Of a DNA stretch of 64,000 nt, positions 1 through 64,000 are shown one piece after another. The stretch is from Gemmatimonadaceae bacterium. GTDB lineage: Bacteria > Gemmatimonadota > Gemmatimonadetes > Gemmatimonadales > Gemmatimonadaceae. The notes beneath the pieces were generated by a model. That model did no database searches. It was not told where the DNA came from and saw nothing but the letters and a program-made list of their open reading frames with translations. Position 1 is the stretch's first letter. Each line of letters starts with the position of its first letter. The stretch spans positions 1 to 64,000 of the forward strand of contig JAIEMN010000043.1 of assembly GCA_019752115.1 (NCBI GenBank), written 5' to 3'. A program made the translations under genes and the position numbers.

Positions 1-1
1 C

Positions 2-37
2 GCCGAGTACGAAGCGCAACAGCCGATGGCCGCGTAG
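2..37 (+). CDS. Possible C-terminal end of a gene entering from the left
   Basis: One frame reads AEYEAQQPMAA then TAG, and looks like the tail of a plus-strand gene whose body lies before the window. Only eleven codons are visible, so no function can be given and the assignment may be chance. It would converge on the oxyR-like gene, with the repeat block at 82-194 between the two ends. Confidence 0.25.
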   Translation, partial: AEYEAQQPMAA

Positions 38-81
38 TATCGATCCGACACGCGTCCACTTTTTCGGGGCAACTCCAGGGC

Positions 82-194
82 GCATACGTGGGTCGCATAC
101 GTGGGGCGCATACAGGACGCGCATACGTGGAGCGCCACCGCGGTACGTATGCGCCGTACGTATGCGCAGTATGTATGCGCCCCACGTATACGCC
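82..194. repeat. 13-bp repeats in inverted arrays (4 + 4 units)
   Basis: Four direct units beginning GCATACGTGG start at 82, 95, 108 and 121, exactly 13 bp apart. After a short GC-rich centre, four units of the opposite orientation (type GTACGTATGCGCC) start at 143, 156, 169 and 182, again 13 bp apart. The two arrays are largely reverse complements, so the block could fold into a long imperfect hairpin. It lies directly after the oxyR stop. A terminator, a protein-binding array or a repeat-expansion product are all possible. Confidence 0.85.
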
Positions 195-196
195 CC

Positions 197-1072
197 TCAG
201 CCGTTGAGTCCCTCGCGCACACACGCCAAGAACCCACCATCAACCGCAGCCCCGCGCCGAGAGACCGCCACAATCTCCCGCATCAGCGCGTGACCCTCGA
301 GCGGCACGTACACACACTGCGGCGTATTGTGCCGCACCGCGGCAATGGCCGGCACGATCGACACGCCAACGCCGGCGCCCACCAGCTCCAACACGGTGGC
401 GAGCTGCGCCGTGCGGCACACCACCGAAGGATTCACCGCGCGACTCGAACAAAACCCCGCCACCTGCTCGCCCAGACAGTGTGCCGGATCGAGCGTGATC
501 GCCGGCGCATCGTGCAGCTGCGCGAGCGTAATCCGCCCCGCGCGCGCCGCGGGATGCGTGCTCGGCACCGCCACCACCAGGCGGTCCACGCCGAGGACCT
601 CCGTCTCCAGCCCGTCGAAGGTGTACGGCAGCGCGGCAATCACTACATCGAGCGTGCCTTCGTGCAGTGCCCGCGCCAGCACGGCGCTGTAGTCCTCACG
701 CAGCTCCACCCGCGTGCTGGCGTCGCGCGCGCGCCACCGGACGAGGGCGCTCGGCATCACGTAGGGCGCCACCGTGGGAATCGCCCCCACCCGCAGCGTG
801 GCGGCGGCGATCGCGCCCTCGCGGCGCACCGCGTCTTCCGCGGCGCGCATCTCGTCGAGCAGCCGACGCGCCCGCGGGTAGAGGGCCCGGCCGGCCTCCG
901 TGAGCCGGACCCCGCGCCCGTGGCGCTCCAGCAGCTCCACCCCCAGCTGCTGCTCGAGGCGCTGCATCTGCCCCGTCAGCGAGGGCTGCGACACTCCCAG
1001 CTGCCGCGCCGCCCGGCTCAGCGACCCGGCGTCGGCGGTCTCCACAAAGCCCCTCAAGAGCACGGCGTCCAT
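197..1072 (-). CDS. oxyR: OxyR-type LysR-family peroxide sensor/regulator
   Basis: This 291-residue LysR-family regulator has an N-terminal winged helix-turn-helix (about residues 1-60) and a C-terminal substrate-binding fold. It carries the OxyR redox pair: HCLGEQVAGFC places cysteines at 199 and 208, the same numbering and 9-residue spacing as the peroxide-sensing cysteines of E. coli OxyR. In that family H2O2 oxidises the pair to a disulfide and the protein activates katG-type genes. The gene is divergent from katG across a 145-bp AT-richer gap with dyads, the usual arrangement for a dedicated regulator. The start ATG at 1072 gives the normal N-terminus (MDAVLLRGFVETADAGSLS). Confidence 0.92.
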   Translation of the reverse strand: MDAVLLRGFVETADAGSLSRAARQLGVSQPSLTGQMQRLEQQLGVELLERHGRGVRLTEAGRALYPRARRLLDEMRAAEDAVRREGAIAAATLRVGAIPTVAPYVMPSALVRWRARDASTRVELREDYSAVLARALHEGTLDVVIAALPYTFDGLETEVLGVDRLVVAVPSTHPAARAGRITLAQLHDAPAITLDPAHCLGEQVAGFCSSRAVNPSVVCRTAQLATVLELVGAGVGVSIVPAIAAVRHNTPQCVYVPLEGHALMREIVAVSRRGAAVDGGFLACVREGLNG

Positions 1073-1074
1073 AA

Positions 1075-3479
<2,405 letters not shown>

Positions 3480-3482
3480 GAC

Positions 3483-3992
3483 TCAGCTCAGATAGAACAA
3501 CAGATCCAACGACGGTGGGCGAACCCCGGCATTCCGCAGCAGCAGCACGATCTGCGCGGAGTGCCGGGTTTCGTGCAACATGACATGCCACAGGAGCCCG
3601 TCCACCGTGAGATGCTTGTCGGGCCAATCCGCCACGGCCACCCGACGGTGCAACTCCTCCGGCGTGATCGTCGCCAAATACGCCTGCGTGCTGTCCTCGA
3701 CCGCTTTCCAGTACGCCAGCAGCAGCGGCAAGGACTCGTTCGCGAACGCGGCACCACCCGGACTGCTGCGGAGCGTCGGGAACGCCTCCTGTACCATGGG
3801 CACGCCCCGGATGTCGCCCTGAATCCAGCCATCTTCCACTTCGGCAATGTGGAAGAGCATGTCCTTGATGCAGCGAAAGCGGTCGGCGAGCATGACGGGC
3901 TGCGAGACCACTGCATCGGGTGCCGCCACGAGCACCTCGCGCAGATCGCGACGCGCGCGCACGACATAGTCGTACATCGCCTGAACGTTCAC
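3483..3992 (-). CDS. DinB-family protein
   Basis: Protein of 169 residues with the DinB/YfiT four-helix-bundle pattern. Three conserved metal-binding histidines are visible, one in MLFHIAEVED and two in HVMLHETRHSAQI. Family members bind a divalent metal and include thiol-dependent transferases, but this member's substrate cannot be told from sequence. Its ATG overlaps the stop of the preceding thioesterase gene (ATGA), so the two are probably translationally coupled. The gene ends only 3 bp from the convergent katG stop, leaving no room for a separate terminator. Confidence 0.88.
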   Translation of the reverse strand: MNVQAMYDYVVRARRDLREVLVAAPDAVVSQPVMLADRFRCIKDMLFHIAEVEDGWIQGDIRGVPMVQEAFPTLRSSPGGAAFANESLPLLLAYWKAVEDSTQAYLATITPEELHRRVAVADWPDKHLTVDGLLWHVMLHETRHSAQIVLLLRNAGVRPPSLDLLFYLS

Positions 3993-4426
3993 GCGTTCGC
4001 CTCCACGCGGAGCGCGAGCAGGCGTTCGCGGGCCACCGCGCTCAACGGACGCGCCTTCCGTGTGGCGGTGTCGATCTGCACGATGACTGTCTCGGCCGTC
4101 GCGACCGTACGCCCCTCCTGTTCAGCCACCTGCAGGAGCGTCATCGAACTCGTGCCAATACGCACCACGCCGGTACCCACCTGCACGTCTCCAGGCCAGT
4201 GGATCTCGCCGCGGTACTCGAGCGCGAGCTTCGCAATCACGCACTCGGCCCCCGCATCCACGATCGGACGCTCGGGATGGAAAAGCAGCTCCACCCGTCC
4301 CGTCTCCAGAAAGGTGGCGAAGATGGCATTGTTCACGTGCCCCTGACGATCGGTATCGCTGTAGCGAACCTTGTCGTGAGAGCGGAAGGGGAGATCGGCG
4401 ACGCGCGGCGTGACGGGATCAGGCAT
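3989..4426 (-). CDS. Acyl-CoA thioesterase, 4HBT hotdog family
   Basis: A 145-residue single hotdog-fold protein. The motif RYSDTDRQGHVNNAIFATF contains the catalytic Asp and the Asn-Asn pair of YbgC/4-hydroxybenzoyl-CoA thioesterase relatives. It should hydrolyse an acyl-CoA thioester in the cytoplasm; chain length cannot be predicted. It overlaps the downstream DinB-like gene by four bases and starts 9 bp after the stop of the large histidine kinase gene, so all three may share a transcript. Confidence 0.88.
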   Translation of the reverse strand: MPDPVTPRVADLPFRSHDKVRYSDTDRQGHVNNAIFATFLETGRVELLFHPERPIVDAGAECVIAKLALEYRGEIHWPGDVQVGTGVVRIGTSSMTLLQVAEQEGRTVATAETVIVQIDTATRKARPLSAVARERLLALRVEANA

Positions 4427-4435
4427 GCCGAGACG

Positions 4436-7018
4436 TTATCGCGCGCCCGATGCGGTGGCAATCGACACCAGCGACGTCAGCTCGGATAGCCCGAACGGCT
4501 TTGGGAGCAGCTGCACATGACGTTCCTTCGAGAGCTGCGTGAACGTCTCCTCTTCCCCGTACCCCGAGCAGACGATCGCCGGCAACTCGGGCAGCTGCTC
4601 CCGGAGTGCGCGCAGCGTGCTCACGCCGTCCATCCCGGGCATCACGAGATCGAGCACGACGACATCGAAGCACTCCCCCTGCTGCACGAAGGCCACGGCA
4701 TCGCTGCCGTTCTCGGCGGTTTGCACGGTATGACCGGCCAGCAGGAGCGCCCGGGCGATCGTCCCCCGGACGAGCGGTTCGTCGTCCACCACGAGCACCC
4801 GCGCGCGCCCCGGCGTCAGCGTGACCGGCGCCGGCTTGCCGCCCAGGACGGACCCATCGCCACGCACCAGCGGCAGCAGAATGGTCACCGTCGTCCCCAG
4901 CCCCGGGGCGCTCTGCACGCTGATCTCGCCGTCGTGCTCCTGCACGATGCCGAAGGCCACACTCAACCCCAGCCCGGTCCCCTTCCCCGGCGCCTTGGTG
5001 GTGAAGAACGGCTCAAAGATCCGCTCCGCCACGTCACTCGGCATGCCGTGACCGGTGTCGCGGACCTGCAGCTGCAACTGATCGTGCTCGTCGATACTCG
5101 TGGACACGGTCAGCGTGCCGCCATCGGGCATCGCGTCGCGTGCGTTGACGATGAGGTTCATCACCACCGTCTGCAGCAACGCCGAGTCCCCGCGCACGGT
5201 AGTGGGCTTGGCGTGGAGTTCTTCCACGATGGTAATGCGGCGATCGAGCGTGCGACGCCCGAGCGCCAGCGCGGCCCGAATGGGCTGATGCATATCGAAC
5301 AGCTGGCGGCTCACCGGCTGCGCGCGCGAGAACATCATCAGCTGTTGGGTCAGCGTCGCGGCCCGTGCGGCGCTGTCGCGAATCACGTCGACTTCTTCAC
5401 GCAGCGTGGGTTGATCATCGATCGACATCGCCAGCAGGTCAGACGCCGCCATGATGCCAGCGAGCATGTTGTTGAAGTCGTGCGCGACGCCACCCGCCAG
5501 GCGCCCCACGAGATCCAGCTTCTGCGTCTGTCGCAGCTGCGCCTCGAGCCGCACCGTCTCCGAGATGTCCACGGTGGTGAAGAGGATCAGGCGCTCGCCG
5601 CCCACTTCCACCGGGTTCGCACTGAAGACGAAGTCGCGCACCTGCCCGTTCTCGTCGGTCCGGCGCAGCCGCTCCCCCTGCAGCTGTCCCTCGCGAACGA
5701 GACGTGCGCGCAGCTCCTCACGCCGAATAGGATCGGGGACCACACCGATTTCGTCGACGGTCTTGCCCATGATCTGCGGCGGCGTCATGCCAAAGAGCTT
5801 GGCATACGCCGTATTGACGCGCACATAGGTACGATCCGTCGCCCGATAGAGCGCAATGGCCATCGGGCTCGCTTCAAACATTTCGCGCAGCATGTCCTCA
5901 TCCGCTTCGCGGCGCTTGCGCCCGGCGAGCAGATCATCGGCCATGCGATTGAACGATCGCGCCAGCTCGGCGAGCTCTGCCTGCGAGGGCTCGACCGCGC
6001 GTGCGCTCAGATCGCCACGCGCCACGGCGGCATGCGCCTTCGAGAGCGCATCGAGCGGGGCGGCCACGCGCTGACGTGTGAGCACGGCCGCGATCGCCGC
6101 AAAGAGACCAACGAGCACCAGCGCGATACCGCCCCGCACGACCACCCGGTCACGCTCCTCGAACAGCGCGGACTCTTCAAAGCCGATCGCCAGCCGCCAG
6201 CCGAGCGCCGGCATGCGCCGGAAGAAGACGCGATACGGCTGCCCATCCAATCGCAGCGTGGTGGTGTCATTGTCACGCGCCTGCATGGTGGCGAGCATGG
6301 CCCGCCACTCGGCCGAGGCATCCTTGGGATTGTCGCCGCGAAAGAGCGCCGACGAGGCGGCCACGCCACGGAACGGGACGGTGGACAGCGTGCGCCCGTC
6401 CTCGTCCACGAGCAGCGCGAAGCCGGGGCTCCGCAGCTGAATCGCCTTGATGCGTTCCAGCACATCGGTGAGGCGCAGCGAGGCCCCCACCGCGCCGGTC
6501 ACCTGCCCCTGCATGTCACGGACGGGGCGCAGGATGAGTACCTCGGGGACGTTGCTCGCGATACTCTGGATGGCCTTGGTCACGACCGGCTCCCCGCGCT
6601 GCAGCTGCGGGAAGTAGTAGCGATCGCGCACACTCACCGAGGGGCGACCAGGAATGCGGATCGTCCCATCCGCGGCGATGAAGTTCACGACGTCGGCGCC
6701 GGGAAACGCCTCGGTCAGCGGGTGCAACAGCGCCGAGATCGACTCCGGCGTTCCGGTTCGCACCGCCGGCAGCAGCGCATACGCATCGAGTCGCGCCTGC
6801 AACGTGCGCAGCTGCGTGTCGAGCGACTGCACCTGCAAATCAAGTTGTTCGCGCGCTTCCTGCTCAACGGCGGTGGCCAGCAGCCGATTGACCGGTGGCC
6901 AGACCAACAGCGCGACAATCGCCATGGCCGTCGCGAGCGGCGCGAGGGTAAGAAGCAGCAGCTGCTGCCGAAGACGCATGTGTTCAAGGGGAGAGGGACG
7001 CCCCAACCTACGGATCAT
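4436..7018 (-). CDS. Hybrid sensor histidine kinase (Cache-HAMP-PAS-HK-REC)
   Basis: Membrane sensor kinase of 860 residues from the ATG at 7018; a longer reading would run into the divergent gene. Order: TM1 about 20-40; a periplasmic double-Cache-like sensor about 41-290; TM2 about 294-314; HAMP about 315-367; PAS about 373-490; HisKA with His513 in GGVAHDFNNML; HATPase with NLIVNARDAMPDGG, DTGHGMP and GKGTGLGLS; and a C-terminal receiver about 740-855 with Asp790 (VVLDLVMPG) and Lys840. The receiver suggests an internal phosphorelay. No separate response-regulator gene is adjacent, so the output partner is unknown. Confidence 0.93.
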   Translation of the reverse strand: MIRRLGRPSPLEHMRLRQQLLLLTLAPLATAMAIVALLVWPPVNRLLATAVEQEAREQLDLQVQSLDTQLRTLQARLDAYALLPAVRTGTPESISALLHPLTEAFPGADVVNFIAADGTIRIPGRPSVSVRDRYYFPQLQRGEPVVTKAIQSIASNVPEVLILRPVRDMQGQVTGAVGASLRLTDVLERIKAIQLRSPGFALLVDEDGRTLSTVPFRGVAASSALFRGDNPKDASAEWRAMLATMQARDNDTTTLRLDGQPYRVFFRRMPALGWRLAIGFEESALFEERDRVVVRGGIALVLVGLFAAIAAVLTRQRVAAPLDALSKAHAAVARGDLSARAVEPSQAELAELARSFNRMADDLLAGRKRREADEDMLREMFEASPMAIALYRATDRTYVRVNTAYAKLFGMTPPQIMGKTVDEIGVVPDPIRREELRARLVREGQLQGERLRRTDENGQVRDFVFSANPVEVGGERLILFTTVDISETVRLEAQLRQTQKLDLVGRLAGGVAHDFNNMLAGIMAASDLLAMSIDDQPTLREEVDVIRDSAARAATLTQQLMMFSRAQPVSRQLFDMHQPIRAALALGRRTLDRRITIVEELHAKPTTVRGDSALLQTVVMNLIVNARDAMPDGGTLTVSTSIDEHDQLQLQVRDTGHGMPSDVAERIFEPFFTTKAPGKGTGLGLSVAFGIVQEHDGEISVQSAPGLGTTVTILLPLVRGDGSVLGGKPAPVTLTPGRARVLVVDDEPLVRGTIARALLLAGHTVQTAENGSDAVAFVQQGECFDVVVLDLVMPGMDGVSTLRALREQLPELPAIVCSGYGEEETFTQLSKERHVQLLPKPFGLSELTSLVSIATASGAR

Positions 7019-7087
7019 CACTTCGTTCCGTTTGGCGGTACGGAGGTAACCGGTTCCACGGGTGCCGTCAGTGGCTATCTTTCGGGT

Positions 7088-7594
7088 ATGAGCGTCCGAT
7101 TGGCAACGATCGCGATGGTTGCGCTGCTGTGCATTTCGTCCCGCGCGGCGGCGCAGCGCCCACCGCTCGTCGGCACCGTGGCGCCCAGCGCCATTGGTCC
7201 CGCGGTGCCGCAACCAGCGCCCATTGGCGGCCTGCGGACGACGCCGCTGCCGAGTGGGCGTGCGCCGGGCACGGGCGCGGCACTGCGTGGCTGGGCCGAT
7301 CTGCGCGTTATCGACGCGCCGCTCCCCCGCGCCGGCGTCGTGGTCGAGCCTGCCGAGCGCGCCCCGCTCCGCCCGCAGTGGACTCCCACGTACGACAAGC
7401 CGACGTGGGTCCGCGACAGCACCGCCGAGCCGTCGGCGCTGTGGCGGTCACTCATCGTGCGCGATGTGGTGTGCAATTTTTCCGGCAGCTGCATCCCGCG
7501 CACCTCACGCGTGCGCGCCGGCTGGATCGCTCGCTGCGACTGCTACGCCTTCGCGGACGGACTCGGCCGCGTGTGGATGGTCGAGCGGCGGTAA
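7088..7594 (+). CDS. Exported protein of unknown function
   Basis: Predicted 168-residue exported protein. MSVRLATIAMVALLCISS followed by RAAAQ is a clear type I signal peptide with cleavage near residue 23. The mature part is Pro-rich in its first half and ends in a compact region with four cysteines (VVCNFSGSC and WIARCDCYAF) that could form disulfides. I recognise no family. It is divergent from the histidine kinase across 69 bp, so the pair may share a control region, and it ends just before the 41-bp-arm palindrome. Confidence 0.7.
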   Translation: MSVRLATIAMVALLCISSRAAAQRPPLVGTVAPSAIGPAVPQPAPIGGLRTTPLPSGRAPGTGAALRGWADLRVIDAPLPRAGVVVEPAERAPLRPQWTPTYDKPTWVRDSTAEPSALWRSLIVRDVVCNFSGSCIPRTSRVRAGWIARCDCYAFADGLGRVWMVERR

Positions 7595-7604
7595 GCAATA
7601 CCAG

Positions 7605-7749
7605 CGCAGTCCTGGGATGCCTCGGATGCCTCGGATGCCTGGTGACTTCAGTTGGCGAACGTGCCGGTCAACGAGTGTCGATGCATCGGCAGGTCTGTTG
7701 AACTGATTTCACCAGGCATCCGAGGCATCCGAGGCATCCCAGGACTGCG
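7605..7749. terminator. Perfect 41-bp inverted repeat with 9-bp iterated arms
   Basis: Positions 7605-7645 and 7709-7749 are exact reverse complements; with two mismatches the arms extend about 8 bp further toward the centre. Each arm contains three consecutive 9-bp units, GGATGCCTC on the left and GAGGCATCC on the right. The 63-bp centre shows nothing recognisable. It fills the gap between convergent genes ending at 7594 and 7752, so it would form a very strong hairpin in either transcript. No U-tract is obvious, so Rho-independent termination of the classical type is not assured. Confidence 0.85.
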
Positions 7750-7751
7750 GA

Positions 7752-9281
7752 TTACTGTGGCGGATCGGCGCGCCATTCCTGCGCGGCCACGGCGGCGAAG
7801 GATTTGGAATCCGTGGACGCGTCGAACACCACGCGGAGGCGCGTGGTGGTCACCGGCGTGAACGTCACGCGATTCTCCGCGTTCGGCACGGCGGTGTACG
7901 GCGACGTGGCCGATACCGGCACCCACGCGCTGTCGCGCCAGTACTCGAGATGCCACGCGCGCGGCGGCGCGACGCCGACGCCGCTGCCGGCGGGGTGATC
8001 GGCCCAGAACACCATGCTGCTCGCGCCCAGGGTGACGGGCGTGCGCCACGTGTACTGCACCCACTGCTGCGGCGGATTGTTCGGTGTCCACGTCGCCCAC
8101 ATATCGGGCGGCAGCGGATTCTCGCGCACCGTGCCGTCGTTGAGCGCGCGCAGCCAGTACTGCACCGGCACCGGCTCGTTGCTCGCCGACAGCGTGGCCT
8201 GCATCGCCAGGGATCCGGTGAGAGGATGCCCGTACGGCGTACCGCCGGAACGGACGAGGGGGCGAATGCGCGCCGGCTGCTGCGTGTCGTCAAACGTGAG
8301 CCGGTCCATCGCCACCGAGCGCCGAAAGTGCCCGCCGCCGGGCGCGTCGGCGGTGTGATACACCAACCACCAGTCGCCACGATACGCGACAATCCCCGGA
8401 TGCGATGTCGTCGACGATACCGGCGGCAAGAAGACGCCCCGGTAGGTCCACGGGCCGAGTGGTGACGGTGCCGTCCCATACGCGAGACAGGCGTAGTACA
8501 CCGCTTCCGTGCACGGTGACGCGGGACCGGCCGTGTTCGCGGCGTACGCCAGATAGTACGTCGTGCCGCGCTTGAAGAGCCACGCGGCTTCGAAGAAGCC
8601 CGTGAGCGTCGTGATGTCGATGGGCGTCCCGCGCACGGTCACCATGTCCGGCGCGAGCTCCACCCCCTTGAGCTTGCCGAACGTCCCCCAGTACAGAAAC
8701 ACGCGGCCGCTGTCCACCAGCACCGTGGGATCGATATTCTGGATCGTGTTCGGCACCGGGCGCGATTGCGACACAATGGGCCCCTCGGGATGCGCATCGC
8801 GCCACGGTCCCTCGGGAGTAGTCGCCACCGCCACGCCAATCGCGAACTGGTCGCGATTCGTGCTCGCCGCTTCGATCACCGGCGCGTAGAGATAGAAGCG
8901 GCCATCCACGCCGCGCACGATCTGCCCGGCATAGGCACGCGCCGGTGCCGCCCAGCGAAACACCTGCTCGGGGCGCACGGCATGCGGATAATGCGTCCAC
9001 GTGCTCTGCAGCGGATCACCGGTGGTGGTGAGCAGCTGCCACTCCGGCATTACGAAGTCGTTCTGTGCCGGGCGCGCCCTATCGCGCCCCGTGAGCACAT
9101 ACAGCCGATTCCCGACCACCAGCGGCGCCGGGTCGGCCGTGTAGTGCAGACTGTCTGGAAGCAGCGGGTTCCCATGCACGCGCACCGTGCGCCGCGCGAC
9201 ATCCGCCGCCGGCGGCTCGGCCATCCGTGTGCCGCGCCCACACGCCATCAGCATCAAGAGTCCCACCAGCGCTCGCCGCAT
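7752..9281 (-). CDS. GH43-like glycoside hydrolase lipoprotein
   Basis: Lipoprotein of 509 residues: MRRALVGLLMLMAC has a lipobox with Cys14. The next ~300 residues show the five-bladed propeller pattern of GH43-type enzymes. The candidate catalytic base is Asp50 in TADPAPLV, a DP motif recurs in NIDPTVLVDSG, the candidate general acid is the Glu in GFFEAAWLF, and SHPGIV marks a later blade. GH43 members remove arabinose, xylose or galactose; specificity here is open. About 130 C-terminal residues look like a discoidin-type carbohydrate-binding module. The ATG at 9281 leaves a 54-bp gap to the divergent GH36/27-like gene, suggesting co-regulation. Confidence 0.82.
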   Translation of the reverse strand: MRRALVGLLMLMACGRGTRMAEPPAADVARRTVRVHGNPLLPDSLHYTADPAPLVVGNRLYVLTGRDRARPAQNDFVMPEWQLLTTTGDPLQSTWTHYPHAVRPEQVFRWAAPARAYAGQIVRGVDGRFYLYAPVIEAASTNRDQFAIGVAVATTPEGPWRDAHPEGPIVSQSRPVPNTIQNIDPTVLVDSGRVFLYWGTFGKLKGVELAPDMVTVRGTPIDITTLTGFFEAAWLFKRGTTYYLAYAANTAGPASPCTEAVYYACLAYGTAPSPLGPWTYRGVFLPPVSSTTSHPGIVAYRGDWWLVYHTADAPGGGHFRRSVAMDRLTFDDTQQPARIRPLVRSGGTPYGHPLTGSLAMQATLSASNEPVPVQYWLRALNDGTVRENPLPPDMWATWTPNNPPQQWVQYTWRTPVTLGASSMVFWADHPAGSGVGVAPPRAWHLEYWRDSAWVPVSATSPYTAVPNAENRVTFTPVTTTRLRVVFDASTDSKSFAAVAAQEWRADPPQ

Positions 9282-9335
9282 GCTCTCAACGTGGCACTGG
9301 CCGCGCGCGGCGTCCACCCGCCGTATGTTGGAGCC

Positions 9336-11372
9336 ATGCCGATTCAGCCGCCCAACGCGCCGGCCGCCGTCGCGTATACCGACTCCTCTCTGGCGCTCCG
9401 CTACGCCGGCCAGACCATCTTCGACGCCCGGCTGCGGCTTGCCGGAACCAGTCACGATGTGCGCGTCACGGTCGATACGACCAACGGCCGCGTCTCGCAG
9501 GTCATCAAGTTCACGGCCCACGGGCGTGGCGCCGCCGTGCAGCTCTCGGCGCAACTCCATACCTCCGGCGAAAGCTTCGCCGCCGAGTCCGACCCGGCGG
9601 AAGATTCGCGGCCCGTCGTGCGCCATGCGATCGGAAACGCCAACAACGCGCGCAACCGCGGCGTGTACGACCGACGTGGCGACTGGCTGCTCACGATCGA
9701 TGAACCGGCGCGCGTCCGCGTCACCGCCAGCGGCGTCGGCGATACGGTGTCGCGCTACGCCGTGCGGGCCGATGCATTCGAGGTTGCCGTCCGCTTTCGC
9801 CCGCGGTTCTATCAGCGGCACCGCGGGCTCGCGCGCTACGAGCCCTGGACGTACACGCCGTGGACCCCGAGTGTCGCCGGCTGGACGAGCTGGTACGCGT
9901 TCCGCGACAAGGTCACCGAAGCCGACATCGTGCGTACCGCCGATGTGATGCGCGACGTGCTGCGCCCGTACGGCTTCACCTATCTGCAGATCGACGACGG
10001 CTATCAGCAGAACCCGATTGGCACGCCCGATCACTGGCTGACGGCCAACACCAAGTTCCCCAGTGGCCTGGCGGCGTTGCGGCGCACCATCAGCGATCGC
10101 GGACTCGAGCCCGGCCTCTGGACCAACGTGAGCTTTGCCATGCGCGACTCAGCGCGCGCGCACCCCGAATGGTTCGTCCGGGACGCACAGGGCGCGCCGG
10201 CCGAAGGCAACTGGGTGGGGTTCGTGATGGATGGCAGCAACCCAGCCACGCTCAACGCGCTCATTCGCCCCGTGTACGACAGTCTGCGCGCGATGGGGTG
10301 GACGTATTTCAAGCTCGACGCGCTGCGCCATCTGCGCTACGAGGGATACAACAGCCTCGCCGGGTACTTCGACGCCCGGGGGCTCGACCGGGAGCAGGTG
10401 TTTCGCACCGTCGTGGCGGATGTGCGCAGCCGCATCGGACTCGATCGCTATCTCCTCGCCTGCTGGGGCATTCGCCCTGAGCTGATCGGCCTCGTTGACG
10501 GCATGCGGGTAGGCGACGACGGCTTTGGCTACGGGGCGTTCGCGCAGTACAACTCGTTCAACAACGTGGTGTGGCGCAACGACCCCGATCATATCGAGCT
10601 ACGACAGGCCGATCGCTATCGCGCCACGACGCTGACCTCGGTCACCGGCAGCGTCATGATGATCACCGATCCCCCCGAGGTGTACCGCACCAGCAAGGTA
10701 GAGGCCGCCCAGCGCACCGCACCGGTGCTCTTTACGCGCCCCGGGCAGGTGTACGATGTGGATCCCTCGCGCTCGTCACACCTCGCCGACGTGGGCGCCA
10801 CCGTGAGCGGCTCCGGCCCGCGCCCCTTCGACGCCGATCAGCGGCTGCTGGTACCGCTCTACACACTCGACATCGCGCGCCCCTTCGAGCAGTGGAGCGT
10901 GATCACGCGCACCGGCGGCGACGCCGACCTTCCGCTCACCGATCTCGGCCTCGAGCCGGGCCGCGACTATGTCGGGATGGAGTTCTGGACCAGACGCCCG
11001 CTCGGCGTCGTACGCGATACGCTGCACGCGGGCGCGATCGATTCGACGTATCAGGTGCAGGCGCTGTGCCTGCGCCCGCGGGTGGCGCATCCACAAATCC
11101 TTGGCACGAGTCGGCATGTGACGTGCGGGGGCGTGGATCTGCGAGACGTGCAGTGGCAGGACCGGGAGCTGCGCGGCGTGAGCGACGTGGTGGCCGGCGA
11201 GACGTATGCGCTGTACCTCACGGACGTCACGGGCTTCGGGACGCCGACGGTACGCGCAAACGGCGTGGAGGTGGTAAGCCAGCGCGTCGTAGGGACGGGA
11301 GCGCGGCGGATGCGAGTCGTGGAGTTACGAAGTGCGAAAGGTGGGCGGGTGGAGTGGGCGGTTCGGTACTGA
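9336..11372 (+). CDS. Alpha-galactosidase-like glycosidase (GH36/GH27-like)
   Basis: Protein of 678 residues resembling clan GH-D alpha-galactosidases: an N-terminal beta-sandwich (to about 180), a TIM barrel with QIDDGYQQ (218-225), nucleophile candidate Asp328 in YFKLDAL, acid/base candidate in MRVGDDG (Asp394/395), and a C-terminal beta domain. The exact GH family and sugar are uncertain. No convincing signal peptide is visible from the ATG at 9336, which has GGAG five bases upstream. An in-frame GTG near 9290 would add a poor N-terminus. The divergent GH43-like lipoprotein suggests joint attack on an arabino- or galactoglycan. Confidence 0.8.
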   Translation: MPIQPPNAPAAVAYTDSSLALRYAGQTIFDARLRLAGTSHDVRVTVDTTNGRVSQVIKFTAHGRGAAVQLSAQLHTSGESFAAESDPAEDSRPVVRHAIGNANNARNRGVYDRRGDWLLTIDEPARVRVTASGVGDTVSRYAVRADAFEVAVRFRPRFYQRHRGLARYEPWTYTPWTPSVAGWTSWYAFRDKVTEADIVRTADVMRDVLRPYGFTYLQIDDGYQQNPIGTPDHWLTANTKFPSGLAALRRTISDRGLEPGLWTNVSFAMRDSARAHPEWFVRDAQGAPAEGNWVGFVMDGSNPATLNALIRPVYDSLRAMGWTYFKLDALRHLRYEGYNSLAGYFDARGLDREQVFRTVVADVRSRIGLDRYLLACWGIRPELIGLVDGMRVGDDGFGYGAFAQYNSFNNVVWRNDPDHIELRQADRYRATTLTSVTGSVMMITDPPEVYRTSKVEAAQRTAPVLFTRPGQVYDVDPSRSSHLADVGATVSGSGPRPFDADQRLLVPLYTLDIARPFEQWSVITRTGGDADLPLTDLGLEPGRDYVGMEFWTRRPLGVVRDTLHAGAIDSTYQVQALCLRPRVAHPQILGTSRHVTCGGVDLRDVQWQDRELRGVSDVVAGETYALYLTDVTGFGTPTVRANGVEVVSQRVVGTGARRMRVVELRSAKGGRVEWAVRY

Positions 11373-11404
11373 TCAGCATTCCGAGGTCTGACGTCGGAGG
11401 TCAG

Positions 11405-11512
11405 TAACCCCCGAGAGCTCAGGGCGTAGAAAGTCAGGGGGGAGAGATCAGGACCGCGGTGGCTGTCCTGAGCTCTCCCCCTGATTTTCTGCCCCCTGAG
11501 CTCTCAGGGGTT
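11405..11512. repeat. TAACCCC...GGGGTT palindromic element, copy A
   Basis: A 108-bp imperfect palindrome beginning TAACCCCCGAGAGCTCAGGG and ending CCCTGAGCTCTCAGGGGTT. The left arm reads as three degenerate ~15-bp units each containing TCAGGG or TCAGGA, and the right arm mirrors them with a ~10-bp loop near 11455-11466. Very similar elements lie at 19206-19320 and 53868-53972. This copy sits between convergent genes ending at 11372 and 11548 and could terminate both, but its repetition suggests a dispersed element. Confidence 0.9.
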
Positions 11513-11547
11513 GAGATCTCTCCGTTCGCTCGGCGCCTTCGAACCGC

Positions 11548-13458
11548 TCAGGAGATAGGCGCGGCGCAGGCACTCTTCGAGAGCGCCTGAATCGCCTTCG
11601 CCACCAGCTCCACGCGTCCCTTGTCCGTCGCCGACGCCTTGTCGGCCTGGATCGCCGGCACGAGGGCGGCGAGGGCGGTGTTGCGATTGCCGCAGCCCCC
11701 GCGCTCGGCGGCGGTCAGTCCATCGCGGATCTCCTTGATGCGATTCGCCGCGAGCCCGCTGTTCCGCTCGAGCTGGTCGAGATACGCCCGCGCCAGCGCA
11801 AAGCTCGGCGGCCACACCGTGTGCGGCTGTTCCTGCGCGTTGAACTGCTCGTAGCGTACGGTCTTGGCCGCGTCGATCTCGTTCTGCGACAGATACGCGC
11901 TCGGCGTGAGCTCGTGCACATCGAGACCGCGCTGTTCGTCGCTCGAGATGATGTGGCCGTTGTACCAGTACGTGCTCCAGTAGCCGCCGCCCGGGCCGCG
12001 ATCGAAGAAGCCGATCTCGATCGGATGCGCCGGATCGGTGAAGTCGAACACCGTGGCGCCGCCCATGTAGAACGCCTGCACCATGATGTCACGCCCCGGC
12101 ACCGGAATCAGTGAGCCGTTGTGTGCGGTGCAGATCTCATCGTTCGCCTGTGGCGCGGGCATCTTGTAGTAGCTCTTGAACTTGAGCTCGCCCTTCTCGA
12201 CGGTGAAGATCGCGTTGCCGCCCCACTCGAGCTTGTCGGTCGAACGGCAGCGCGGCGCGCTGCCACCGCCCCATTCGTCGGAGAAGAGGAGCTTGCTGCC
12301 GTCGTTGCTGAACGTGGCCGAGTGCCAGAAGGACATGTTCGAGTCGGCGACACTCTTGAGCCGCTTCGGGTTCTTCGGGTCGCGCACATCGAACAGCAGG
12401 CCGTAGCCGGCGCACGCGCCGCCGGCATAGCCCGAGCCGGGATACGCCGTGATGTCATGGCAGCCGCTCTGACCGATGGCCGGACCAGCCGGCGGCGCAC
12501 CGCGCCCAGGCGCTGCGCCCGGCGCACCCGGCGCCCCACCGCGTCCCGCCCCACCGGGGCCGCCACGACCGCCGCGCGCCCCCGTGTCACTCGGCGGCGG
12601 CGCATGCACGGTACGCCCCGACAGGTCCGCGAGCAGATGCGGCGAGTTCACCACCGCCGCCTTCTCCGGATTTTTGAGCGGCACCTTGATCACTTCAATG
12701 CGGAACCGCGCGCTCGCCGAGTCACCGGCCGGCGCATCCTGGCAGCCGGCGAGCTCCTTCGAGGAGCGCACCGACGAGTAGCCGGAGACGTACACGTAGA
12801 TGTTGTTCTTGTCGTTCGGATCCTGCACCAGCGAGTTCGTGTGCGAGCCGCGGCACGTCTGCACGTTGGTGACGAGGCGCGGCTTGCTCTTGTCGCTGAT
12901 GTCGAAGATGCGCACACCGCGGAAGCGCTCCATGCTCACCGTGTCGGTGATCGGTGTGCTGCCGCAGTCGTTGCGCGCGCCCTGCCCTTCACCGGAAATG
13001 AAGAGCAGGTTGCCGTAGACCGTCGGATCGCCCTGCTGCGTGGGGCACAGGAAACTCGACACCATCTTGGGCGCGCGCGGATTGGTGCCGTCCCAGATGA
13101 TGATGCCGCGGTAGTTCCCCTGAATGATGTAGTTGCCGCTGAAGGCGAGATCGGAGCCCGTGGCCCCGCGCCCGGTGAAGCCTTCGGGCGCCGGCGAATT
13201 GGAGAGCAGCTTCATGTTGAACGCCGCCACCCCCGCTTCGTCGGCTGCCGCCCCCGGCTTGAGCCCGATGCGCGGATCCGGGTTGGGCGCCTTGGCGCTC
13301 TCCGGATACTTCATGGCCGGCGACTCACTGAGGGACACGTCGCCGGTGATCGTGGTGCCATCGGCCGGCGTCGGCGTCGCGCCGGGGGTAGCTGCACGCG
13401 CGCAGGCAAGCACCGCGAGCGACCCGATCGCGGGGAGGAGCAGAGATCGACGCATCAT
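11548..13458 (-). CDS. LVIVD-repeat propeller lipoprotein with Gly/Pro insert
   Basis: Exported protein of 636 residues. MMRRSLLLPAIGSLAVLAC gives a lipobox at Cys19. The body has LVIVD-type propeller repeats (GVRIFDISDKSKPRLV, GLLFDVRDPKNPKRLK, ATVFDFTDPAHPIEI), a fold found in surface proteins with unclear ligands. A low-complexity segment of about 35 Gly/Pro/Ala/Arg residues (near 292-326) interrupts it, and about 100 C-terminal residues look helical. The start lies 8 bp after the stop of the DUF305 gene, so the two form an operon. No enzymatic motif was recognised. Confidence 0.8.
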   Translation of the reverse strand: MMRRSLLLPAIGSLAVLACARAATPGATPTPADGTTITGDVSLSESPAMKYPESAKAPNPDPRIGLKPGAAADEAGVAAFNMKLLSNSPAPEGFTGRGATGSDLAFSGNYIIQGNYRGIIIWDGTNPRAPKMVSSFLCPTQQGDPTVYGNLLFISGEGQGARNDCGSTPITDTVSMERFRGVRIFDISDKSKPRLVTNVQTCRGSHTNSLVQDPNDKNNIYVYVSGYSSVRSSKELAGCQDAPAGDSASARFRIEVIKVPLKNPEKAAVVNSPHLLADLSGRTVHAPPPSDTGARGGRGGPGGAGRGGAPGAPGAAPGRGAPPAGPAIGQSGCHDITAYPGSGYAGGACAGYGLLFDVRDPKNPKRLKSVADSNMSFWHSATFSNDGSKLLFSDEWGGGSAPRCRSTDKLEWGGNAIFTVEKGELKFKSYYKMPAPQANDEICTAHNGSLIPVPGRDIMVQAFYMGGATVFDFTDPAHPIEIGFFDRGPGGGYWSTYWYNGHIISSDEQRGLDVHELTPSAYLSQNEIDAAKTVRYEQFNAQEQPHTVWPPSFALARAYLDQLERNSGLAANRIKEIRDGLTAAERGGCGNRNTALAALVPAIQADKASATDKGRVELVAKAIQALSKSACAAPIS

Positions 13459-13466
13459 CCGTGTGG

Positions 13467-14156
13467 TCAGAGGGGAGGAACGGTTTCGAGCATCCGCAAC
13501 ATCATCGTGATCTCGGCGGACTGATCCGACACCACATCATTCGCAAAGCGAAACACGGTTTCGTCATGCCCCGCGTTGCCATTCGACAGCAGCGTCTTCA
13601 CCATGTCGATCGCGCCGCGATGATGACCGATCATGCCGGTGAGAAAGAGGCGATCGAAACGCGAGCCGCGCGCCTTGTCCAACTCGGCCATCTGCTCGTC
13701 GGTGAGCATGCCGGGCATCATCATCTCGTGCACCATGTCACCCATCTTCATGACGTGGCGCGTGGCGTTGGAATCAGGCACATCCTGCTTTCGTTCGCGC
13801 AGCCAGCGACGCATCATCGCGATCTCGTCGCTCTGGGCCGCCATGATGCGCAGGCACAGGCGCTGCACATCGGCGCGCGCGCCGTGACTCGCCGCCCAGC
13901 CGGCCATGATCACGGCCTGGGCGTGGTGCGGGATCATCCCCTGCATGAACTCCACATCGGCCGGCGCAAAGGCGCGGGCCGCACTGTCGGCGGTCGCGAG
14001 GGCGGTCTTGGTGGCCGCCGAGCCGGGCACCACCACACCGGCGCCGGCGGCCAGCACGATGGGCTTGGCCGCGGGCGCCGAGGCGCAGCCCCCGAGCAGC
14101 ACCGCCGTCGCTCCCCACAGCAACCGGCGCGGGGCCGGCCATACGGGCTTGGTCAT
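13467..14156 (-). CDS. DUF305 lipoprotein
   Basis: A 229-residue lipoprotein from the ATG at 14156 (lipobox VLLGGC). Two DUF305 repeats are plain: FMQGMIPHHAQAVIMAGW and FLTGMIGHHRGAIDMVKTL, each with an HH pair and surrounding Met residues, plus a Met-rich centre (HVMKMGDMVHEMMMPGM). DUF305 proteins are ferritin-like helical proteins often found with copper-handling genes; the His/Met richness fits metal binding but no metal can be assigned. It is the first gene of a two-gene operon with the LVIVD lipoprotein. Confidence 0.88.
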   Translation of the reverse strand: MTKPVWPAPRRLLWGATAVLLGGCASAPAAKPIVLAAGAGVVVPGSAATKTALATADSAARAFAPADVEFMQGMIPHHAQAVIMAGWAASHGARADVQRLCLRIMAAQSDEIAMMRRWLRERKQDVPDSNATRHVMKMGDMVHEMMMPGMLTDEQMAELDKARGSRFDRLFLTGMIGHHRGAIDMVKTLLSNGNAGHDETVFRFANDVVSDQSAEITMMLRMLETVPPL

Positions 14157-14204
14157 GCCCGAGTATACGCCCAACCCCTCATTGTCGCTCGGTCCCACTG
14201 AACG

Positions 14205-14294
14205 GCTCGCACAGAGCACACAAAGCGCCACAGGGGACACAGAGAACGCCGGTTCTCAGTGCCCCCTGTGGCACCCTGCGCCCTCTGTGCGAGC
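14205..14294. terminator. Imperfect hairpin built of CACAGAG-like units
   Basis: A 90-bp inverted repeat starting GCTCGCACAGAG and ending CTCTGTGCGAGC, with GCCACAGGGG matched by CCCCCTGTGGC inside. The arm repeats a CACAGAG/CACAGGG motif several times. It follows the DUF1801 gene at 14302 on the minus strand and precedes the DUF305 gene start, so it may end the upstream transcript. Related sequence (CCTCTGTGCGAG) recurs at about 14740-14752, before the start of the DUF1801 gene. Confidence 0.7.
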
Positions 14295-14301
14295 AGTTCC
14301 G

Positions 14302-14709
14302 CTAACCCTTCCCCGGCATCGCGCTGGCCTGCCGCACCCACTCACAGAAGCGTGCCTCGTCGAGCACGTCGTCCTTGTGAATGTCCAGATGCCGTGCCTC
14401 GGGGTTCGTGGACAGCCCGGGCGGATGCGGCTGCAGGTACGCGCCGCGCAGGAAGGCAACCTTCACGTACTTCGGGAAGCAGTGCAGGCTCAGAAAGAAC
14501 CCCTGCCCCGGCACGCCGTAGTACGGCGAGTTCGACTTCACCGCCTTGTGGACATCCGGAAGCGTCGCCGTCACGAGCGCATCGATCTGCTGACCGACGC
14601 GCTTCTTCCACCCCGGCATCGCCTCGAGATACGCGTGCACCGGCGCATCCCCATCGCCCTTGGCGATCCGCGGATTCCCTCCCGCCAACAGCACCGGCTT
14701 CTCAGACAT
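14302..14709 (-). CDS. DUF1801 protein
   Basis: Small cytoplasmic protein of 135 residues with the DUF1801/YdhG-like pattern, including SNSPYYGVPGQGFFLSLHCF followed by KYVKVAFLRGAYL. The same superfamily includes Fra-type iron-binding proteins, but no metal ligands can be assigned here with confidence. ATG at 14709. It stands alone between two minus-strand transcription units, with repeat-rich spacers on both sides. Confidence 0.8.
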   Translation of the reverse strand: MSEKPVLLAGGNPRIAKGDGDAPVHAYLEAMPGWKKRVGQQIDALVTATLPDVHKAVKSNSPYYGVPGQGFFLSLHCFPKYVKVAFLRGAYLQPHPPGLSTNPEARHLDIHKDDVLDEARFCEWVRQASAMPGKG

Positions 14710-14758
14710 ACACCCCTCTGTGTATCTCCGTGCTCCCTGTGCCTCTGTGCGAGACGCT

Positions 14759-14786
14759 CAGAGTCTCAGAGTCTCAGAGTCTCACA
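14759..14786. repeat. 8-bp tandem repeat CTCAGAGT (x3)
   Basis: Three perfect copies of CTCAGAGT followed by a partial fourth (CTCA) lie just after the stop of the cis-prenyltransferase gene, in a spacer that also carries CTGTGCCTCTGTGCGAGA-type sequence. No hairpin with a U-tract is evident, so its role is unknown. Confidence 0.75.
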
Positions 14787-15456
14787 CCCCAACCGGCTTC
14801 CCCACATCACCATAACGCCGTTCTCTCCCCCCGAAGTCGGAGAAAACCTGATCCAGCTCCTGCGTGGTGAGATCCGGGAAGTAGCAATCGAGGAACGCCA
14901 GCTCCGCGTACGCGCACTCCCAGAGCAGGAAGTCCGACAACCGGCGCTCGCCGCCCGTGCGGATCAGCAGATCGACGTTCGGCAGCAGCGGCTCGCGCGG
15001 ATGCTCGAAGCCGGCGGCGTCCACGTGCGCAAAGGCCTCGCGGATCTGCGCCTTGCTCGAGTAGTCGATCGCGACCCGCAGGTGCATGCGCGTGCCGTGC
15101 GCCGTGCGCGCCTCGGCCTCTTCCATCTTGGCGACCAGTGCGGCCGGCAGGCGGTCGCGGCGGCCAATGATCGACAGGCGAATGCCGTGCTGCAGCAGCT
15201 CGGCGAGCTGGCGCTCCAGGTGCGACGCAAACAGCTCCATCAGGAAGCCCACTTCTTCGCGCGGGCGCTTCCAGTTGTCGCTGGAGAAGGCGTAGAGCGT
15301 GAGGTGCTTGACCCCCGCCTTGGCGCAGTAGGCCACGACTTCGCGCGCGGTCTGCGCGCCGCGGGCGTGCCCCATCCAGCGCGGACGCGCGCGGCGGGAG
15401 GCCCAGCGGCCATTGCCGTCCATGATCAGTGCGACGTGATTCGGCGCGGTACTCAT
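14782..15456 (-). CDS. uppS: Isoprenyl (undecaprenyl) diphosphate synthase
   Basis: Cis-prenyltransferase of 224 residues that extends farnesyl diphosphate with isopentenyl units to make the C55 carrier for cell-wall polymers. The P-loop motif ALIMDGNGRWA with its catalytic Asp is near the N-terminus, followed by FSSDNWKRP and the C-terminal signature RTGGERRLSDFLLWECAYAE. The ATG at 15456 shares one base with the stop of the upstream HTH regulator (TGATG) and gives a normal N-terminus. Relatives are usually 230-260 residues, so this is slightly short but has every motif. Confidence 0.94.
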   Translation of the reverse strand: MSTAPNHVALIMDGNGRWASRRARPRWMGHARGAQTAREVVAYCAKAGVKHLTLYAFSSDNWKRPREEVGFLMELFASHLERQLAELLQHGIRLSIIGRRDRLPAALVAKMEEAEARTAHGTRMHLRVAIDYSSKAQIREAFAHVDAAGFEHPREPLLPNVDLLIRTGGERRLSDFLLWECAYAELAFLDCYFPDLTTQELDQVFSDFGGRERRYGDVGKPVGV

Positions 15457-15752
15457 CAGTTGCCTCCAACGCGCCGGATCAGCGCTTCCATGTGGGCGAG
15501 GTATTGCTCCAGCGCAAGACGACCAGCCGGGGCGAGGCGATACTCCGTGCGGGGGACCCGTCCTTCGTAGCCCTTGGTGCACGTGATGTACCCGGCGTCT
15601 TCGAGCTTCCGGGCGTGGACCGAGACGTTGCCGTCGGAGGTCTCGAGCAGCGCCTTGAGCTCGTTGAAGCTCAACGACGGGTGCACCGCCAGGGCGCTGA
15701 CGATGGCCAGCCGGACGCGTTCGTGGATGACCCGATCGAGGGCGAGGGGCAT
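15456..15752 (-). CDS. Winged-helix transcriptional regulator (HTH_34-type)
   Basis: A 98-residue regulator from ATG 15752, preceded by GGGGA at a good distance. RLAIVSALAVHPSLSFNELKALL, shown here by its ends only (RLAIVSAL and NELKALL), plus SVHARKLEDAGYI and RVPRTEYRLAPAG form the MarR/ArsR-like winged helix. It probably represses its own transcript. An alternative GTG at 15851 would overlap the upstream gene's stop and add 33 low-complexity residues. It sits between a membrane protein gene and uppS in one minus-strand operon. Confidence 0.85.
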   Translation of the reverse strand: MPLALDRVIHERVRLAIVSALAVHPSLSFNELKALLETSDGNVSVHARKLEDAGYITCTKGYEGRVPRTEYRLAPAGRLALEQYLAHMEALIRRVGGN

Positions 15753-15843
15753 GGTGACATCCCCATCGATGGACGTCAGCGTAGGCCGCGCCGGGGGGGC
15801 GGCCGGAGGGGTCCGCCGAGCGCGGGCCGCGTTGTCGCCGCGA

Positions 15844-16500
15844 TCAGCCACCGTGCCTCCGGGCGATATGGATCCCAACGCCGACCTGGAATCCGCCAAA
15901 ACCAAGCGCCATCATCACGTCACCATTAAGCATCGGTAGGAACAGTGTGAGTACACCGAGGGCCAGAAAGCCCATACCCATCAAGGGGACGGCCCGAACC
16001 GAGTAGGCACCGGCGGTCGTGATCGCCACGCCGTAGAGCAGCAGCCAGAGCCCGGGGAGGACGTGGTGCACCAACCGGGGGGTGAGGCGCTGCGCCAGGT
16101 CGGGGGAGAGTGGGTCCACGATCGCCAGGGTGAGCAGCGCCCCGGCGACGATCGCCGGCCAGAAGCTGAGCAGGAACTTCCGGGCGGGCACGTTGAACAG
16201 GCGCCCCCCGGGGGCACCGCCCGCCTCCCGCACCCGTCGGCGGATCTTGAGCACCGCCGTCACGGCGCCCAGCAGCGACGACGTGGCCGCCGTGGCGATC
16301 CACACCAGCAGCCAGCGGTCCGGCGAGGGCTGCCGACTGGCCGTCGCGGCCGCGACCAGCGCCGTCGCCCCCACGCCCACCAGTCCCCACCCCGGCACGT
16401 CGGTGAACGACGCGGCGCCCTCCATGGTCCGTCGAATGAACGACAGATCCTGCAACGCCCGGTCGTGGAGCGCCGGCGGGTCATGACGGGGAGCGGCCAT
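15844..16500 (-). CDS. Four-to-five-TM membrane protein of unknown function
   Basis: Predicted inner-membrane protein of 218 residues. Hydrophobic segments include LVGVGATALVAAAT, WLLVWIATAATSSLLGAV, FLLSFWPAIVAGALLTLAIV, LPGLWLLLYGVAITTAG and GMGFLALGVLTLFL. The N-terminal ~35 residues are charged. It is co-transcribed with the HTH_34-type regulator downstream, a pairing seen for small membrane protein/regulator operons; the likely stimulus is unknown. The ATG at 16500 is preferred, with an in-frame ATG at 16548 as alternative. Neither has a strong ribosome-binding site. Confidence 0.75.
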   Translation of the reverse strand: MAAPRHDPPALHDRALQDLSFIRRTMEGAASFTDVPGWGLVGVGATALVAAATASRQPSPDRWLLVWIATAATSSLLGAVTAVLKIRRRVREAGGAPGGRLFNVPARKFLLSFWPAIVAGALLTLAIVDPLSPDLAQRLTPRLVHHVLPGLWLLLYGVAITTAGAYSVRAVPLMGMGFLALGVLTLFLPMLNGDVMMALGFGGFQVGVGIHIARRHGG

Positions 16501-16646
16501 AGCCCGCAGTCTCGTGGGGGCGAGGTCACCGGTCAAGTACTTTTCCATAAAAAGCGGCACCCAGCCATGCGTCGTTTTGATCCGCCATTTCGCACCCCGC
16601 CCCATTACGATGCAGCAGCTCAACCGCCTCCTGCTGCCCCGCTGTC

Positions 16647-18218
16647 GTGACCGCACCCGCCGCACCGCGCCCCACTCCTGACGAGGTCCTCCGCGACGTC
16701 TTCGGCTACACCGAATTCCGTCCCGGTCAGCGCGAAGTCATCGACGCCGTCCTCAACGGCCGCGACTGCATCGCGCTCATGCCCACCGGCGCCGGCAAGT
16801 CGCTCACCTACCAGCTCCCCGCACGGCTGCTGGGCGGCACGGTGCTCGTCATTTCGCCGCTCATCTCCCTCATGAAGGACCAGGTCGATGCGGTCGCCGA
16901 ACTGGGCTATCGCGTCACCGCCATCAACTCCACGCTCGATCCCGACGAGCGCCGCCTGCGACTCGACGCCTTCCGCCGCGGTGACTACGAGCTGGTCTAC
17001 CTCGCGCCCGAAGCGCTCGACGGCTACCTCGGCGACTTCGTGCAGGGGTGCCCCATCTCGCTGCTGGTGGTCGACGAAGCCCACTGCATCAGCCAGTGGG
17101 GGCACGACTTCCGCCCCAGCTATCGCCGCCTGCAGGGGCTCAAGCAGCAGCTCGACGTCCCGGTGCTCGCGCTCACCGCGACCGCCACCCGCGACGTGGC
17201 GCGCGACATCCTGCGGCAGCTCGGCATGAAGAAGCCGGCCGGCTTCAAGGGCTCGTTCTTCCGCCCCAACCTGCGCATCGGCGTGCGCAAGAAGGGCCAG
17301 GGCGGCAACACGCGGCAGGAGATCCTCACCATCGTGCGCAAGCACGCCGGCGAGAGCGGCATCGTGTACTGCCAGAGCCGCAAGAGCGTGGAGCAAACCA
17401 CGGACTTTCTGGTGGAGCACGGCATCAAGGCGCTGCCGTATCACGCCGGCCTGTCACCCGAAGAGCGCGCCAGGAATCAGGAAGCCTTTCAGCTCGACGA
17501 CTGTGACGTCGTGGTCGCGACCATCGCCTTCGGCATGGGGATCGACAAGCCGAACGTGCGCTTCGTGATCCACCGCGACATGCCCAAGGACATCGAAAGC
17601 TGGTATCAGGAGATCGGCCGCGCCGGGCGCGATGGTCTGCCCAGCGATTGCATCACCTTCTATTCCTGGGCCGACGTCATGCTGCACGAGCGCTTCCTCG
17701 ACAAGCTCGAGGATGACGCCCTGCGTGAGCGCGCGCACCGCGCCACCGTGTCGCTCTTCGAACTCATGGAGCGCAAGACGTGCCGCCATCGCGCGCTCGT
17801 GGCGCACTTTGATGAGGCGATCGACGCCTGCGGCGCGTCGTGTGATCACTGCTCGGGGCAGAGCGTCGAGGCGCAGCTCGCCGAGTGGGCCGAGGAGGCG
17901 CGGGTGGCAGCGGGGCCGTTCCGCCGCAGTGCGGGGAGCAGCAAGGGCCCCAAGGTGCCGAGCAAGACCGCCTTCGAGGCGAATACGCTCGATGCCGATG
18001 ATCGCGCGCTCTTCGATGCCCTGCGCGCGCGCCGCCGTGAACTCGCCGACGAGGCGGGCGTGCCGGCCTACATCGTGTTTGGCGATCGCGTGCTGCTGGA
18101 GATGGTTGCCCGCAAGCCCACCACGCGCAGCCAGCTGCTGCAGGTCCCCGGCGTGGGGCAAGCCAAACTCGAGCACTACGGCGACGACTTTCTGGAAGTC
18201 ATCGCGAACTACAGCTGA
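16647..18218 (+). CDS. recQ: RecQ-family ATP-dependent DNA helicase, short form
   Basis: 523-residue 3'-5' DNA helicase acting in recombination and fork repair. Walker A MPTGAGKS (45-52), DEAH box (143-146), [12 protein letters not shown], and motif [12 protein letters not shown] are present. The zinc site has Cys379, 395, 399 and 402, and an HRDC domain spans about 449-523. Only about 46 residues separate zinc site and HRDC, so the winged-helix part of the RQC region found in E. coli RecQ (609 residues) is missing. The start is GTG at 16647; a nearby ATG at 16610 is out of frame. Confidence 0.94.
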
Positions 18219-18224
18219 GCGTCG

Positions 18225-18542
18225 CTAGACGGGGAGCAGCGCACGCTCGAGGGCCGCGGCCAGGAGCACCCCGACCGCGTACATCGCCACGTCGAGCGGA
18301 TCGAAGGTGCGCCCAAGCAGCGGAATACCCACACGCTGCGCCAGCTCGGCCGCCGCGCATCCCGCAAACACGAGAGCGGCCTTCATCCACCACGGCCGCA
18401 GTCGCGTCCATCGGCCGTCTTCGCGACAGAGCAGAAAGTAGAACGCGAACGGGACCGCCACGTCGGCGAACCAGTTCGCGTAGGCGGCACGCCAGCCGAG
18501 TGGCAGGTGCGCGCGCACATTCACCACGAAGAGTGCCGCCAC
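18225..18542 (-). CDS. VanZ-like small membrane protein
   Basis: At least 105 residues, GTG at 18542, with VanZ-type features: transmembrane segments and the C-terminal signature AAELAQRVGIPLLGRTFDP followed by LDVAMYAVG. The GTG start cuts into the first hydrophobic segment (LIPILGV precedes it in frame), so translation may begin further upstream, perhaps at a CTG overlapping the stop of the b562-like gene at 18584. Function in the family is unclear; VanZ gives low-level teicoplanin resistance in enterococci. The stop is 6 bp from the convergent recQ stop. Confidence 0.65.
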   Translation of the reverse strand: MAALFVVNVRAHLPLGWRAAYANWFADVAVPFAFYFLLCREDGRWTRLRPWWMKAALVFAGCAAAELAQRVGIPLLGRTFDPLDVAMYAVGVLLAAALERALLPV

Positions 18543-18583
18543 GCCCAGAATCGGAATCAGGGCGAGGCGGCCACGACGCTCGG

Positions 18584-19045
18584 TCAGCGCAGCCCCGGCG
18601 GCGCACCCGCCTTGCGGATGCGGTACTCCTTGTGCCCTTCGCGCTGCTCCTTCTTCATCTCGTCGATGATGGCCACGGCATCGGTGTTCTTGCCGGCCTT
18701 CACCGCCGCTTCGAGCTTGTCGACCGTGACGAGCAGGTCCTTGATCCCCTGCTGGTAGCCGGCCACGAACTTGGCCTGCTCGGCGACCGGGACCTGCTGC
18801 TTCTTCTCGGGCTCGAGCGCGAGCGCGGCCTTGGCGTTGGTCTTGATCGTGGCGATCAGCTCGAGGGTGTTGGCGTTCTTCGACGGGTCGTCGATCTGGC
18901 GGCCAACGGCCTTAAAGGCAGTGTTCATCGCCGCCATCTTCTTGCCGAGGGGCGTCTTCGGCTCCTCATCCTGGGCAAAGGCCGGGCGGGCGAGGGCAAT
19001 GGCGAGGACACAGGCCGCGCCGATCTGTCGAATGCGAAGGTGCAT
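18584..19045 (-). CDS. Cytochrome b562-like periplasmic protein
   Basis: A 153-residue exported protein (signal peptide to about residue 24, ARPAFAQ). The mature part is four-helix-bundle-like and aligns with cytochrome b562: KKMAAMN places Met37 where b562 has its haem-ligand Met7, and REGHKEYR places His138 where b562 has His102 (RNAYHQKYR). It may bind one haem b and shuttle electrons in the periplasm. It is divergent from the Rieske/cytochrome b-cc operon, with palindromic copy B in the gap, which supports a respiratory link. Haem binding is inferred. Confidence 0.75.
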   Translation of the reverse strand: MHLRIRQIGAACVLAIALARPAFAQDEEPKTPLGKKMAAMNTAFKAVGRQIDDPSKNANTLELIATIKTNAKAALALEPEKKQQVPVAEQAKFVAGYQQGIKDLLVTVDKLEAAVKAGKNTDAVAIIDEMKKEQREGHKEYRIRKAGAPPGLR

Positions 19046-19418
19046 GGCGGGTTGAGACTCGAGCTTGGAGGTGGGAAGTCCTGCGTGACTACTGGAAATA
19101 CGCTCGGACCGGGATGAGTGCTGGGGCACGCATCCTTGTAGGGGTGGTACCGGGGGGTGGGACGAGAGGTTCCGGGGGGCCTGCTGATCTGAGGTCAGAC
19201 ATGAGTAACCCCCGAGAGCTCAGGGGGGAGAACGTCAGGGGGAAGAGTTCAGGACTGCCCCGCGCCCCGCTGTCCTGAGCTCTCCCCCCTGACGTTCTGC
19301 CCCCTGAGCTCTCAGGGGTTGCCATCCCCACCAGCGAACTTTCACTCCCAGACGTACTATCCCCGCCGGGACCCCCTCCCCGTCCCCCCGCTTTTGCTCC
19401 CCCGCGTCACCCCGTCGC
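19046..19418. other. 373-bp divergent intergenic region between b562-like and Rieske genes
   Basis: No coding sequence is apparent. The region contains palindromic element copy B (19206-19320) and, after it, a less GC-rich stretch with TACTAT near 19354-19359 that could be a -10 element for the Rieske operon. No Shine-Dalgarno sequence is clear before the Rieske ATG at 19419. Promoters for both divergent units should lie here. Confidence 0.5.
19206..19320. repeat. TAACCCC...GGGGTT palindromic element, copy B
   Basis: A 115-bp palindrome and the best-formed of three copies: roughly 49-bp arms with only a few mismatches around a ~16-bp GC-rich loop. It begins TAACCCCCGAGAGCTCAGGG and ends CCCTGAGCTCTCAGGGGTT. 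The arm reads as three related units (GAGAGCTCAGGGGG, GAGAACGTCAGGGGG, AAGAGTTCAGGAC). Unlike copies A and C it lies between divergent genes, so termination of a convergent transcript cannot be its only role. Flanking sequence TTGCCATCC is similar to TTGCTATCC after copy C. Confidence 0.92.
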
Positions 19419-19955
19419 ATGACCGAGCCAACTGCTGCGCCTGACCGGCGCAATTTCCTGTCAAAGGCCGCCGCGATTGTCGTCGGCGGCCTCATTTCGG
19501 TGGTCGCGCCGGTCGCCGGCGTATTCACGCTGCTCGACCCGCTCCGCCGGAAGGGCGATACCCGCGGCATGGTGCGCGTCACCGCGCTCGCCGCGCTCCC
19601 CAGCAACGGCGAGCCGCGCAAGTTTCCCGTCCTCGATACCCTCGTGGACGCCTGGAACAAGACCGAGAACGTCCCGGTCGGGTCCGTGTACGTACAGAAA
19701 ACCGGCGCCAACACCGTGCGCGTGCTCAACTCGGTGTGTCCGCACCTTGGCTGCTCGGTCGGCTTCAACGCCGCCAACAAGGGCTACTTCTGCCCGTGCC
19801 ACAAGAGCAGCTTCGCGATCGACGGCCAGATCGCCGATCCCAAGAGCCCGAGCCCGCGGGCGATGGATGAGCTCGAAGCAATCGTGAAGGACGGCGAGGT
19901 CTGGGTGAAGTTCCAGAACTTCCGGAAGGGCTCCCCCGAGAAGATCCCCGTCTGA
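19419..19955 (+). CDS. Rieske iron-sulfur protein of a bc/b6f-type complex
   Basis: 178-residue Rieske subunit that passes electrons from quinol at the Qo site to a c-type cytochrome. It has a Tat-like N-terminus (DRRNFLSKAAA) and a membrane anchor to about residue 39. The 2Fe-2S site is CPHLGC and CPCHKSSF: Cys107, His109, Cys125 and His128 as ligands, with Cys112-Cys127 as the stabilising disulfide. Its stop overlaps the start of the cytochrome b-cc gene by one base (TGATG), so the two are translationally coupled. Confidence 0.95.
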   Translation: MTEPTAAPDRRNFLSKAAAIVVGGLISVVAPVAGVFTLLDPLRRKGDTRGMVRVTALAALPSNGEPRKFPVLDTLVDAWNKTENVPVGSVYVQKTGANTVRVLNSVCPHLGCSVGFNAANKGYFCPCHKSSFAIDGQIADPKSPSPRAMDELEAIVKDGEVWVKFQNFRKGSPEKIPV

Positions 19956-21748
19956 TGGCGGGCGACACGAAGTCCGGGCAGAACTGGCTCGACCAGCGCA
20001 CCGGCTACAAGGGACTGCTGCAGGAAGCGCTGTTCGAGAACGTCCCCGGCGGGGCGCGCTGGCGTTACGTGTGGGGCAGCACGCTGACGTTCTTCTTTGC
20101 CGTGCAGGTCATCACCGGGCTCTTCCTGTGGATGTCCTACAGCCCGAGCTCGCAGACGGCGTGGGAAAGCGTCTACTTCATCCAGCACCAGATGTGGGGC
20201 GGCTGGTTCCTGCGCGGCCTGCACCACTTCGTGGCGCAGACGATGACGGTGCTGCTCGTCTTGCACCTCATGCAGGTGATCATCGACGGCGCCTACAAGG
20301 CGCCGCGCGAAGTGAACTACTGGTTCGGGGTCGGGCTGCTGCTGCTCGTCCTCGCGTTGTCCCTCACGGGCTATCTGCTGCCGTGGGATCAGAACGGGTA
20401 TTGGGCCACCGCGGTCTCCACGAACATCGTGGGGATGAGCCCCGGCATCGGGCAGGCCGCGCAAACGGTCGTGGTGGGTGGCGCGAGTTATGGCCATCAC
20501 ACGCTCACGCGCTTCTTCGCGTTGCACGCGGGGCTCATACCCGGACTGATCATCGTGCTCATCGTGGGGCACGTCTACCTCTTCCGCCGCCACGGCCTCA
20601 CCCCCAAGCAGCCGCTCAAGGGGCCCGACGAAGGCTTCTGGCCGGAACAGGTCCTTCGCGACGCGGTCGCCTGCCTCGCGGTGCTCGCGGTGGTCGTGTT
20701 CTTCGTGGTGCGCGAACATGGCGCGCCCCTCGGCGCGCCCGCCGATCCCGCCGAACAGTTCTCGGCCGCGCGCCCCGAGTGGTACTTCCTCTTCCTGTAT
20801 CAACTGCTCAAGTACTTCCCGGGCAAGACGGAGATCATCGGCGCGATCATCCTCCCCACGGTGGTGATGCTCGTGCTCGTGGCGATCCCCATCCTCGGCA
20901 AGTGGAAGCTCGGGCATCGCTTCAATGTGGGCTTCCTCTTCGTGATGCTGGCTGGCGTGGCGCTGCTTTCGTGGCAGGCGGTGAGCGCCGACAAGCAGGA
21001 CCCCGACTATCAGGTGGCCCGGCAGATCGCGGCGCGTGATGCCGCACGCGCCGTGGAGCTGGCCAACAACGGCGTGCCCATCACCGGGGCCCTCACGCTG
21101 GTGCGTAACGACGCGTACACGCAGGGCCCGCGCATCTTTTCGCGCAACTGCGCGAATTGCCATCGCTACGATGGACACGATGGGCTCGGCAATGCGCTGC
21201 CGAAGGACTCCATCAGCGCCTCAGACCTCAAGGGCTTCGGGTCGCGCGCGTGGGTGAAGGGCTTCCTCGACGTGGATACGATCATGACGCGCCGCTACTG
21301 GGGCGGCACGGCTCACACCGAAGGCGACATGGTGGGCTGGCTCAACGATCACATCCCCGAGACCGACGCCCAGATCGAAGCGCGCCGCAACGTGGTGCTC
21401 GCGCTGTCGAGTCAGGCGAAGCTCACGTCGCAGGCCGCGCTCGATGTCCAGGATAGCGCCAGGATCGCCGCCGGCATCGCCTTCATGCGCAACACCAAGG
21501 GCGGCTGCGCCGAGTGCCATGTGTTTCAGGATGTGGGCACCGACAGCCCGGAGCTGACCGGCTGGGGCTCGCGGCAGTGGATGATCGACTTTGTGAACGA
21601 TCCGGCGCACAAGCGCTTCTTTGGTCGCGACAACGACCGCATGCCGAGCTACGGCGTGGAGAAGAGCCTCACCCAGCGCGAGATCGAGATGGTGGTGGAC
21701 TGGATTCGCGGCGACTGGTATACCCCCAAGACCAAGACCGGGAAATAG
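19955..21748 (+). CDS. Cytochrome b fused to two c-type haem modules
   Basis: 597-residue quinol oxidoreductase subunit. Residues about 1-345 are a full cytochrome b. His90/His104 and His191/His206 are the likely haem b ligands; the 15-residue spacing in helix D is the b6-like rather than bc1-like value. The Qo motif PEWY is at 274-277. After about 350 the chain continues into a periplasmic tail with two CxxCH sites, Cys399-His403 and Cys518-His522, so one polypeptide joins cytochrome b, subunit IV and a dihaem cytochrome c. With the Rieske protein it could form the whole electron path from quinol to a soluble acceptor. Confidence 0.95.
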   Translation: MAGDTKSGQNWLDQRTGYKGLLQEALFENVPGGARWRYVWGSTLTFFFAVQVITGLFLWMSYSPSSQTAWESVYFIQHQMWGGWFLRGLHHFVAQTMTVLLVLHLMQVIIDGAYKAPREVNYWFGVGLLLLVLALSLTGYLLPWDQNGYWATAVSTNIVGMSPGIGQAAQTVVVGGASYGHHTLTRFFALHAGLIPGLIIVLIVGHVYLFRRHGLTPKQPLKGPDEGFWPEQVLRDAVACLAVLAVVVFFVVREHGAPLGAPADPAEQFSAARPEWYFLFLYQLLKYFPGKTEIIGAIILPTVVMLVLVAIPILGKWKLGHRFNVGFLFVMLAGVALLSWQAVSADKQDPDYQVARQIAARDAARAVELANNGVPITGALTLVRNDAYTQGPRIFSRNCANCHRYDGHDGLGNALPKDSISASDLKGFGSRAWVKGFLDVDTIMTRRYWGGTAHTEGDMVGWLNDHIPETDAQIEARRNVVLALSSQAKLTSQAALDVQDSARIAAGIAFMRNTKGGCAECHVFQDVGTDSPELTGWGSRQWMIDFVNDPAHKRFFGRDNDRMPSYGVEKSLTQREIEMVVDWIRGDWYTPKTKTGK

Positions 21749-21753
21749 CGGCT

Positions 21754-23049
21754 ATGGATCGTCGAGCGATGCTTCGCACGCTCGCCCACACCGCCGTGGC
21801 CGCTTCGATGACCGCGCTGCTGACGCACGCGGCACACGCGCAGGGTACGCGCGCGCCGCAACGCCCACGCACGCTGGTCATCGATTCGGTGGCCATTGTG
21901 GATGTTTCGAGCGGTCAGGTGCGAGAGCACCAGCGGCTCGTGATCCGCGGCGACACCATTGCCGCGGTGGAAACGGTCGGCGCGCCGCTGCCGCAGCCGG
22001 TCGATCAATACGTGAACGGCCGCGGCACCTTCGCCATGCCCGGGCTCACCGACCACCATGTGCACCTCGACGCCGGCATGGACCGCCTGCTCCTCAATGC
22101 GGCGCGCGGCGGCGTCACCATGGTGCAGAACATGGCCGGCGACAATCGTATCGTGGGGGAGTTTGCGCGACGCACGCTCACCAAGTCACTCGCCGGGCCG
22201 GAGATCGCGTACGTCAGCGTGATGGCCGGCCCCGACTTCTTTGTTGATCCGCGCTTCCGTGGCGCGGGCGTCGGCTACGTGCCGGGTACGGCGCCGTGGA
22301 TGCAGGCCATCACCGCCGCCACCGATCTCCCCACCGCCATCGCCGCTGCGCGCGGATCGGGCGCCGAGATTCTCAAGCTGTACGCCATGATCGACAGCGC
22401 GGTCGCCGCGCGAGCCATCGCCGAGGCGCATCGGCAAGGGATGCGCGTCGTGGCGCACGGCACGGTGTTCCCGGCGCGGCCGCTGCAGCTGGTCCAGAGC
22501 GGTGTTGATGTGCTGACGCACGCGCCGTACCTGTCGTGGCAGGGTGCCGCCACGGTGCGTGCCGAAGACAGCTTTGATCGCCGGAAGGGGCCGTATGCCA
22601 CGACGCCGGTGAGCGGCCAGGCCATGACGCAGCTGCTCACCGCCATGCAGCAGCGACATACCTATCTCGAGCCGACACTCTTTGTCTTTGCGCGACAGGC
22701 CGAGGAGAAGGATGTGAATGACTGGGCGCGCGCCATCACGAAGCGCGCGCGCGATCTGGGCGTGCCGATCATCGCCGGCACCGACGGCCTCATTGCCGGC
22801 GACAGCACGGCGCTCCCCAATGTGCATCAGGAGCTCGCGCTGCTGGTGGACGCGGGGCTGACACCGCGCGAAGCGCTGGCGGCCGCCACGACCGTCGCCG
22901 CCCAAGCCATGAAGCGCGAGCGCACGCACGGCGTGCTGGCCGCCGGTTACGTGGCCGATATCCTGCTGCTCGAGGCGAACCCGCTCGTGGATGTACGCAA
23001 CACGACGCGCATTCGGCAGGTGGTGCTGCGGGGCAAGACGTTGCGCTAG
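21754..23049 (+). CDS. Exported amidohydrolase-family enzyme
   Basis: 431-residue metal-dependent hydrolase with an N-terminal signal peptide (MDRRAMLRTLAHTAVAASMT, cleavage after AHAQ). Amidohydrolase landmarks: DHHVHLDAG (first metal HxH), AEILKLYA (possible metal-bridging Lys), VVAHGT and VDVLTHAP (two His), and AGTDG (final Asp). The family includes imidazolonepropionase-like and prolidase-like hydrolases; the substrate is not evident. It starts 5 bp after the cytochrome b-cc stop and may be read through, though no functional tie is obvious. Confidence 0.88.
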   Translation: MDRRAMLRTLAHTAVAASMTALLTHAAHAQGTRAPQRPRTLVIDSVAIVDVSSGQVREHQRLVIRGDTIAAVETVGAPLPQPVDQYVNGRGTFAMPGLTDHHVHLDAGMDRLLLNAARGGVTMVQNMAGDNRIVGEFARRTLTKSLAGPEIAYVSVMAGPDFFVDPRFRGAGVGYVPGTAPWMQAITAATDLPTAIAAARGSGAEILKLYAMIDSAVAARAIAEAHRQGMRVVAHGTVFPARPLQLVQSGVDVLTHAPYLSWQGAATVRAEDSFDRRKGPYATTPVSGQAMTQLLTAMQQRHTYLEPTLFVFARQAEEKDVNDWARAITKRARDLGVPIIAGTDGLIAGDSTALPNVHQELALLVDAGLTPREALAAATTVAAQAMKRERTHGVLAAGYVADILLLEANPLVDVRNTTRIRQVVLRGKTLR

Positions 23050-23071
23050 GCCGCGTAGTCGTCGCGCTCGG

Positions 23072-23461
23072 TTACCGCAGCCGTTCGAGCTTCCCCTTCC
23101 GCTTCACGATGTTCTTGTAGTCCCACTGGACCGTGCGCGCCTCGGCCAGCCACTGCGCCAACGCGCCGTCGTCGATGTCACCAACCACCTGATATCGCGC
23201 CTCGGCGGCCTTGAAGGAGCCTTCCGTCGTGAGCCCGGGAGCGCTGAAGCTCTGTCCGCTCCAGAAGAGCAACCGCACGGCCCCCCTCAGCACACTATAG
23301 CCCACGATCGGATTGCCGTCGAGAAACCAGACCGGATGCTTGTGCCAGATCTTGCTCTCGGCGTCGGGCAGTGCGGCCTCGATGCGCGCGGCGAGGTGGG
23401 CACAGACGGCCTGCGCGACATCCGCCTGCGCGGCGTGGTACGCGACGATGTCAGGGTGCAT
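23072..23461 (-). CDS. DUF1801 protein
   Basis: 129-residue protein from the ATG at 23461 with DUF1801 hallmarks: KIWHKHPVWFLDGNPIVGYS and VRLLFWSGQSF. A longer reading adds ten residues. Second of three DUF1801 proteins in the window. The function of the family is poorly defined. It converges on the amidohydrolase gene with 22 bp between stops, and lies 84 bp downstream of the GyrI-like gene. Confidence 0.82.
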   Translation of the reverse strand: MHPDIVAYHAAQADVAQAVCAHLAARIEAALPDAESKIWHKHPVWFLDGNPIVGYSVLRGAVRLLFWSGQSFSAPGLTTEGSFKAAEARYQVVGDIDDGALAQWLAEARTVQWDYKNIVKRKGKLERLR

Positions 23462-23545
23462 GCAATCGCTCCGGTGAGGCCGGAAGGGCATCGAGCGCGC
23501 TGACCGTCACGCCGTATCCGTCGGGATTGTCCGAACCCTGCGCGG

Positions 23546-24007
23546 TCAGTTGGGCGCGAGGAGATAGTACACGTCCGTCGTGAGCTGCGACTCGTCGGCC
23601 ACCCAGTGGCCGTACACTTCCCACCGGAGACCCACGAGCGTGCGGCCATGCTCGGCGCACCACTGGCGGACCGCCATGTGCGCGGCGTTCAACCCTCCGT
23701 ACGCACCACGATGGGTCGTCATCGCGACCTCACCCGCCGGCGTCGACGTGGGCGTGACCTGTCCAACCGCCTCGAACGGGGTGGTCGCGCCCACGCCAAA
23801 GTCGGCGTCGACCTCCCACGGGATGCCGGTGTCGCGATAGACAAAGACATTCTGACCATCCAACACCACATGGCCCGCGCGTGCCGCGGCGTAGACCTGA
23901 TCGAGCGACTCGCGAAAGCGTGCCGCGACCGTGCGCACATCGAGGCGAGCGCGGACGGATGCGAGGAGACGCGCTGGGGCGTGGGTGACCGTCACGACAT
24001 ACGACAT
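23546..24007 (-). CDS. GyrI-like small-molecule-binding domain protein
   Basis: 153 residues forming a stand-alone GyrI/effector-binding domain: two SHS2-like repeats with the typical VYRDTGIPWEVDADFGVG and TTHRGAYGGLNAAHMAVRQW segments and the final LTTDVYYLLAP. Such domains bind or hydrolyse hydrophobic compounds, often as effector parts of AraC/MerR regulators. No DNA-binding domain is attached here. The start overlaps the stop of the upstream DUF1801 gene (TGATG). Confidence 0.85.
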   Translation of the reverse strand: MSYVVTVTHAPARLLASVRARLDVRTVAARFRESLDQVYAAARAGHVVLDGQNVFVYRDTGIPWEVDADFGVGATTPFEAVGQVTPTSTPAGEVAMTTHRGAYGGLNAAHMAVRQWCAEHGRTLVGLRWEVYGHWVADESQLTTDVYYLLAPN

Positions 24008-24414
24008 CAGGCAACCTCCATGAGGTGGCGCATCTGGTGATAGGCGGCCACGATCAACGCCTTGAGCGCCGCGTCGTGCACCGACTCGTCCGGTACCAGC
24101 TTGACGTGCCGCATTCGCTTCCCCGATCCGCGCAACAGGTGGTGCGGATCAGGCAGACTGGCGCCCTGAAAGAATCCCACCGATACGTGCGCCGTGAACA
24201 CGCCGACGTAGGCGAACGGCGCGTCGCCGACGCAGGCGTTGGCGTGGCCGTCGTGCCAGGTCTCCCGCACGTCGTCGCCACAGGCGCGCATCACGCTGAA
24301 CCAGTGTTGCGCGAGCGTCCGGAGTGGCGCCGGTTGGCGCGCCATCCAGGAGTGAAGGGCGGCATCGTACGCACTCGTCTCATCGAAGCGAAGCACCGCC
24401 GGACGCTCACGCAT
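24007..24414 (-). CDS. DUF1801 protein
   Basis: 135 residues from the ATG at 24414. FTAHVSVGFFQGASLPDPHH and RHVKLVPDESV are the DUF1801 signature. Overlaps the GyrI-like gene by one base and begins 5 bp after the VOC-protein stop, so it is part of a tightly packed set of small single-domain genes. Confidence 0.85.
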   Translation of the reverse strand: MRERPAVLRFDETSAYDAALHSWMARQPAPLRTLAQHWFSVMRACGDDVRETWHDGHANACVGDAPFAYVGVFTAHVSVGFFQGASLPDPHHLLRGSGKRMRHVKLVPDESVHDAALKALIVAAYHQMRHLMEVA

Positions 24415-24419
24415 GGCGT

Positions 24420-24905
24420 TCAGCCGCGTACCGCCGCCTCGATAGCGGCAATATCGATCTTCTTCATCTCCATCATCGCGTCGAACGCCCGCTTGGCGAG
24501 GGCGCGGTCCGATGAGCTGACGGCTTGCGTGAGCGCCCGCGGCGTGATCTGCCAGTTGAGCCCCCACTTGTCCTTGCACCAGCCGCAGTTGCTCTCGGCG
24601 CCCCCGTTGCTCACGATGGCGTTCCAGTAGCGATCGGTCTCGACCTGATCGTCCGTCGCCACCTGAAAGGAGAACGCCTCGCTTTGCTTGAACGCGGGAC
24701 CGCCGTTCAAGCCGAGGCAGGGAATGCCCATCACCGTGAACTGCACCGTGAGCACCTGATCTTTCACGCCCCCCGGGAAGTCGCCCGGCGCACGATGCAC
24801 CGCGTCAACCGATGAGTTCGGAAAGGTGGCGGCATAGAAGGCGGCGGCGTCTTCCGCGCCACTCTGGTACCACAGGCAGATGGTGTTCTTGGCGACAGCG
24901 GTCAT
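24420..24905 (-). CDS. PhnB/3-demethylubiquinone-type VOC-fold protein
   Basis: 161-residue vicinal-oxygen-chelate protein from the ATG at 24905. KNTICLWYQSGAEDAAAFYA, GIPCLGLNGGPAF and NCGWCKDKWGLNWQITPRAL are the hallmarks of the PhnB-like family once named 3-demethylubiquinone-9 3-methyltransferase. Members lack a SAM-binding fold and their true activities are mostly unknown; dioxygenase or lyase chemistry is conceivable. Confidence 0.88.
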   Translation of the reverse strand: MTAVAKNTICLWYQSGAEDAAAFYAATFPNSSVDAVHRAPGDFPGGVKDQVLTVQFTVMGIPCLGLNGGPAFKQSEAFSFQVATDDQVETDRYWNAIVSNGGAESNCGWCKDKWGLNWQITPRALTQAVSSSDRALAKRAFDAMMEMKKIDIAAIEAAVRG

Positions 24906-24971
24906 GGGGCGATCCTGGAGAAGCGTGAGCACAATGGGGACCTCCATTTGGACTGCGGCCACGGCGGCAAC

Positions 24972-25463
24972 TCATCGGCCGGGGGGCACCCCATCCTTGA
25001 GCTGGCGCTGATACTCGGCATCATCGTAGTGCCCCAGCGACTGCGCGATCTTCCCGTCGGAGGCGAAGGTCCACGCCTCGTACCCGACCATATGCACGGC
25101 CTTGCCCGTCCCGCCGGGGCCGGTGTTGGTCCCGGTCCAAGTCCAGTGGAACTGCACGGTATCCCCCTTCGGCACGAGCGAGTCCAGCCGCACGTGCATA
25201 TCGGGGAAGGCCTCCATGAAGCTCGCAATCGTCGCCCGCACGGCGTCGCGCCCTACGGAGGGCTTGCCGTCGTTCACCTGCAGCACGCCGTTGTCGGCGT
25301 AGAATGCGGCGAGCGCATCCGGCTGCTGCCCGCTCCAGGCGGCGGCATACCGGGTCCCGAAGTCCTGCAGATCACTGGGACGCATCGAGGGAGTCGAAGA
25401 GGTACAGGCCATCAGGCCCACCGCCAGGGCGCCGCGCGCCACACCCGCATACCGGCGACGCAT
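24972..25463 (-). CDS. SnoaL-like lipoprotein
   Basis: 163-residue NTF2-fold protein from the ATG at 25463, with lipobox VGLMAC. The SnoaL-like pattern is FGTRYAAAWSGQQPDALAAF ... YADNGV ... FPDMHVRLDSLV, ending SLGHYDDAEY. The fold is used by polyketide cyclases and isomerases; this lipidated version would act in the envelope. It shares its first base with the stop of the upstream propeller gene, so it is translationally coupled. Confidence 0.82.
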   Translation of the reverse strand: MRRRYAGVARGALAVGLMACTSSTPSMRPSDLQDFGTRYAAAWSGQQPDALAAFYADNGVLQVNDGKPSVGRDAVRATIASFMEAFPDMHVRLDSLVPKGDTVQFHWTWTGTNTGPGGTGKAVHMVGYEAWTFASDGKIAQSLGHYDDAEYQRQLKDGVPPGR

Positions 25464-26626
25464 CAGCGCATCCGCCACACATCAATGCCACCCGCCATCT
25501 GCCCCACGGGCACCGTGGCCACGCGTGCCTTGGTCGTGAGGTCAATGATATCTACGGCGCCCGGCTCAGAGCCCACCCCTTCGCAGGTCACGAACACATA
25601 GCGATCATCGGGCGACACCACGAGCCCGCTCGGCACGCGCGTGGAGGTCGCCACGCGCGCCAGCTCGGCGCCGGTCTTCGCATCGTGAATGCTCACGGAC
25701 TGCCCTCGTTTGTTGGTGCCGATCAGCAGCGCCCCGTCGTGCGTGGTGGCCAGGTTATAGGTGCCGTTGCCGGTGGGAATGCGGCGACGCATGGTCCACT
25801 GCGCCACATCGATCTCCACGATCTCCGACGCGCGATTGCACGCCACCCATACGGTGCGCCCGTCGGCGGAGGGCTGGGCCCACGTGGGAGAGCAGCTCAC
25901 GTCGCCCGGCTTCGGGGGCTCCATGCCGTGGCCGGAGTGATCGGTCATGGGCGTGCCACGCTGCGGCGGCGGGCCCGCCATGCCCATCTCGCTCCCCTTG
26001 CCCAGCGAAAAGTGCCGCGCGACGTCGAACTTCGTCGCGTCGATGTCCACCAGGACATCGTCCATCATGCACACCGACCAGTGATGCCGCCCATCGGCTG
26101 ACAGTCGCGATCCATGCGGCATCGTGCAGGTCGGGATGCGCGTGAGTTCCACCATATCGCGCGTACCCACCACGGACACGCTCGACGGCACCATCTCACC
26201 GTGCAGGTTGAAGTTCACCACCCACGCATACTCGCCGTCGGCGCTCAGCTGCAGCGTGGCAGGAAACGATCCGAGATCCACCTGCCCGACGACGGCATCA
26301 CGCTCGGCGTCCAGCTTCCAGAGCGTGCCGCTGGGATTGCCGTGCGCGGTGCTTACATAGTAGAACCGGCCATCGGGCGAGACGCCGACGCCATGCGGGC
26401 CATCGGGATCCACCGCATTCTTACCGATCACGCGCTCGCGCAGCAGCGACGCGCCAGCGGGACCGAAGCGAATCACCTGCATCTTGTCCACAGCTTCGGC
26501 GCCCACGATCACATCGTAGGTGCGCGCCGGCGCCCCGGGCGATGCCGACGGTTGTTGCGCGTGCACGAACGCCACCGGGAGCGTCGCCCCCAGCAGCGTC
26601 CATGCCACGCGAACGCATGACCTCAC
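25463..26626 (-). CDS. Exported YVTN-type beta-propeller protein
   Basis: 387 residues from a GTG at 26626 whose GTGA overlaps the stop of the upstream LVIVD gene. A signal peptide (VAWTLLGATLPVAFVHAQ) precedes a seven-blade-like propeller with repeated PHGVGVSPDGRFYYVST and VVSPDDRYVFVTCEG type segments. A His/Met-rich loop (GMAGPP, MTDHSGHGMEPP) might bind metal. Such proteins resemble cytochrome D1-type and YncE propellers but no haem motif is present. Confidence 0.85.
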   Translation of the reverse strand: MRSCVRVAWTLLGATLPVAFVHAQQPSASPGAPARTYDVIVGAEAVDKMQVIRFGPAGASLLRERVIGKNAVDPDGPHGVGVSPDGRFYYVSTAHGNPSGTLWKLDAERDAVVGQVDLGSFPATLQLSADGEYAWVVNFNLHGEMVPSSVSVVGTRDMVELTRIPTCTMPHGSRLSADGRHHWSVCMMDDVLVDIDATKFDVARHFSLGKGSEMGMAGPPPQRGTPMTDHSGHGMEPPKPGDVSCSPTWAQPSADGRTVWVACNRASEIVEIDVAQWTMRRRIPTGNGTYNLATTHDGALLIGTNKRGQSVSIHDAKTGAELARVATSTRVPSGLVVSPDDRYVFVTCEGVGSEPGAVDIIDLTTKARVATVPVGQMAGGIDVWRMR

Positions 26627-28680
26627 GGTGTGATTCTCCCCGGCTTGGGCTTGATCTTGCCGATGAACAACCCGGCGTACATGTCGTTGATGTAGATCAG
26701 ATCGCCCTTCACCACCACGCCCCACGTCATGGTGGCATTCGGCACCACCGCCTTGGGGTCCGACGGGAAAAACGTGGCGATCGTACGGTTCTGCGCCTTG
26801 AGATCGCCGCGCAGCTCACCCGAGATGTCGATGGCGTGGAAGCCGGCGTTGTACGCCCCCACATACAGCGTGTCCGCGCGGGCCCACACGTTGTGCACGC
26901 CGCCGTAGTCGGGTTCCCAATACGCCACCGACTTGGGGTGCAGAATGTCTGACACATCGATCACCTGCAGCCGCCCCCAGGCCTGCGTGAGCTCGCTGCC
27001 GGCGCCCTGTCCAAAGCCGGCACCAAAGACTTCGTCGCCGATGAACACGTAGTTCTTGTGGCGCCACGCCGTGTGCGTGCCGCGGATGTACCCCGGGCCG
27101 CCCTTGAGCTCGACCTTCTTGTACAGCTTGTCGAGATCGTACTTGTACTGCGACACGAACTGGGGCTTCGCCGGCGTTCCGCCCTTGATCCCGTTGCCCA
27201 CATCCAGGATCACCAGCCCGTCGTTCCACCACGAGCCGTACAGCAGCCCATCCTGAATGTCGATGTCGTGCAGCGACCGCCCCGACGCATCACGCGGCGT
27301 CGTCCACTGCGCGAGCTCGCGCGGCTTGGCTGGATCATCGAGGTTGATGACATGTACTGCGCCGGTGCCGTCATTCGTGATGAAGACGTTGAGCTGCCCC
27401 GTCTTCTTGTCGCGGTACACGAAGCTCGAGTGCACACCCGCGGTCACCGTCTCGGTGAACTCGCTCACCTTCTTGGGGTGGAGCGGATCGTCGAGCGTGT
27501 AGATCACGATGCCGTTCTTGCGGTCGGACGCCCCTTCCCGCGTATGGACCAGAATCTTGCCATCGGCGTCCGTCATGAGGTCGTTCACGCGGCGCGTGTT
27601 GGTGAGCAGCGAGTCCACCACCTTGGGATCGGCCGGATTGCTCACATCGATCACATAGGCCACATCGCCGCCGGAACCTGAGCCCAGATACGCCACCTTG
27701 CCGTTCGGGTGTACCCACACTTCTTCGGTGGTGAAGCGCGACTTGACCGACTTGCCCACCAGCTCGAATACCTGGCCCACATCGCGCTCGGCGACCGTGA
27801 TCGTCGTGCTGGCGGTCGCCGGGCCGGCCACGGCGGTCACCACATATGTGCCCTCACCGTACGCGACGAAGCGCCCGTCGGGGTCGATCTGCCCGTTTCC
27901 GCCCGACATCGCGTAGACCGGTGACAGATCGGTCCGCGCGGCGCCCCCAACCGTGGCGCGGAAGGTGAGCGTGACCACATCGCCCTGTCGCACCCGCGCG
28001 CTGGAGGGGGTGAGCGTGGCCGTCGACACCGGTCCCCCGACCACCGTGATCGGCACGGTGGTCGACACGCCGTTCACGGTCGCGGTGAGCGTGGCACGAC
28101 CGGCACTCCGGGCGGTGACCTGTCCGCTGGCACTGACGGTGGCGACGGCCGCGTTGCTGCTTGTCCACGTCGCGGGCGTGTTGCTGATGTCGCCGAGCGC
28201 GGAGACACCGTGGGCACTCAGTGGGACCGACTGACCGGCCACCAGGGTGGTGACGCGCGGCTCGACGGCCACGCGTGCCGGAGCCCCGGCCACGACCTTG
28301 ATCTCGACGCGCTGCACGACGGGCGGCTTGCCCTGCTGCACTGCGGAAACGACCGCCACGACGGTGCCGGGCGATCCGCCCTTCACCCATCCGGTGCGAT
28401 CGACTTTGCCTTCGAAGCGACCGGCGCCCTGGCTGTAGAGAATCGCCGCCTCGGTGGGGCGGCTAGCGGCATCCACCGCCTTGCCCACCAGGAGCACGGA
28501 GTCGCCGGCCACCACGGTGGCCTGGCTGGGAGTGACCACCACTTTGGCCACGGGCGCGGCCGCGGGCTGCGCCGGCGGCTGCAACAGGGAGAGTGCGAGG
28601 AGGAGCATCGCCTGAGGTGCGGAGGGGATCGGGAGACCTGCAACGCCGATGAATCGAAGCCCTTCCGGGGCGAATGGCAA
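26623..28680 (-). CDS. Big_2 plus LVIVD-repeat exported protein
   Basis: 685 residues (ATG 28680; an internal ATG at 28608 would start closer to the hydrophobic MLLLALSLLQ). Two to three immunoglobulin-like regions lie about 45-315 (WTSSNAAVATVSASGQVTAR is a clear Big_2 core), followed by an LVIVD propeller about 316-685 (VAYVIDVSNPADPKVVDS, LQVIDVSDILHPKSV). Second LVIVD protein in the window after the one at 11.5 kb. It is coupled to the downstream YVTN propeller gene by a GTGA overlap, implying a two-propeller surface complex. Confidence 0.82.
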   Translation of the reverse strand: MPFAPEGLRFIGVAGLPIPSAPQAMLLLALSLLQPPAQPAAAPVAKVVVTPSQATVVAGDSVLLVGKAVDAASRPTEAAILYSQGAGRFEGKVDRTGWVKGGSPGTVVAVVSAVQQGKPPVVQRVEIKVVAGAPARVAVEPRVTTLVAGQSVPLSAHGVSALGDISNTPATWTSSNAAVATVSASGQVTARSAGRATLTATVNGVSTTVPITVVGGPVSTATLTPSSARVRQGDVVTLTFRATVGGAARTDLSPVYAMSGGNGQIDPDGRFVAYGEGTYVVTAVAGPATASTTITVAERDVGQVFELVGKSVKSRFTTEEVWVHPNGKVAYLGSGSGGDVAYVIDVSNPADPKVVDSLLTNTRRVNDLMTDADGKILVHTREGASDRKNGIVIYTLDDPLHPKKVSEFTETVTAGVHSSFVYRDKKTGQLNVFITNDGTGAVHVINLDDPAKPRELAQWTTPRDASGRSLHDIDIQDGLLYGSWWNDGLVILDVGNGIKGGTPAKPQFVSQYKYDLDKLYKKVELKGGPGYIRGTHTAWRHKNYVFIGDEVFGAGFGQGAGSELTQAWGRLQVIDVSDILHPKSVAYWEPDYGGVHNVWARADTLYVGAYNAGFHAIDISGELRGDLKAQNRTIATFFPSDPKAVVPNATMTWGVVVKGDLIYINDMYAGLFIGKIKPKPGRITP

Positions 28681-28692
28681 CCTCGGCGTGCG

Positions 28693-28989
28693 CTATCCCG
28701 TGCGCGTCGCGTCGGTGCTCGTCCCACCGAAGCGTTGCCGGTTGCGCGCCTGGGCCTTGGTGCGTTCCACCTCGCGATTCCGCGGGGGGGCGCTGCTCTG
28801 CAGCGACGCGATCAGGGATCGGGCCGCGGCCGTGACCTCCTCCACCGCCCGGTTGAATGCCGCTTCGTTGGCCTTCGACGGGCGCGTCGTACCACTCAGC
28901 TTGCGCACGAACTGCAGCGCCGACGCGTGGATCTCATCCGGCGTGGCCGGCGGTTCGAAGTTGGCGAGCACCTTGATGTTGCGGCACAT
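28693..28989 (-). CDS. DUF2277 protein
   Basis: 98 residues beginning MCRNIKVLANFEPPATPDEI, the diagnostic N-terminus of DUF2277, then ASALQFVRKLSGTTRPSKAN. A small helical cytoplasmic family of unknown function. Begins 14 bp downstream of the DHCW cupin gene and ends 12 bp before the LVIVD gene's ATG. The Cys at position 2 and the CRN sequence are conserved family features. Confidence 0.9.
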   Translation of the reverse strand: MCRNIKVLANFEPPATPDEIHASALQFVRKLSGTTRPSKANEAAFNRAVEEVTAAARSLIASLQSSAPPRNREVERTKAQARNRQRFGGTSTDATRTG

Positions 28990-29003
28990 GGATGACTCTC
29001 GGA

Positions 29004-29333
29004 TCAGTCTACAATGAAGAGCGTTGCGTCCAGCGGCGTGCGCGACCGATGCGGCTCCGCACCATCCGCCACCTGATAGCTCATCCCTGGCGTCAGGACG
29101 AAGATGCGCCCGTCGGCCAGCTCCGTGTGCAGCTCGCCGGCGAGGCAGAGCAGGATATGTCCCTTCTCGCACCAGTGATCCGCGACGTAGCCGGGCGTGT
29201 ACTGCACCATCCGCACCCGTACGTCGCCGAACTGCTGCGTGCGCCACACCGCCAGCCCCGTCTCGCCGGGATGTTCGGTGGGAAGCACGCTCGACCAGTA
29301 GGTGATGCCAAACGGAATCTGTTGCAGCTGCAT
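29004..29333 (-). CDS. DHCW-motif cupin protein
   Basis: 109-residue single cupin. VADHWCEKGHILLCLAGEL is the signature of the DHCW-motif cupin family, followed by GMSYQVADGAEPHRS, so the metal-site His residues are present. Substrate unknown. Starts 5 bp after the stop of the 53-residue membrane protein gene. Confidence 0.9.
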   Translation of the reverse strand: MQLQQIPFGITYWSSVLPTEHPGETGLAVWRTQQFGDVRVRMVQYTPGYVADHWCEKGHILLCLAGELHTELADGRIFVLTPGMSYQVADGAEPHRSRTPLDATLFIVD

Positions 29334-29338
29334 CGCCG

Positions 29339-29500
29339 TCAGCCTCCGTAGTGCTGCCCGAGGCGTCGCCCGGCGTAGATGCCCACGCCCGTGCCGATCA
29401 TGCTCACGATGAACGCCGAGAACATGCCGAACGGCTCGCCGATCGCCCAGCCGGCATAGCCGCCCACGACCGACCCGATCAGCGCAAACATCTTGATCAT
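29339..29500 (-). CDS. Small Gly-rich membrane protein (53 residues)
   Basis: Begins MIKMFALIGSVVGGYAGWAI and continues through a second hydrophobic segment (FGMFSAFIVSMIGTGVGIYA) to RRLGQHYGG. Two transmembrane helices with glycine zipper-like spacing, resembling GlsB/YeaQ-type proteins. The start at 29500 lies one base after the stop of the M28 peptidase gene; a longer in-frame reading overlaps that gene and is not preferred. Confidence 0.75.
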   Translation of the reverse strand: MIKMFALIGSVVGGYAGWAIGEPFGMFSAFIVSMIGTGVGIYAGRRLGQHYGG

Positions 29501-29501
29501 G

Positions 29502-31166
29502 TCACTGCCGGCAGGGGGCGTTCGGATCGGTCGGGCGCGGGACATCACGCTTGGGCCGCTGTGGCGCATTGCCGATCAGCATCGCTGCATCGTGCACCAG
29601 TCGCGTCACCCGCTCGAGATCGCGGTAGCTGATGTACTGCGCCTCGTCGGTGACCTGATGATAGTCCTGATGCTCACCGCGCGAGAACGCCACGGCGGGA
29701 ATCCCATGGCGCGCATAGTTGTAGTGGTCGGCACGGCAGTAGTACTGCAGCGGATGCCCCGGCGCGTCGAACGTGTAATCGAACACGAACGGGATGGGCT
29801 GCTGCGCATTCGCGCGCTCGAGATACTCGCCGAACTCGCGCGAAATGCGCTTGGCCCCGATCACTTCGAGATACTGATCGCTCCCGGCGCCCGTGCCGCT
29901 CCGCGGGAAATCATGCACGGTGCCCCGCCCCACCATGTCTTGATCGATCTCGCCCACGATCGAATCCACCGGCACCGGGGCATGGTCGCCAAACCAGTGC
30001 GAGCCGAGGAGCCCGGCCTCTTCGCCCGTGTGGCTGACAAAGATGATCGAGCGCCTGGGGCGCGTCCCGCGCGCCATCGCCTCGGCGATCTCGAGAATGG
30101 ACGCCGTACCGGAGCCATCATCATCGGCGCCGTTGCGAATGGAATCGAGCCGCGGGCGATTCACACGCCGCAGACTGTCGAGCAGTGTACGGATGCGTGC
30201 CGCTTCGGCGCTCGTCGGCTCGCGCAGCGGCGAGTCGGCACCCATCGGGCGCATCACCGTATTGAAGGCGCGCAGCGAGTCGTGGTCCACCGGGGCGTGA
30301 TCATAGCCCACGTGATCATTGTGCGCGGTCAGCGTGAGATACTGATGGCGCAGCACCGGATCACTGCCGCGCAGAATGCCCACGACATTGCGCGCGGGAA
30401 ACTCAACGGGCCGCCGCGGATAGTCCACGTGGCCGGTGACGGGCTGTCCGTTCGCACCGGGAGCCAGCGACGACACGTCCGCCCCCATCACGGTGCGCGC
30501 CGCCGCGCGCGTCACCCACACGATCGGCAGCGTGTTCGCGCGCGACGTGTCGGGGACCGGGCGCCCTTCGCGCAGCCGCGCCGTCTGCTCGCCCGGTACA
30601 TCCTCGAGGCCGCTCACGAGCAGCGCCACCGCCCCGCGATAGCGCGCGCCGAGGTTGGACGCCGCGCGAAACGACATCCCCGTCGGCACGTCGATGAACA
30701 CGAGCTTGCCAGCCGCGCTGGCCGGCGCAATCCACGCGGTCGTGTCGCGCAGCGATCCGGCGTACACCACCGGCGTCGTGGCAAACGTGCGCGCCGGCGC
30801 CAGGCTGCTCGCCGGCATGAAGTCGGTGAACAATCGCAGCGCCGTGCCGCCGGCACTCAGCCGCGACGCTGGATCCACCGCCACGCGCCACATGGGGACG
30901 ACCTGGAACCAACCGCCCTGGTCGCCACCCGGCTCGAGCCCGAGGCGCGCGAACTCGGCCGCGATATACGCGGTGATGGTGTACGCGCCGCGGCTCCCGG
31001 TCTCGCGCCCCATCGTGGAGTCGTCGGCGATGCGGAACAGGCGTTCCCGGAGATCGGCGGCCGAGATGTCGGTTGACGTTCGCGGAGCGCGCAGCGCGCC
31101 CGGCGGCGTGCCGCCGGCGCAGGCGGCCAGAAGCACCGCGCCGGAAAGGAGGCGAAGACGGGTCAT
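29502..31166 (-). CDS. M28-family metallopeptidase lipoprotein
   Basis: 554-residue exported peptidase from the ATG at 31166 (lipobox VLLAAC). A protease-associated-like domain precedes the M28 catalytic domain with zinc-ligand motifs TAHNDHVGY, GADDDGSG, SHTGEEAGLLGS (catalytic Glu) and the late HQDYHQVTDE. Likely an aminopeptidase or carboxypeptidase in the periplasm or on the surface. It is the first gene of a minus-strand run that continues to about 23.1 kb, and is divergent from the AAA ATPase gene by 63 bp. Confidence 0.92.
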   Translation of the reverse strand: MTRLRLLSGAVLLAACAGGTPPGALRAPRTSTDISAADLRERLFRIADDSTMGRETGSRGAYTITAYIAAEFARLGLEPGGDQGGWFQVVPMWRVAVDPASRLSAGGTALRLFTDFMPASSLAPARTFATTPVVYAGSLRDTTAWIAPASAAGKLVFIDVPTGMSFRAASNLGARYRGAVALLVSGLEDVPGEQTARLREGRPVPDTSRANTLPIVWVTRAAARTVMGADVSSLAPGANGQPVTGHVDYPRRPVEFPARNVVGILRGSDPVLRHQYLTLTAHNDHVGYDHAPVDHDSLRAFNTVMRPMGADSPLREPTSAEAARIRTLLDSLRRVNRPRLDSIRNGADDDGSGTASILEIAEAMARGTRPRRSIIFVSHTGEEAGLLGSHWFGDHAPVPVDSIVGEIDQDMVGRGTVHDFPRSGTGAGSDQYLEVIGAKRISREFGEYLERANAQQPIPFVFDYTFDAPGHPLQYYCRADHYNYARHGIPAVAFSRGEHQDYHQVTDEAQYISYRDLERVTRLVHDAAMLIGNAPQRPKRDVPRPTDPNAPCRQ

Positions 31167-31229
31167 CCCTGATGCAACCGCGCCGAGCGGCGCTCCGCAA
31201 GCGACCGGGGTGAGGTATAGCATTCAGGG

Positions 31230-32054
31230 ATGGTGCACGAGCCATCCCTCATGAGCGTGCGGTACACGCGCCCCGGCTGGGCCGACGCGTCTCGTTTCCC
31301 ATTCTCGGTGCCGAGCATCGCCGGGATGTCCACGCTGGATGTGGACACGCCGGTCACCTGCTTCGTGGGCGAGAACGGCTCGGGAAAGTCCACGTTGCTG
31401 GAGGCGATCGCCATCGCGGCCTCGCTGCCGTCGGCCGGCGCCGCCACCAGGGCGGTGGACGACCCGACGCTTGCCGAGCAGCGCTGGCTCGCACGCGCCC
31501 TCAAGCTCACCTGGCGGCTGCGCAACAATCGCGGGCTCTTCTTGCGCGCCGAAGATTTCTTCGCCTTTCAGCAGCAGCTCAAGCGCGAGCGCGCCGACTT
31601 CGAGGAAACGCTGGCGCGCCTGGAGACCGAGTACGCCGATCGCTCCGAGCACGCCAAGCAGCTGGCCATGGGGCCGGTGAAGAGCAGCATGGCCGAGATG
31701 GAACGGCGGTATGGCGCCGATCCCGACGCGCGCTCGCACGGGGAGGCGTTCCTCAACTTCTTTCAGGAGCGGCTCGTCCCCCGCGGGCTCTATCTGCTCG
31801 ACGAGCCCGAGGCGGCCCTCTCCCCGCAGCGGCAGCTCACGCTGCTGGCGATGATGTTCGACCTGGTGGCCGAGGGGGCGCAGTTCATCGTGGCGACGCA
31901 TTCGCCCATCCTGCTCGCGTATCCGGGCGCGCGGATCTACTCGTTCGATGACGGCGCGATCGACACCATCGACTGGGAGCAGACGGAGCACGTGCGCCTG
32001 ACTCGCGATTTTCTGGCGAATCCGGAGCGGTATCTGCGGAACCTGCGGAGCTGA
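31230..32054 (+). CDS. AAA ATPase, SbcC/OLD-like short form
   Basis: 274-residue ABC-type ATPase. Walker A GENGSGKST, a coiled-coil-like charged middle (QQQLKRERADFEETLARLE), the signature-like region, Walker B GLYLLDEPEAAL and the final FIVATHSPILLAYPG switch. This is the common predicted-ATPase family related to OLD/RecF nucleotide-binding domains, here without a nuclease domain. Function is unknown; a stand-alone gene with no obvious partner. Confidence 0.87.
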   Translation: MVHEPSLMSVRYTRPGWADASRFPFSVPSIAGMSTLDVDTPVTCFVGENGSGKSTLLEAIAIAASLPSAGAATRAVDDPTLAEQRWLARALKLTWRLRNNRGLFLRAEDFFAFQQQLKRERADFEETLARLETEYADRSEHAKQLAMGPVKSSMAEMERRYGADPDARSHGEAFLNFFQERLVPRGLYLLDEPEAALSPQRQLTLLAMMFDLVAEGAQFIVATHSPILLAYPGARIYSFDDGAIDTIDWEQTEHVRLTRDFLANPERYLRNLRS

Positions 32055-32092
32055 TCGGCACTTCGTGGGTACGAGCGCGAGCGGCGACGCGG

Positions 32093-35000
32093 CTACCGCC
32101 CACGCGGTCGTGAAACCGGTGCGCTCGAAACCCCGGCGCGCACCGCCCCCGGCACCCTCCCCACGAGCACCCGCCCCGTACGCCCCACCAGCATCGTCAA
32201 GCCGGGAATGGCTGCGCCGCTGCGATAATCGTTCGCCAAGGTGACCGCGACGACCGACCAGCTGGATCCGTTCCAACGCACCAGTCGATCGGGAACCGTG
32301 GCGCTTCCCGCGGGCGCCTGCACCACCGCGAAGACATCGTTGGGGTCCGCGCCGAAGATCGCGGACACGCAGTTCGGCAGGCCGGCAGCGGTCAGCCCGG
32401 CATCCACCCAGGCGGTGCCGTTCCACCGCCAGAGCCCCCCGGGCGTGAAGCTGTCGCATCCCGGCGCCCCCGCGTAGGCGAGCGTGGGAGAAAAGGTCAG
32501 GACGCTCTGCACGCGAACCCGCGAGTTGCCGACCGGAATGTTCGGCATCGCCGACCAGGTCGACCCGTTCCATTGGCGCGCGATCCCGCCATTCCCCACG
32601 GCGATGGCGTGCACGGGGGAGCTGCCGTGGACCGCATACAAGGCCGTACTCGTCGTCGCCGAGACCGACCAGCTGCTCCCGTCAAAACGCCAGATCCGGC
32701 CGATCCCCGAAACGTCGGTCGACAGCGCGAACGTCATCGATGACGAGGCACCCCACAGGCTCTGCACCTGTTCATTGACCGCCAGTTCCTCGCGGACCCA
32801 GGCGCCACCACTCGATCGCAGCAATTGCCCCACCGTCTGATTGTTGCGCGTGAAGCTGCCGCCGGCAAACATGGTCCCGTCGGGTGCCAGATACGCCTCC
32901 CCCAGCGACTCGCGACTCGTGCGGCGAATCCAGTTCCACTGCGCGCCGTTCCACCGCCAGATGGAGCCGTTCACCCCCACGGCCATGCCGGCATCGGCCG
33001 ACTGCAGGGAGAGATTCCACAGCGTCGGCGCATAGTGCTCGTCGGTCCACACCCCGCCGGCCAGTCGCGTGACCAGGCCCTGCGCACTCCCGACGCGCAG
33101 CGTGCCATCGGGTGCGCACCGCATGGCCCCCGTGGTCTCGGTCGCGGCCTGGCCGGCGTCTGCGACCAACGTCAGCGTGGTGCCGCTTGCCCGAAAGATG
33201 CGACCGCGAGATGTCCCCGCGTACAGCGTGGCGCCGCAGAGCGTGAGCTCGTAAAACCACTCGCCTTGATCAAGGCTCGGCGTGTACTCGGTAAAGGTGC
33301 CGCCGCTGTAGCGGGCGACGGACCGATCGAGCGCCACGACAAAGTCGCCGCCCGGAAGCGCCAGTGGCGAACGCGCACACCCGGGGAACGTGGGGTCGTC
33401 GCCAATGGTCGTATTGGGCAGCAACGTGATCGTCCCGCCGCGGAACACCGCCAGCCGCGAATCGGTTGTGCTCGCCTGACATCGGGTGATGATCGCACTG
33501 TCTCCCGTCCAGGCGCTCAGCCCCGTGCCGAATGTCGCACTGGACGAGGGGGTGAGTGCCGACCACGCGCCACCGCGATAGCGATGGATCGCGCCCGTCG
33601 AGGACAGGGCGAGCGCCTCGCCCGCGCCAATCGACGCGAGGGCGCGCACGAAGGGACTGCTCACGCCAGACGGCAGCGGCCAGTTGGTGCTCGTGAGCGT
33701 CGCACCATCCCACCGGACCACGAGCGGGACGCTGGGAAGGCCGCTAAAGGTATCGCCCGCCAGGCTCCAGAAGATATCACTGGGCGATGACCCCGCGGCG
33801 TCCATGCCGAACCGACCACGGAAGCTCGACATCAGATCGGTTCGCAATTGCCATGTCGGCGCACCCATCTGCAGCGGCGCTTCGACTCCGGCGATGTTCG
33901 GCGCAGATCCATCCGCCAGCACGACCCCCTGGCCCGCCGACGTCGCGAAAATGCCGTTGATCGTCGCGGTGGTGAGGCCGCCACCGCTCCCGATAGGGAC
34001 TTCGGCGAAGACGGACGTGGTGGGCGGCGTACTGACGGTGAGCACCGTACTCGCCGTGACCGACGGGAAGGCCACGCTGCGCAGCGTGATCGTGGTGGTG
34101 CCGGCGGCCAGCGCCGTCACCCGGCCATTGGCATCCACGCTCGCCACGGTGGGTGCGGTGGAGCTCCAGGTGACGCGCGTGTCCGCGCCCGGGTCGGCAC
34201 TAATGGTGGATATCGCATCCACCGATCGGCCAGCCAGAAGCGCCGGCGGAAGGGTGAAGCTGACGCTGCGCACGACGGGCAGACGAACCGCCAGCGTCGC
34301 CGACGCGCGCACGGTTGAATCGACCGTCGACACGGCCGAGAGCGTGGTCGTACCGGCGGCCACGGCCGTCGCGCGTCCGTTCGCGTCGACGCTGGCCACG
34401 CCCGGCGCCGATGAGCGCCACACGACCGTGGTTGCCACGCCGGAATCCGCGGCGACCACGGCGGTGAAGGCGCGCAGCTGTCCAACGAACGCCGAGTCAA
34501 CCGACGGCGTCACGACGATGCTGCGCACTCGCGGCACCGCGTTCACGCGCACCGGGACCGATGCACTGACGGCGGGCGTGGTGAGTGACGTCGCGCGCAC
34601 GGTCGTCGTGCCGGCGGCCACGGCGGTGATCGTCCCACTACTGTCGACCGTCGCCACGGTAGGGTCATCGCTGCGCCATTGCAGCGTGCGGACCGCACCG
34701 ACGTCGGCGGTCACGGTAGCGGTGAGGCGCTGCGCCGTGCCCGCGAGCAACGTCACGGTCGGCTCGGCGATGGTGATCGACCGCACCACGGGCGTCACCG
34801 TGACACTCGCCACGGCGGTGGCACTCCGACCGCCGCTCGACGCCGTGGCCGTGATCTGCGCGCTTCCTGCGGCGATGCCGGTCACGCTGGCAGTTGTACC
34901 ATTCCCGGTAACCGTGGCGACCGCCGCGTCGCTGCTTGTCCAACTGATCGTCGCGCTCGCCGGTGCGATGGTGGCGCTCAGCGTCGCCGAGCTGCCAAGC

Positions 35001-35194
35001 CCGCTGACCGCGAGCGCACTCGTGCTGAGGGAGATGGTCGGTGCGGCGGCAGATCCATTGGGGCCGGTCGTGCCGGTACCGCCGGTATCGCTACTGCCCC
35101 CACAGGCCGCGGCGAGGACCGCGCACAGGGCAAGCAGCGGCGCTGGACGGCACGCGCGTCGGCAGCAGGACCAGAACGGATGGAGCAATCGCAT
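32093..35194 (-). CDS. Large lipoprotein with four Big_2 domains and a propeller
   Basis: 1033 residues; lipobox VLAAAC with Cys31 and a Gly/Ser/Thr linker. Four Big_2-like Ig domains span about 50-390, each with the WxSxxPxVAxVDxxGxxTAxxAGT core (for instance WRSDDPTVATVDSSGTITAV). Residues about 395-1020 repeat motifs like VRWDGATL, WRWNGAQWNWI and LVRWNGSSWSVV, suggesting a multi-blade propeller with SxW signatures. Probably an outer-surface adhesion or binding protein. Encoded alone, 38 bp from the convergent ATPase stop. Confidence 0.85.
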   Translation of the reverse strand: MRLLHPFWSCCRRACRPAPLLALCAVLAAACGGSSDTGGTGTTGPNGSAAAPTISLSTSALAVSGLGSSATLSATIAPASATISWTSSDAAVATVTGNGTTASVTGIAAGSAQITATASSGGRSATAVASVTVTPVVRSITIAEPTVTLLAGTAQRLTATVTADVGAVRTLQWRSDDPTVATVDSSGTITAVAAGTTTVRATSLTTPAVSASVPVRVNAVPRVRSIVVTPSVDSAFVGQLRAFTAVVAADSGVATTVVWRSSAPGVASVDANGRATAVAAGTTTLSAVSTVDSTVRASATLAVRLPVVRSVSFTLPPALLAGRSVDAISTISADPGADTRVTWSSTAPTVASVDANGRVTALAAGTTTITLRSVAFPSVTASTVLTVSTPPTTSVFAEVPIGSGGGLTTATINGIFATSAGQGVVLADGSAPNIAGVEAPLQMGAPTWQLRTDLMSSFRGRFGMDAAGSSPSDIFWSLAGDTFSGLPSVPLVVRWDGATLTSTNWPLPSGVSSPFVRALASIGAGEALALSSTGAIHRYRGGAWSALTPSSSATFGTGLSAWTGDSAIITRCQASTTDSRLAVFRGGTITLLPNTTIGDDPTFPGCARSPLALPGGDFVVALDRSVARYSGGTFTEYTPSLDQGEWFYELTLCGATLYAGTSRGRIFRASGTTLTLVADAGQAATETTGAMRCAPDGTLRVGSAQGLVTRLAGGVWTDEHYAPTLWNLSLQSADAGMAVGVNGSIWRWNGAQWNWIRRTSRESLGEAYLAPDGTMFAGGSFTRNNQTVGQLLRSSGGAWVREELAVNEQVQSLWGASSSMTFALSTDVSGIGRIWRFDGSSWSVSATTSTALYAVHGSSPVHAIAVGNGGIARQWNGSTWSAMPNIPVGNSRVRVQSVLTFSPTLAYAGAPGCDSFTPGGLWRWNGTAWVDAGLTAAGLPNCVSAIFGADPNDVFAVVQAPAGSATVPDRLVRWNGSSWSVVAVTLANDYRSGAAIPGLTMLVGRTGRVLVGRVPGAVRAGVSSAPVSRPRGR

Positions 35195-35297
35195 GGGCAG
35201 GATCTCGAAAGAGTCTGCCTCACACGCGCAGCCCGCCGCGAAACTCCCTCAGGCGCTCTGGCCGCCAGGCCATCGGGCACCCGGCCTGGCCGGGCGG

Positions 35298-35993
35298 TCA
35301 CGCCGCGGCGCGCACGGTATCAAGCCGTAACAGGAAGGCGGGGACGGGCTCCCCGGCCGTCCGCAGTTCCGCCAGCACCCGCCGCGCCACCGTCGGTGCA
35401 TGCGCTTCGAAGAACTCCGGCTCCCGCTCCAGCACCATCAACGCACGCTGTACATCGCCGCGCCGCGCGATGCCGAACCCACGCGCCAGCATCCATTCGA
35501 GCGCGCTCCAGAAGCGAAGCCGTTCGAGGACAGGGTTCACGAAGTTGGACAGAATGCAGTAGTTGGTCTCGCGCGTATCCAGATGATGCGCCCGATGCTG
35601 CGCGGGCGACTGCAGCACCCCCGCGCGCTGCAGCCACCGCACCACCCGTGGTGTACGGCGCGGCGACTGATGACTCCACTTGTGGATCTGGTTCATGTTC
35701 ACACCAAGGCTCAGCCCCAGCACCAGCATCCAATTGAGCCCACCGGCGAGCCACGCCACACCGGCAATGAGCAGCGCAATGACGAGCAGCGCGCGTGAGC
35801 TGTTGAACCACGACTTGGCGAGCAGCGCGCGCGGCGCGTAGTGATGCAGAATGTTTGGGCGGGTGATGTGCGTGCCGATCACGGGCCAGAACGGATCGCC
35901 ATAGGCGTCCTGCCACCAGTGAAAGACGCCCGACACGAAGTCGGTGATCAGCCAGACGCCGATGATTTGTGCGACGATGAGTGCAACGAACAT
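35298..35993 (-). CDS. Plasmanylethanolamine desaturase-like protein (CarF/PEDS1 family)
   Basis: 231-residue integral membrane desaturase of the CarF/TMEM189 (Kua) family, which introduces the vinyl-ether bond of plasmalogens in Myxococcus and animals. Conserved histidines are His25 (GVFHWWQDAYG), His42, His50/51 (HHYAP), His104/108 (NQIHKWSH) and His133/136/137 (QHRAHHLDTRETNYC), then NFVNPVLE. The pattern supports a di-iron site; hydrophobic segments lie about 1-23 and 66-100. No ether-lipid synthesis gene is adjacent. Substrate is inferred from family only. Confidence 0.85.
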   Translation of the reverse strand: MFVALIVAQIIGVWLITDFVSGVFHWWQDAYGDPFWPVIGTHITRPNILHHYAPRALLAKSWFNSSRALLVIALLIAGVAWLAGGLNWMLVLGLSLGVNMNQIHKWSHQSPRRTPRVVRWLQRAGVLQSPAQHRAHHLDTRETNYCILSNFVNPVLERLRFWSALEWMLARGFGIARRGDVQRALMVLEREPEFFEAHAPTVARRVLAELRTAGEPVPAFLLRLDTVRAAA

Positions 35994-36074
35994 GGGCGCG
36001 CTCCCGAGTGAGACGCCTCCACGGTAGCACGCGCGATCAGGCGAATTCCATACGTCAGCCGACGCAGGCGGCCC

Positions 36075-36629
36075 TCATCGTGACGCCGAAATCATGACCG
36101 TCGCCATGCGGTGCACGGGGCACTCTCCCGTGGGCTGGCAGGTCACGGTGCGCGGGGCAGCGTCCAACTCCGCGAGGGGCGCCGCGGCACCGCCCGCGAG
36201 CGAGAAGGCAACGGGCATCTGCACCAGTTGTTTCACCGCGCGCCCATTCACCTGCGCCGCCACGAACTGCATGCGCTCGAGGCTCGTGCGCACCGCCTCG
36301 GTGAACGCGGGATCCGTCGACAGGCGTGGCCGGAAGGAGCGCGGGTCGGCATGGCCGCTGGAGTCCACAATGAACTGCGCGAGTACGACGCCGGCGGTGC
36401 CCGCCTGTCGCATCGCGGCGGGGTACACCGGCCCCGCCGTGCCGGGGCGCGGCGTCACGACGGTCCAACTCGCGAAGCCGAGCGTCTGCATATACGCCGT
36501 GAATGCGGAATCCGGCGCGGTGCGACGCGGCGCCGTGGATGCCGCGTCCTGTGCGAACGCCCGCGCAGGCGCCGCGATGGCAACGCAGGCGGCCGCCATG
36601 ACGGTGGCGTGACGAACGAAGCGGGTCAT
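36075..36629 (-). CDS. Exported TonB C-terminal-like domain protein
   Basis: 184 residues from ATG 36629. Signal peptide (TRFVRHATVMAAACVAIAAP to ARAFA) followed by a TonB-C-like domain: YPAAMRQAGTAGVVLAQFIV, FTEAVRTSLERMQFVAAQVN and QLVQMPVAFSL are the beta-alpha-beta core. It lacks the N-terminal membrane helix and Pro-rich span of a real TonB, so it is an envelope domain protein rather than a transducer. Its ATG overlaps the stop of the membrane protein gene. Confidence 0.82.
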   Translation of the reverse strand: MTRFVRHATVMAAACVAIAAPARAFAQDAASTAPRRTAPDSAFTAYMQTLGFASWTVVTPRPGTAGPVYPAAMRQAGTAGVVLAQFIVDSSGHADPRSFRPRLSTDPAFTEAVRTSLERMQFVAAQVNGRAVKQLVQMPVAFSLAGGAAAPLAELDAAPRTVTCQPTGECPVHRMATVMISASR

Positions 36630-37072
36630 ATCGGCGGATCCTCGAGAAGAAGAGAAGCCTCGTCGTCCGCGAGCGCCAGCGGCGCCGCGCGTCGGGCAAG
36701 AGCCAAGGTGGCGGCAGCCGATGCGGCGCTCGCCACCACAAACCCGGCGGGAATCGCGAGCACCTCCACCGCACGGTAGTCGACACCGCGCACGAACAGC
36801 ACGCCGATCATGAGGCCAACCAGTGCGCCCGCCACCGCAAAGCGTGGGAGCGACAGCGCTTTCAGCCATCCGCGCCGCGAGGCGAGGACAAGCGCCGACG
36901 AAAACGCGACGCCGGAGAGAAATCCAAGCCCGCCAAAGAGGAGCGGAAGCGGCAAGTCGGTCGTAACGCCCACGACCCAGCGCGTCAGCGATCCGGCGAT
37001 CGCCCACGTGACGCCCCACAGCAGCCCGATCACCGTGGCGCTCCGCGGTCGACGCACACGCCAACGAACCAT
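36626..37072 (-). CDS. Small membrane protein of unknown function
   Basis: 148 residues. Hydrophobic segments include ATVIGLLWGVTWAIAGSL, LPLLFGGLGFLSGVAFSSAL, FAVAGALVGLMIGVLF and EVLAIPAGFVVASAASAAAT: four transmembrane helices and a short acidic tail. No family recognised. It begins 2 bp after the kinase stop and overlaps the TonB-C gene by four bases, so it is part of a three-gene operon with a Ser/Thr kinase. Confidence 0.78.
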   Translation of the reverse strand: MVRWRVRRPRSATVIGLLWGVTWAIAGSLTRWVVGVTTDLPLPLLFGGLGFLSGVAFSSALVLASRRGWLKALSLPRFAVAGALVGLMIGVLFVRGVDYRAVEVLAIPAGFVVASAASAAATLALARRAAPLALADDEASLLLEDPPI

Positions 37073-37074
37073 CG

Positions 37075-39441
37075 TTACGGGAGCCCCACCTGCTTGGCGA
37101 TCGCCTGAACGCGCGGGTCGCTGCGGACCCGATCCAGCGCCGGATCGATCCGCATGAGCGCGATGGAGTGCGAGCGTTCCTTGCGAGCGCGCTCGAGATA
37201 GGCCACCGCCTGATCCTGATCGCCTAGCGCCGCGTACACGGTGGCGATCTCGTACGACGGATGATACCCCGCCGTTGGCGCCTCGAGCTCGCGCAACAGG
37301 ACCAGCGCCTCGGCGCGCCGTCCGAAGGTCGCCAGCGCGTGGGCGAGGCCGGCCACCGTGATGGCACTGCGCTTCCCGAAGCGGGTGGCCGCCTCGAGAT
37401 CGCGCATCGCTCCCGCAGAATCCCGCAGCAGCTCGCGCGTCTGCCCACGCCACAGATAGGCCACGGCCAGCGTCGAATCGAGATCCAGGGCGCGCTGGCA
37501 CTGCGCGAGTGCGTCCCGATACTGCCGCGCCAGCATCATGGCCCAGCACACCGCACCCGTCGAGATGCGATTGGCAGGGTCCAGACGCTCCGCGCGCGTG
37601 AACTCCACCAGCGCCTCCTGCGGCCGGTTCATGGCGAGCAGATAGTTGCCGTACCACTGATGCGCGGTGGCGTAGCTGCTGTCGAGGGCAATGGATCGCC
37701 GGAGGCGCGCGCCAGCGTCATCCCACGCCCAGTCATAGTACAGGGCGATGTACCCCAGTGACGCGACCGGTTCCGCCAACGTGCTGTCGATGGCGATCGC
37801 CTGCTGCGCGATCTGCTTGGCGCGTCCGTATCCCTCCTCGGGGGAGAGGTAGCTGTAGAACGAACTCACCGCGTACGCGTCGGCCAAGCCGCTCAGGACG
37901 CGCGTATTGCGCGGATCCCGATCGTTCGCCTGCCGATAGAGCTCGATCGCGCGCTGCATCCCCTCCTGACTGCGCTCGGACCAAAAGAAGCGGCCGCGCA
38001 TGTAGAGGTCGTGCGCCACGGGATCATCCTGCGTGCGCTGCGTCAGGCCATCGCGCGCGCGCCCACCATATGACACCCCGAGGGCAGCCGTCGCTCCCTG
38101 CACGATGGCTTGCTCGATGGGCAGCAGCTGTGTGCTGTCGCGATCGAACGTCTCGGACCAGACCAGCGTGCCATCGGCGCGCATCAGCTCGGCGGTGACG
38201 TGCAGGCCGTTCGGTCCGCGACGGATGGAGCCGGTGAGAACGTGGCTCACGTCCAGCGCCTGCGCGGCGGTACGCGCATCCACGCCGCGGTGGCGGAAGG
38301 CCATGGAGCGGGCAATCACCTGCAGCCGCGGCACGCGGGAAAGTGTCCCGATCAGCTCTTCGGTGACCCCGTCGGCGAGATACTGCTGCGCCCCCGCCGC
38401 CTGATCGATGGCGTACGGCAGCACCGCCAGCGCCACCGGCGCCTCCGTGCGTCGCGCGGGTACGCCGCGCGACCACAACGCCACGCCGGCCAGCACGAGC
38501 GCACTGACAGCCACTCCCGCGAGCCGCCACCGCGAGCGCGCGGCATTCGCGCGCACGACCGGCGTTGATGTCACGCTGATCGACTCGAGCCGCGTCAGCA
38601 CATCACGGGCCGACGCCGGACGCGCGGCGGGGAGCTTCTCGAGGCACTGCTGCACGAGCGCCGCCAGCGCCGGCGGCGTATCCGGGCGGTACACCGTGAC
38701 CCGCTCGGGGGTCGCGGTCAAATGGGCGGCCAGCGTCTGCGCCGGCGTGAGAGCGGCAAAGGGCGGTCGCCCCGTCAGCAGCTCGTAGGCAAGACATCCC
38801 AGCGCATAGAGATCGGCGCGCCCGTCGATCTCCGGATCCGCCGCGATCTGCTCCGGCGCCATATAGGCGGGTGACCCCACACTGTGACCATCGCGCGTGA
38901 GCGTGGTGGTCGCATCCGTGCTCTGGGAGGCGCCAATCGCCTTGGCAATGCCGAAATCCGTGACCACCGCCGTGCCGCCGGACAACAGCAGATTGTCCAG
39001 CTTGATATCGCGATGGACGACGCCACGGGCATGTGCATAGGCGAGCGCCCGACCGATGTCGCGAAGCACGCGTAACACGTCGGCGAGCGGCAACCCCCCT
39101 CCCGGCGGCGCCTCCCGTAGATGCGCGCGCAATGATCGACCGTCCACGAACGGCATCGTGTACCAGGGCAATCCATCGCAGGTGCCCATCTGCAGCAGCG
39201 GCACGATGTTCGCCTGCTGCAGCGATGCCGCCAGGCGGATTTCGCGCATGAACCGCTCCACACTCAGTTCGGCGGCCAACTCCGGCGACAGCAGCTTGAC
39301 CACAATCTCCCGCCGCAAGGCCGTCTCGTCCGCACGAAAGACGCGACTCATCCCGCCACCGCCAAGCTCAGCGCCGAGCACGAAGCCCGGGCCGAGCGCG
39401 TCCTGTAATCGCTCGCGGAGAAAAGGCGTGGGGGTCGTCAC
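37075..39441 (-). CDS. Ser/Thr protein kinase with TolB-like and TPR regions
   Basis: 788 residues. An N-terminal PknB-type kinase (1-285) has P-loop GGGGMSRVFRA, Lys49, catalytic HRDIKLDN (Asp145, Asn150), DFG at 162-164 and SPAYMAPEQ. One transmembrane helix is near 305-325. Next is a TolB/FlgO-like region (VLPYAIDQAAGAQQYLADGV, ELIGTLSRVPRLQVIARSMA) and at least five TPR repeats. The layout is a transmembrane receptor kinase with protein-interaction repeats outside; its ligand is unknown. It leads an operon with the 4-TM protein and the TonB-C-like protein. Confidence 0.93.
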   Translation of the reverse strand: MTTPTPFLRERLQDALGPGFVLGAELGGGGMSRVFRADETALRREIVVKLLSPELAAELSVERFMREIRLAASLQQANIVPLLQMGTCDGLPWYTMPFVDGRSLRAHLREAPPGGGLPLADVLRVLRDIGRALAYAHARGVVHRDIKLDNLLLSGGTAVVTDFGIAKAIGASQSTDATTTLTRDGHSVGSPAYMAPEQIAADPEIDGRADLYALGCLAYELLTGRPPFAALTPAQTLAAHLTATPERVTVYRPDTPPALAALVQQCLEKLPAARPASARDVLTRLESISVTSTPVVRANAARSRWRLAGVAVSALVLAGVALWSRGVPARRTEAPVALAVLPYAIDQAAGAQQYLADGVTEELIGTLSRVPRLQVIARSMAFRHRGVDARTAAQALDVSHVLTGSIRRGPNGLHVTAELMRADGTLVWSETFDRDSTQLLPIEQAIVQGATAALGVSYGGRARDGLTQRTQDDPVAHDLYMRGRFFWSERSQEGMQRAIELYRQANDRDPRNTRVLSGLADAYAVSSFYSYLSPEEGYGRAKQIAQQAIAIDSTLAEPVASLGYIALYYDWAWDDAGARLRRSIALDSSYATAHQWYGNYLLAMNRPQEALVEFTRAERLDPANRISTGAVCWAMMLARQYRDALAQCQRALDLDSTLAVAYLWRGQTRELLRDSAGAMRDLEAATRFGKRSAITVAGLAHALATFGRRAEALVLLRELEAPTAGYHPSYEIATVYAALGDQDQAVAYLERARKERSHSIALMRIDPALDRVRSDPRVQAIAKQVGLP

Positions 39442-39578
39442 GCGGCTAAGCTACGCGTCCCGGTGAACACTCGCGACTGCGGGGCGAGCCACGATCGACA
39501 TCCGATGGCGGCCCGTGCACCGCGGCGACAAGATTAGGGCGCCGCGACCCGCCACCGCCCCCTACCCCAGGAGCTGTC

Positions 39579-40490
39579 ATGCCCCGATCCCTGACCCTGC
39601 TGCTCTCGATGTGCCTGATCGCCGGCTCTGCGCAGGCTCAGGGTGGCGGCGGCGGTGCCCCACCAGGCGGCGCCGGTCGCGGCGGTGCCCCGCGCCGCGA
39701 CCCGAACGCCCCGCGCACCATCGAGGGGATCGAGACGGTGTGGCTCGAGGAACTCACCCAGCCCGAGTTCCGCGACAAGATCAAGGACGGCTACACCACC
39801 GTGCTCATCATGACCGGAGGCGTCGAGAACAACGACGGCAACCTCCAGATGAACAAGCACAACATCAACATCAAGCTGCTCGGCGAAATGATCGCCAAGC
39901 GCATGGGCAAGACGCTCGTCGCGCCGCTCGTCACGCTGGAGCCGGGCAACGCGGGCCCGAACATCACGCCGGGTAAGGCCGGCCCCATGCTCTCGCAGGC
40001 CACCTACACGGCCGTGCTCTTCGACATGGGCAACTATCTGCGCAGCATGGGCTTCACCGAGATCTACTACCTCGGCGACAGCGGCGGAAACGGGCGTGGC
40101 ATGCAGGCCGCCGCGGATTCCCTCACCAAGCTCTACGCCGACAGCCCCACCAAGGTCGCCTTCAAGCACATCCCCGAGTACTACAACCACACCAGCGTGG
40201 TGCAGCCGTACATCCAAAACGAGCTCAAGATCCCCGAGCAGATCAAGATCGGCGCCAGCTCGGGTAGCAGTAACCAGCACGAGGAGCTCGGGATCGACGC
40301 CACCATGGCGCTCGCCGATCCGCAGTCCATCCGCTTCGCGCAGCGCAAGAAGGTCGGCCAGGACTCGATCAACGGTGTCAAGTTCCAGTCGCTCAAGTGG
40401 CTGCAGGACCTGGGGCGCAAGGTCGCCGAGGTGCGCGTGAAGGCCACGGTGGATGCGATCACGGCCTATCGCGCGACGCTCACCAAGTAG
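39579..40490 (+). CDS. Exported creatininase-family protein, divergent active site
   Basis: 303 residues with a signal peptide (cleaved after AQAQ) and a Gly/Pro-rich mature N-terminus (residues about 22-40). The fold is creatininase-like: TTVLIMTGGVENNDGNLQM, IYYLGDSGGNGRGMQAAADS, HIPEYYNHT and SSNQHEELGIDATMALA. The usual EHG-type metal motif is altered to ENNDG, though other His and Glu residues remain, so activity is uncertain. An AGGAG ribosome-binding site precedes the ATG by about six bases. It is divergent from the kinase gene. Confidence 0.83.
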   Translation: MPRSLTLLLSMCLIAGSAQAQGGGGGAPPGGAGRGGAPRRDPNAPRTIEGIETVWLEELTQPEFRDKIKDGYTTVLIMTGGVENNDGNLQMNKHNINIKLLGEMIAKRMGKTLVAPLVTLEPGNAGPNITPGKAGPMLSQATYTAVLFDMGNYLRSMGFTEIYYLGDSGGNGRGMQAAADSLTKLYADSPTKVAFKHIPEYYNHTSVVQPYIQNELKIPEQIKIGASSGSSNQHEELGIDATMALADPQSIRFAQRKKVGQDSINGVKFQSLKWLQDLGRKVAEVRVKATVDAITAYRATLTK

Positions 40491-40496
40491 CCGCGC

Positions 40497-41657
40497 TTAC
40501 GGCGTCGCGCTCCGGCGAGCTGGCTCGAACAGCTGCTTCTCCGGGGCGCGTGTCACGCTCGGCGGATCCGGTGGCGCCGTCGCGCCGCGCGCGGCCATCG
40601 GCGTGAGCCAGCTGCTCAGCCACCACTTGTACTTCGCATCCTGATGCAGCACCAGGAAGCGCGGCCCTGAACCCGCCATCGCCGACGCGGTGAAGGGCAG
40701 CATGGCGCTCTGGAGGTACTCGCCCTTGGCGTTGTAGTAGTCGATGACGCGCCCCTGCCGGTCGTTCTCCAACCCCACGAGCACGACATAGCCGCCATCG
40801 ACGATGGACGCATCCACGATGAACGGATGCTCCACCGCGCTCCCCGCCAGGGCCGGCGGCTCGCCGATCTGTCGCGGAGCGGCGCCGTCACCGGGGCGGC
40901 GGAGACGCTGGATGCGTGGTGGCGCCCCAGCGCGCGCACTGTCGGGGGCACTCACGATCAGCACCTCGCGCGACGTGAGCAGCAGGCAATGCCGGTTGTC
41001 GCCCCCGCCAAAACGCAGGCGCGCCGCGGTCTCCCCGACAATGCGGTGTCGCCCGATCAGCGAATCCTCGGCCGCGATGGCGGTGAGCGTATACGCTTCG
41101 AGCGCGCGATTCTCACCCAGTGCGCGCACATGCAGCAGCGTGGCCGGCGTGACGGTGCACAGGCGATAGCTCCCGCCGCGCAGCAGGGGTAGGTCACGGC
41201 GGAACACGAACCCGCCAAGCGACTCGCGCATGAGAATGCTGCTGGCACTGTCGATCACATCCACATGGCCATCTTCGGTGGCACGCGACAGCTCCACCGG
41301 CGCGACGAGGTCGCGCGGCACCTGCGCATTCAGCACGGAGTCCACACGCCCCGGGCGCGCACTCAGGAGCATCCCGTGGCCATGTAGCTCAAACTGGGAG
41401 ATGCGCGTAGGGTTTGCCTGCAGCAACGCCACGGTGGTCCCACTTGCCCGGAACACGAGCGGGACCATCGTGCTGTCCACATCCGACGTGATGTCGCTCC
41501 GCCACTCTTCGCGCTTGGCCGGATAGATCGTGCGCGCCTTGAGTGCCGGTTGCAGCGACTCGGGCGCCAGCGCGCGCGGATCGGTCGTCTCGGAGCAGGC
41601 CGCGAGGCCCAACGCGGCGACCGCCAGCCGCGCCGCGCGGGGGCTTACTGCCCGCAC
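40497..41657 (-). CDS. Lipoprotein, possibly six-bladed propeller
   Basis: 386 residues from a GTG at 41657; lipobox ALGLAAC. The body has repeated hydrophobic strand pairs (GHGMLLSARPGRVDSVL, HVDVIDSASSILMRESLGGF, GSYRLCTVTPATLLHVRALG, HPFIVDASIVDGGYVVLVGL) consistent with a propeller, but no named family is certain. It overlaps the Cys-rich peptide gene by 13 bases, so the two are co-expressed. That pairing is reminiscent of the small peptide/6-bladed propeller pairs known from Bacteroidota. Confidence 0.65.
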   Translation of the reverse strand: MRAVSPRAARLAVAALGLAACSETTDPRALAPESLQPALKARTIYPAKREEWRSDITSDVDSTMVPLVFRASGTTVALLQANPTRISQFELHGHGMLLSARPGRVDSVLNAQVPRDLVAPVELSRATEDGHVDVIDSASSILMRESLGGFVFRRDLPLLRGGSYRLCTVTPATLLHVRALGENRALEAYTLTAIAAEDSLIGRHRIVGETAARLRFGGGDNRHCLLLTSREVLIVSAPDSARAGAPPRIQRLRRPGDGAAPRQIGEPPALAGSAVEHPFIVDASIVDGGYVVLVGLENDRQGRVIDYYNAKGEYLQSAMLPFTASAMAGSGPRFLVLHQDAKYKWWLSSWLTPMAARGATAPPDPPSVTRAPEKQLFEPARRSATP

Positions 41658-41875
41658 ACGTTCCAGCGCACCACCGTGTCGTCATTGCAGCGGTAGGTGC
41701 AGAAGCCGCAGTTGGCGCCGCCGATATTCGTGCAGGCGCCGTAGCCCGGCACGCGGGCGTAGCGTGGGCACGACTTCCGCGCCTGCGAGTTGAGGGCGGT
41801 GGGCATCAGCAGCAACAGCGCGGCGAGCGGGCCGAGGTCCACACGACGGGACCAGAAAGCGAAGAAAGAGCGCAT
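41645..41875 (-). CDS. Exported six-cysteine peptide (76 residues)
   Basis: N-terminal signal peptide with a basic region, hydrophobic PLAALLLLMPTALN and predicted cleavage near QA (residue 32). The mature ~44 residues contain six cysteines at 36, 48, 56, 59, 63 and 74 with the pattern C-x11-C-x7-C-x2-C-x3-C-x10-C. Three disulfides or a metal site are possible. No family is recognised. It is upstream of and overlapping the lipoprotein gene, 50 bp after the GH35 stop. Confidence 0.72.
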   Translation of the reverse strand: MRSFFAFWSRRVDLGPLAALLLLMPTALNSQARKSCPRYARVPGYGACTNIGGANCGFCTYRCNDDTVVRWNVCGQ

Positions 41876-41925
41876 GACTGGGAACTACGCAGAAAGAGAC
41901 GGTCCGGCAAGCGGTCGCCGCGCCA

Positions 41926-43809
41926 TCAGGGCTTGAGCGTCGCCGCGCCCGACAGCGGCGTGGCGCTCGTCTTGAGCAGATCCAGCACCACCACGTCGTT
42001 GCGCCCGGCCTTGAGCACCGACGCGGGGGCGTAGAGACGCGTCTGCGGCCCGATGTCCCAGTAGCGCCCGAGATTGTGCCCGTTCACCCAGACGACGCCC
42101 TTCGTGTAGCCCGTCATGTCGAGAAACGTGTCGGTCGGGGTGTCCATGTTGAAGCTGCCGCGGAAGAACAGGCCGGGGCGTGAGCCCGGATCCGCGTCCG
42201 GCGTCAGCGCGCGCACCCACCGATCGGTGAGCGGCAGCGGATAGACCTGCCAGTGCGTCAGCGTCATGCCGGAGAGCGTGACGCGGTCGGTGATTCCCTT
42301 CCGATCGATCATCGCCTGACCGTAGTTGATGTGCCCCATCCCCTCGACGAGGATCTCGAGCACCGGGTGCGCGCTGGTCGGGCGCGGCAACTCGATGGAC
42401 TTCTGCCCGAGCCGGCGATCGATGGTCCCGATGAACGCGCCATCGACGAACACCGTCGCGAAGTCGTGCAGATCGGTAATCGTCAGCGTCCCGCTCTTTC
42501 GCCCGACGAGCGTCGTCTTGTACAGCATGAGCCCCTGATTCTGACCGTACGACTCGAACGGGCGTGGATGCACGGCCTCGATCGCCGCCGGCAGGTGTCG
42601 CCAGAGCGACGCAAACGGCGTCATGACGAAGCTCGGCACCGTCGCCGCCGGAATCGGTGCCGGGATGGGTGCCAGCGACTCCCCCGGCGGCAGCGCGGCG
42701 CCGATCTGCGCGCGCAGCGCGTGATACTTCGGCGTGGGACGCCCCTGCTCGTCGATGGGCGCGTCGTAGTCGTAGCTCGTGAGATCGGGCTCGTACCCCT
42801 TGCCACCTGAGTTGGCGCCGGCGGTGAAGCCGAAGTTCGTGCCGCCGTGCACCACATACAGGTTGAACGACTTCCGCGTGCCCAGGAGGAACGTCATCTC
42901 CTTCGTGAGATCCTCGAGCGAGGGCGCCGCCCACGATTCCCCCCAGTGCGTGAGCCAGCCGGGATACGTCTCCGACGAGAACACCGGCACACCGGGGACC
43001 GTGGTGCGCGCCACCTGCCAGTCGGCCTCGCTCGCGCCCGGATCGAGCCCCAACGCGGCGCCGGGGACGTAGCCCGCTTCGATCGCGAACGGTGCCGGCC
43101 CATCGGCCGTGTAGAACGGCACCGTGATGCCGTGGCGGCGCCACGTGTCGCGCAGATGCAGGATGTAGGCGCGATCGTTGCCGTAGCTGCCGTATTCGTT
43201 CTCGATCTGCACCATCAGGATGGGCCCGCCGTTCGTCACCAGCAGCGGGCGCACTTCACGCGCGAGGCGGGCGATGTACCGATCCGCCGCCGCGATGTAG
43301 CGCGGATACATCGAGCGGATCCGCAAGTCCGGATCGCGCAGCAGATACGTGGGCAAGCCGCCGAAATCCCACTCGGCGCACACATACGGCCCCGGCCGCA
43401 GCAGCACCCACATCCCCTCCTCGGCGGCGATGCGGATGAACTTCGCGATGTCACGATTCTCGCTGGCGAAGTCGAACTGCCCCTCCGCCGTCTCGTGATA
43501 GTTCCAGAAGATGTAGGCCGCGATAGTGTTGAGCCCCATCGCCTTCGCGAGCCGGATCCGATGCCGCCAGTACTGGGCCGGAATGCGCGCCGGATGCATT
43601 TCGCCGGAGCGGATCTGCATCGGCGCGCCGTCGAGCAGGAAGTCGGTAGCCGAGAGCGCGAAGGTATGGCGCGGCGCCGCGGCGCGGTGCGCGGCCGGGC
43701 GTGGCTGGGCCGAGAGATGCGGCGCCGGCCACAGGGGCGCGAGCGCGAGCGTGGTGATCCCCACGATCGTGCACGCAAGCGCAACGACAAAGCGAGGAGA
43801 ACGCATCAT
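41926..43809 (-). CDS. GH35 beta-galactosidase, exported
   Basis: 627 residues (ATG 43809, overlapping the upstream stop; a second ATG follows at once). A signal-anchor-like N-terminus (FVVALACTIVGITTLALAPL) is followed by a GH35 TIM barrel: GEMHPARIPAQYWRHRI, RPGPYVCAEWDFGGLPTYLL, acid/base Glu205 in GGPILMVQIENEYGSYG, nucleophile Glu280 in VFSSETYPGW. C-terminal jelly-roll domains carry GVVWVNGHNLGRYWDIGPQ. It hydrolyses terminal beta-galactose of glycans. Translationally coupled to the DUF3291 gene. Confidence 0.96.
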   Translation of the reverse strand: MMRSPRFVVALACTIVGITTLALAPLWPAPHLSAQPRPAAHRAAAPRHTFALSATDFLLDGAPMQIRSGEMHPARIPAQYWRHRIRLAKAMGLNTIAAYIFWNYHETAEGQFDFASENRDIAKFIRIAAEEGMWVLLRPGPYVCAEWDFGGLPTYLLRDPDLRIRSMYPRYIAAADRYIARLAREVRPLLVTNGGPILMVQIENEYGSYGNDRAYILHLRDTWRRHGITVPFYTADGPAPFAIEAGYVPGAALGLDPGASEADWQVARTTVPGVPVFSSETYPGWLTHWGESWAAPSLEDLTKEMTFLLGTRKSFNLYVVHGGTNFGFTAGANSGGKGYEPDLTSYDYDAPIDEQGRPTPKYHALRAQIGAALPPGESLAPIPAPIPAATVPSFVMTPFASLWRHLPAAIEAVHPRPFESYGQNQGLMLYKTTLVGRKSGTLTITDLHDFATVFVDGAFIGTIDRRLGQKSIELPRPTSAHPVLEILVEGMGHINYGQAMIDRKGITDRVTLSGMTLTHWQVYPLPLTDRWVRALTPDADPGSRPGLFFRGSFNMDTPTDTFLDMTGYTKGVVWVNGHNLGRYWDIGPQTRLYAPASVLKAGRNDVVVLDLLKTSATPLSGAATLKP

Positions 43810-44276
43810 GCGATCGTGTCGGGGTGCGCTTCACCCGGCGAGGGAAACGGCTGCTTGAAGGTGAACGCGTGCGCGCTCGGTCCGTGCTGCCGCAAATGCT
43901 CCAGGCGAGCAACGGCCTCCTCGGGTGAGGGCCGATGGCCCGCCGGCACCCACCAGAGCACCAGAAACGCGTCGGTCATGCGCGTGAACCACTCGCGTCG
44001 GCGCGCCAGCACCTCGGCGTGCCCGCTGCGATACACGTACTGATGCAGTGCGTCCATGGAGTCCCACACCGAGAAATTGACGATGATCCGATCATCGTCG
44101 TAGGGGCGAACCGCGGTGGCGTCACCCGACTCCGTCTGGAATCGCCAGACAAATCCCGGCGCCGCATCGGCGAGTGCATTGATGGCGTCCAGCGCCGCCA
44201 CGAAGTCGGCAATCTCCGGGGCCTCAAGGGGAGCGAGGAGGCGACCGATGTTCAACTGCGCCAACTGGAAGGGCAT
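43806..44276 (-). CDS. DUF3291 protein
   Basis: 156 residues from the ATG at 44276 (a GTG at 44300 is an alternative). FQLAQLNIGRLLAPLE, DAIINALADAAPGFVWR-like segment, IVNFSVWDSMDALHQYVYRS and WWVPAGHRPSPEEA are the DUF3291 signature. This is a dimeric alpha/beta-barrel (ferredoxin-like) monooxygenase-related fold with unknown substrate. The gene overlaps the GH35 start by four bases. Confidence 0.88.
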   Translation of the reverse strand: MPFQLAQLNIGRLLAPLEAPEIADFVAALDAINALADAAPGFVWRFQTESGDATAVRPYDDDRIIVNFSVWDSMDALHQYVYRSGHAEVLARRREWFTRMTDAFLVLWWVPAGHRPSPEEAVARLEHLRQHGPSAHAFTFKQPFPSPGEAHPDTIA

Positions 44277-44683
44277 GTGGGTCACGCGCTCCGGATTCAC
44301 GGTTGTTCTTGTTCACGATTACGTTGACCACCTGCGCCCCGAACGGCTCGTACGTCATGATGTTGCTCGCCGGCGCGGGAGCATCGGGCTTGAGGAGCCA
44401 GTGCCCGAAGCGCGGGTTGGGCGCTGGCCGCTGCCGCGCGGAACGTCAGCACGACGCCAGTCCGCTCCACGAATGCCTGTCGCAACAGCATGAGTCCTCG
44501 GATCGGGTGGACCGCTCGTCTCCGCAGGAGTATCGCGCAGGGCGCTGGAGTCCGCTGGTCGCGACTCACCATCGCAGCGAACTCAACCGTAGGTTCGCCA
44601 CCGTCCCTTCCGGAGTCCGCTCGCGCACGCGAACATCTCAGACCGCCGGGCGTGAGCTGTCCTTCCCCTACTTCGGAGCATCC
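44277..44683. other. 407-bp intergenic region with a possible degraded coding stretch
   Basis: On the minus strand about 44300-44430 can be read as NPRFGHWLLKPDAPAPASNI followed by MTYEPFGAQVVNVIVNK, which has protein-like composition, but it ends at a stop near 44228 inside the DUF3291 gene in another frame, and upstream needs a frameshift to join MLLRQAFVERTGVVLTFRAA. It may be a decayed gene. The remainder, up to 44683, should hold the promoter of the following plus-strand gene. No hairpin recognised. Confidence 0.35.
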
Positions 44684-45625
44684 ATGCACCAGCCTCGTTG
44701 GAGCCGTACGACGCGCCTTCTGCTCGCGATCGCCACGGGGGCGGCCCACGCCGCGTCGCCGTCACCGGCCTCGGCACAGTCTCCGGCCATGACGCCGTTC
44801 GAGCTCAACATGGAGCGCGTCTCCAGCAAGAAGTTCGGCGGCGATCTCGGCGACTCCAAGACCTACTTCGTGCCGACGTACGATCTGCTCGTGTCCGTCA
44901 GCGGCTCGGTCTGGTCCAAGAAGGGAGGCGCGCAGGCCCATGGGCGCTTCTTCGTGGACGGGCTCGACAAGCCGCTCATGCACGCGATCGCCCGGAAGCT
45001 GCAGGATGATCTGGTGGCGCGGATCCGCGCGGCGGGCTTCACGGCGCTCACGTACGACGATCTCAAGGGTGAACCCGATGTCGCCGGACGCGGTCTCGAT
45101 GCCGATGAGGACAAGTGGGGCTTCCCGGTCCGCAAGATCACGCCGCTCAGCTACATCATTGCCGCGCCTTCCGAGGCCCAGCAGTTCAACAATCCCATTC
45201 AGGGCCCGGCATGGCCGTGGAAGGGCCTCGCGAAGGCGAAGGATCTCGTGGTGCTTTCGCCGGAGCTGCGATTCACGCTGCCGCAGATGTGGGGGGTCAC
45301 GCGCGCGGGTGTCACGGCAAACGAGGCCGGCATCGCCACCGACCCGGCCATGATTCTCGAGGCGGGCACGATCCACTCCATCGGTCGCAAGGGCGGCGGT
45401 GAAACGGTGCAGATCGATCGGCACGGCCAGCGACTCGCAGCAGAAAGCGCCGGGACGATCACGCAGCTCAAGCAGGATCGCACCGACTTCTCGGCGGCGT
45501 GGAAGCGCGTCTCCGGTGACTACAGCATGAGCATCGACCGGACGGCATTCGAGGATGGCGTGATGCGGGTGGGCCTCGCCATCAACGCCATGCTCGTCGA
45601 CAAGCTGGTCAAGGCACACAAGTAG
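44684..45625 (+). CDS. Exported protein of unknown function (313 residues)
   Basis: Signal peptide (MHQPRWSRTTRLLLAIATGA, cleavage after ASAQ) precedes a mature domain with no family I recognise. Visible segments are YFVPTYDLLVSVSGSVWS, HAIARKLQDDLVARIRAAGF, TALTYDDLKGEPDV, PAWPWKGLAKAKDLVVLSPEL and VMRVGLAINAMLVDKLVKA. The start at 44684 follows a CGGAG-like sequence; the longer upstream reading lacks protein-like composition. It is 52 bp upstream of the DUF1028 gene and may be cotranscribed. Confidence 0.72.
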   Translation: MHQPRWSRTTRLLLAIATGAAHAASPSPASAQSPAMTPFELNMERVSSKKFGGDLGDSKTYFVPTYDLLVSVSGSVWSKKGGAQAHGRFFVDGLDKPLMHAIARKLQDDLVARIRAAGFTALTYDDLKGEPDVAGRGLDADEDKWGFPVRKITPLSYIIAAPSEAQQFNNPIQGPAWPWKGLAKAKDLVVLSPELRFTLPQMWGVTRAGVTANEAGIATDPAMILEAGTIHSIGRKGGGETVQIDRHGQRLAAESAGTITQLKQDRTDFSAAWKRVSGDYSMSIDRTAFEDGVMRVGLAINAMLVDKLVKAHK

Positions 45626-45677
45626 TGTGGCGCGACGGCGCGGTACGATGCAGCACTCCCCAACCACGCGAGCCCCG

Positions 45678-46562
45678 ATGACGCGGTTCCTCCTCGCCCT
45701 GCTCCTGCTCTGCCTCGGCCCGTCCACCGCCCACGCGACGTGGTCGGTCATCGCGATCGATGCGAAGACCGGCCAGGTGATCATCGCGTCGGCCACCTGC
45801 GTGCGACAGTCGGCCTTTCCCACGCGGTCCCCGATCCCGGCTCGTGATCTCATGGACGTCCAGGCCGTGATTGTGCCCGGGGTCGGCGTCGCGGCCTGTC
45901 AGGCCGGCGCCGACAACACACGCCGCAACCAGATGCTGGTGTACACGGAGCTCAAGAAGGGGACACCGCCGCAGCAGATCCTCGAGCTTCTCAAGCAGGA
46001 CCCCGATATCGAGCGTCGCCAGTTCGGCATTCTCGCCATCCCGAATGGCAGCACGATCACCGCGTCGAACAACATGGTCGGCTTCAATGGCGCCGGCAAT
46101 CAAGCCTCATCGCTCTTCTTTGGCGGACGCGTCGGGGACTTCTTCTATCAGGTGCAAGGGAACACGCTGCTCGGCTACGATGTGGTCCACAAGGCCGCCC
46201 TCGCCTTCACACGCGCCTCGGGGACGCTGGCCGATCACGTGATCGCCGCGATGCTCGCCGCCGATGACAACGGTGGCGACAAACGCTGCAACTGTGCGAG
46301 CAATCCGCTGACGTTTGCGCCGTGTGACAATCTCACTGCCCACGTGGCCTACATCGCCATCGCCGACGCCACGGACGCGGTGGGACGCACGCACAACGAC
46401 GGGCAGTACTATGCGTTTCTCTCGGTCACCGATGACAACATCGTGAAGGGGGAGAGTGCCAACCCGGTGAAGACCCTGCAGCGGCGCTATGAAGCGTGGA
46501 AGCGGGCGGGTGCCCGGCGCACGCCGCCGCCGCCACCCACGCGCTTCACACCGGGGCTCTGA
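45678..46562 (+). CDS. Exported DUF1028 protein
   Basis: 294 residues from the ATG at 45678. Signal peptide MTRFLLALLLLCLGPSTAHA, then the DUF1028 opening ATWSVIAIDAKTGQVIIASA, GVAACQAGADNTRRNQMLV and GDFFYQVQGNTLLGYDVV. The fold is Ntn-hydrolase-like, so peptidase or amidase activity is conceivable but unproven. Cys residues in KRCNCASNP and FAPCDN may pair. Pro/Thr-rich C-terminal tail. Confidence 0.85.
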   Translation: MTRFLLALLLLCLGPSTAHATWSVIAIDAKTGQVIIASATCVRQSAFPTRSPIPARDLMDVQAVIVPGVGVAACQAGADNTRRNQMLVYTELKKGTPPQQILELLKQDPDIERRQFGILAIPNGSTITASNNMVGFNGAGNQASSLFFGGRVGDFFYQVQGNTLLGYDVVHKAALAFTRASGTLADHVIAAMLAADDNGGDKRCNCASNPLTFAPCDNLTAHVAYIAIADATDAVGRTHNDGQYYAFLSVTDDNIVKGESANPVKTLQRRYEAWKRAGARRTPPPPPTRFTPGL

Positions 46563-46858
46563 CCACCGCCTCCGCCGCGCCGTCGCGTACCGCGTCGGAC
46601 CAACGGCGTGAGGGTCATGAATCCGGCTGGCCACGGAACGGTCATCGTGCCTCGATGCACAACACGGGCAACCCGGGGTCCTCAAGTTCCGCCGACGGCG
46701 GCCGATACCCCATAGCGCACCCTTCGTTGTCCGAAAAGAGCACCCCGCCGGTGACGGCGGTCCGCAGAGCCAGCCAACTCACGGGGTCGTGAGTCCGGGC
46801 GGTCGCCGAAGCACGAAGTCATTACCGAAGGCCATTCCGGCATTCGGGAGTTCGCTGC
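46563..46858. other. 296-bp intergenic region upstream of the subtilase
   Basis: No supported gene. A minus-strand reading of 46 codons from GTG at 46782 to 46642 (SWLALRTAVTGGVLFSDNE start, ending LCIEAR) looks faintly protein-like but lacks a ribosome-binding site. The promoter of the subtilase should be in the last ~100 bp. No repeats recognised. Confidence 0.3.
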
Positions 46859-48493
46859 ATGGATCGGACGACATTCCTCCGACGCTGGAGCGCTGTCGTG
46901 AAGCCGTACCACTCATTCATTGCCATTCTCGGCCTGGCGACCCTCGCCGCCTGTGCCGATGTCCCGACGCAATCACCCGCGGTCCCCGTCGCGCCAACAC
47001 CGACGGCCTATCTGGTCCTGCTGCGCGACACCCTGACGAGCGCCTCGACCGTTACCGCACAGGTCCTCGCTGACGCGCAGAGCAGTGCCGATATCGGAGC
47101 CCCGGGCTCGAGCGCCGCCCGGGTCATCGTCACAGAAGACGACGCGGAAGTCCTGTCGTCACTGCACGGGGCCGTGGTCACTGTCACCGCCGATCAGGCG
47201 GCGCGCTTGCGCGCCAATCCCAACGTGGAAGCCATCGAGCCGATCCGGCCCATCACAACGTTTGGCGCCAGCCTCATGGCCACGCGGTCCTGGGGGCTCG
47301 ACCGCACCAACCAGGCGTCGCTGCCGCTCGATGGACAGACCACGCGCTTTGGCGGCGATGGGAAAGGCGTCCGCGTGGCCATCTTCGACACCGGCATCCG
47401 CTGGTCGCACGTCGACCTCGTGGGGCGTGTGGCCGGGGGCTACGATGCCTTCACCAATACCAGCAAAACCAGTGGCGACGGCAACGGCCACGGCACGTTC
47501 GTGGCGTCGATCGCCGCCGGCACCAGCTACGGGCTGGCGCCCTCGGCGACGCTGCTCGATGTGCGCGTGATGAACGCGGCTGGCTCCGGCAGTTCACTCG
47601 AGCTGGCGCGCGGCGTGGATTGGGTGATCGCCGAAAAGAAGCGGGTCGCCGGGCCGATGGTGGCCAACATGAGCCTCGGCTTCAACGGCGGCAGCACGGT
47701 GATCGACGCGCTGGTCGACCGCCTGCGCGCCGCGGGCATCGTGGTGGTGGTCGCCGCCGGCAATGATGGCGGCGATGCCTGTGCGGTGTCGCCGGCGCGG
47801 GCACCGGGTGCCCTTACCGTTGGCGCGACGGCGAACGGCTCGGTGGACTCGCGCCCGTATTACTCGAACGGCGGCGCGTGTGTGGATCTCAGTGCGCCAG
47901 GCGATCAGATCATTGGTGCCGGGATGTCGGGTGACGCCGCGCTGGTGATGGGCTCCGGGACCTCGATGGCCTCACCCTTTGTGGCGGGTGCCGCCGCCGT
48001 GTATCTCGGCGTGAATGCCGGCGCGACGCCCGATGCCGTGGCCAGCTGGCTGCTCGCCGAGAGCACGTCGGGCAAGATCAGCGGCCTGCTCCCCAACACG
48101 GCCAACCGGTTGCTGACGCTGCAGCGACTGCCGGGCGTGAGCGCGCCGACGCCCGCGCCGACACCAACGCCGACCCCGACACCAACGCCGACCCCGACAC
48201 CAACCCCCACGCCGACACCGACACAGACACCAGCCGCCAGCTTCACGCTGACCACGTCGTGTGTGAATCGCGTCTGCACGATCGACGCGTCGGTGCCGAC
48301 CGGTGTGTCCGCCGCGAATGCCGCGAGTGTGCTTTACACGTGGACGTTCACCGGGCTCGGCACGAGTGCGGGCACCAATCTCCGTCGGATGGTCATCACC
48401 TTCGGCGGACCAGGGACGCTCCCGGTGTCGGTGACGGCACGGCTCGGGACAACTTCGTATGGAACGGCCACGACGACGCTGACCGTGAAGTAG
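46859..48493 (+). CDS. Subtilisin-like serine protease lipoprotein (S8)
   Basis: 544 residues. Lipobox LATLAAC with Cys32; an I9-type propeptide region about 50-130; the S8 domain with Asp177 (VAIFDTGI), His211 (GNGHGTFVAS), Asn302 (AAGNDG) and Ser369 (GSGTSMASPF). A Pro-Thr repeat linker (about 431-459) leads to an Ig/PKD-like domain (about 461-544). It is an extracellular or surface endopeptidase, matured by autoprocessing. An in-frame GTG at 46898 is a less likely alternative start. Confidence 0.95.
   Translation: MDRTTFLRRWSAVVKPYHSFIAILGLATLAACADVPTQSPAVPVAPTPTAYLVLLRDTLTSASTVTAQVLADAQSSADIGAPGSSAARVIVTEDDAEVLSSLHGAVVTVTADQAARLRANPNVEAIEPIRPITTFGASLMATRSWGLDRTNQASLPLDGQTTRFGGDGKGVRVAIFDTGIRWSHVDLVGRVAGGYDAFTNTSKTSGDGNGHGTFVASIAAGTSYGLAPSATLLDVRVMNAAGSGSSLELARGVDWVIAEKKRVAGPMVANMSLGFNGGSTVIDALVDRLRAAGIVVVVAAGNDGGDACAVSPARAPGALTVGATANGSVDSRPYYSNGGACVDLSAPGDQIIGAGMSGDAALVMGSGTSMASPFVAGAAAVYLGVNAGATPDAVASWLLAESTSGKISGLLPNTANRLLTLQRLPGVSAPTPAPTPTPTPTPTPTPTPTPTPTPTQTPAASFTLTTSCVNRVCTIDASVPTGVSAANAASVLYTWTFTGLGTSAGTNLRRMVITFGGPGTLPVSVTARLGTTSYGTATTTLTVK
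48149..48235 (+). repeat. Pro-Thr linker tandem repeat inside the subtilase
   Basis: Coding tandem repeat made of CCGACACCAACG/CCGACCCCGACA units that encodes alternating Thr-Pro between protease and Ig-like domains. Nearly pure repeats of this kind vary in length by slippage, always in multiples that keep the frame when the unit is 6, 12 or 18 bp. Confidence 0.85.
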
Positions 48494-48588
48494 CGCATCG
48501 GCCGGCTGACGGTGACGTGCCACGTCGCCGTCAGCCAGTCGCCGCGGTCGCCTTCCGAGGTACCCGCCTCCCGCGCTACCCTTCGCAG

Positions 48589-49059
48589 GTGCCGACCGAT
48601 CCGCCGACCAGCGCCGACCTCCCGTTCGCCGTGCGCCCCTCGCCCATTCAGGGGATGGGCGCCTTTGCCACGCGTCCCATCGCCGCGGGGACGCGCATCA
48701 TCGAGTATGCCGGCGAGCGGCTGACCCCCGCGGAGGCGGATGCGCGGTATCCGGACGTGCCGGGCGAGCGCTATCACACGTTCCTCTTCGCCATCGACGA
48801 TGACGTCGTGGTGGACGCGTCGGTGAACGGCAACGAGGCGCGCTTTCTGAACCACTCGTGCGCGCCCAACTGCGACGTGGTGGTGGACGAGAAGCGCCTC
48901 TGGATCGAGGCCATTCACGACATCGAGGTCGGGGAAGAGCTCGTTTACGACTACGCGTTCATTCTCCCCGAACGGCACACACCGGCGGCCAAGAAGCGCT
49001 ATCCGTGCCACTGTGGCGCCATCACCTGCCGTGGCACCATGCTCGCCCGCAAGCGCTAG
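48589..49059 (+). CDS. SET-domain protein (lysine methyltransferase-like)
   Basis: 156 residues from a GTG at 48589. SET signatures: PIQGMGAFATRPIAAGTRI, IEYAGERLTPAEAD, ARFLNHSCAPNCDVV (SAM-binding NHSC), and EELVYDYAF, then a post-SET-like cysteine cluster CHCGAITCRGTM that would bind zinc with the NHSC Cys. It uses SAM to methylate lysine; the bacterial target is unknown. It follows the subtilase by 95 bp. Confidence 0.9.
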   Translation: MPTDPPTSADLPFAVRPSPIQGMGAFATRPIAAGTRIIEYAGERLTPAEADARYPDVPGERYHTFLFAIDDDVVVDASVNGNEARFLNHSCAPNCDVVVDEKRLWIEAIHDIEVGEELVYDYAFILPERHTPAAKKRYPCHCGAITCRGTMLARKR

Positions 49060-49137
49060 CGCTGGCCACCCCACACTCCGGGCCCCTCGCGCATATACTA
49101 GGAACGTCCCCCTCGAGTCCCTACGCGGAGATCCCCC

Positions 49138-49749
49138 ATGCGGGTTTGGAGCACCATCGCAGTCATCACCGCCGGCGTCGCCATCGCCTGCGCCCCCAAG
49201 ACGGAACCGACCCCCGTCGCCACCCCCGTCGCGCAGGCGCCCGGTCGTGCCGGTGGCCCGCCGCAGGGTGGTGCGCAGCCAGATGGTCAGCCCGGCGCCC
49301 CGCGCCCGCGCCGCGAGCCCCCGAGCCCGCTCCGCCTCGATACGCTCCGCAAGGCGGAAGTCGCCAAAGTCCTCGAGTCGATCAAGGGCCGCGAAAACGA
49401 ACCGGCCGGCAAGGTCTTCCAGAACGTCCAGCTGTTCAAGGACATGCCCGCGAAGGAGTTCCTCACCACGGTCATGGATGAGCAGTACGGCCGCGGACTG
49501 AGCCTGCTCTGCACCGGCTGCCACACCGACGACCGCAAGTGGGAGAGCGACGCCCGCAAGGACAAGATCATCGCGCGCCAGATGGAGAAGATGCAGCGCG
49601 ATATCGACAGCCGATGGATCGCCAAGAACAAGGAAATCGACAAGCCGGCGCCCAAGGTCACCTGCGTGATGTGCCACCGCGGCACCGGGCACATGCCGAA
49701 TACGATGGATGTGCCGACGGCGCCGGTACCGCAGCGGCGACGGGGCTGA
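49138..49749 (+). CDS. Reaction-centre-type c-type cytochrome lipoprotein
   Basis: 203 residues. Lipobox VAIAC (Cys18), then a Pro/Gly/Gln-rich linker. The cytochrome part resembles the photosynthetic reaction centre cytochrome c family: VFQNVQLFKDMPAKEFL, haem 1 CTGCH with SDARKDKIIARQME, and haem 2 CVMCHRGTGH. Only two haem sites are seen, compared with three or four in PufC. No photosynthesis gene is in view; such dihaem forms occur widely in non-phototrophs. Confidence 0.87.
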   Translation: MRVWSTIAVITAGVAIACAPKTEPTPVATPVAQAPGRAGGPPQGGAQPDGQPGAPRPRREPPSPLRLDTLRKAEVAKVLESIKGRENEPAGKVFQNVQLFKDMPAKEFLTTVMDEQYGRGLSLLCTGCHTDDRKWESDARKDKIIARQMEKMQRDIDSRWIAKNKEIDKPAPKVTCVMCHRGTGHMPNTMDVPTAPVPQRRRG

Positions 49750-49752
49750 GAC

Positions 49753-49832
49753 ACCCACGACCCACAACCAAAAACCCGGAACACAGAACTGATCAGTTCT
49801 GCGTTCCGGGTTTTTGGTTATGGGTCGTGGGT
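49753..49832. terminator. 80-bp spacerless palindrome at a convergent gene end
   Basis: Arms of 40 bp meet at TGATCA without a loop; only two mismatches. It contains AACCAAAAACCCGGAA on one side and TTCCGGGTTTTTGGTT on the other. The T-run gives a plausible intrinsic terminator for the plus transcript, and the A-run (T-run on the minus strand) one for the other direction. It spans the whole gap between the cytochrome c stop (49749) and the GNAT stop (49832-49834). The left arm can be read as heptads each starting with AC. Confidence 0.9.
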
Positions 49833-50374
49833 TACAGCGGCCGCGCCATTATCACATCCCGCTGCGCATCGGTCCCCACCATGAACACATGCGCGCCACA
49901 GGGCACAAAGCCCTGCTTCTCGTAAAAGCGGATCGCGCGCGGGTTCTCTTCCCAGACGCCGAGCCAGAGGACGTCACCGCCCAGGGCGCGCGCCTGGTCA
50001 ACTGCATGCGCCATGAGGGTCGCCGCGAGTCCGCGACCGTGCCAGGCACGATCTACATAAAAGCGCTGCAGCTCCACGGGGTGTTGGGCTACCACGCCCG
50101 CTTCATCGGCGCGGTCATTGAGCAGCACGTAGCCGGCCAGCCCCCCGTCGATCTCCAGGAGCCAGTACTGCCGCGCCGCATCCTCGAGCTCCGCCCGCTG
50201 CAACGCCGGCGTGAACGTCGTGTCGAGAAAGAGGGCGAGATCGTCGGGGGTATTCTGCGCGGCGAACGTCTCCACAAACTGGCGGCGCGCGAACGCCGAC
50301 AGCACCTCGGCGTCGCGCACCTGCGCACGACGCAGCACCGGCGCGATGGCGGCCGCGCCGCCCTCAGCCGACAT
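49832..50374 (-). CDS. GNAT-family N-acetyltransferase
   Basis: 180 residues from ATG 50374. Acetyl-CoA-binding motif A is visible as LQRFYVDRAWHGRGLAATLM, with WLGVWEENPRAIRFYEKQGF completing the GNAT fold. Substrate unknown. Last gene in a five-gene operon, overlapping the sulfite-oxidase-like stop by 11 bases. Confidence 0.9.
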   Translation of the reverse strand: MSAEGGAAAIAPVLRRAQVRDAEVLSAFARRQFVETFAAQNTPDDLALFLDTTFTPALQRAELEDAARQYWLLEIDGGLAGYVLLNDRADEAGVVAQHPVELQRFYVDRAWHGRGLAATLMAHAVDQARALGGDVLWLGVWEENPRAIRFYEKQGFVPCGAHVFMVGTDAQRDVIMARPL

Positions 50375-51404
50375 GGACCGTGATGGTGCGAATCGCGTTG
50401 TTGCCGTAGCCCAGCGCATTCCACACGATCTGCTCGGGCTGCACCGCACCGCTGGCATCGGTCGCCCGCGAGCGCAGCGCCACCGCGCCGGGCGGTAGCA
50501 CGACCGGGCACGAGAACGGTGTCCACGCCCAGCGCGACATCGGCGCACCCAGCTCGGCCTGCTGCCACGCGCCGCCATTCACCTGCACCTCCACCTGCGT
50601 GATCGGCGCGGCCCCACTCCAGGCCCAGCCGCGCAGCACCACGTCGCGCGCACTCGTGCCCCCATCGGCGGGCGACACGATCATCGACTTCACCAGGGCC
50701 TGCGTGACCGGCACCACACCATCGGGCGTGTGATAGACGTAGCGCTTGGACTGGAAATAGCCGGTGAACGGTGTCGTGATCACATCGAGGCGCGCGAGCC
50801 ACTTCACGCTCGCCATGCCATACCACCCCGGTACGATCAGCCGCACCGGCGCGCCATGGTCCATCGTGAGTGGCACCCCATCCATGTGCGTGGCCACCAG
50901 CGTGTCGGGGGCGCGCGCCGCATCGAGTGGGAGTGACCGCTGGAACTGCACCGGCCCCTCAGCGTCATCACGCGGTCCCACATCGGCGCCGGTCGCGAGG
51001 ACTTCCACCGCACCGGGCTCCACCCCGGCACGCTCCAACAGCAGGCGCAGCGGCACGCCGCTCCAGCGCGTGGTGCTGAGCGCGCCGTACTCCCACGGTT
51101 CACCGGTGGGCACCGGCGTCATCCCCAGTCGCCAGTTGCCGGCGCACTCCATCGTGACCAACACCTCGTGCTGCGGGAGCGCGGCGAGCTCGTCGAGCCC
51201 GATCGCGAACGGCGCGCGCACCGCGCCACCGACCGACAGTCGATGTGACGCATCCAGCACCGGATTGTCGAAGTTGCTCCGCACATACACGCTCTCGCGC
51301 GGCGTAACGGGCTCGGCGAGCACCGGCATGGGCGTCTCCGCACACAGCGGATGCGGACGCACAACGACCAGCGGCGCGGCCGATGCAGTCTCGGACATAC
51401 TCAT
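50364..51404 (-). CDS. Sulfite oxidase-family molybdenum enzyme
   Basis: 346 residues. The oxidoreductase Mo-pterin domain (about 30-240) has the Mo-ligand Cys87 in VLVTMECAGN, then a Mo-co dimerisation domain (about 245-346; VVLRGWAWSGAAPITQVEVQ). No haem domain and no signal peptide, so the enzyme is probably cytoplasmic. ATG at 51404 overlaps the patatin stop. Substrate may be sulfite or another S- or N-oxide; not determined. Confidence 0.9.
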   Translation of the reverse strand: MSMSETASAAPLVVVRPHPLCAETPMPVLAEPVTPRESVYVRSNFDNPVLDASHRLSVGGAVRAPFAIGLDELAALPQHEVLVTMECAGNWRLGMTPVPTGEPWEYGALSTTRWSGVPLRLLLERAGVEPGAVEVLATGADVGPRDDAEGPVQFQRSLPLDAARAPDTLVATHMDGVPLTMDHGAPVRLIVPGWYGMASVKWLARLDVITTPFTGYFQSKRYVYHTPDGVVPVTQALVKSMIVSPADGGTSARDVVLRGWAWSGAAPITQVEVQVNGGAWQQAELGAPMSRWAWTPFSCPVVLPPGAVALRSRATDASGAVQPEQIVWNALGYGNNAIRTITVHVG

Positions 51405-52606
51405 TCACGCTCCGGGCGGATGTAGGCACTCGGCGCCACATCCCAGGGGGAAGCCGATCGGGCTTTCGCGAAGCCCACCGAATCAAGATGCGCCATGAAG
51501 GCGCGATCGAAGAGCGCATCGGCGCCCGGCGCCATGCTGAGCGCGCTCGGCAGTGCCGCCAGCCGCACTTCGAGACGGACACCGCGCACCTCGGCGGTGA
51601 CCGCGCGCGCCAGATTCGGCAGCGCCTCGAGACTCGCGGCCTGATGCAGATAGAAGAGCAATCCGGTGGAGCGCCCGCTGATGCTCCCGCGATTCGACGC
51701 CGGAATGACGCGCGGCGCCGCATGCGACCAGTTGTTCATGACCACCCACAGGCGCACCGTCAGCGGCTGTGCCGCGCTCGCCACGCCGTTGGCCGCCAGC
51801 AACTGCGCGAGGCGCACATAGTCCTCGTACGCGAGCACGGGCGCGAGATTCTCGGTCACCCCCCCGTCGGCATGCAGATGGCCGTCGACCATGACCGGTG
51901 GAAAGATCCCCGGAATGGCGGTCGCGGCCCGCAAGAGCGTGCGTGCGCGCGCGAGGCCGTCCGCCGCGCTCGGCCCACGCGCCAGTTCATCACCGAGCGA
52001 CCAGAGCCGACCGATCCCGAGGTCAAAGTCCGTCGTCACGAACAGCAACTGCCGATCTTCGGCGAAGGCCCGGTCGAGCTGCGCGTGAAAATCCCCGTTG
52101 ATCGTCTGCTCGAGCGTTCGATTGTAGCGCCCGGTAGTGACCAGCCCGCCGGTGCGCCGGAAGAGCACGAGCCAATCGATCCGCGGCGCGATCGTGGTGG
52201 CCGCACGCGCATAGAGCGCACTGATCGTATCGAGCGCCGCTGGTGTACCGAGCAGCGCATAGGGGGCCTGCAGGGCCCCGGTGCTCACACCGCTCACGAG
52301 ATCGAAGCGCGGCATGGGCGCATCGGCCCGCGAGGCCCAGCCACGCAGAAAGCCCGTGCCGAACGCGCCGTTCTGCCCACCGCCGGAGAGCACGAGGACA
52401 TCGAGGGTCTGATCGCCGCGCGCCTTGGCGCGTCGCGCGAGGCGCAGGAGCACCGAATCGCGCAGCGTGCGATCGGCCGCGGTAGCGCTGGTGCGACTGG
52501 CGAAGATCGCCTCGGGCGTGGTGGCCGGGCGCCGGTTCGCCGCACACGCGGCCAGCAGGGCGCTGATCGCGATCCCCACGGCGCGACCGCCCCAGGCGCG
52601 CCTCAC
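51401..52606 (-). CDS. Patatin-like phospholipase lipoprotein
   Basis: 401 residues from a GTG at 52606 overlapping the TfoX-N stop. Lipobox SALLAAC (Cys21). Oxyanion loop SGGGQNGAFGTGF, nucleophile Ser108 in LVSGVSTGAL, and the DGG catalytic Asp in GHLHADGGVTENL. An envelope lipid acyl hydrolase is expected. Part of the five-gene operon starting with yaeQ. Confidence 0.92.
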   Translation of the reverse strand: MRRAWGGRAVGIAISALLAACAANRRPATTPEAIFASRTSATAADRTLRDSVLLRLARRAKARGDQTLDVLVLSGGGQNGAFGTGFLRGWASRADAPMPRFDLVSGVSTGALQAPYALLGTPAALDTISALYARAATTIAPRIDWLVLFRRTGGLVTTGRYNRTLEQTINGDFHAQLDRAFAEDRQLLFVTTDFDLGIGRLWSLGDELARGPSAADGLARARTLLRAATAIPGIFPPVMVDGHLHADGGVTENLAPVLAYEDYVRLAQLLAANGVASAAQPLTVRLWVVMNNWSHAAPRVIPASNRGSISGRSTGLLFYLHQAASLEALPNLARAVTAEVRGVRLEVRLAALPSALSMAPGADALFDRAFMAHLDSVGFAKARSASPWDVAPSAYIRPERE

Positions 52607-52956
52607 GTGGCCTTCTTGGCCTTGCGTGCCTTGGCCCGACGCGCCACCACCAGCGCCTTGTCGGCCCACGCGCGCAGCGCATCGAGATCTTCGATCACAT
52701 CGGCCGGCACTTCGTAGTATTGCATGGCCTCGCCCCCTTCCCCGAACGGGCGGAAGGGCGGCATGCGCAACTTCTCGAAGTCGGGGCGATTGCTGTCATC
52801 GACCTTGAAGTACAGCACGTCGTTGTCCATCAGCGCAAAGAACGTCGTGGCGCTGTAGACGCCCACACCGCCGAACATCCCGCGCCCGCGCACCTCCGGG
52901 ATGACGCGCGCCAGCTGTTCCAGAATGAACGCGCGATAGTTCGCACTCACCGCCAT
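52603..52956 (-). CDS. TfoX/Sxy N-terminal domain protein
   Basis: 117 residues. RGRGMFGGVGVYSATTFFAL and LYFKVDDSNRPDFEKLRM mark the TfoX N-terminal domain; the C-terminal domain of competence regulator Sxy is missing. A Lys/Arg-rich tail (RRAKARKAKKAT) could bind nucleic acid. A role in competence cannot be inferred. Confidence 0.88.
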   Translation of the reverse strand: MAVSANYRAFILEQLARVIPEVRGRGMFGGVGVYSATTFFALMDNDVLYFKVDDSNRPDFEKLRMPPFRPFGEGGEAMQYYEVPADVIEDLDALRAWADKALVVARRAKARKAKKAT

Positions 52957-52960
52957 GGCG

Positions 52961-53500
52961 CTATCCCAGCGTGAGCCGTTCGAGGGAGCCCGTCAGCGTC
53001 TCCCCGCCGATGTTCACGTAGATCGTGCCATCGGTGACGCTGAGCTCGCAACGCATGCGACGATCGAGCCGCTCCACCATCGCCTCCACCAGATCGCGAT
53101 CGAGCGCGTACAGCTCGAGCGTCTCGGCCTTGTGAATCTTGGCGTCGGCCAGCTGGCTCAACCACACGCGCGGCTCCTTGTGGTTGAACACGACCACCCG
53201 CGGTGCCGCCTTGCGGGCCTTGTGCAGCCGGGCCGCGTCGGGCGCGCCGATCTCGATCCAGGTCGTGATCGTGCCGGTCAAATCGCGGATGCTGACGGTG
53301 GGGTCGTCGGGGTCCGAGACGCCCTTGGAGAACGCGATGCCCTCGGCGTACTCGAGACAGTACGCGAGCCAGCGCGTCACGAAGTACTCGGCGCTCTCCG
53401 ACGGGTGCATCGCCATCCGGAAGTCGAGCGTCTCGTACACGCCACGATCGACGTGGGCGAGCTGGACCTCCCACGCGTACATGGTGGAGGTCAGCGCCAT
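52961..53500 (-). CDS. yaeQ: YaeQ-family protein
   Basis: 179 residues. YaeQ hallmarks: AWEVQLAHVDRGVYETLDF, AMHPSESAEYFVTRWLAY, CLEYAEGIAFSKGVSDPDDP and TITTWIEIGAPDAARLHKA. The fold is PD-(D/E)xK-nuclease-like with a degenerate active site; function is unclear. First gene of a minus-strand operon (4 bp before the TfoX-N gene). Confidence 0.93.
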   Translation of the reverse strand: MALTSTMYAWEVQLAHVDRGVYETLDFRMAMHPSESAEYFVTRWLAYCLEYAEGIAFSKGVSDPDDPTVSIRDLTGTITTWIEIGAPDAARLHKARKAAPRVVVFNHKEPRVWLSQLADAKIHKAETLELYALDRDLVEAMVERLDRRMRCELSVTDGTIYVNIGGETLTGSLERLTLG

Positions 53501-53586
53501 GCACCGCTCCCGGCTGCCGCGCGCGTCTGGCGGCGGGTGGCGTGATCCTTGCCCTTCATGATGCCGACCCCAACCGGAGGACGGGC

Positions 53587-53844
53587 ATGGATATCGTGAC
53601 GTGGCTCATCGTAGGGCTCGTGGCCGGCGTGCTGGCGTCGCTCATCATGGGCGGCGTCGGCCTGGTCGGCGACATCATCTGCGGCATCATCGGCGCCTTC
53701 GTGGGCGGGTGGATCTTCCGCCAACTCGGCGTGGGCAGCCCGTTCTCAGGGCTGGCCGGCGTGATTTTCACGGCGTTCATCGGGGCGATCGTGGTGCTGT
53801 TCATCCTGCACCTGGTCGCGGGAAGACGGCGGACGGTGGTGTGA
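53587..53844 (+). CDS. GlsB/YeaQ/YmgE-family membrane protein
   Basis: 85 residues from ATG 53587. Gly-rich transmembrane segments WLIVGLVAGVLASLIMGG, GDIICGIIGAFVGGWIF and AGVIFTAFIGAIVVLFILHL are typical of the transglycosylase-associated/YeaQ family, linked to envelope stress in other bacteria. Role inferred by family only. Followed by palindromic element copy C. Confidence 0.88.
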   Translation: MDIVTWLIVGLVAGVLASLIMGGVGLVGDIICGIIGAFVGGWIFRQLGVGSPFSGLAGVIFTAFIGAIVVLFILHLVAGRRRTVV

Positions 53845-53867
53845 GATGTGGAGTCTGCAGTTTTGAG

Positions 53868-53972
53868 TAACCCCTGAGAGCTCAGGGGGCAGACCTCAGG
53901 GGGAAGCGTTCAGGACAGCCGCAGTCCTGAGCTCCTCCCCCTGACGTTCTTCCCCCTGAGCTCTGAGGGGTT
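53868..53972. repeat. TAACCCC...GGGGTT palindromic element, copy C
   Basis: A 105-bp relative of copies A and B, beginning TAACCCCTGAGAGCTCAGGG and ending CCCTGAGCTCTGAGGGGTT. The core TTCAGGACAGCC/GTCCTGAGC is also shared. It lies between convergent genes ending at 53844 and 53995. Sequence after the element (TTGCTATCCGCCAGCG) resembles that after copy B (TTGCCATCCCCACCAGCG), suggesting a shared border. Confidence 0.9.
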
Positions 53973-53994
53973 GCTATCCGCCAGCGCCGATCTT

Positions 53995-54921
53995 TCAGCG
54001 GCAGTGCGTCAGCCACCCATGCCGATCCTCAATCGTCCCCTTCGCGATGCCGAGGTACTCGGTCTGCATCTGCTTGGTGATGGGACCCACGCGGCCGGCG
54101 CCGATCGTGATCTTGTCGATGCTGCGCACCGGCGTGAGCTCGGCGGCCGTACCGGTGAAGAACACTTCGTCGGCCATGTAGAGCATCTCGCGCGGGATGT
54201 GCATCTCCTTCACCGGGATCCCGGCGTCGGCGGCGAGCTGCATGATCGTGTTGCGCGTGATGCCGCCCAGAATGCTGCCATCGAGCGGGGTCGTGATGAT
54301 CGTCCCCTTCGAGACGCAGAACACGTTCTGGCCGGAGCCTTCGCTCACCACGCCGCTCGGTGAGAGCGCGATGCCTTCGGCGTAGCCGTTGGCGAGCGCT
54401 TCCATCTTGATGAGCTGGCCGCTCAGATAATTGCCGGCAATCTTGGCCATCGCCGGAATCGTGTTCGGCTGCACCCGGTGCCAGCTGGCGATGCAGGCGT
54501 CCACACCAGCGTCGAGCGCTTCGTCACCCAGGTAGGCGCCCCAGGGCCAGCAGGGGAGATACGTCTCGATCGGCGCACCGATCGGCACCATGCCGGCCGT
54601 GCCGTAGCCGCGCACGACCATGGGGCGGATGTAGCAGGCATCGAGACCGTTGCGCACCACGAGCTCGCGCGTGGCCTCGACCAGCTGATCCATCGTGTAC
54701 GGGATCTCCATCCGGTAGATCTTGCACGAGTGGTAGAGCCGCTCGAGATGCTCACGCAGGCGGAAGACCGCCGGCCCCTTGGGGGTGCTGTAGGCGCGGA
54801 TCCCTTCAAAGGCGGAGGATCCGAACTGAACGGAGTGCGCGAGCACGTGGATGGTCGCGTCGGCCCACGGGATGAACTGGCCATCGCGCCAGATCCACTG
54901 CGTCTCGGAAATGCGGCTCAT
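53995..54921 (-). CDS. ilvE: Branched-chain amino acid aminotransferase
   Basis: 308-residue class IV PLP aminotransferase. Schiff-base Lys160 in MAKIAGNYLSGQL (E. coli IlvE uses Lys159). FGSSAFEGIRAY, RPMVVRGYGTAGM, and DEVFFTGTAAELTPVRSID are the substrate and PLP motifs of the BCAT group. It makes Leu, Ile and Val from their keto acids with glutamate. Last gene of a minus-strand cluster, 35 bp downstream of the SDR gene. Confidence 0.95.
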   Translation of the reverse strand: MSRISETQWIWRDGQFIPWADATIHVLAHSVQFGSSAFEGIRAYSTPKGPAVFRLREHLERLYHSCKIYRMEIPYTMDQLVEATRELVVRNGLDACYIRPMVVRGYGTAGMVPIGAPIETYLPCWPWGAYLGDEALDAGVDACIASWHRVQPNTIPAMAKIAGNYLSGQLIKMEALANGYAEGIALSPSGVVSEGSGQNVFCVSKGTIITTPLDGSILGGITRNTIMQLAADAGIPVKEMHIPREMLYMADEVFFTGTAAELTPVRSIDKITIGAGRVGPITKQMQTEYLGIAKGTIEDRHGWLTHCR

Positions 54922-54956
54922 GTGCGTCTATCGGAAAAGGGTCCGCGGCTCGTCGA

Positions 54957-55745
54957 TCAGAGCAGCGTTTTCATCGCGCCGCCGTCCACCAGGACGGCTT
55001 GGCCGGTCACGAATCCGGCGCGCGCCGAACAGAGGAAAGCTATCACGGCCGCGAGCTCATCGGGGCGTCCGAGGCGGTTCACGGCCGCTTCGGCGGCCCA
55101 ACCGGCAAAGATCGCGTCGCGGCTGGCCCCGCTGCGTGACGCGTTCGCCGTCGCGAGGCCGTCGAGCCGCTCGGTGGCGGTAAAGCCCGGCAGGACGGTG
55201 TTCACGGTGACCCCGTCCTTACCGACCTCATCGGCCAGCGTGCGCAGATAGCCCGTCACCGCCGCGCGCAGACTGTTGCTGAGAATGAGGTTGCCCTGCG
55301 GCTTGCGCACAGCGATGGACGTGATGGCCACGACGCGCCCCCACCCGCGCTCGCGCATGCCGGGGACGAACGCGCGCGTCAGCTCCACAACGCTCCGCAG
55401 CAGCAGCTCACTCGCGGCGGTCCAGTCCTCCCAGCTCTGGGTCATCGGCGGACCCGGTGGCGGGCCACCTGTGTTGCACACGAGGATGTCGGCGCGGCCG
55501 TACTCCTCCATCGTGCGCGCCACGAGCACCTCGATCCCGGCCTGCGTCGCGAGGTCGGCCGCCACGGCCGTCACGCGCGCCCCCAGCGCCTCGAGCTTCA
55601 CGCGCGCCGCCTCGATCGAGGCGGCGTCACGCGAACAGATCACGAGCTCGCACCCTTCCTTCGCAAACTCTTCGGCGGTGGCGTAGGCAATGCCTTTGCT
55701 CGCGCCGCACACCACCGCCACTTTGCCCTGCAGTCCGAGATCCAT
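54957..55745 (-). CDS. Short-chain dehydrogenase with atypical active site
   Basis: 262 residues. The cofactor motif is CGASKGIAYATA (Gly-rich TGxxxGxG-like), then NTGGPPPGP and TSIAV with the catalytic Ser. The YxxxK pair is not seen where expected: LILSNSLRAAV has Ser and Arg in its place. The C-terminal DGG motif (VLVDGGA) is present. A known divergent SDR subgroup with SNxxR shares this change; activity may differ from a usual ketoreductase. It lies 7 bp downstream of the cupin gene. Confidence 0.87.
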   Translation of the reverse strand: MDLGLQGKVAVVCGASKGIAYATAEEFAKEGCELVICSRDAASIEAARVKLEALGARVTAVAADLATQAGIEVLVARTMEEYGRADILVCNTGGPPPGPPMTQSWEDWTAASELLLRSVVELTRAFVPGMRERGWGRVVAITSIAVRKPQGNLILSNSLRAAVTGYLRTLADEVGKDGVTVNTVLPGFTATERLDGLATANASRSGASRDAIFAGWAAEAAVNRLGRPDELAAVIAFLCSARAGFVTGQAVLVDGGAMKTLL

Positions 55746-55752
55746 GGTGGCC

Positions 55753-56382
55753 TCAGCGGCTCCCGGTCATCGGAATCCCGGTGCGCAGATACGCATCGGT
55801 CTTCTCGATCCAGTCCTGGCGCGGCGGATTGAAGATGTCGACATCCAGCGTGTCCTCGAGCGCTTCGGCGCGATGCCGCACGCTGCTCGGAATCACCAGC
55901 ACTTCGCCCGCGCGCACATCCACGTAGGTGTCACCCGGATTGTCGGCGTGCTCCCCGATCCAGAAGCGCAGCGCACCGCTGATGATGTAGGTGAGCTGCT
56001 CGTTGATGTGATCATGCGCGGGCACGATCGCGCCCTGCTTCAGATACACATGGGCGAGCATCTGCTTCTCGGTGTAGATGAGGCGACGGCCGATGAGCGG
56101 CGTCATCTCTTCGATCTCGAGATCTTCCCAGGCGATCTTGCGGACGTCGGACATGAGTGGGGGTGGTGAGGGGGGAGTGAAAGACGGCGCAGCGGGGACA
56201 GTCGTGACGGCGACCGGCGGTGGGAGCATGGACGCGCGCGCGGCGGCCTGCGCGGCCTTCGCCGCGGCCGCTTTGGCGTTCTCTTTCTTGAGCTCCCACA
56301 GCTGCCAGAGGCAGAACAGCATCCCCGCGCCGAAGGGCAGCAGGGCATCGAACAGAAACATCGGGTGGAGAAACTTCTCCAT
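55753..56382 (-). CDS. Membrane-anchored cupin protein
   Basis: 209 residues. The N-terminus holds a hydrophobic helix (LLPFGAGMLFCLWQLW), then a Lys/Ala-rich helix and a Pro-rich linker to about residue 76, followed by a cupin of about 133 residues (PAHDHINEQLTYIISGALRF and VLVIPSSVRHRAEALED). An alternative start at Met77 (56154) would give a soluble cupin, but no Shine-Dalgarno precedes it. Two His of motif 1 and one of motif 2 suggest a metal site. Starts 30 bp after the NAD(P)-binding gene. Confidence 0.8.
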   Translation of the reverse strand: MEKFLHPMFLFDALLPFGAGMLFCLWQLWELKKENAKAAAAKAAQAAARASMLPPPVAVTTVPAAPSFTPPSPPPLMSDVRKIAWEDLEIEEMTPLIGRRLIYTEKQMLAHVYLKQGAIVPAHDHINEQLTYIISGALRFWIGEHADNPGDTYVDVRAGEVLVIPSSVRHRAEALEDTLDVDIFNPPRQDWIEKTDAYLRTGIPMTGSR

Positions 56383-56412
56383 CGCGAATCGCGCGCCGTG
56401 ACGGTGGTGCGC

Positions 56413-57051
56413 TCAGGCCTCGGCCACGTACACGGCCTGCTGCGCAAACTGCGGCGTCATCGCTTCGGCGAGCAGCGCCTTCGCGAGCGTCGGGCGCGAG
56501 ATCTTGCTCCCCACGCCGATGGTCTGCGCCGGCCCGATCTTGAGCGCGCCACTGCCGGCGCCGTCCATGAACTTGGGCGGCTTCACCAGCGTCCACCCGT
56601 CGAGCTTGGAGGTGCGCACCACCCGCTCCTGCTCCTCGCGGTCCTCGAGCATGCCGTCGTGGGCCGAGCGCTTGGTGAACATGTTCATCAGCTTGGCCCC
56701 CATCCCCACATTGCCGGGGAGCTCACCGGTCATCGCATCCGTCACCACGATGAGGCGCTGCTGCCCCAGCGCGCGCATGGCCGCCACGATGACCTTCGTG
56801 GCCGCGGCGCAATACGGGACCCGCGCGTCCGCTTTGTGTCCGAACAGCACCAGTGCCACGTCGGTGCCGCGCAGGACTTCGCGCACCGCCGCCGGGTCGG
56901 ACAAGGACCCCACGACCACCGTGGCCGAGGCGGGCACCTTTTCGGACGGCTTGGCGCGGTAATGGAGACGCATGGTCAGCCCCGCGGCATCGGCCTGTTC
57001 GATGAGGACGTGGCCAAGCCGCGAGGATGCACCAAAAACGGAAACGATCAT
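56413..57051 (-). CDS. NAD(P)-binding (NmrA/atypical SDR) protein
   Basis: 212 residues from ATG 57051. The N-terminal Rossmann motif IVSVFGASSRLGHVLIEQA and the later segments VVVGSLSDPAAVREVLRGTD and ADALVLFGHK-like region mark an atypical SDR. No catalytic YxxxK is visible, as common in NmrA-like sensors; the RLIVVTDAMTGELPG and WTLVKPPKF segments are typical. It may bind NADPH as a sensor or act on quinones. Divergent from formate-THF ligase across 84 bp. Confidence 0.82.
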   Translation of the reverse strand: MIVSVFGASSRLGHVLIEQADAAGLTMRLHYRAKPSEKVPASATVVVGSLSDPAAVREVLRGTDVALVLFGHKADARVPYCAAATKVIVAAMRALGQQRLIVVTDAMTGELPGNVGMGAKLMNMFTKRSAHDGMLEDREEQERVVRTSKLDGWTLVKPPKFMDGAGSGALKIGPAQTIGVGSKISRPTLAKALLAEAMTPQFAQQAVYVAEA

Positions 57052-57135
57052 CTGGTGGGGTGGACGACAGGAGGGTTGGACGTCACGATACAGGACGCCA
57101 TTCCCCAAAATTGCACCCCCTCCCCACCCGACGCC

Positions 57136-58818
57136 ATGACGACCGCCCCCCTCCGGGTCCCGAGCGACATCGAGATCGCCCAGCAGGCCACGATGCGCCC
57201 CATCACCGCCGTGGCGGCCGACCTCGGACTGGGACCGGACGACATCGACCAGTACGGGCGGTACAAAGCCAAGCTCCCGTTGTCCCTCGCCGCGGCGCCC
57301 GCCAAGGGGCGCCTGGTGCTGGTCACGGCGATCAACCCCACGCCGGCCGGCGAGGGCAAGAGCACCGTGAGCGTCGGGCTGTCGCAGGCGCTCCGGCGGT
57401 TGGGCAAGAACGCCATCCTGTGCATGCGCGAGCCAAGTCTCGGTCCGGTCTTTGGCGTCAAGGGCGGCGCGGCGGGCGGTGGCTACTCGCAGGTGCTGCC
57501 GATGGATGACATCAACCTGCACTTCACCGGCGACTTCCACGCCATCTCGAGCGCCCACAGCCTGCTGTCGGCCATGCTCGACAACCAGTTCTACCATGGC
57601 AACGCCCTTGGCCTGAACCCCAAGGCCATCGCCTGGCCGCGCACGATCGACATGAACGACCGCGCGCTGCGCACCGCCATCATTGGCGTCGGCGCCGGCA
57701 ACGGCACCATGCGTGAAGAGCGCTGGGTCATCATTCCGGCCTCGGAAGTGATGGCCATTCTGGCGCTCGCCACCGGGCCGGAGGATCTCGAACAGCGCCT
57801 CGGCAACATCATCGTGGGCACCACCAGCGGCACCAAGCAGCCGGTGCGCGCGCGCGAACTGGGCGCGACCGGCGCCATGACGCTGCTCCTCAAGGACGCG
57901 CTGCGCCCCAATCTCGTGCAGACGCTCGAAGGCGGCCCCGCCATTCTGCACTGCGGTCCCTTCGGCAACATCGCCCACGGCTGTAACTCGCTCATCGCCA
58001 CGCGCGCCGGTCTCGCGCTCGGTGACATCGTGGTCACCGAAGCCGGCTTCGGCAGCGACCTGGGCGCCGAGAAGTTCTTCGACATCAAGTGCCGCTTTGG
58101 CGGGCTCAATCCCGAAGCCGCCGTGCTCGTGGCGACCGTACGCTCACTCAAGATGCAGGGCGGCGTCCCGAAGAACGCGCTCGACACCGAGAATCTGACG
58201 GCGCTCGAGAAGGGGCTGCCGCATCTCGCCCATCACGTCAACAACGTGCGGCAGTTCGGCGTGCCGGTCGTGGTGGCGATCAACCGTCGTCTCACCGACA
58301 CCGAGGCGGAAGTGCAGATGGTGCACGACTACGCCGCCAAGCTGGGTGTCGCGGTGTCGATGTGCAACGTGTGGGCCGAGGGCGGTGCCGGTGGCGAGCA
58401 TCTCGCGCGCGAAGTGCTGCAGCTGCTCGACGGCAAGGCGGCCCACTTTGCGCCGCTCTACGACACGCAGCAGCCGATTCGCGCGAAGGTCGCCACGATC
58501 GCCGCAAAAGTTTACGGTGCCGACGGCGTGGATTTCAGCCCGAGCGCCGAGAAGAGTATCGACTGGCTCGAGAGCATCGGTATGCACGACACGCCGGTGT
58601 GCATGGCCAAGACGCAGTACTCGCTCACCGACGATGCCACGCGCCTCGGCACGCCGAAGGGATTCCGCATTACCGTGAACGAAGTCTACGGCAGCGCCGG
58701 CGCCGGCTTCGTGGTCGCCAAGTGCGGCGACATCATGACGATGCCCGGATTGTCGAAGAAGCCGGCGGCCGAGGGCATGCGCCTCCGGGCCGACGGCACC
58801 ATCGAGGGATTGAGCTGA
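57136..58818 (+). CDS. fhs: Formate-tetrahydrofolate ligase
   Basis: 560 residues, standard length. The ATP-binding motif NPTPAGEGKST (68-78), EPSLGPVFGVKGGAAGGGY and LHFTGDFHAISSAHSLLSAM are FTHFS hallmarks. It makes 10-formyl-THF from formate, THF and ATP in one-carbon metabolism. ATG at 57136, divergent from the NAD(P)-binding gene, and 9 bp from the convergent globin stop. Confidence 0.97.
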   Translation: MTTAPLRVPSDIEIAQQATMRPITAVAADLGLGPDDIDQYGRYKAKLPLSLAAAPAKGRLVLVTAINPTPAGEGKSTVSVGLSQALRRLGKNAILCMREPSLGPVFGVKGGAAGGGYSQVLPMDDINLHFTGDFHAISSAHSLLSAMLDNQFYHGNALGLNPKAIAWPRTIDMNDRALRTAIIGVGAGNGTMREERWVIIPASEVMAILALATGPEDLEQRLGNIIVGTTSGTKQPVRARELGATGAMTLLLKDALRPNLVQTLEGGPAILHCGPFGNIAHGCNSLIATRAGLALGDIVVTEAGFGSDLGAEKFFDIKCRFGGLNPEAAVLVATVRSLKMQGGVPKNALDTENLTALEKGLPHLAHHVNNVRQFGVPVVVAINRRLTDTEAEVQMVHDYAAKLGVAVSMCNVWAEGGAGGEHLAREVLQLLDGKAAHFAPLYDTQQPIRAKVATIAAKVYGADGVDFSPSAEKSIDWLESIGMHDTPVCMAKTQYSLTDDATRLGTPKGFRITVNEVYGSAGAGFVVAKCGDIMTMPGLSKKPAAEGMRLRADGTIEGLS

Positions 58819-58827
58819 GCCGTCGCC

Positions 58828-59238
58828 TCAGGTGGCGGCAGCGCGCTTCATCACACCACCGATGAAGCTGTACAGCTCCGTCCACGCCCGCTTCACCTCG
58901 GGCGTCCAATCGTTGCCCAGCCCCTGCTCGAGCGCCCAGAGCAGGGCGGCGCCCACCGTCTCGTACTGCGGCAACGTCACGCCATAGTCCACGTGGCGGC
59001 GCGACAGCTCCTGCAGGTCCTCGATGATCTGCGGCGGATAGTCGAGCATCTGCACGAGCGTATCGACGGTCTGCAGAAACTTCTCGTACTGCACATGCAT
59101 CGGCTTGTCGTCGAACAGCGCCTTCGCCGAGGGATCGATGGCGAACAGCCGATCGTAAAACAGCTCGGCGGCCTTGAGGCGAATCGGCACGAGGCTCATC
59201 CAGGTATGCCGGATGAGGCGTTCGGCTTCAGGATTCAT
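58828..59238 (-). CDS. Single-domain globin
   Basis: 136 residues from ATG 59238. Flavohaemoglobin/Vitreoscilla-type globin: LFYDRLFAIDPSAKALF (B-CD region), proximal His82 in LSRRHVDYGV, and ALEQGLGNDWTPEVKRAW (G-H helices). Tyr28 could be the B10 residue. No reductase domain. Probable NO or O2 handling. It overlaps the YigZ-like gene by 11 bases. Confidence 0.9.
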   Translation of the reverse strand: MNPEAERLIRHTWMSLVPIRLKAAELFYDRLFAIDPSAKALFDDKPMHVQYEKFLQTVDTLVQMLDYPPQIIEDLQELSRRHVDYGVTLPQYETVGAALLWALEQGLGNDWTPEVKRAWTELYSFIGGVMKRAAAT

Positions 59239-59851
59239 CGCGGAGTTCTTCGAGGTGGGTCGCGCCACGCGTGAGATCCTGAACCACGGATCTCAGATGC
59301 GGGATTTGTTCACGTGGGACGCGCACGGTAAAAGATGCGCTCGCTTCGAACGTTTGCGCGAGTATCTCCGCCGGGACGGTTGGTAACGCCTGGAGCACGG
59401 CCCCCACCTGGGCGTAGCTAACCTCGAAGGTCACGTCCGCCGTCTCCACCCGTTCCACGGTCTGGAGCGTGGAGAGTGCCTCCTGCACCGCGCCACCGTA
59501 CGCCTTCACCAGACCGCCCGTGCCGAGCTTGATGCCACCGTACCAGCGTGTCACGACGGCGGCAATCTCGCCGATCCCGCTGTGCGCGAGGACCGTGAGC
59601 ATCGGGCGCCCCGCGGTCCCATGCGGCTCGCCGTCGTCGCTCATGCCGATCCGGTCCGTACTTCCGGGCGCACCGACCACGTAGGCCCAGCAATTGTGGG
59701 TCGCCTCGGGGTACGTGGCCTGCATCGCCTTCACGAAGGCCTGCGCCTCCTCGGTGGTGCGCACCCGCTCGATCGTGCACCGGAAACGGCTGCGGTCGAT
59801 GACCTGCTCGACCTCATGCCGGCCGGCGGGGACCGGATAGCGGGTGCTCAC
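59228..59851 (-). CDS. YigZ/IMPACT-family protein
   Basis: 207 residues. The IMPACT domain signature THNCWAYVVG, SDDGEPHGTAGRPML, AAVVTRWYGGIKLGTGGLV and KAYGGAVQEAL is complete; the C-terminal ~60 residues form the DUF1949 domain. Translation-related regulation is known for the eukaryotic homologue; bacterial role unclear. Located 9 bp downstream of the RhlE gene. Confidence 0.94.
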   Translation of the reverse strand: MSTRYPVPAGRHEVEQVIDRSRFRCTIERVRTTEEAQAFVKAMQATYPEATHNCWAYVVGAPGSTDRIGMSDDGEPHGTAGRPMLTVLAHSGIGEIAAVVTRWYGGIKLGTGGLVKAYGGAVQEALSTLQTVERVETADVTFEVSYAQVGAVLQALPTVPAEILAQTFEASASFTVRVPREQIPHLRSVVQDLTRGATHLEELRDES

Positions 59852-59860
59852 GACCCGACG

Positions 59861-61339
59861 TTACGACTTGTACGGGCTGTCGGAGCGGGGGCCACTCGGG
59901 CGACTGCTCGGGCGACCGCCCGCGCGGCCACCGCCGGCCCCACCACCACCGCCGCCACCGCCACCACCACCACCGCCCGGACCGCGACGACGGCGATTCT
60001 TGTTGGCGCCCGACGGGGCGCCGCTACTGGGCGCACTGCCGCCGCTCCGGGGACCGGCCTCCTTCTTGGCGCGACGCGACGCCTCGGCGTCCTGCGCCGC
60101 CGCCCGACGCGCCGCCTTCTCCGCGGCGCGCGCGCGATCTTCGGCCTTCTTCTTGCGAATCTCGGCGATGCGCTCGGCGAGCGGCACCTCAAGTTTGGCC
60201 TGCGGCTTGGCGGTGTAGTCGAAGTCGGGCACCGTCACGCGCGGTAAGGTCTTCTTGATCGCGCGTTCGATGAGCTTGAGCTCGCCCTCTTCATCCGGGC
60301 TCACGAACGTGAACGCCTCACCGGTCGCTTCGGCGCGCGCCGTTCGTCCGACCCGGTGGATGTAGTCTTCGGCGGCGACGGGCACGTCGAAATTCACCAC
60401 GTGGCCGAGCGCTTCGACATCGATGCCGCGGGCGGCGATGTCGGTAGCGACGAGCACCTGATACGTCCCGTCCTTGAAGCCCGCGAGCGCCTGCGTGCGC
60501 TGGCTCTGCGAGCGGTTGCCATGAATGCGCTCGGCCTTGATGCCGGCGGTCACGAGCTGGCTCGCCAACCGGTTCGCGCGATGCTTCGTGCGCGTGAAGA
60601 CGAGCGCCTGCGGCATGTCACCGCGCTTGAGCAGCGCCACGAGCAGCGCGCTCTTGAGATCGGCCGCCACCGGATACACCGCCTGCGTGATGCCCTTGGC
60701 CGGCGCCGCCTGACGCTGGAGGTTGAGCGTCACCGGCTTCTGCAGCATCTCCTGCGCGAGCGACGCGATCGGCGCCGGCATGGTCGCGCTGAAGAAGAGC
60801 GTCTGCCGCTTCTTGGTCGGCAGATGCCGCAGCACCTTCTTGATGTCCGGCAGGAAGCCCATGTCGAGCATCCGGTCGGCCTCGTCGAGGACGAGATACT
60901 CGAGCGCATCGAGCTTGCCGTACGGCGCCCGGAAGTGATCGAGCAGCCGCCCGGGCGTGGCGATCATCACATCGACGCCGGTGCGGAAGGCGTGCTCCTG
61001 CGGCCCCATGCCCACACCGCCGAACACCGCGGCACCGGTCAGCGGCGTGTGCACGACCACGTCATTGAAGCTTTCGAGAATCTGCGCCGCGAGTTCGCGC
61101 GTGGGCGTCAGCACCAGCACCCGCGTCTTGCCGCGCGGCTTCTCCATGATCTGGTGCAGAATCGGCAGGAGGAACGCATACGTCTTGCCGCTGCCGGTCA
61201 TGGCGCAGGCGAGAACGTCCTTGCCTTCGAGGGCCGGCGGAATCGCCTCCGCCTGAATCGGCGTGGGACGGGCAAAGCCCAGATCCTTGAGGCCGCGCAG
61301 GAGGCTCGGGTGCAGATTGAGACTGCTGAAATTGGTCAT
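59861..61339 (-). CDS. rhlE: DEAD-box RNA helicase, RhlE-like
   Basis: 492 residues. Q motif FARPTPIQAEAIP, Walker A AMTGSGKT, DEAD in YLVLDEADRMLD, FFSATMP, and HRVGRTARAEATG are all present in RecA-like domains 1 and 2 (about 1-375). The C-terminal tail is basic (KKKAEDRARAAEKAARR) then extremely Gly-rich, which usually aids RNA binding. Operon with the ABC transporter (upstream), YigZ and globin. Confidence 0.95.
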   Translation of the reverse strand: MTNFSSLNLHPSLLRGLKDLGFARPTPIQAEAIPPALEGKDVLACAMTGSGKTYAFLLPILHQIMEKPRGKTRVLVLTPTRELAAQILESFNDVVVHTPLTGAAVFGGVGMGPQEHAFRTGVDVMIATPGRLLDHFRAPYGKLDALEYLVLDEADRMLDMGFLPDIKKVLRHLPTKKRQTLFFSATMPAPIASLAQEMLQKPVTLNLQRQAAPAKGITQAVYPVAADLKSALLVALLKRGDMPQALVFTRTKHRANRLASQLVTAGIKAERIHGNRSQSQRTQALAGFKDGTYQVLVATDIAARGIDVEALGHVVNFDVPVAAEDYIHRVGRTARAEATGEAFTFVSPDEEGELKLIERAIKKTLPRVTVPDFDYTAKPQAKLEVPLAERIAEIRKKKAEDRARAAEKAARRAAAQDAEASRRAKKEAGPRSGGSAPSSGAPSGANKNRRRRGPGGGGGGGGGGGGGAGGGRAGGRPSSRPSGPRSDSPYKS

Positions 61340-61357
61340 CCCGGAACCTAACGACCC

Positions 61358-63166
61358 TTACCCCGTCGCGGCGATCTCCTCACCGGGATTGATGAACTGG
61401 TCCTGTTCGAGCTGATACTGCCGGTTGTACAGGTCCCGGTACCGGCCACCGAGCGCCAGCAGCTGCTGATGCGTGCCGCGCTCCACGATCTCGCCCTTCT
61501 CGAGCACCAGGATTTGATTGCTGCTCGTGATCGTCGAGAGGCGATGCGCAATCACGAAGGTGGTGCGCCCCGCACGCAGACGGCGCAGCCCTTCCTGGAT
61601 AAGGTGCTCGCTCTCGGAGTCGAGACTCGACGTCGCCTCATCGAGAATGAGCACCCGCGGATCGGCCAGAATGGCGCGCGCAATAGCCACACGCTGCCGT
61701 TGCCCACCGGAGAGCTTGACCCCGCGTTCGCCCACGATGGTGTCGTAGCCCTGCGGGAACTGCGAGATGAATTCGTGGGCGTTGGCGATCTTCGCGACCT
61801 GGATGATCTCGTCGTCGGTCGCGCCGGGCTTGGTAAAGGCGATGTTCTCCTTCACCGTGCCGTCAAAGAGGAAGTTGTCCTGCATGACCACGCCCAGATG
61901 GCGGCGATAGTCGCGCAGCTTGAGGTCGCTCACCGACTTGCCGTCCACGGTGATGTGGCCCTGCTGCGGCTGGGCGAACGCCATGATGAGGGAAATGAGC
62001 GTGCTCTTGCCGCTCCCACTCGAGCCAACCAGCGCGGTCGTCGTCCCGGCCGGGGCATCGAAGGTGATGTGCTTGAGGACCGGCACATCCTTCTCGTATT
62101 CGAAGCTCACATTCTGAAACGCCACGTGCCCCACGACCTGCGGGACATCCTGCTTGCTGGCGTCTTCCTGATCTTCGGTGGCCATGTCGCGCAGCTCGCG
62201 GATACGGTCCAGCCCCGCGAACGCTTCGGTGATCTGCGTGCCGATGCTGGCCACCTGCACCAGCGGCGCCGTCACCATGGCAATGAAGAAGACGAACGTG
62301 AGCAGGGACCCCAGCGTCATGTGACCGGCGATCACGTCGCCACCACCGACGTACATCGCGATCACGCCAATCACGCCCACCACGGCAAACCCCAGCGTGC
62401 CGGTGAGCGATGTCCCGGTAATGGTCTTGGCGATGTTCTCGAAGAGCCGCTGCACGCCCTTGCCGAACACCTGCTTCTCACGCTCTTCCGCCGTGTAGAC
62501 CTTGATGAGGCGAATGCCGCCGAGTGTTTCGGTCAGGCGACCCGTGACTTCGGCCTGAATGATGCTCCGCTCGCGGAAGATCGGACGCAGCCGCTTGAAG
62601 GCAATGCTCATCCCCACCGCGAAGAGGAGCAGGAACACCACCGTGGCCAGCGTGAGGCGCCAGTTCAGGTAGATGAGCACGCCGAGCGCCGCCGTCGCGC
62701 TCAGAATACCGCCCGTGAGCTGAATGAGCCCGGTGCCGATGAGATTGCGAATCCCTTCGGGGTCATTCATCACGCGATTCACCAACACGCCGCTCTTGGT
62801 GCTGTCGAAGTAGCGCACCGGCAGGCGAATCAGATGCCCCTGCACTTCCTCACGCAGCTTCGCGATGGCCTGCTGCGCGGCGACACTCACCACCTGCGAC
62901 AGCGCATAGCCGGTAATGGACTGCACGATCGTGGCCGCCAGACCCGCCAGCGCAATCAGCCCCAGGAGATGCACGTCCTTGTTCGGCAGCACCTCATCGA
63001 GCACCCGCTTCGTGCTATAGGGGAGCACAAACCCCGACGCGCGGCTGATCAGCATCAGGATGAGACCAATCCCGACGGACCGGCGGTGCTCCCACATGAG
63101 GGCGCGCGCTTCACCCCAGGCGCGCTTGCTGTCGTACTTGGGCTTGGCCTTGGCTGGCGGATTCAT
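61358..63166 (-). CDS. ABC transporter, permease-ATPase half
   Basis: 602 residues from ATG 63166, an MsbA/MDR-type exporter half-transporter. Six transmembrane helices about 30-315; the ATPase has Walker A VGSSGSGKST, signature LSGGQRQRVAIARA, Walker B RVLILDEATSSLD, and His in VIAHRLSTI. It probably works as a homodimer exporting lipids or drugs. The gene leads a four-gene minus-strand operon. A longer reading would include the repeat block upstream. Confidence 0.95.
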   Translation of the reverse strand: MNPPAKAKPKYDSKRAWGEARALMWEHRRSVGIGLILMLISRASGFVLPYSTKRVLDEVLPNKDVHLLGLIALAGLAATIVQSITGYALSQVVSVAAQQAIAKLREEVQGHLIRLPVRYFDSTKSGVLVNRVMNDPEGIRNLIGTGLIQLTGGILSATAALGVLIYLNWRLTLATVVFLLLFAVGMSIAFKRLRPIFRERSIIQAEVTGRLTETLGGIRLIKVYTAEEREKQVFGKGVQRLFENIAKTITGTSLTGTLGFAVVGVIGVIAMYVGGGDVIAGHMTLGSLLTFVFFIAMVTAPLVQVASIGTQITEAFAGLDRIRELRDMATEDQEDASKQDVPQVVGHVAFQNVSFEYEKDVPVLKHITFDAPAGTTTALVGSSGSGKSTLISLIMAFAQPQQGHITVDGKSVSDLKLRDYRRHLGVVMQDNFLFDGTVKENIAFTKPGATDDEIIQVAKIANAHEFISQFPQGYDTIVGERGVKLSGGQRQRVAIARAILADPRVLILDEATSSLDSESEHLIQEGLRRLRAGRTTFVIAHRLSTITSSNQILVLEKGEIVERGTHQQLLALGGRYRDLYNRQYQLEQDQFINPGEEIAATG

Positions 63167-63200
63167 GCGTCCCAATCTAGGGCGTCGCCTGCGGCTCCGC

Positions 63201-63334
63201 GACAACGCACGAGGTGGGGGACAACGCACGAGGATCGATGAGGACGACCCCACACACCGATCCTCGTCAGTTGTCCCCGTCCTCGTCAGTTGTCCCCGTC
63301 CTCGTCAGTTGTCCCCGTCCTCGTCAGTTGTCGC
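63201..63334. repeat. 19-bp tandem repeats with inverted partners
   Basis: On the right, three full copies and a partial fourth of TCCTCGTCAGTTGTCCCCG start at 63261, 63280, 63299 and 63318, a 19-bp period. On the left, two units GACAACGCACGAGG start at 63201 and 63220, again 19 bp apart and close to the reverse complement. The block can fold into a long hairpin. It lies between two minus-strand genes, after the aldo/keto reductase stop at 63350 and before the ABC transporter start. Confidence 0.88.
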
Positions 63335-63349
63335 GCCCAACGGGCGCCC

Positions 63350-64000
63350 CTACATAGCCCGCCCCACAAGCGCCTCGATCTGCTTGAGGTGCTCCACCGT
63401 CGGCAGCGCCCCCCGCATCGCCTGCGTGTTGTCCTGCACGTACTTCACCTGTGCCGTCCCGGGGATCACACACGTCACGGCGGGGTTGGCCAGGATGTAC
63501 TTGAGGAACACCTGCGCCCACGTGGTGGCCTCGAACTCCTTGGCGAAATCCGGCACCGGCGTGTTGAGGACGTTCTGAAAAACGCGGGTGCGACCGAACG
63601 GCAGATTCACCAGCACGCCAATCCCCTTGTCCTTGGCGAGCGGCAGGATGCGTTCGGCCGCATTGCGATTGTCGGCGGCGTAGTCGATCTGAATGAAGTC
63701 CAGCTTCTCGCTGTGCATCAGCTGCTCGAGCGCGGCGTACTGCTGGTCGCTGCTCGTCGTCACGCCGACGTAGCGGATCTTCTTGGCCCGCTGCATCTCG
63801 CGCAGGACCGGCAGCAGGGTGGCCGTGCCGCCGAGGTTCCACACCTGCATGAGATCGATGCGATCGGTCTTGAGCTTCGTGAAGCTCTCCTGCATCTGCG
63901 CGATGCCAGCCGCCGCATCAGTCCCGCGCACGCTCACCTTCGTCGCCAGGAACAGCTTGTCGCGGATCCCCAGCTCACTGACGAGCTCGCCGGTGACCGC
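63350..64000 (-). CDS. Aldo/keto reductase, partial at the right edge
   Basis: The 5' part lies beyond the window; 217 codons are visible. The chain continues upstream of 63937 without a start (VTGELVSELGIRDKLFLATK). The TIM barrel has KTDRIDLMQVWNLGG, KKIRYVGVTTSS, GIGVLVNLPFGRTRVF and ANPAVTCVIPGTAQVKYVQD, the last two covering the NADPH-binding end. The N-terminal catalytic Asp and Tyr are outside the window. Substrate unknown. Confidence 0.9.
   Translation of the reverse strand, partial: AVTGELVSELGIRDKLFLATKVSVRGTDAAAGIAQMQESFTKLKTDRIDLMQVWNLGGTATLLPVLREMQRAKKIRYVGVTTSSDQQYAALEQLMHSEKLDFIQIDYAADNRNAAERILPLAKDKGIGVLVNLPFGRTRVFQNVLNTPVPDFAKEFEATTWAQVFLKYILANPAVTCVIPGTAQVKYVQDNTQAMRGALPTVEHLKQIEALVGRAM

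Follow-up and report, generated by a model that had tools for sequence, protein, structure and literature searches.

What is the mirror-inverted tandem array that lies beside an oxyR-like gene at the edge of a Gemmatimonadaceae contig, and by which process did it acquire its form? The stretch of DNA analysed here (64,000 nucleotides, henceforth the window) comprises bases 1-64000 of contig C43 in a 5.17-Mb draft genome of 83 contigs that is 97% complete. A preliminary description had read four direct 13-bp units followed by four inverted ones, and this layout, arranged around a centre within positions 78-195, is confirmed at 81-132 and 141-192, the two arms receiving TRF scores of 74 and 70. 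Each unit combines an 8-bp palindrome, CG(T/C)ATACG, with a variable 5-bp spacer. The core takes the form CGCATACG or CGTATACG, and because CGTATACG is its own reverse complement, arm polarity is visible only in the spacer (TGGGG on the left, CCCCA on the right) and at the C/T site. The features at the contig edge are as follows.

1 to 77, plus strand: right end of an IS3-like element, with the last transposase codons (stop TAG at 35-37) and the terminal repeat ...CGGGGCAACTCCA; the same 70-80 bp stand at 6 contig ends, with the same end base.
78 to 80, plus strand: GGG, the final three bases of one 5-bp spacer, proposed from the spacing rule given below as a 3-bp target duplication of the IS, whose partner copy would lie on another contig.
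81 to 132, plus strand: left arm, cores CGCATACG at 81, 94, 107 (CGCATACA) and 120, with spacers.
133 to 140, unstranded: centre, with CCGCGG at 138-143; the consensus of other copies is, by reading, GGGAACCGCGGTTCCC.
141 to 192, minus strand: right arm, cores at 146, 159, 172 (TGTATGCG) and 185 (CGTATACG).
197 to 1072, minus strand: oxyR-like LysR regulator; 4 bp separate its stop codon from the right arm's outermost core.

The earlier placement of the array "after oxyR" holds on one side, where the oxyR stop codon adjoins the right arm, while on the other side an insertion sequence (IS) ends, its right terminus occupying the contig's first bases. The window array is accordingly read as the right flank of an IS insertion, cut by the IS at the contig edge; its left arm may be truncated and a part may be located on another contig. 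The regulator gene is divergent from a katG-like catalase-peroxidase gene (1218-3479), and the two, whose names are by reading, form an ordinary peroxide-response pair. In 19 Gemmatimonadota records the oxyR product has relatives that share 70-78% identity with it, and the closest genome compared shows 78% identity in the oxyR DNA. No Rfam family was found in the window.

The array is not unique to the oxyR locus, and its dispersed copies rule out a chance origin. Used as query, it matched its own genome 53 times but returned nothing from 40 relatives, of which 24 belong to the same genus; the pattern CGTATACGN5CGTATACG occurs 62 times in the own genome (G000) and is absent from the 29 other genomes of the genus that were compared. 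Reading 900,724 bp of the own genome, a sample picked partly for containing arrays, gave 34 arrays. Fourteen are two-armed, with arms flanking a CCGCGG-type centre; 11 are one-armed, and in the remaining 9 a contig end or IS truncates the array and leaves a single arm visible. Arms contain between 1 and about 11 units. Where identical units form runs, they do so in one arm only (C20:155809, whose right arm has 8 units and the other 4; C68:4876; the C58, C6 and C56 ends), which supports slippage, as had been suggested at the outset. The core, perfectly palindromic when it carries T, is conserved across arrays and the spacer is free. Of the 128 CGTATACG octamers in the 0.9-Mb sample (4.1 expected in all), 114 fall within arrays. 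Most copies have, by reading, GAAC(G/T)G at the foot of the hairpin. Some contig ends carry long perfect (TACTGCGTATACG)n arrays (C6:84864-84943, C56:1-70, C58:8155-8230), and the assembly apparently breaks there.

Based on the collective evidence, we consider it likely that the array is a copy of a species-restricted, REP/BIME-like dispersed element that was enlarged by slippage and is used by an IS as a landing pad. The half-element consists of GAAC(G/T)G, then (CG[T/C]ATACG + 5-bp spacer)n, then GCGGGAAC(C/G)GCGG, with two halves often joined head to head to give a long hairpin, and copies are placed directly 3' of stop codons. Slippage would alter the number of units in each arm separately. 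The transposase of the resident IS3-like element would recognise the 8-bp palindromic core, and the IS would insert at a constant point between two cores, generating a 3-bp duplication, the arrays thereby serving as harmless landing pads.

Window positions 1-77 recur at five other contig ends, always terminating ...CAACTCCA, and a second IS end, ...GGGTCAACTCCA, is present at five contig ends. Judged from sequence, the two types are taken as the two ends of one IS, since a reading frame ending RRRHSTLGYVSPAEYEAQQPMAA lies before the first and one resembling HTH_Tnp_1 lies after the second. The IS3 assignment draws on short pieces, no complete IS copy being assembled in the sequence read: the RRRHSTLGYVSPAEYEAQQPMAA C-terminus (from contig C20) matches rve_2 weakly (E 0.032, below the Pfam cut-off), and HTH_Tnp_1 is matched by a 46-residue piece (E 0.025) and in an 82%-identical decayed IS copy on C9 (E 2e-4), both likewise below cut-off. 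The IS ends TGGAGTTG/CAACTCCA fit the TG...CA end pattern; elements of the IS3 family have TG...CA ends and a 3-4-bp target duplication. Near-identical IS ends lie exactly 3 or 5 bases from the first core in 11 of 11 cases, a closeness to a core that applies to less than 0.1% of the genome on a rough core count. This regularity indicates a single fixed entry point of the IS within the spacer, 3 or 5 bases being the expectation from a 3-bp duplication at a fixed place of the 5-bp spacer in either orientation. The C68 end (spacer remnant AAC) and the C20 start (AACCA), on contigs that are not joined, appear as the two flanks of one IS copy, and from the spacer arithmetic together with this one contig pair we infer a 3-bp target duplication, AAC in the AACCA-spacer array. 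The decayed C9 copy adjoins CGTAAACG, by reading. That IS homologues of relatives also reside within hairpins was rejected, as neither of the two examined (G006, G008) does so. The IS copy of C42 (L186:1-60) is interrupted by the end of another element, TGTCAGTGATCGC..., which we take to be IS21-like and which is also present at other contig ends (C79, C35, C17). The coincidence of arrays with assembly breaks at IS junctions is relevant to the interpretation of contig ends.

With regard to genes, the 34 arrays are extragenic except for edge overlaps of at most 60 bp with called genes, and most start 2-60 bp from a stop codon; gene context here derives from our own simple codon-usage gene caller. 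The neighbours of the 22 arrays with both flanks called are convergent in 9 cases, tandem in 12 (two of these, C7:101651 and C20:90469, may conceal a missed gene) and divergent in 1. Divergent gaps are depleted of arrays (P 0.0015-0.006), and at contig-edge arrays the visible neighbour gene ends towards the array in 12 of 12 cases (P 0.0005). The convergent excess is significant against gap counts (P 0.0016) but not against gap bases (P 0.075). Empty sites could be compared at only 6 neighbouring gene pairs, those with counterparts in the sequence used from the relatives: at C45:53581 the genes of the divergent pair are separated by about 150 bp including the array here and by a short array-free spacer in the relative G041, and the tandem pair at C20:154472 by a short hairpin-free spacer there, while C17:41887 was uninformative owing to rearrangement in G041.

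The earlier remark that the same build recurs at other periods was borne out for periods of 9 and 19 bp, both belonging to dispersed families, and several further hairpins lie in the window.

7605 to 7749, unstranded: 9-bp-unit hairpin of a separate dispersed family, arms 96% complementary.
11406 to 11512, unstranded: family D hairpin (AACCCCCGAGAGCTCAGGGGG).
14200 to 14299, unstranded: hairpin resembling family C (GAACGGCTCGCACAGAG...), the family label being by reading.
19207 to 19320, unstranded: family D hairpin.
49753 to 49832, unstranded: family B palindrome (ACCCACAACCC... with TGATCA centre), whose arms evolve together.
53866 to 53975, unstranded: family D hairpin.
63198 to 63335, unstranded: 19-bp-unit hairpin of another dispersed family, with unequal arms (2 units against 4).

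Matches in the own genome, query included, number 18 for the 9-bp and 12 for the 19-bp hairpin. Family D is represented by three copies of about 110 bp in 43 kb and by more elsewhere in the genome. Two further repeats of the window are a 6/12/18-bp repeat (CCGACACCAACGCCGACC) at 48146-48239, which lies inside a gene call and probably encodes a repetitive stretch of protein, and a perfect 8-bp repeat (CTCAGAGT, 3.5 copies) at 14757-14784, most of it in the gap between a pair of called genes. Intergenic hairpins with arms of at least 22 number 21 in 464 kb of the own genome, a sample that, the window itself excepted, was not chosen for arrays, and 7 and 14 in 400 kb each of G021 and G041; the mirror-repeat control gave 2, 0 and 0, respectively. 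Downstream of oxyR, a long hairpin of other families is found in 4 of the 18 readable relatives (20 loci), the same four genomes accounting for 4 hairpins among 19 Gemmatimonadota loci. One long hairpin family (arms about 50-81 bp, loop about 100 bp) is present in several Gemmatimonadota, twice directly 3' of oxyR (L013:4893-5163 and 6094-6364; L014:4901-5148; G041 L218:2957-3210). A foot AACNG(A/C) is common to several unrelated families: it stands at both outer ends of 7 of 16 G041 hairpins and of 8 of the 53 non-13-bp hairpins of the own genome, against a chance of about 2% per end, in a survey that counts family members copy by copy and not as independent events. Gemmatimonas-like genomes might accordingly hold several sequence-unrelated, iterated 3'-end hairpin families that share this foot, perhaps spread by one RAYT-independent process recognising foot rather than stem, a speculative reading to which we assign little weight.

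The position of the arrays 3' of stop codons naturally suggests a function at the RNA level, as hairpins selected for transcription termination or for stabilising RNA 3' ends, and we regard this as possible though on balance doubtful. The RNA fold of 78-196 is very stable (-79.6 kcal/mol, z -6.7; other strand -78.8, z -7.2), with 0 of 200 shuffled sequences folding as well on either strand. Moreover, in the random 464-kb sample a long hairpin of any family occurs at 16 of 32 convergent but only 5 of 94 tandem gene ends (G021: 8/38 and 2/97; G041: 6/28 and 9/121), counts in which a convergent gap enters twice, and where one convergent gene pair is associated with a B2 palindrome here, the orthologous pair of G041 has a classical A-stem-T terminator. 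However, the transcribed strand carries no RNA signature, with 56 G-T against 54 A-C mismatches in 48 hairpins; absence of a G-T excess favours a cause at the DNA level, and RNA-level selection as the main cause is rejected on this ground. The mirrored spacers of the 13-bp family lack covariation, and no T-run intrinsic terminator was found in window positions 1-1300. T-run terminators are also not missing from hairpin ends generally: mutual exclusion of the two was rejected (21/80 hairpin ends against 27/185), and any excess of T-run terminators at hairpin ends is probably explained by family B, which itself contains T runs. For the dispersed element that we prefer, a role as an RNA 3'-end hairpin or as a transcription roadblock may nonetheless be envisaged.

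Less probable still is that the array provides sites for a host DNA-binding protein of the nucleoid, segregation or restriction type, reading CGTATACG at 13-bp steps. The conserved core with free spacer, and the confinement of the core to arrays, speak for such a protein, yet no candidate protein emerged, the array pattern is missing in 29 genus relatives, and both the 3'-end position and the fixed IS entry are explicable without a host protein. The array read by a protein, as the preliminary description had imagined it, is supported in a form that it had not anticipated, the core being confined to arrays and an IS entering at a fixed offset from it.

Hairpin-templated (quasi-palindrome) correction, which would keep the arms alike by copying units between them, is improbable for this array. 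The process as such is documented (PMC8794818); the overall arm pairing of the window array is strong, and in family B, from the same genome, changes private to a copy appear in both of its arms. There, shared arm deviations number 43, against 15.9 with arms shuffled (14 copies), and 16 against 6.0 after removal of three B2 copies and one shifted copy (10 copies), with 0 of 5000 shuffles reaching the observed value in either case; family B is shaped by template switching or by selection on pairing. The 13-bp arrays behave differently. Mirrored similarity, assessed for those of 12 arrays whose arms exceed two units, in a set that kept two arms partly out of register (the right arm of C7:101651, the innermost unit of C69), gave P 0.06 and 0.08 with the outermost unit included and P 0.27 and 0.53 without it. 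The outermost unit is of T type in 23 of 24 arms, the exception being the left arm of the window; its non-T unit suits truncation by the IS, yet the IS-flanked left arm of C44 is T-type. A column test on 10 arrays (C7:101651 and C44 omitted; C17 and C48 in neither test) returned P 0.53 and 0.98 when the C/T site was left out, and with it P 0.066 for the inner three and 0.65 for the outer three units, a weak hint at most. Arm likeness within a copy hardly differs from that between copies (0.736 against 0.703, 11 copies), and 11 of the 34 arrays have one arm only. The absence of mirrored covariation and the existence of one-armed copies speak against the templated part of the mechanism first proposed, which is supported for family B instead; its slippage part stands, and its protein-read array stands in altered form.

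Most of what is known of REP-like elements, and of the IS that parasitise them, comes from proteobacteria. A literature search returned nothing joining Gemmatimonas with "repetitive extragenic palindromic" and, by title and abstract, no such arrays described in the phylum. The likeness of the dispersed element to REP/BIME sequences is that of short extragenic palindromes in many copies, restricted to a single species among the genomes compared and used as IS targets (PMC1525189); the 13-bp arrays are extragenic, dispersed and palindromic. They differ in being tandem arrays in which each 13-bp unit contains an 8-bp self-palindromic core, where REP is a longer imperfect palindrome. In place of a GTAG-type signature, the foot of the hairpin is, by reading, GAAC(G/T)G. 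RAYTs and REP consensus sequences are listed in PMC2817692, and a search for the RAYT/Y1 transposase (PF01797), which ordinarily mobilises REP sequences, gave 0 matches in the 97% complete own genome and control matches in 5 of 14 genomes, so that a RAYT-driven REP is rejected. Since the GTAG foot and the RAYT are both missing, the arrays are filed as REP-like, not as REP. There may be a further analogy to REPINs, which are inverted REP doublets (PMC3116915): head-to-head halves form one hairpin in the 14 two-armed arrays of the 34, and single halves occur too. The array halves, however, are unequal tandem arrays of variable length, in a genome without RAYT. Regarding the IS, REP sequences are known targets, including of the IS3-family elements IS1397, ISKpn1 and ISPsy8 (PMC1525189), which like the present IS3-like element target a dispersed palindromic repeat; the target here is the spacer of a tandem array, entered at one fixed base position, and the phylum is a different one. 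A REP-like ecology, with dispersed palindromes 3' of genes and an IS entering at one exact base, is seen here in Gemmatimonadota in another architecture and without RAYT, which raises the question of what else can spread such repeats. Lastly, quasi-palindrome template switching as described in PMC8794818 fits family B and is not supported for the 13-bp arrays, and the one genome, with two hairpin families whose arms do and do not co-evolve, offers a natural contrast for testing templated correction.

Follow-up and report, generated by a model that had tools for sequence, protein, structure and literature searches.

The pair described here lies within 64,000 nucleotides of contig JAIEMN010000043.1 from a Gemmatimonadaceae bacterium (the window, i.e. 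the whole stretch of DNA analysed). It comprises a gene for a small exported six-cysteine peptide and a gene for a lipoprotein, preceded by a promoter-like element that sits between a GH35 galactosidase gene and the peptide gene (Table 1). A preliminary description had reported a 76-residue precursor with a signal peptide and six cysteines, overlapping the lipoprotein gene by 13 bases. Both open reading frames were found where they had been described, on the minus strand, with the same cysteine spacing and the same overlap.

Table 1. Features of the peptide/lipoprotein pair (window coordinates) and of a related cassette in genome G090
Feature	Position	Strand	Description	Basis
Promoter-like element	41882-41911	minus	CTTGCC-N18-TAGTTC (= TTGCCG, 17-bp spacer, TAGTTC)	conservation
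Peptide precursor	41645-41875	minus	exported, six Cys, 76 aa	ORF reading and orthologues
Signal segment and mature part of the peptide	mature part ~41645-41785	minus	signal segment ~ residues 1-30	
Overlap of peptide and lipoprotein genes	41645-41657	minus	13 bp	lipoprotein start inside the last codons of the peptide
Lipoprotein	40497-41657	minus	divergent beta-propeller, 386 aa, GTG start, previously unannotated	orthologues and alignment
G090 cassette (undescribed)	L054:3321-391 (G090:C12)	minus	six-Cys peptide, DsbA-like protein, PF17170 propeller, 163-aa protein	

The peptide is short, cationic and Cys-rich. A hydrophobic segment lies N-terminal to the mature part, whose sequence is ARKSCPRYARVPGYGACTNIGGANCGFCTYRCNDDTVVRWNVCGQ. 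The cysteines follow the pattern C-x11-C-x7-C-x2-C-x3-C-x10-C, and the gaps of 11-7-2-3-10 are identical in 14 of 14 genus peptide sequences measured. Fifteen residues are invariant when the homologue from outside the genus (G090, see below) is included, and nearly all of them belong to the mature part. All six Cys are invariant in the orthologue alignment, as is W71, the single Trp of the mature part. Across ten lineages, the mature peptide has a mean identity of 85%. The median dN/dS among the genus orthologues is 0.14 for the mature peptide, 0.61 for the signal peptide and 0.25 for the lipoprotein. Both peptide and lipoprotein are real genes under purifying selection.

The six cysteines probably form three disulfides. 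Structure prediction yielded, with fair confidence, a four-stranded all-beta miniprotein (pLDDT 81.5, pTM 0.55). Because the scores were far lower for two of the five models, the four-strand fold remains a proposal. A fold search with the model against the PDB gave no match at E<=0.001 and only SH3/Tudor-like chance matches. Relatives of the peptide, searched for in the genome collection with a query pattern of one short stretch, were restricted to Gemmatimonas and to records of Gemmatimonadota or bacterial metagenome-assembled genomes; no wider family appeared.

The lipoprotein carries the lipobox LAAC, and its lipid Cys21 is invariant in 15 sequences. Two more cysteines, 167 and 224, are also invariant and could form a disulfide pair. 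No Pfam family matches the protein at E<=1, PF17170 included, and scans with Pfam, NCBIfam, PADLOC and PHROG returned no match to either the peptide or the lipoprotein. A PDB sequence search with the alignment profiles of both proteins did not reveal a relative of known structure. A relationship became visible at the profile level: Compared with ten DUF5128-like propellers in hhalign, the lipoprotein profile aligned over 303 columns with a probability of 93.9 and an E value of 1.6e-7, whereas reversed and column-shuffled controls reached at most 0.6%. A single-sequence hhalign comparison with one propeller from G090 was not significant.

For the lipoprotein, AlphaFold gave a poor model (pLDDT 45, pTM 0.51) from an alignment of 15 close sequences. 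The model displays propeller-like strands with an illegible blade count. Because the model is poor, its structural matches call for careful reading. They are propellers almost throughout, and the realigned list, with Z of 8 to 9, consists of propellers, too. The top match, at E 2e-3, is BtuG2 (BT1954; PDB 8bmz, 8bn0), which covers approximately half of the model with a TM-score of ~0.25. On the profile comparison and the structural matches of this low-confidence model, the protein is a divergent beta-propeller. This agrees with the repeated strand pairs noted in the preliminary description.

Conservation of the pairing elsewhere had been set as one test of the module. The lipoprotein is present in 21 of 30 genus genomes, and the remaining nine lack both genes. 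In all 20 genomes with a readable flank the peptide is located directly upstream of the lipoprotein. These 20 include one genome (G400) in which the contig starts inside the peptide gene and only the C-terminal half of the peptide is visible; the 21st genome (G398), whose contig ends inside the lipoprotein, is outside this count. The genome set is a species sample with many metagenome-assembled members. Both genes are in the same relative frame in other genomes, with similar overlaps or short gaps, and translation of the lipoprotein is probably coupled to that of the peptide through the overlap. Searches of 298 and of 395 genomes of the phylum revealed no case in which a member of the peptide family occurs and the lipoprotein is missing, with the G090 cassette as the exception.

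The pair recurs intact across related species at differing chromosomal sites. Its order and promoter element are kept while the flanking genes vary. Since the two genes stay together in many species at unrelated spots, it is very probable that their products work together. The presence of the pair is clustered on the rpoB tree (4 changes versus 7.3 when shuffled), but the lipoprotein tree conflicts with the rpoB tree, and two rpoB clades are rejected (p-AU 0.0125 and 0.0085). Because the two trees disagree, the simplest reading seems to be that the pair is occasionally transferred as a unit from one Gemmatimonas species to another. Alternatively, the tree conflict could stem from an ancient duplication followed by losses. 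In a plasmid search, the lipoprotein was absent from known plasmids. A link of the pair to phototrophy (pufLM) was considered and rejected (18/3 versus 5/4, Fisher p 0.15).

An alignment of the upstream regions revealed a single invariant element in otherwise divergent sequence. Its 17-bp geometry is the same in all loci scanned. The -10-like hexamer ends 6 nt 5' of the peptide ATG, which is also the usual distance in other loci; it is 5 bp in the lineage of G331, and a later ATG is found in G296 and G269. A scan with the sigma-70 consensus did not detect a standard promoter at the pair, and TAGTTC is a poor match to the sigma-70 -10 box; the element was recognised by conservation instead. From its position and spacing we infer that the element is a promoter and the mRNA leaderless: With the hexamer 6 nt before the ATG, a canonical transcription start would fall on the A of the ATG. 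A literature search found no study that mapped transcription starts in this genus. Each of the four pair-bearing genomes tested contains the exact motif once, always at the pair, whereas G019, a genome without the pair, does not contain it. Two-mismatch matches are no commoner than those of the reversed control, so that no promoter regulon is visible. This single-copy conserved element might offer a handle on leaderless expression in Gemmatimonas.

The preliminary description had placed the pair after a GH35 galactosidase. This gene is indeed adjacent in the window (PF01301, E 3e-101), but neither GH35 nor the other window neighbours are found beside the pair in other lineages. Genes flanking the pair differ between species groups, and for this reason the adjacency of GH35 is incidental to the unit and no maturation gene is conserved. 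In the window, no thiol oxidase gene is located beside the pair and no cofactor-maturation gene was found among the neighbours searched. Across lineages, no sensor kinase, exporter, processing protease, regulator or transporter is conserved next to it. The best reading of these data is a self-contained two-gene Gemmatimonas cassette with, apparently, its own promoter-like element. Two other genes of the window encode an exported protein of 1033 aa with four matches to group-2 bacterial Ig-like domains (PF02368; 32093-35194) and a protein with a lipid desaturase domain (PF10520, E 1e-41; 35298-35993).

Outside the genus, the searches yielded a single relative of the peptide, encoded in G090, a genome of the same family. 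It is also exported and was detected with E 8.4e-5 in the first search, in which the next matches were at ~4e-3. In the mature part it shares 42% identity with the window peptide, has the spacing 10-7-2-3-9 and retains the core C..C.Y.C...WNVC. The G090 peptide gene is followed by a gene for a DsbA-like protein (PF01323, CPFC site) and then by a PF17170 propeller gene. The cassette thus resembles the window pair in having a homologous exported peptide, with the motif CP..C..C..CTYxC..WNVC, beside a gene for a six-bladed propeller. It differs in the DsbA-like gene between peptide and propeller, in its propeller, which matches PF17170 while the window lipoprotein does not, and in a purine-rich ribosome-binding site ahead of the peptide, where the window peptide has a presumably leaderless arrangement.

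Exported Cys-rich peptides of unrelated sequence were found near propellers at five other loci of the family (G031, G039, G074 and twice in G090). The protein encoded in between in such cassettes is often DsbA-like or, by sequence reading only, thioredoxin-like; in several cassettes the middle gene has no Pfam thioredoxin match. The conserved Trp of the window peptide is absent from some of these peptides. In a strict scan, three loci had such a peptide on the propeller's strand at a distance of at most 1.5 kb and a fourth had one 3.8 kb upstream, versus one on the opposite strand and further off. Looser scans for Cys-rich neighbours were swamped by spurious ORFs, and several of the cassettes were identified by visual inspection. 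Among the 59 DUF5128 loci examined in the family, the majority are without a convincing Cys-rich peptide nearby, which means that such propellers need no such partner in general. As judged from the sequences of these loci, the combination of Cys-rich peptide and propeller is recurrent in Gemmatimonadaceae, in a subset of propellers only.

The individual cassettes vary in their make-up. In G031 (L216:8000-10639, G031:C75), the genes for a DUF5128 propeller and an uncharacterised protein are preceded by three genes in tandem for exported peptides with four Cys each (GxCTxLGCxxGxxKCA...YTCYTT). One G090 locus (L217:7538-12060, G090:C24) encodes in series an exported eight-Cys peptide, a DsbA-like protein and a propeller lipoprotein. 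Both of its flanks contain apparent duplicated pieces of two genes (starting MGERASTFL and MPELPDVAVY), which resembles an insertion with target duplication. In the other (L221:5214-16404, G090:C42), approximately five propeller genes, distributed over both strands, form a dense cluster that also encodes two thioredoxin-like proteins and two exported Cys-rich peptides, all four of them small. Two other genus genomes, G039 and G074, encode a second, unrelated six-Cys exported peptide adjoining a DUF5128 propeller and a thioredoxin-like protein that has a single Cys (L242:8533-10750 and L243:9114-11300).

We tentatively propose, with a confidence just short of even, that the miniprotein is a disulfide-stabilised small subunit or resident ligand of the envelope propeller lipoprotein. 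The near-invariant promoter-like element of the pair would yield a mostly leaderless mRNA for both genes. Translation would pass from the peptide to the lipoprotein via the stop/start overlap, and both products would be exported by the Sec pathway. The peptide is expected to fold as a small all-beta miniprotein with its three disulfides introduced by the general Dsb system, since a dedicated helper like that of G090 is not encoded beside the pair. The propeller would be lipidated and anchored in the envelope, probably in the outer membrane. Here, the miniprotein would bind the propeller to form an envelope complex whose fixed ratio would follow from the gene overlap. Our first guess for the complex, by analogy with BtuG and the propeller lids of nutrient transporters (PMC10404256), is that it might capture an extracellular ligand. 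A mature peptide that is almost frozen while its signal peptide drifts is as expected of a piece that fits a conserved partner. This constancy speaks for a resident subunit rather than a released signal or a weapon, and so does the failure to find solo copies or any exporter, protease, regulator or maturation gene conserved at the pair. The gene order kept amid changing neighbours, the tree conflict and the Cys-rich peptides beside propellers in G090 and elsewhere in the family also count in favour of the proposal. Weighing against it are the poor propeller model, the lack of a Pfam match to the lipoprotein, the missing thiol oxidase gene next to the pair, the many DUF5128 loci that have no Cys-rich peptide nearby and the middle genes without a Pfam thioredoxin match.

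Alternatively, the peptide might be released as a pheromone or signal, with the propeller lipoprotein as surface receptor or carrier. An exported, short and cationic peptide that is rich in Cys and whose gene is coupled to that of a lipoprotein of the surface type would suit such a role, as would the mobility and patchy distribution of the pair in the genus. However, peptide signals usually diversify between species, and the mature peptide is nearly identical genus-wide. Furthermore, neither sensor kinase nor exporter nor processing protease is conserved beside the pair, and with a promoter motif exclusive to the pair, a response regulon is not visible. A signalling function is, in our view, improbable. 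We assign a similarly low probability to a toxin/immunity system, in which the secreted peptide would attack neighbours and the anchored propeller would neutralise it. The small cationic Cys-rich peptide would fit this explanation, as would a self-contained unit of two genes that has its own promoter-like element, is patchily distributed and shows signs of having moved horizontally, but the diversification typical of toxins is missing: At a mature dN/dS of 0.14, species share nearly the same peptide. Moreover, the size of the lipoprotein is large for an immunity protein, models of PADLOC, PHROG, Pfam and NCBIfam give no match, and an exporter or accessory gene is not conserved.

The composition of the related cassettes, with a Cys-rich subunit, a DsbA-like or thioredoxin-like protein and a propeller, recalls mauA, mauD and mauB. 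The pair might therefore encode a redox enzyme analogous to methylamine dehydrogenase, with the peptide as catalytic subunit that carries a modified Trp or Cys, is held by the propeller and is matured by a thioredoxin-like protein. W71 and the six Cys are invariant, and in Streptomyces, clusters encoding Cys-rich precursors together with MauE/MauD homologues have been proposed to be RiPP-like (PMC7794033). The mature peptide, however, contains one Trp and six Cys only, a cofactor-maturation gene is not conserved beside the pair, and the conserved Trp is not common to all peptides of the other cassettes. Such an enzyme is quite unlikely. Least probable is that two adjacent genes merely share a promoter and that their products perform unrelated work without binding each other: The gene order was kept through moves to unrelated sites, solo copies were not found and the homologous peptide outside the genus (G090) also accompanies a propeller.

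If the preferred reading, a resident small subunit of the propeller, applies beyond the genus, Gemmatimonadota would possess an undescribed class of two-part envelope complexes. In these, a propeller lipoprotein would depend on an exported, disulfide-rich miniprotein as an obligatory small subunit, sometimes assisted by a dedicated thioredoxin-like helper for folding. The Gemmatimonas pair would be a stripped-down, mobile, leaderless version. This wider proposal is speculative, and we regard it as rather unlikely. The original observation has in any case become a defined unit of promoter-like element, miniprotein and predicted propeller that appears to be kept together through moves between species.

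Several known systems can be compared with the pair. BtuG2, a surface lipoprotein of Bacteroides with seven propeller blades, serves as the lid of the TonB-dependent transporter BtuB (PMC10404256). The window lipoprotein is, like BtuG2, a predicted lipid-anchored envelope propeller; unlike BtuG2, it has no transporter gene conserved beside it. To our knowledge, BtuG has no peptide partner.

In methylamine dehydrogenase, a Cys-rich small subunit with two cofactor Trp and twelve Cys sits on a propeller large subunit and needs MauD and MauE. MauA and MauB resemble the pair in combining a Cys-rich small exported subunit with a propeller, and a thioredoxin-like helper is encoded in the sister cassettes. 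In contrast to MauA, the window peptide has one Trp and half the Cys, and no quinone-forming machinery was seen. Membership in the methylamine dehydrogenases is not claimed because the cofactor machinery was not seen at the pair.

NVEALA peptides of Bacteroidota pair with six-bladed propeller lipoproteins, and the preliminary description had suggested a similar peptide/receptor or peptide/carrier module here. A conserved module with a propeller partner was borne out, but the peptide is not an NVEALA peptide. It does not match PF14055 (NVEALA) at E<=1, and the NVEALA motif after the leader is absent from every aligned orthologue, which together rule out membership. Across 150 Gemmatimonadota genomes, no protein exceeded the PF14055 cut-off, which one control genome passed. 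A literature search found no paper with the word NVEALA. The window pair differs from the NVEALA systems in its phylum, its own conserved promoter-like element and its gene overlap. What both have in common is a small exported peptide with several Cys encoded beside a propeller lipoprotein. If the miniprotein is a subunit of the propeller, this would provide the first mechanistic model for Cys-rich peptides near propellers in Gemmatimonadota, and the model may perhaps extend to the NVEALA peptides of Bacteroidota.
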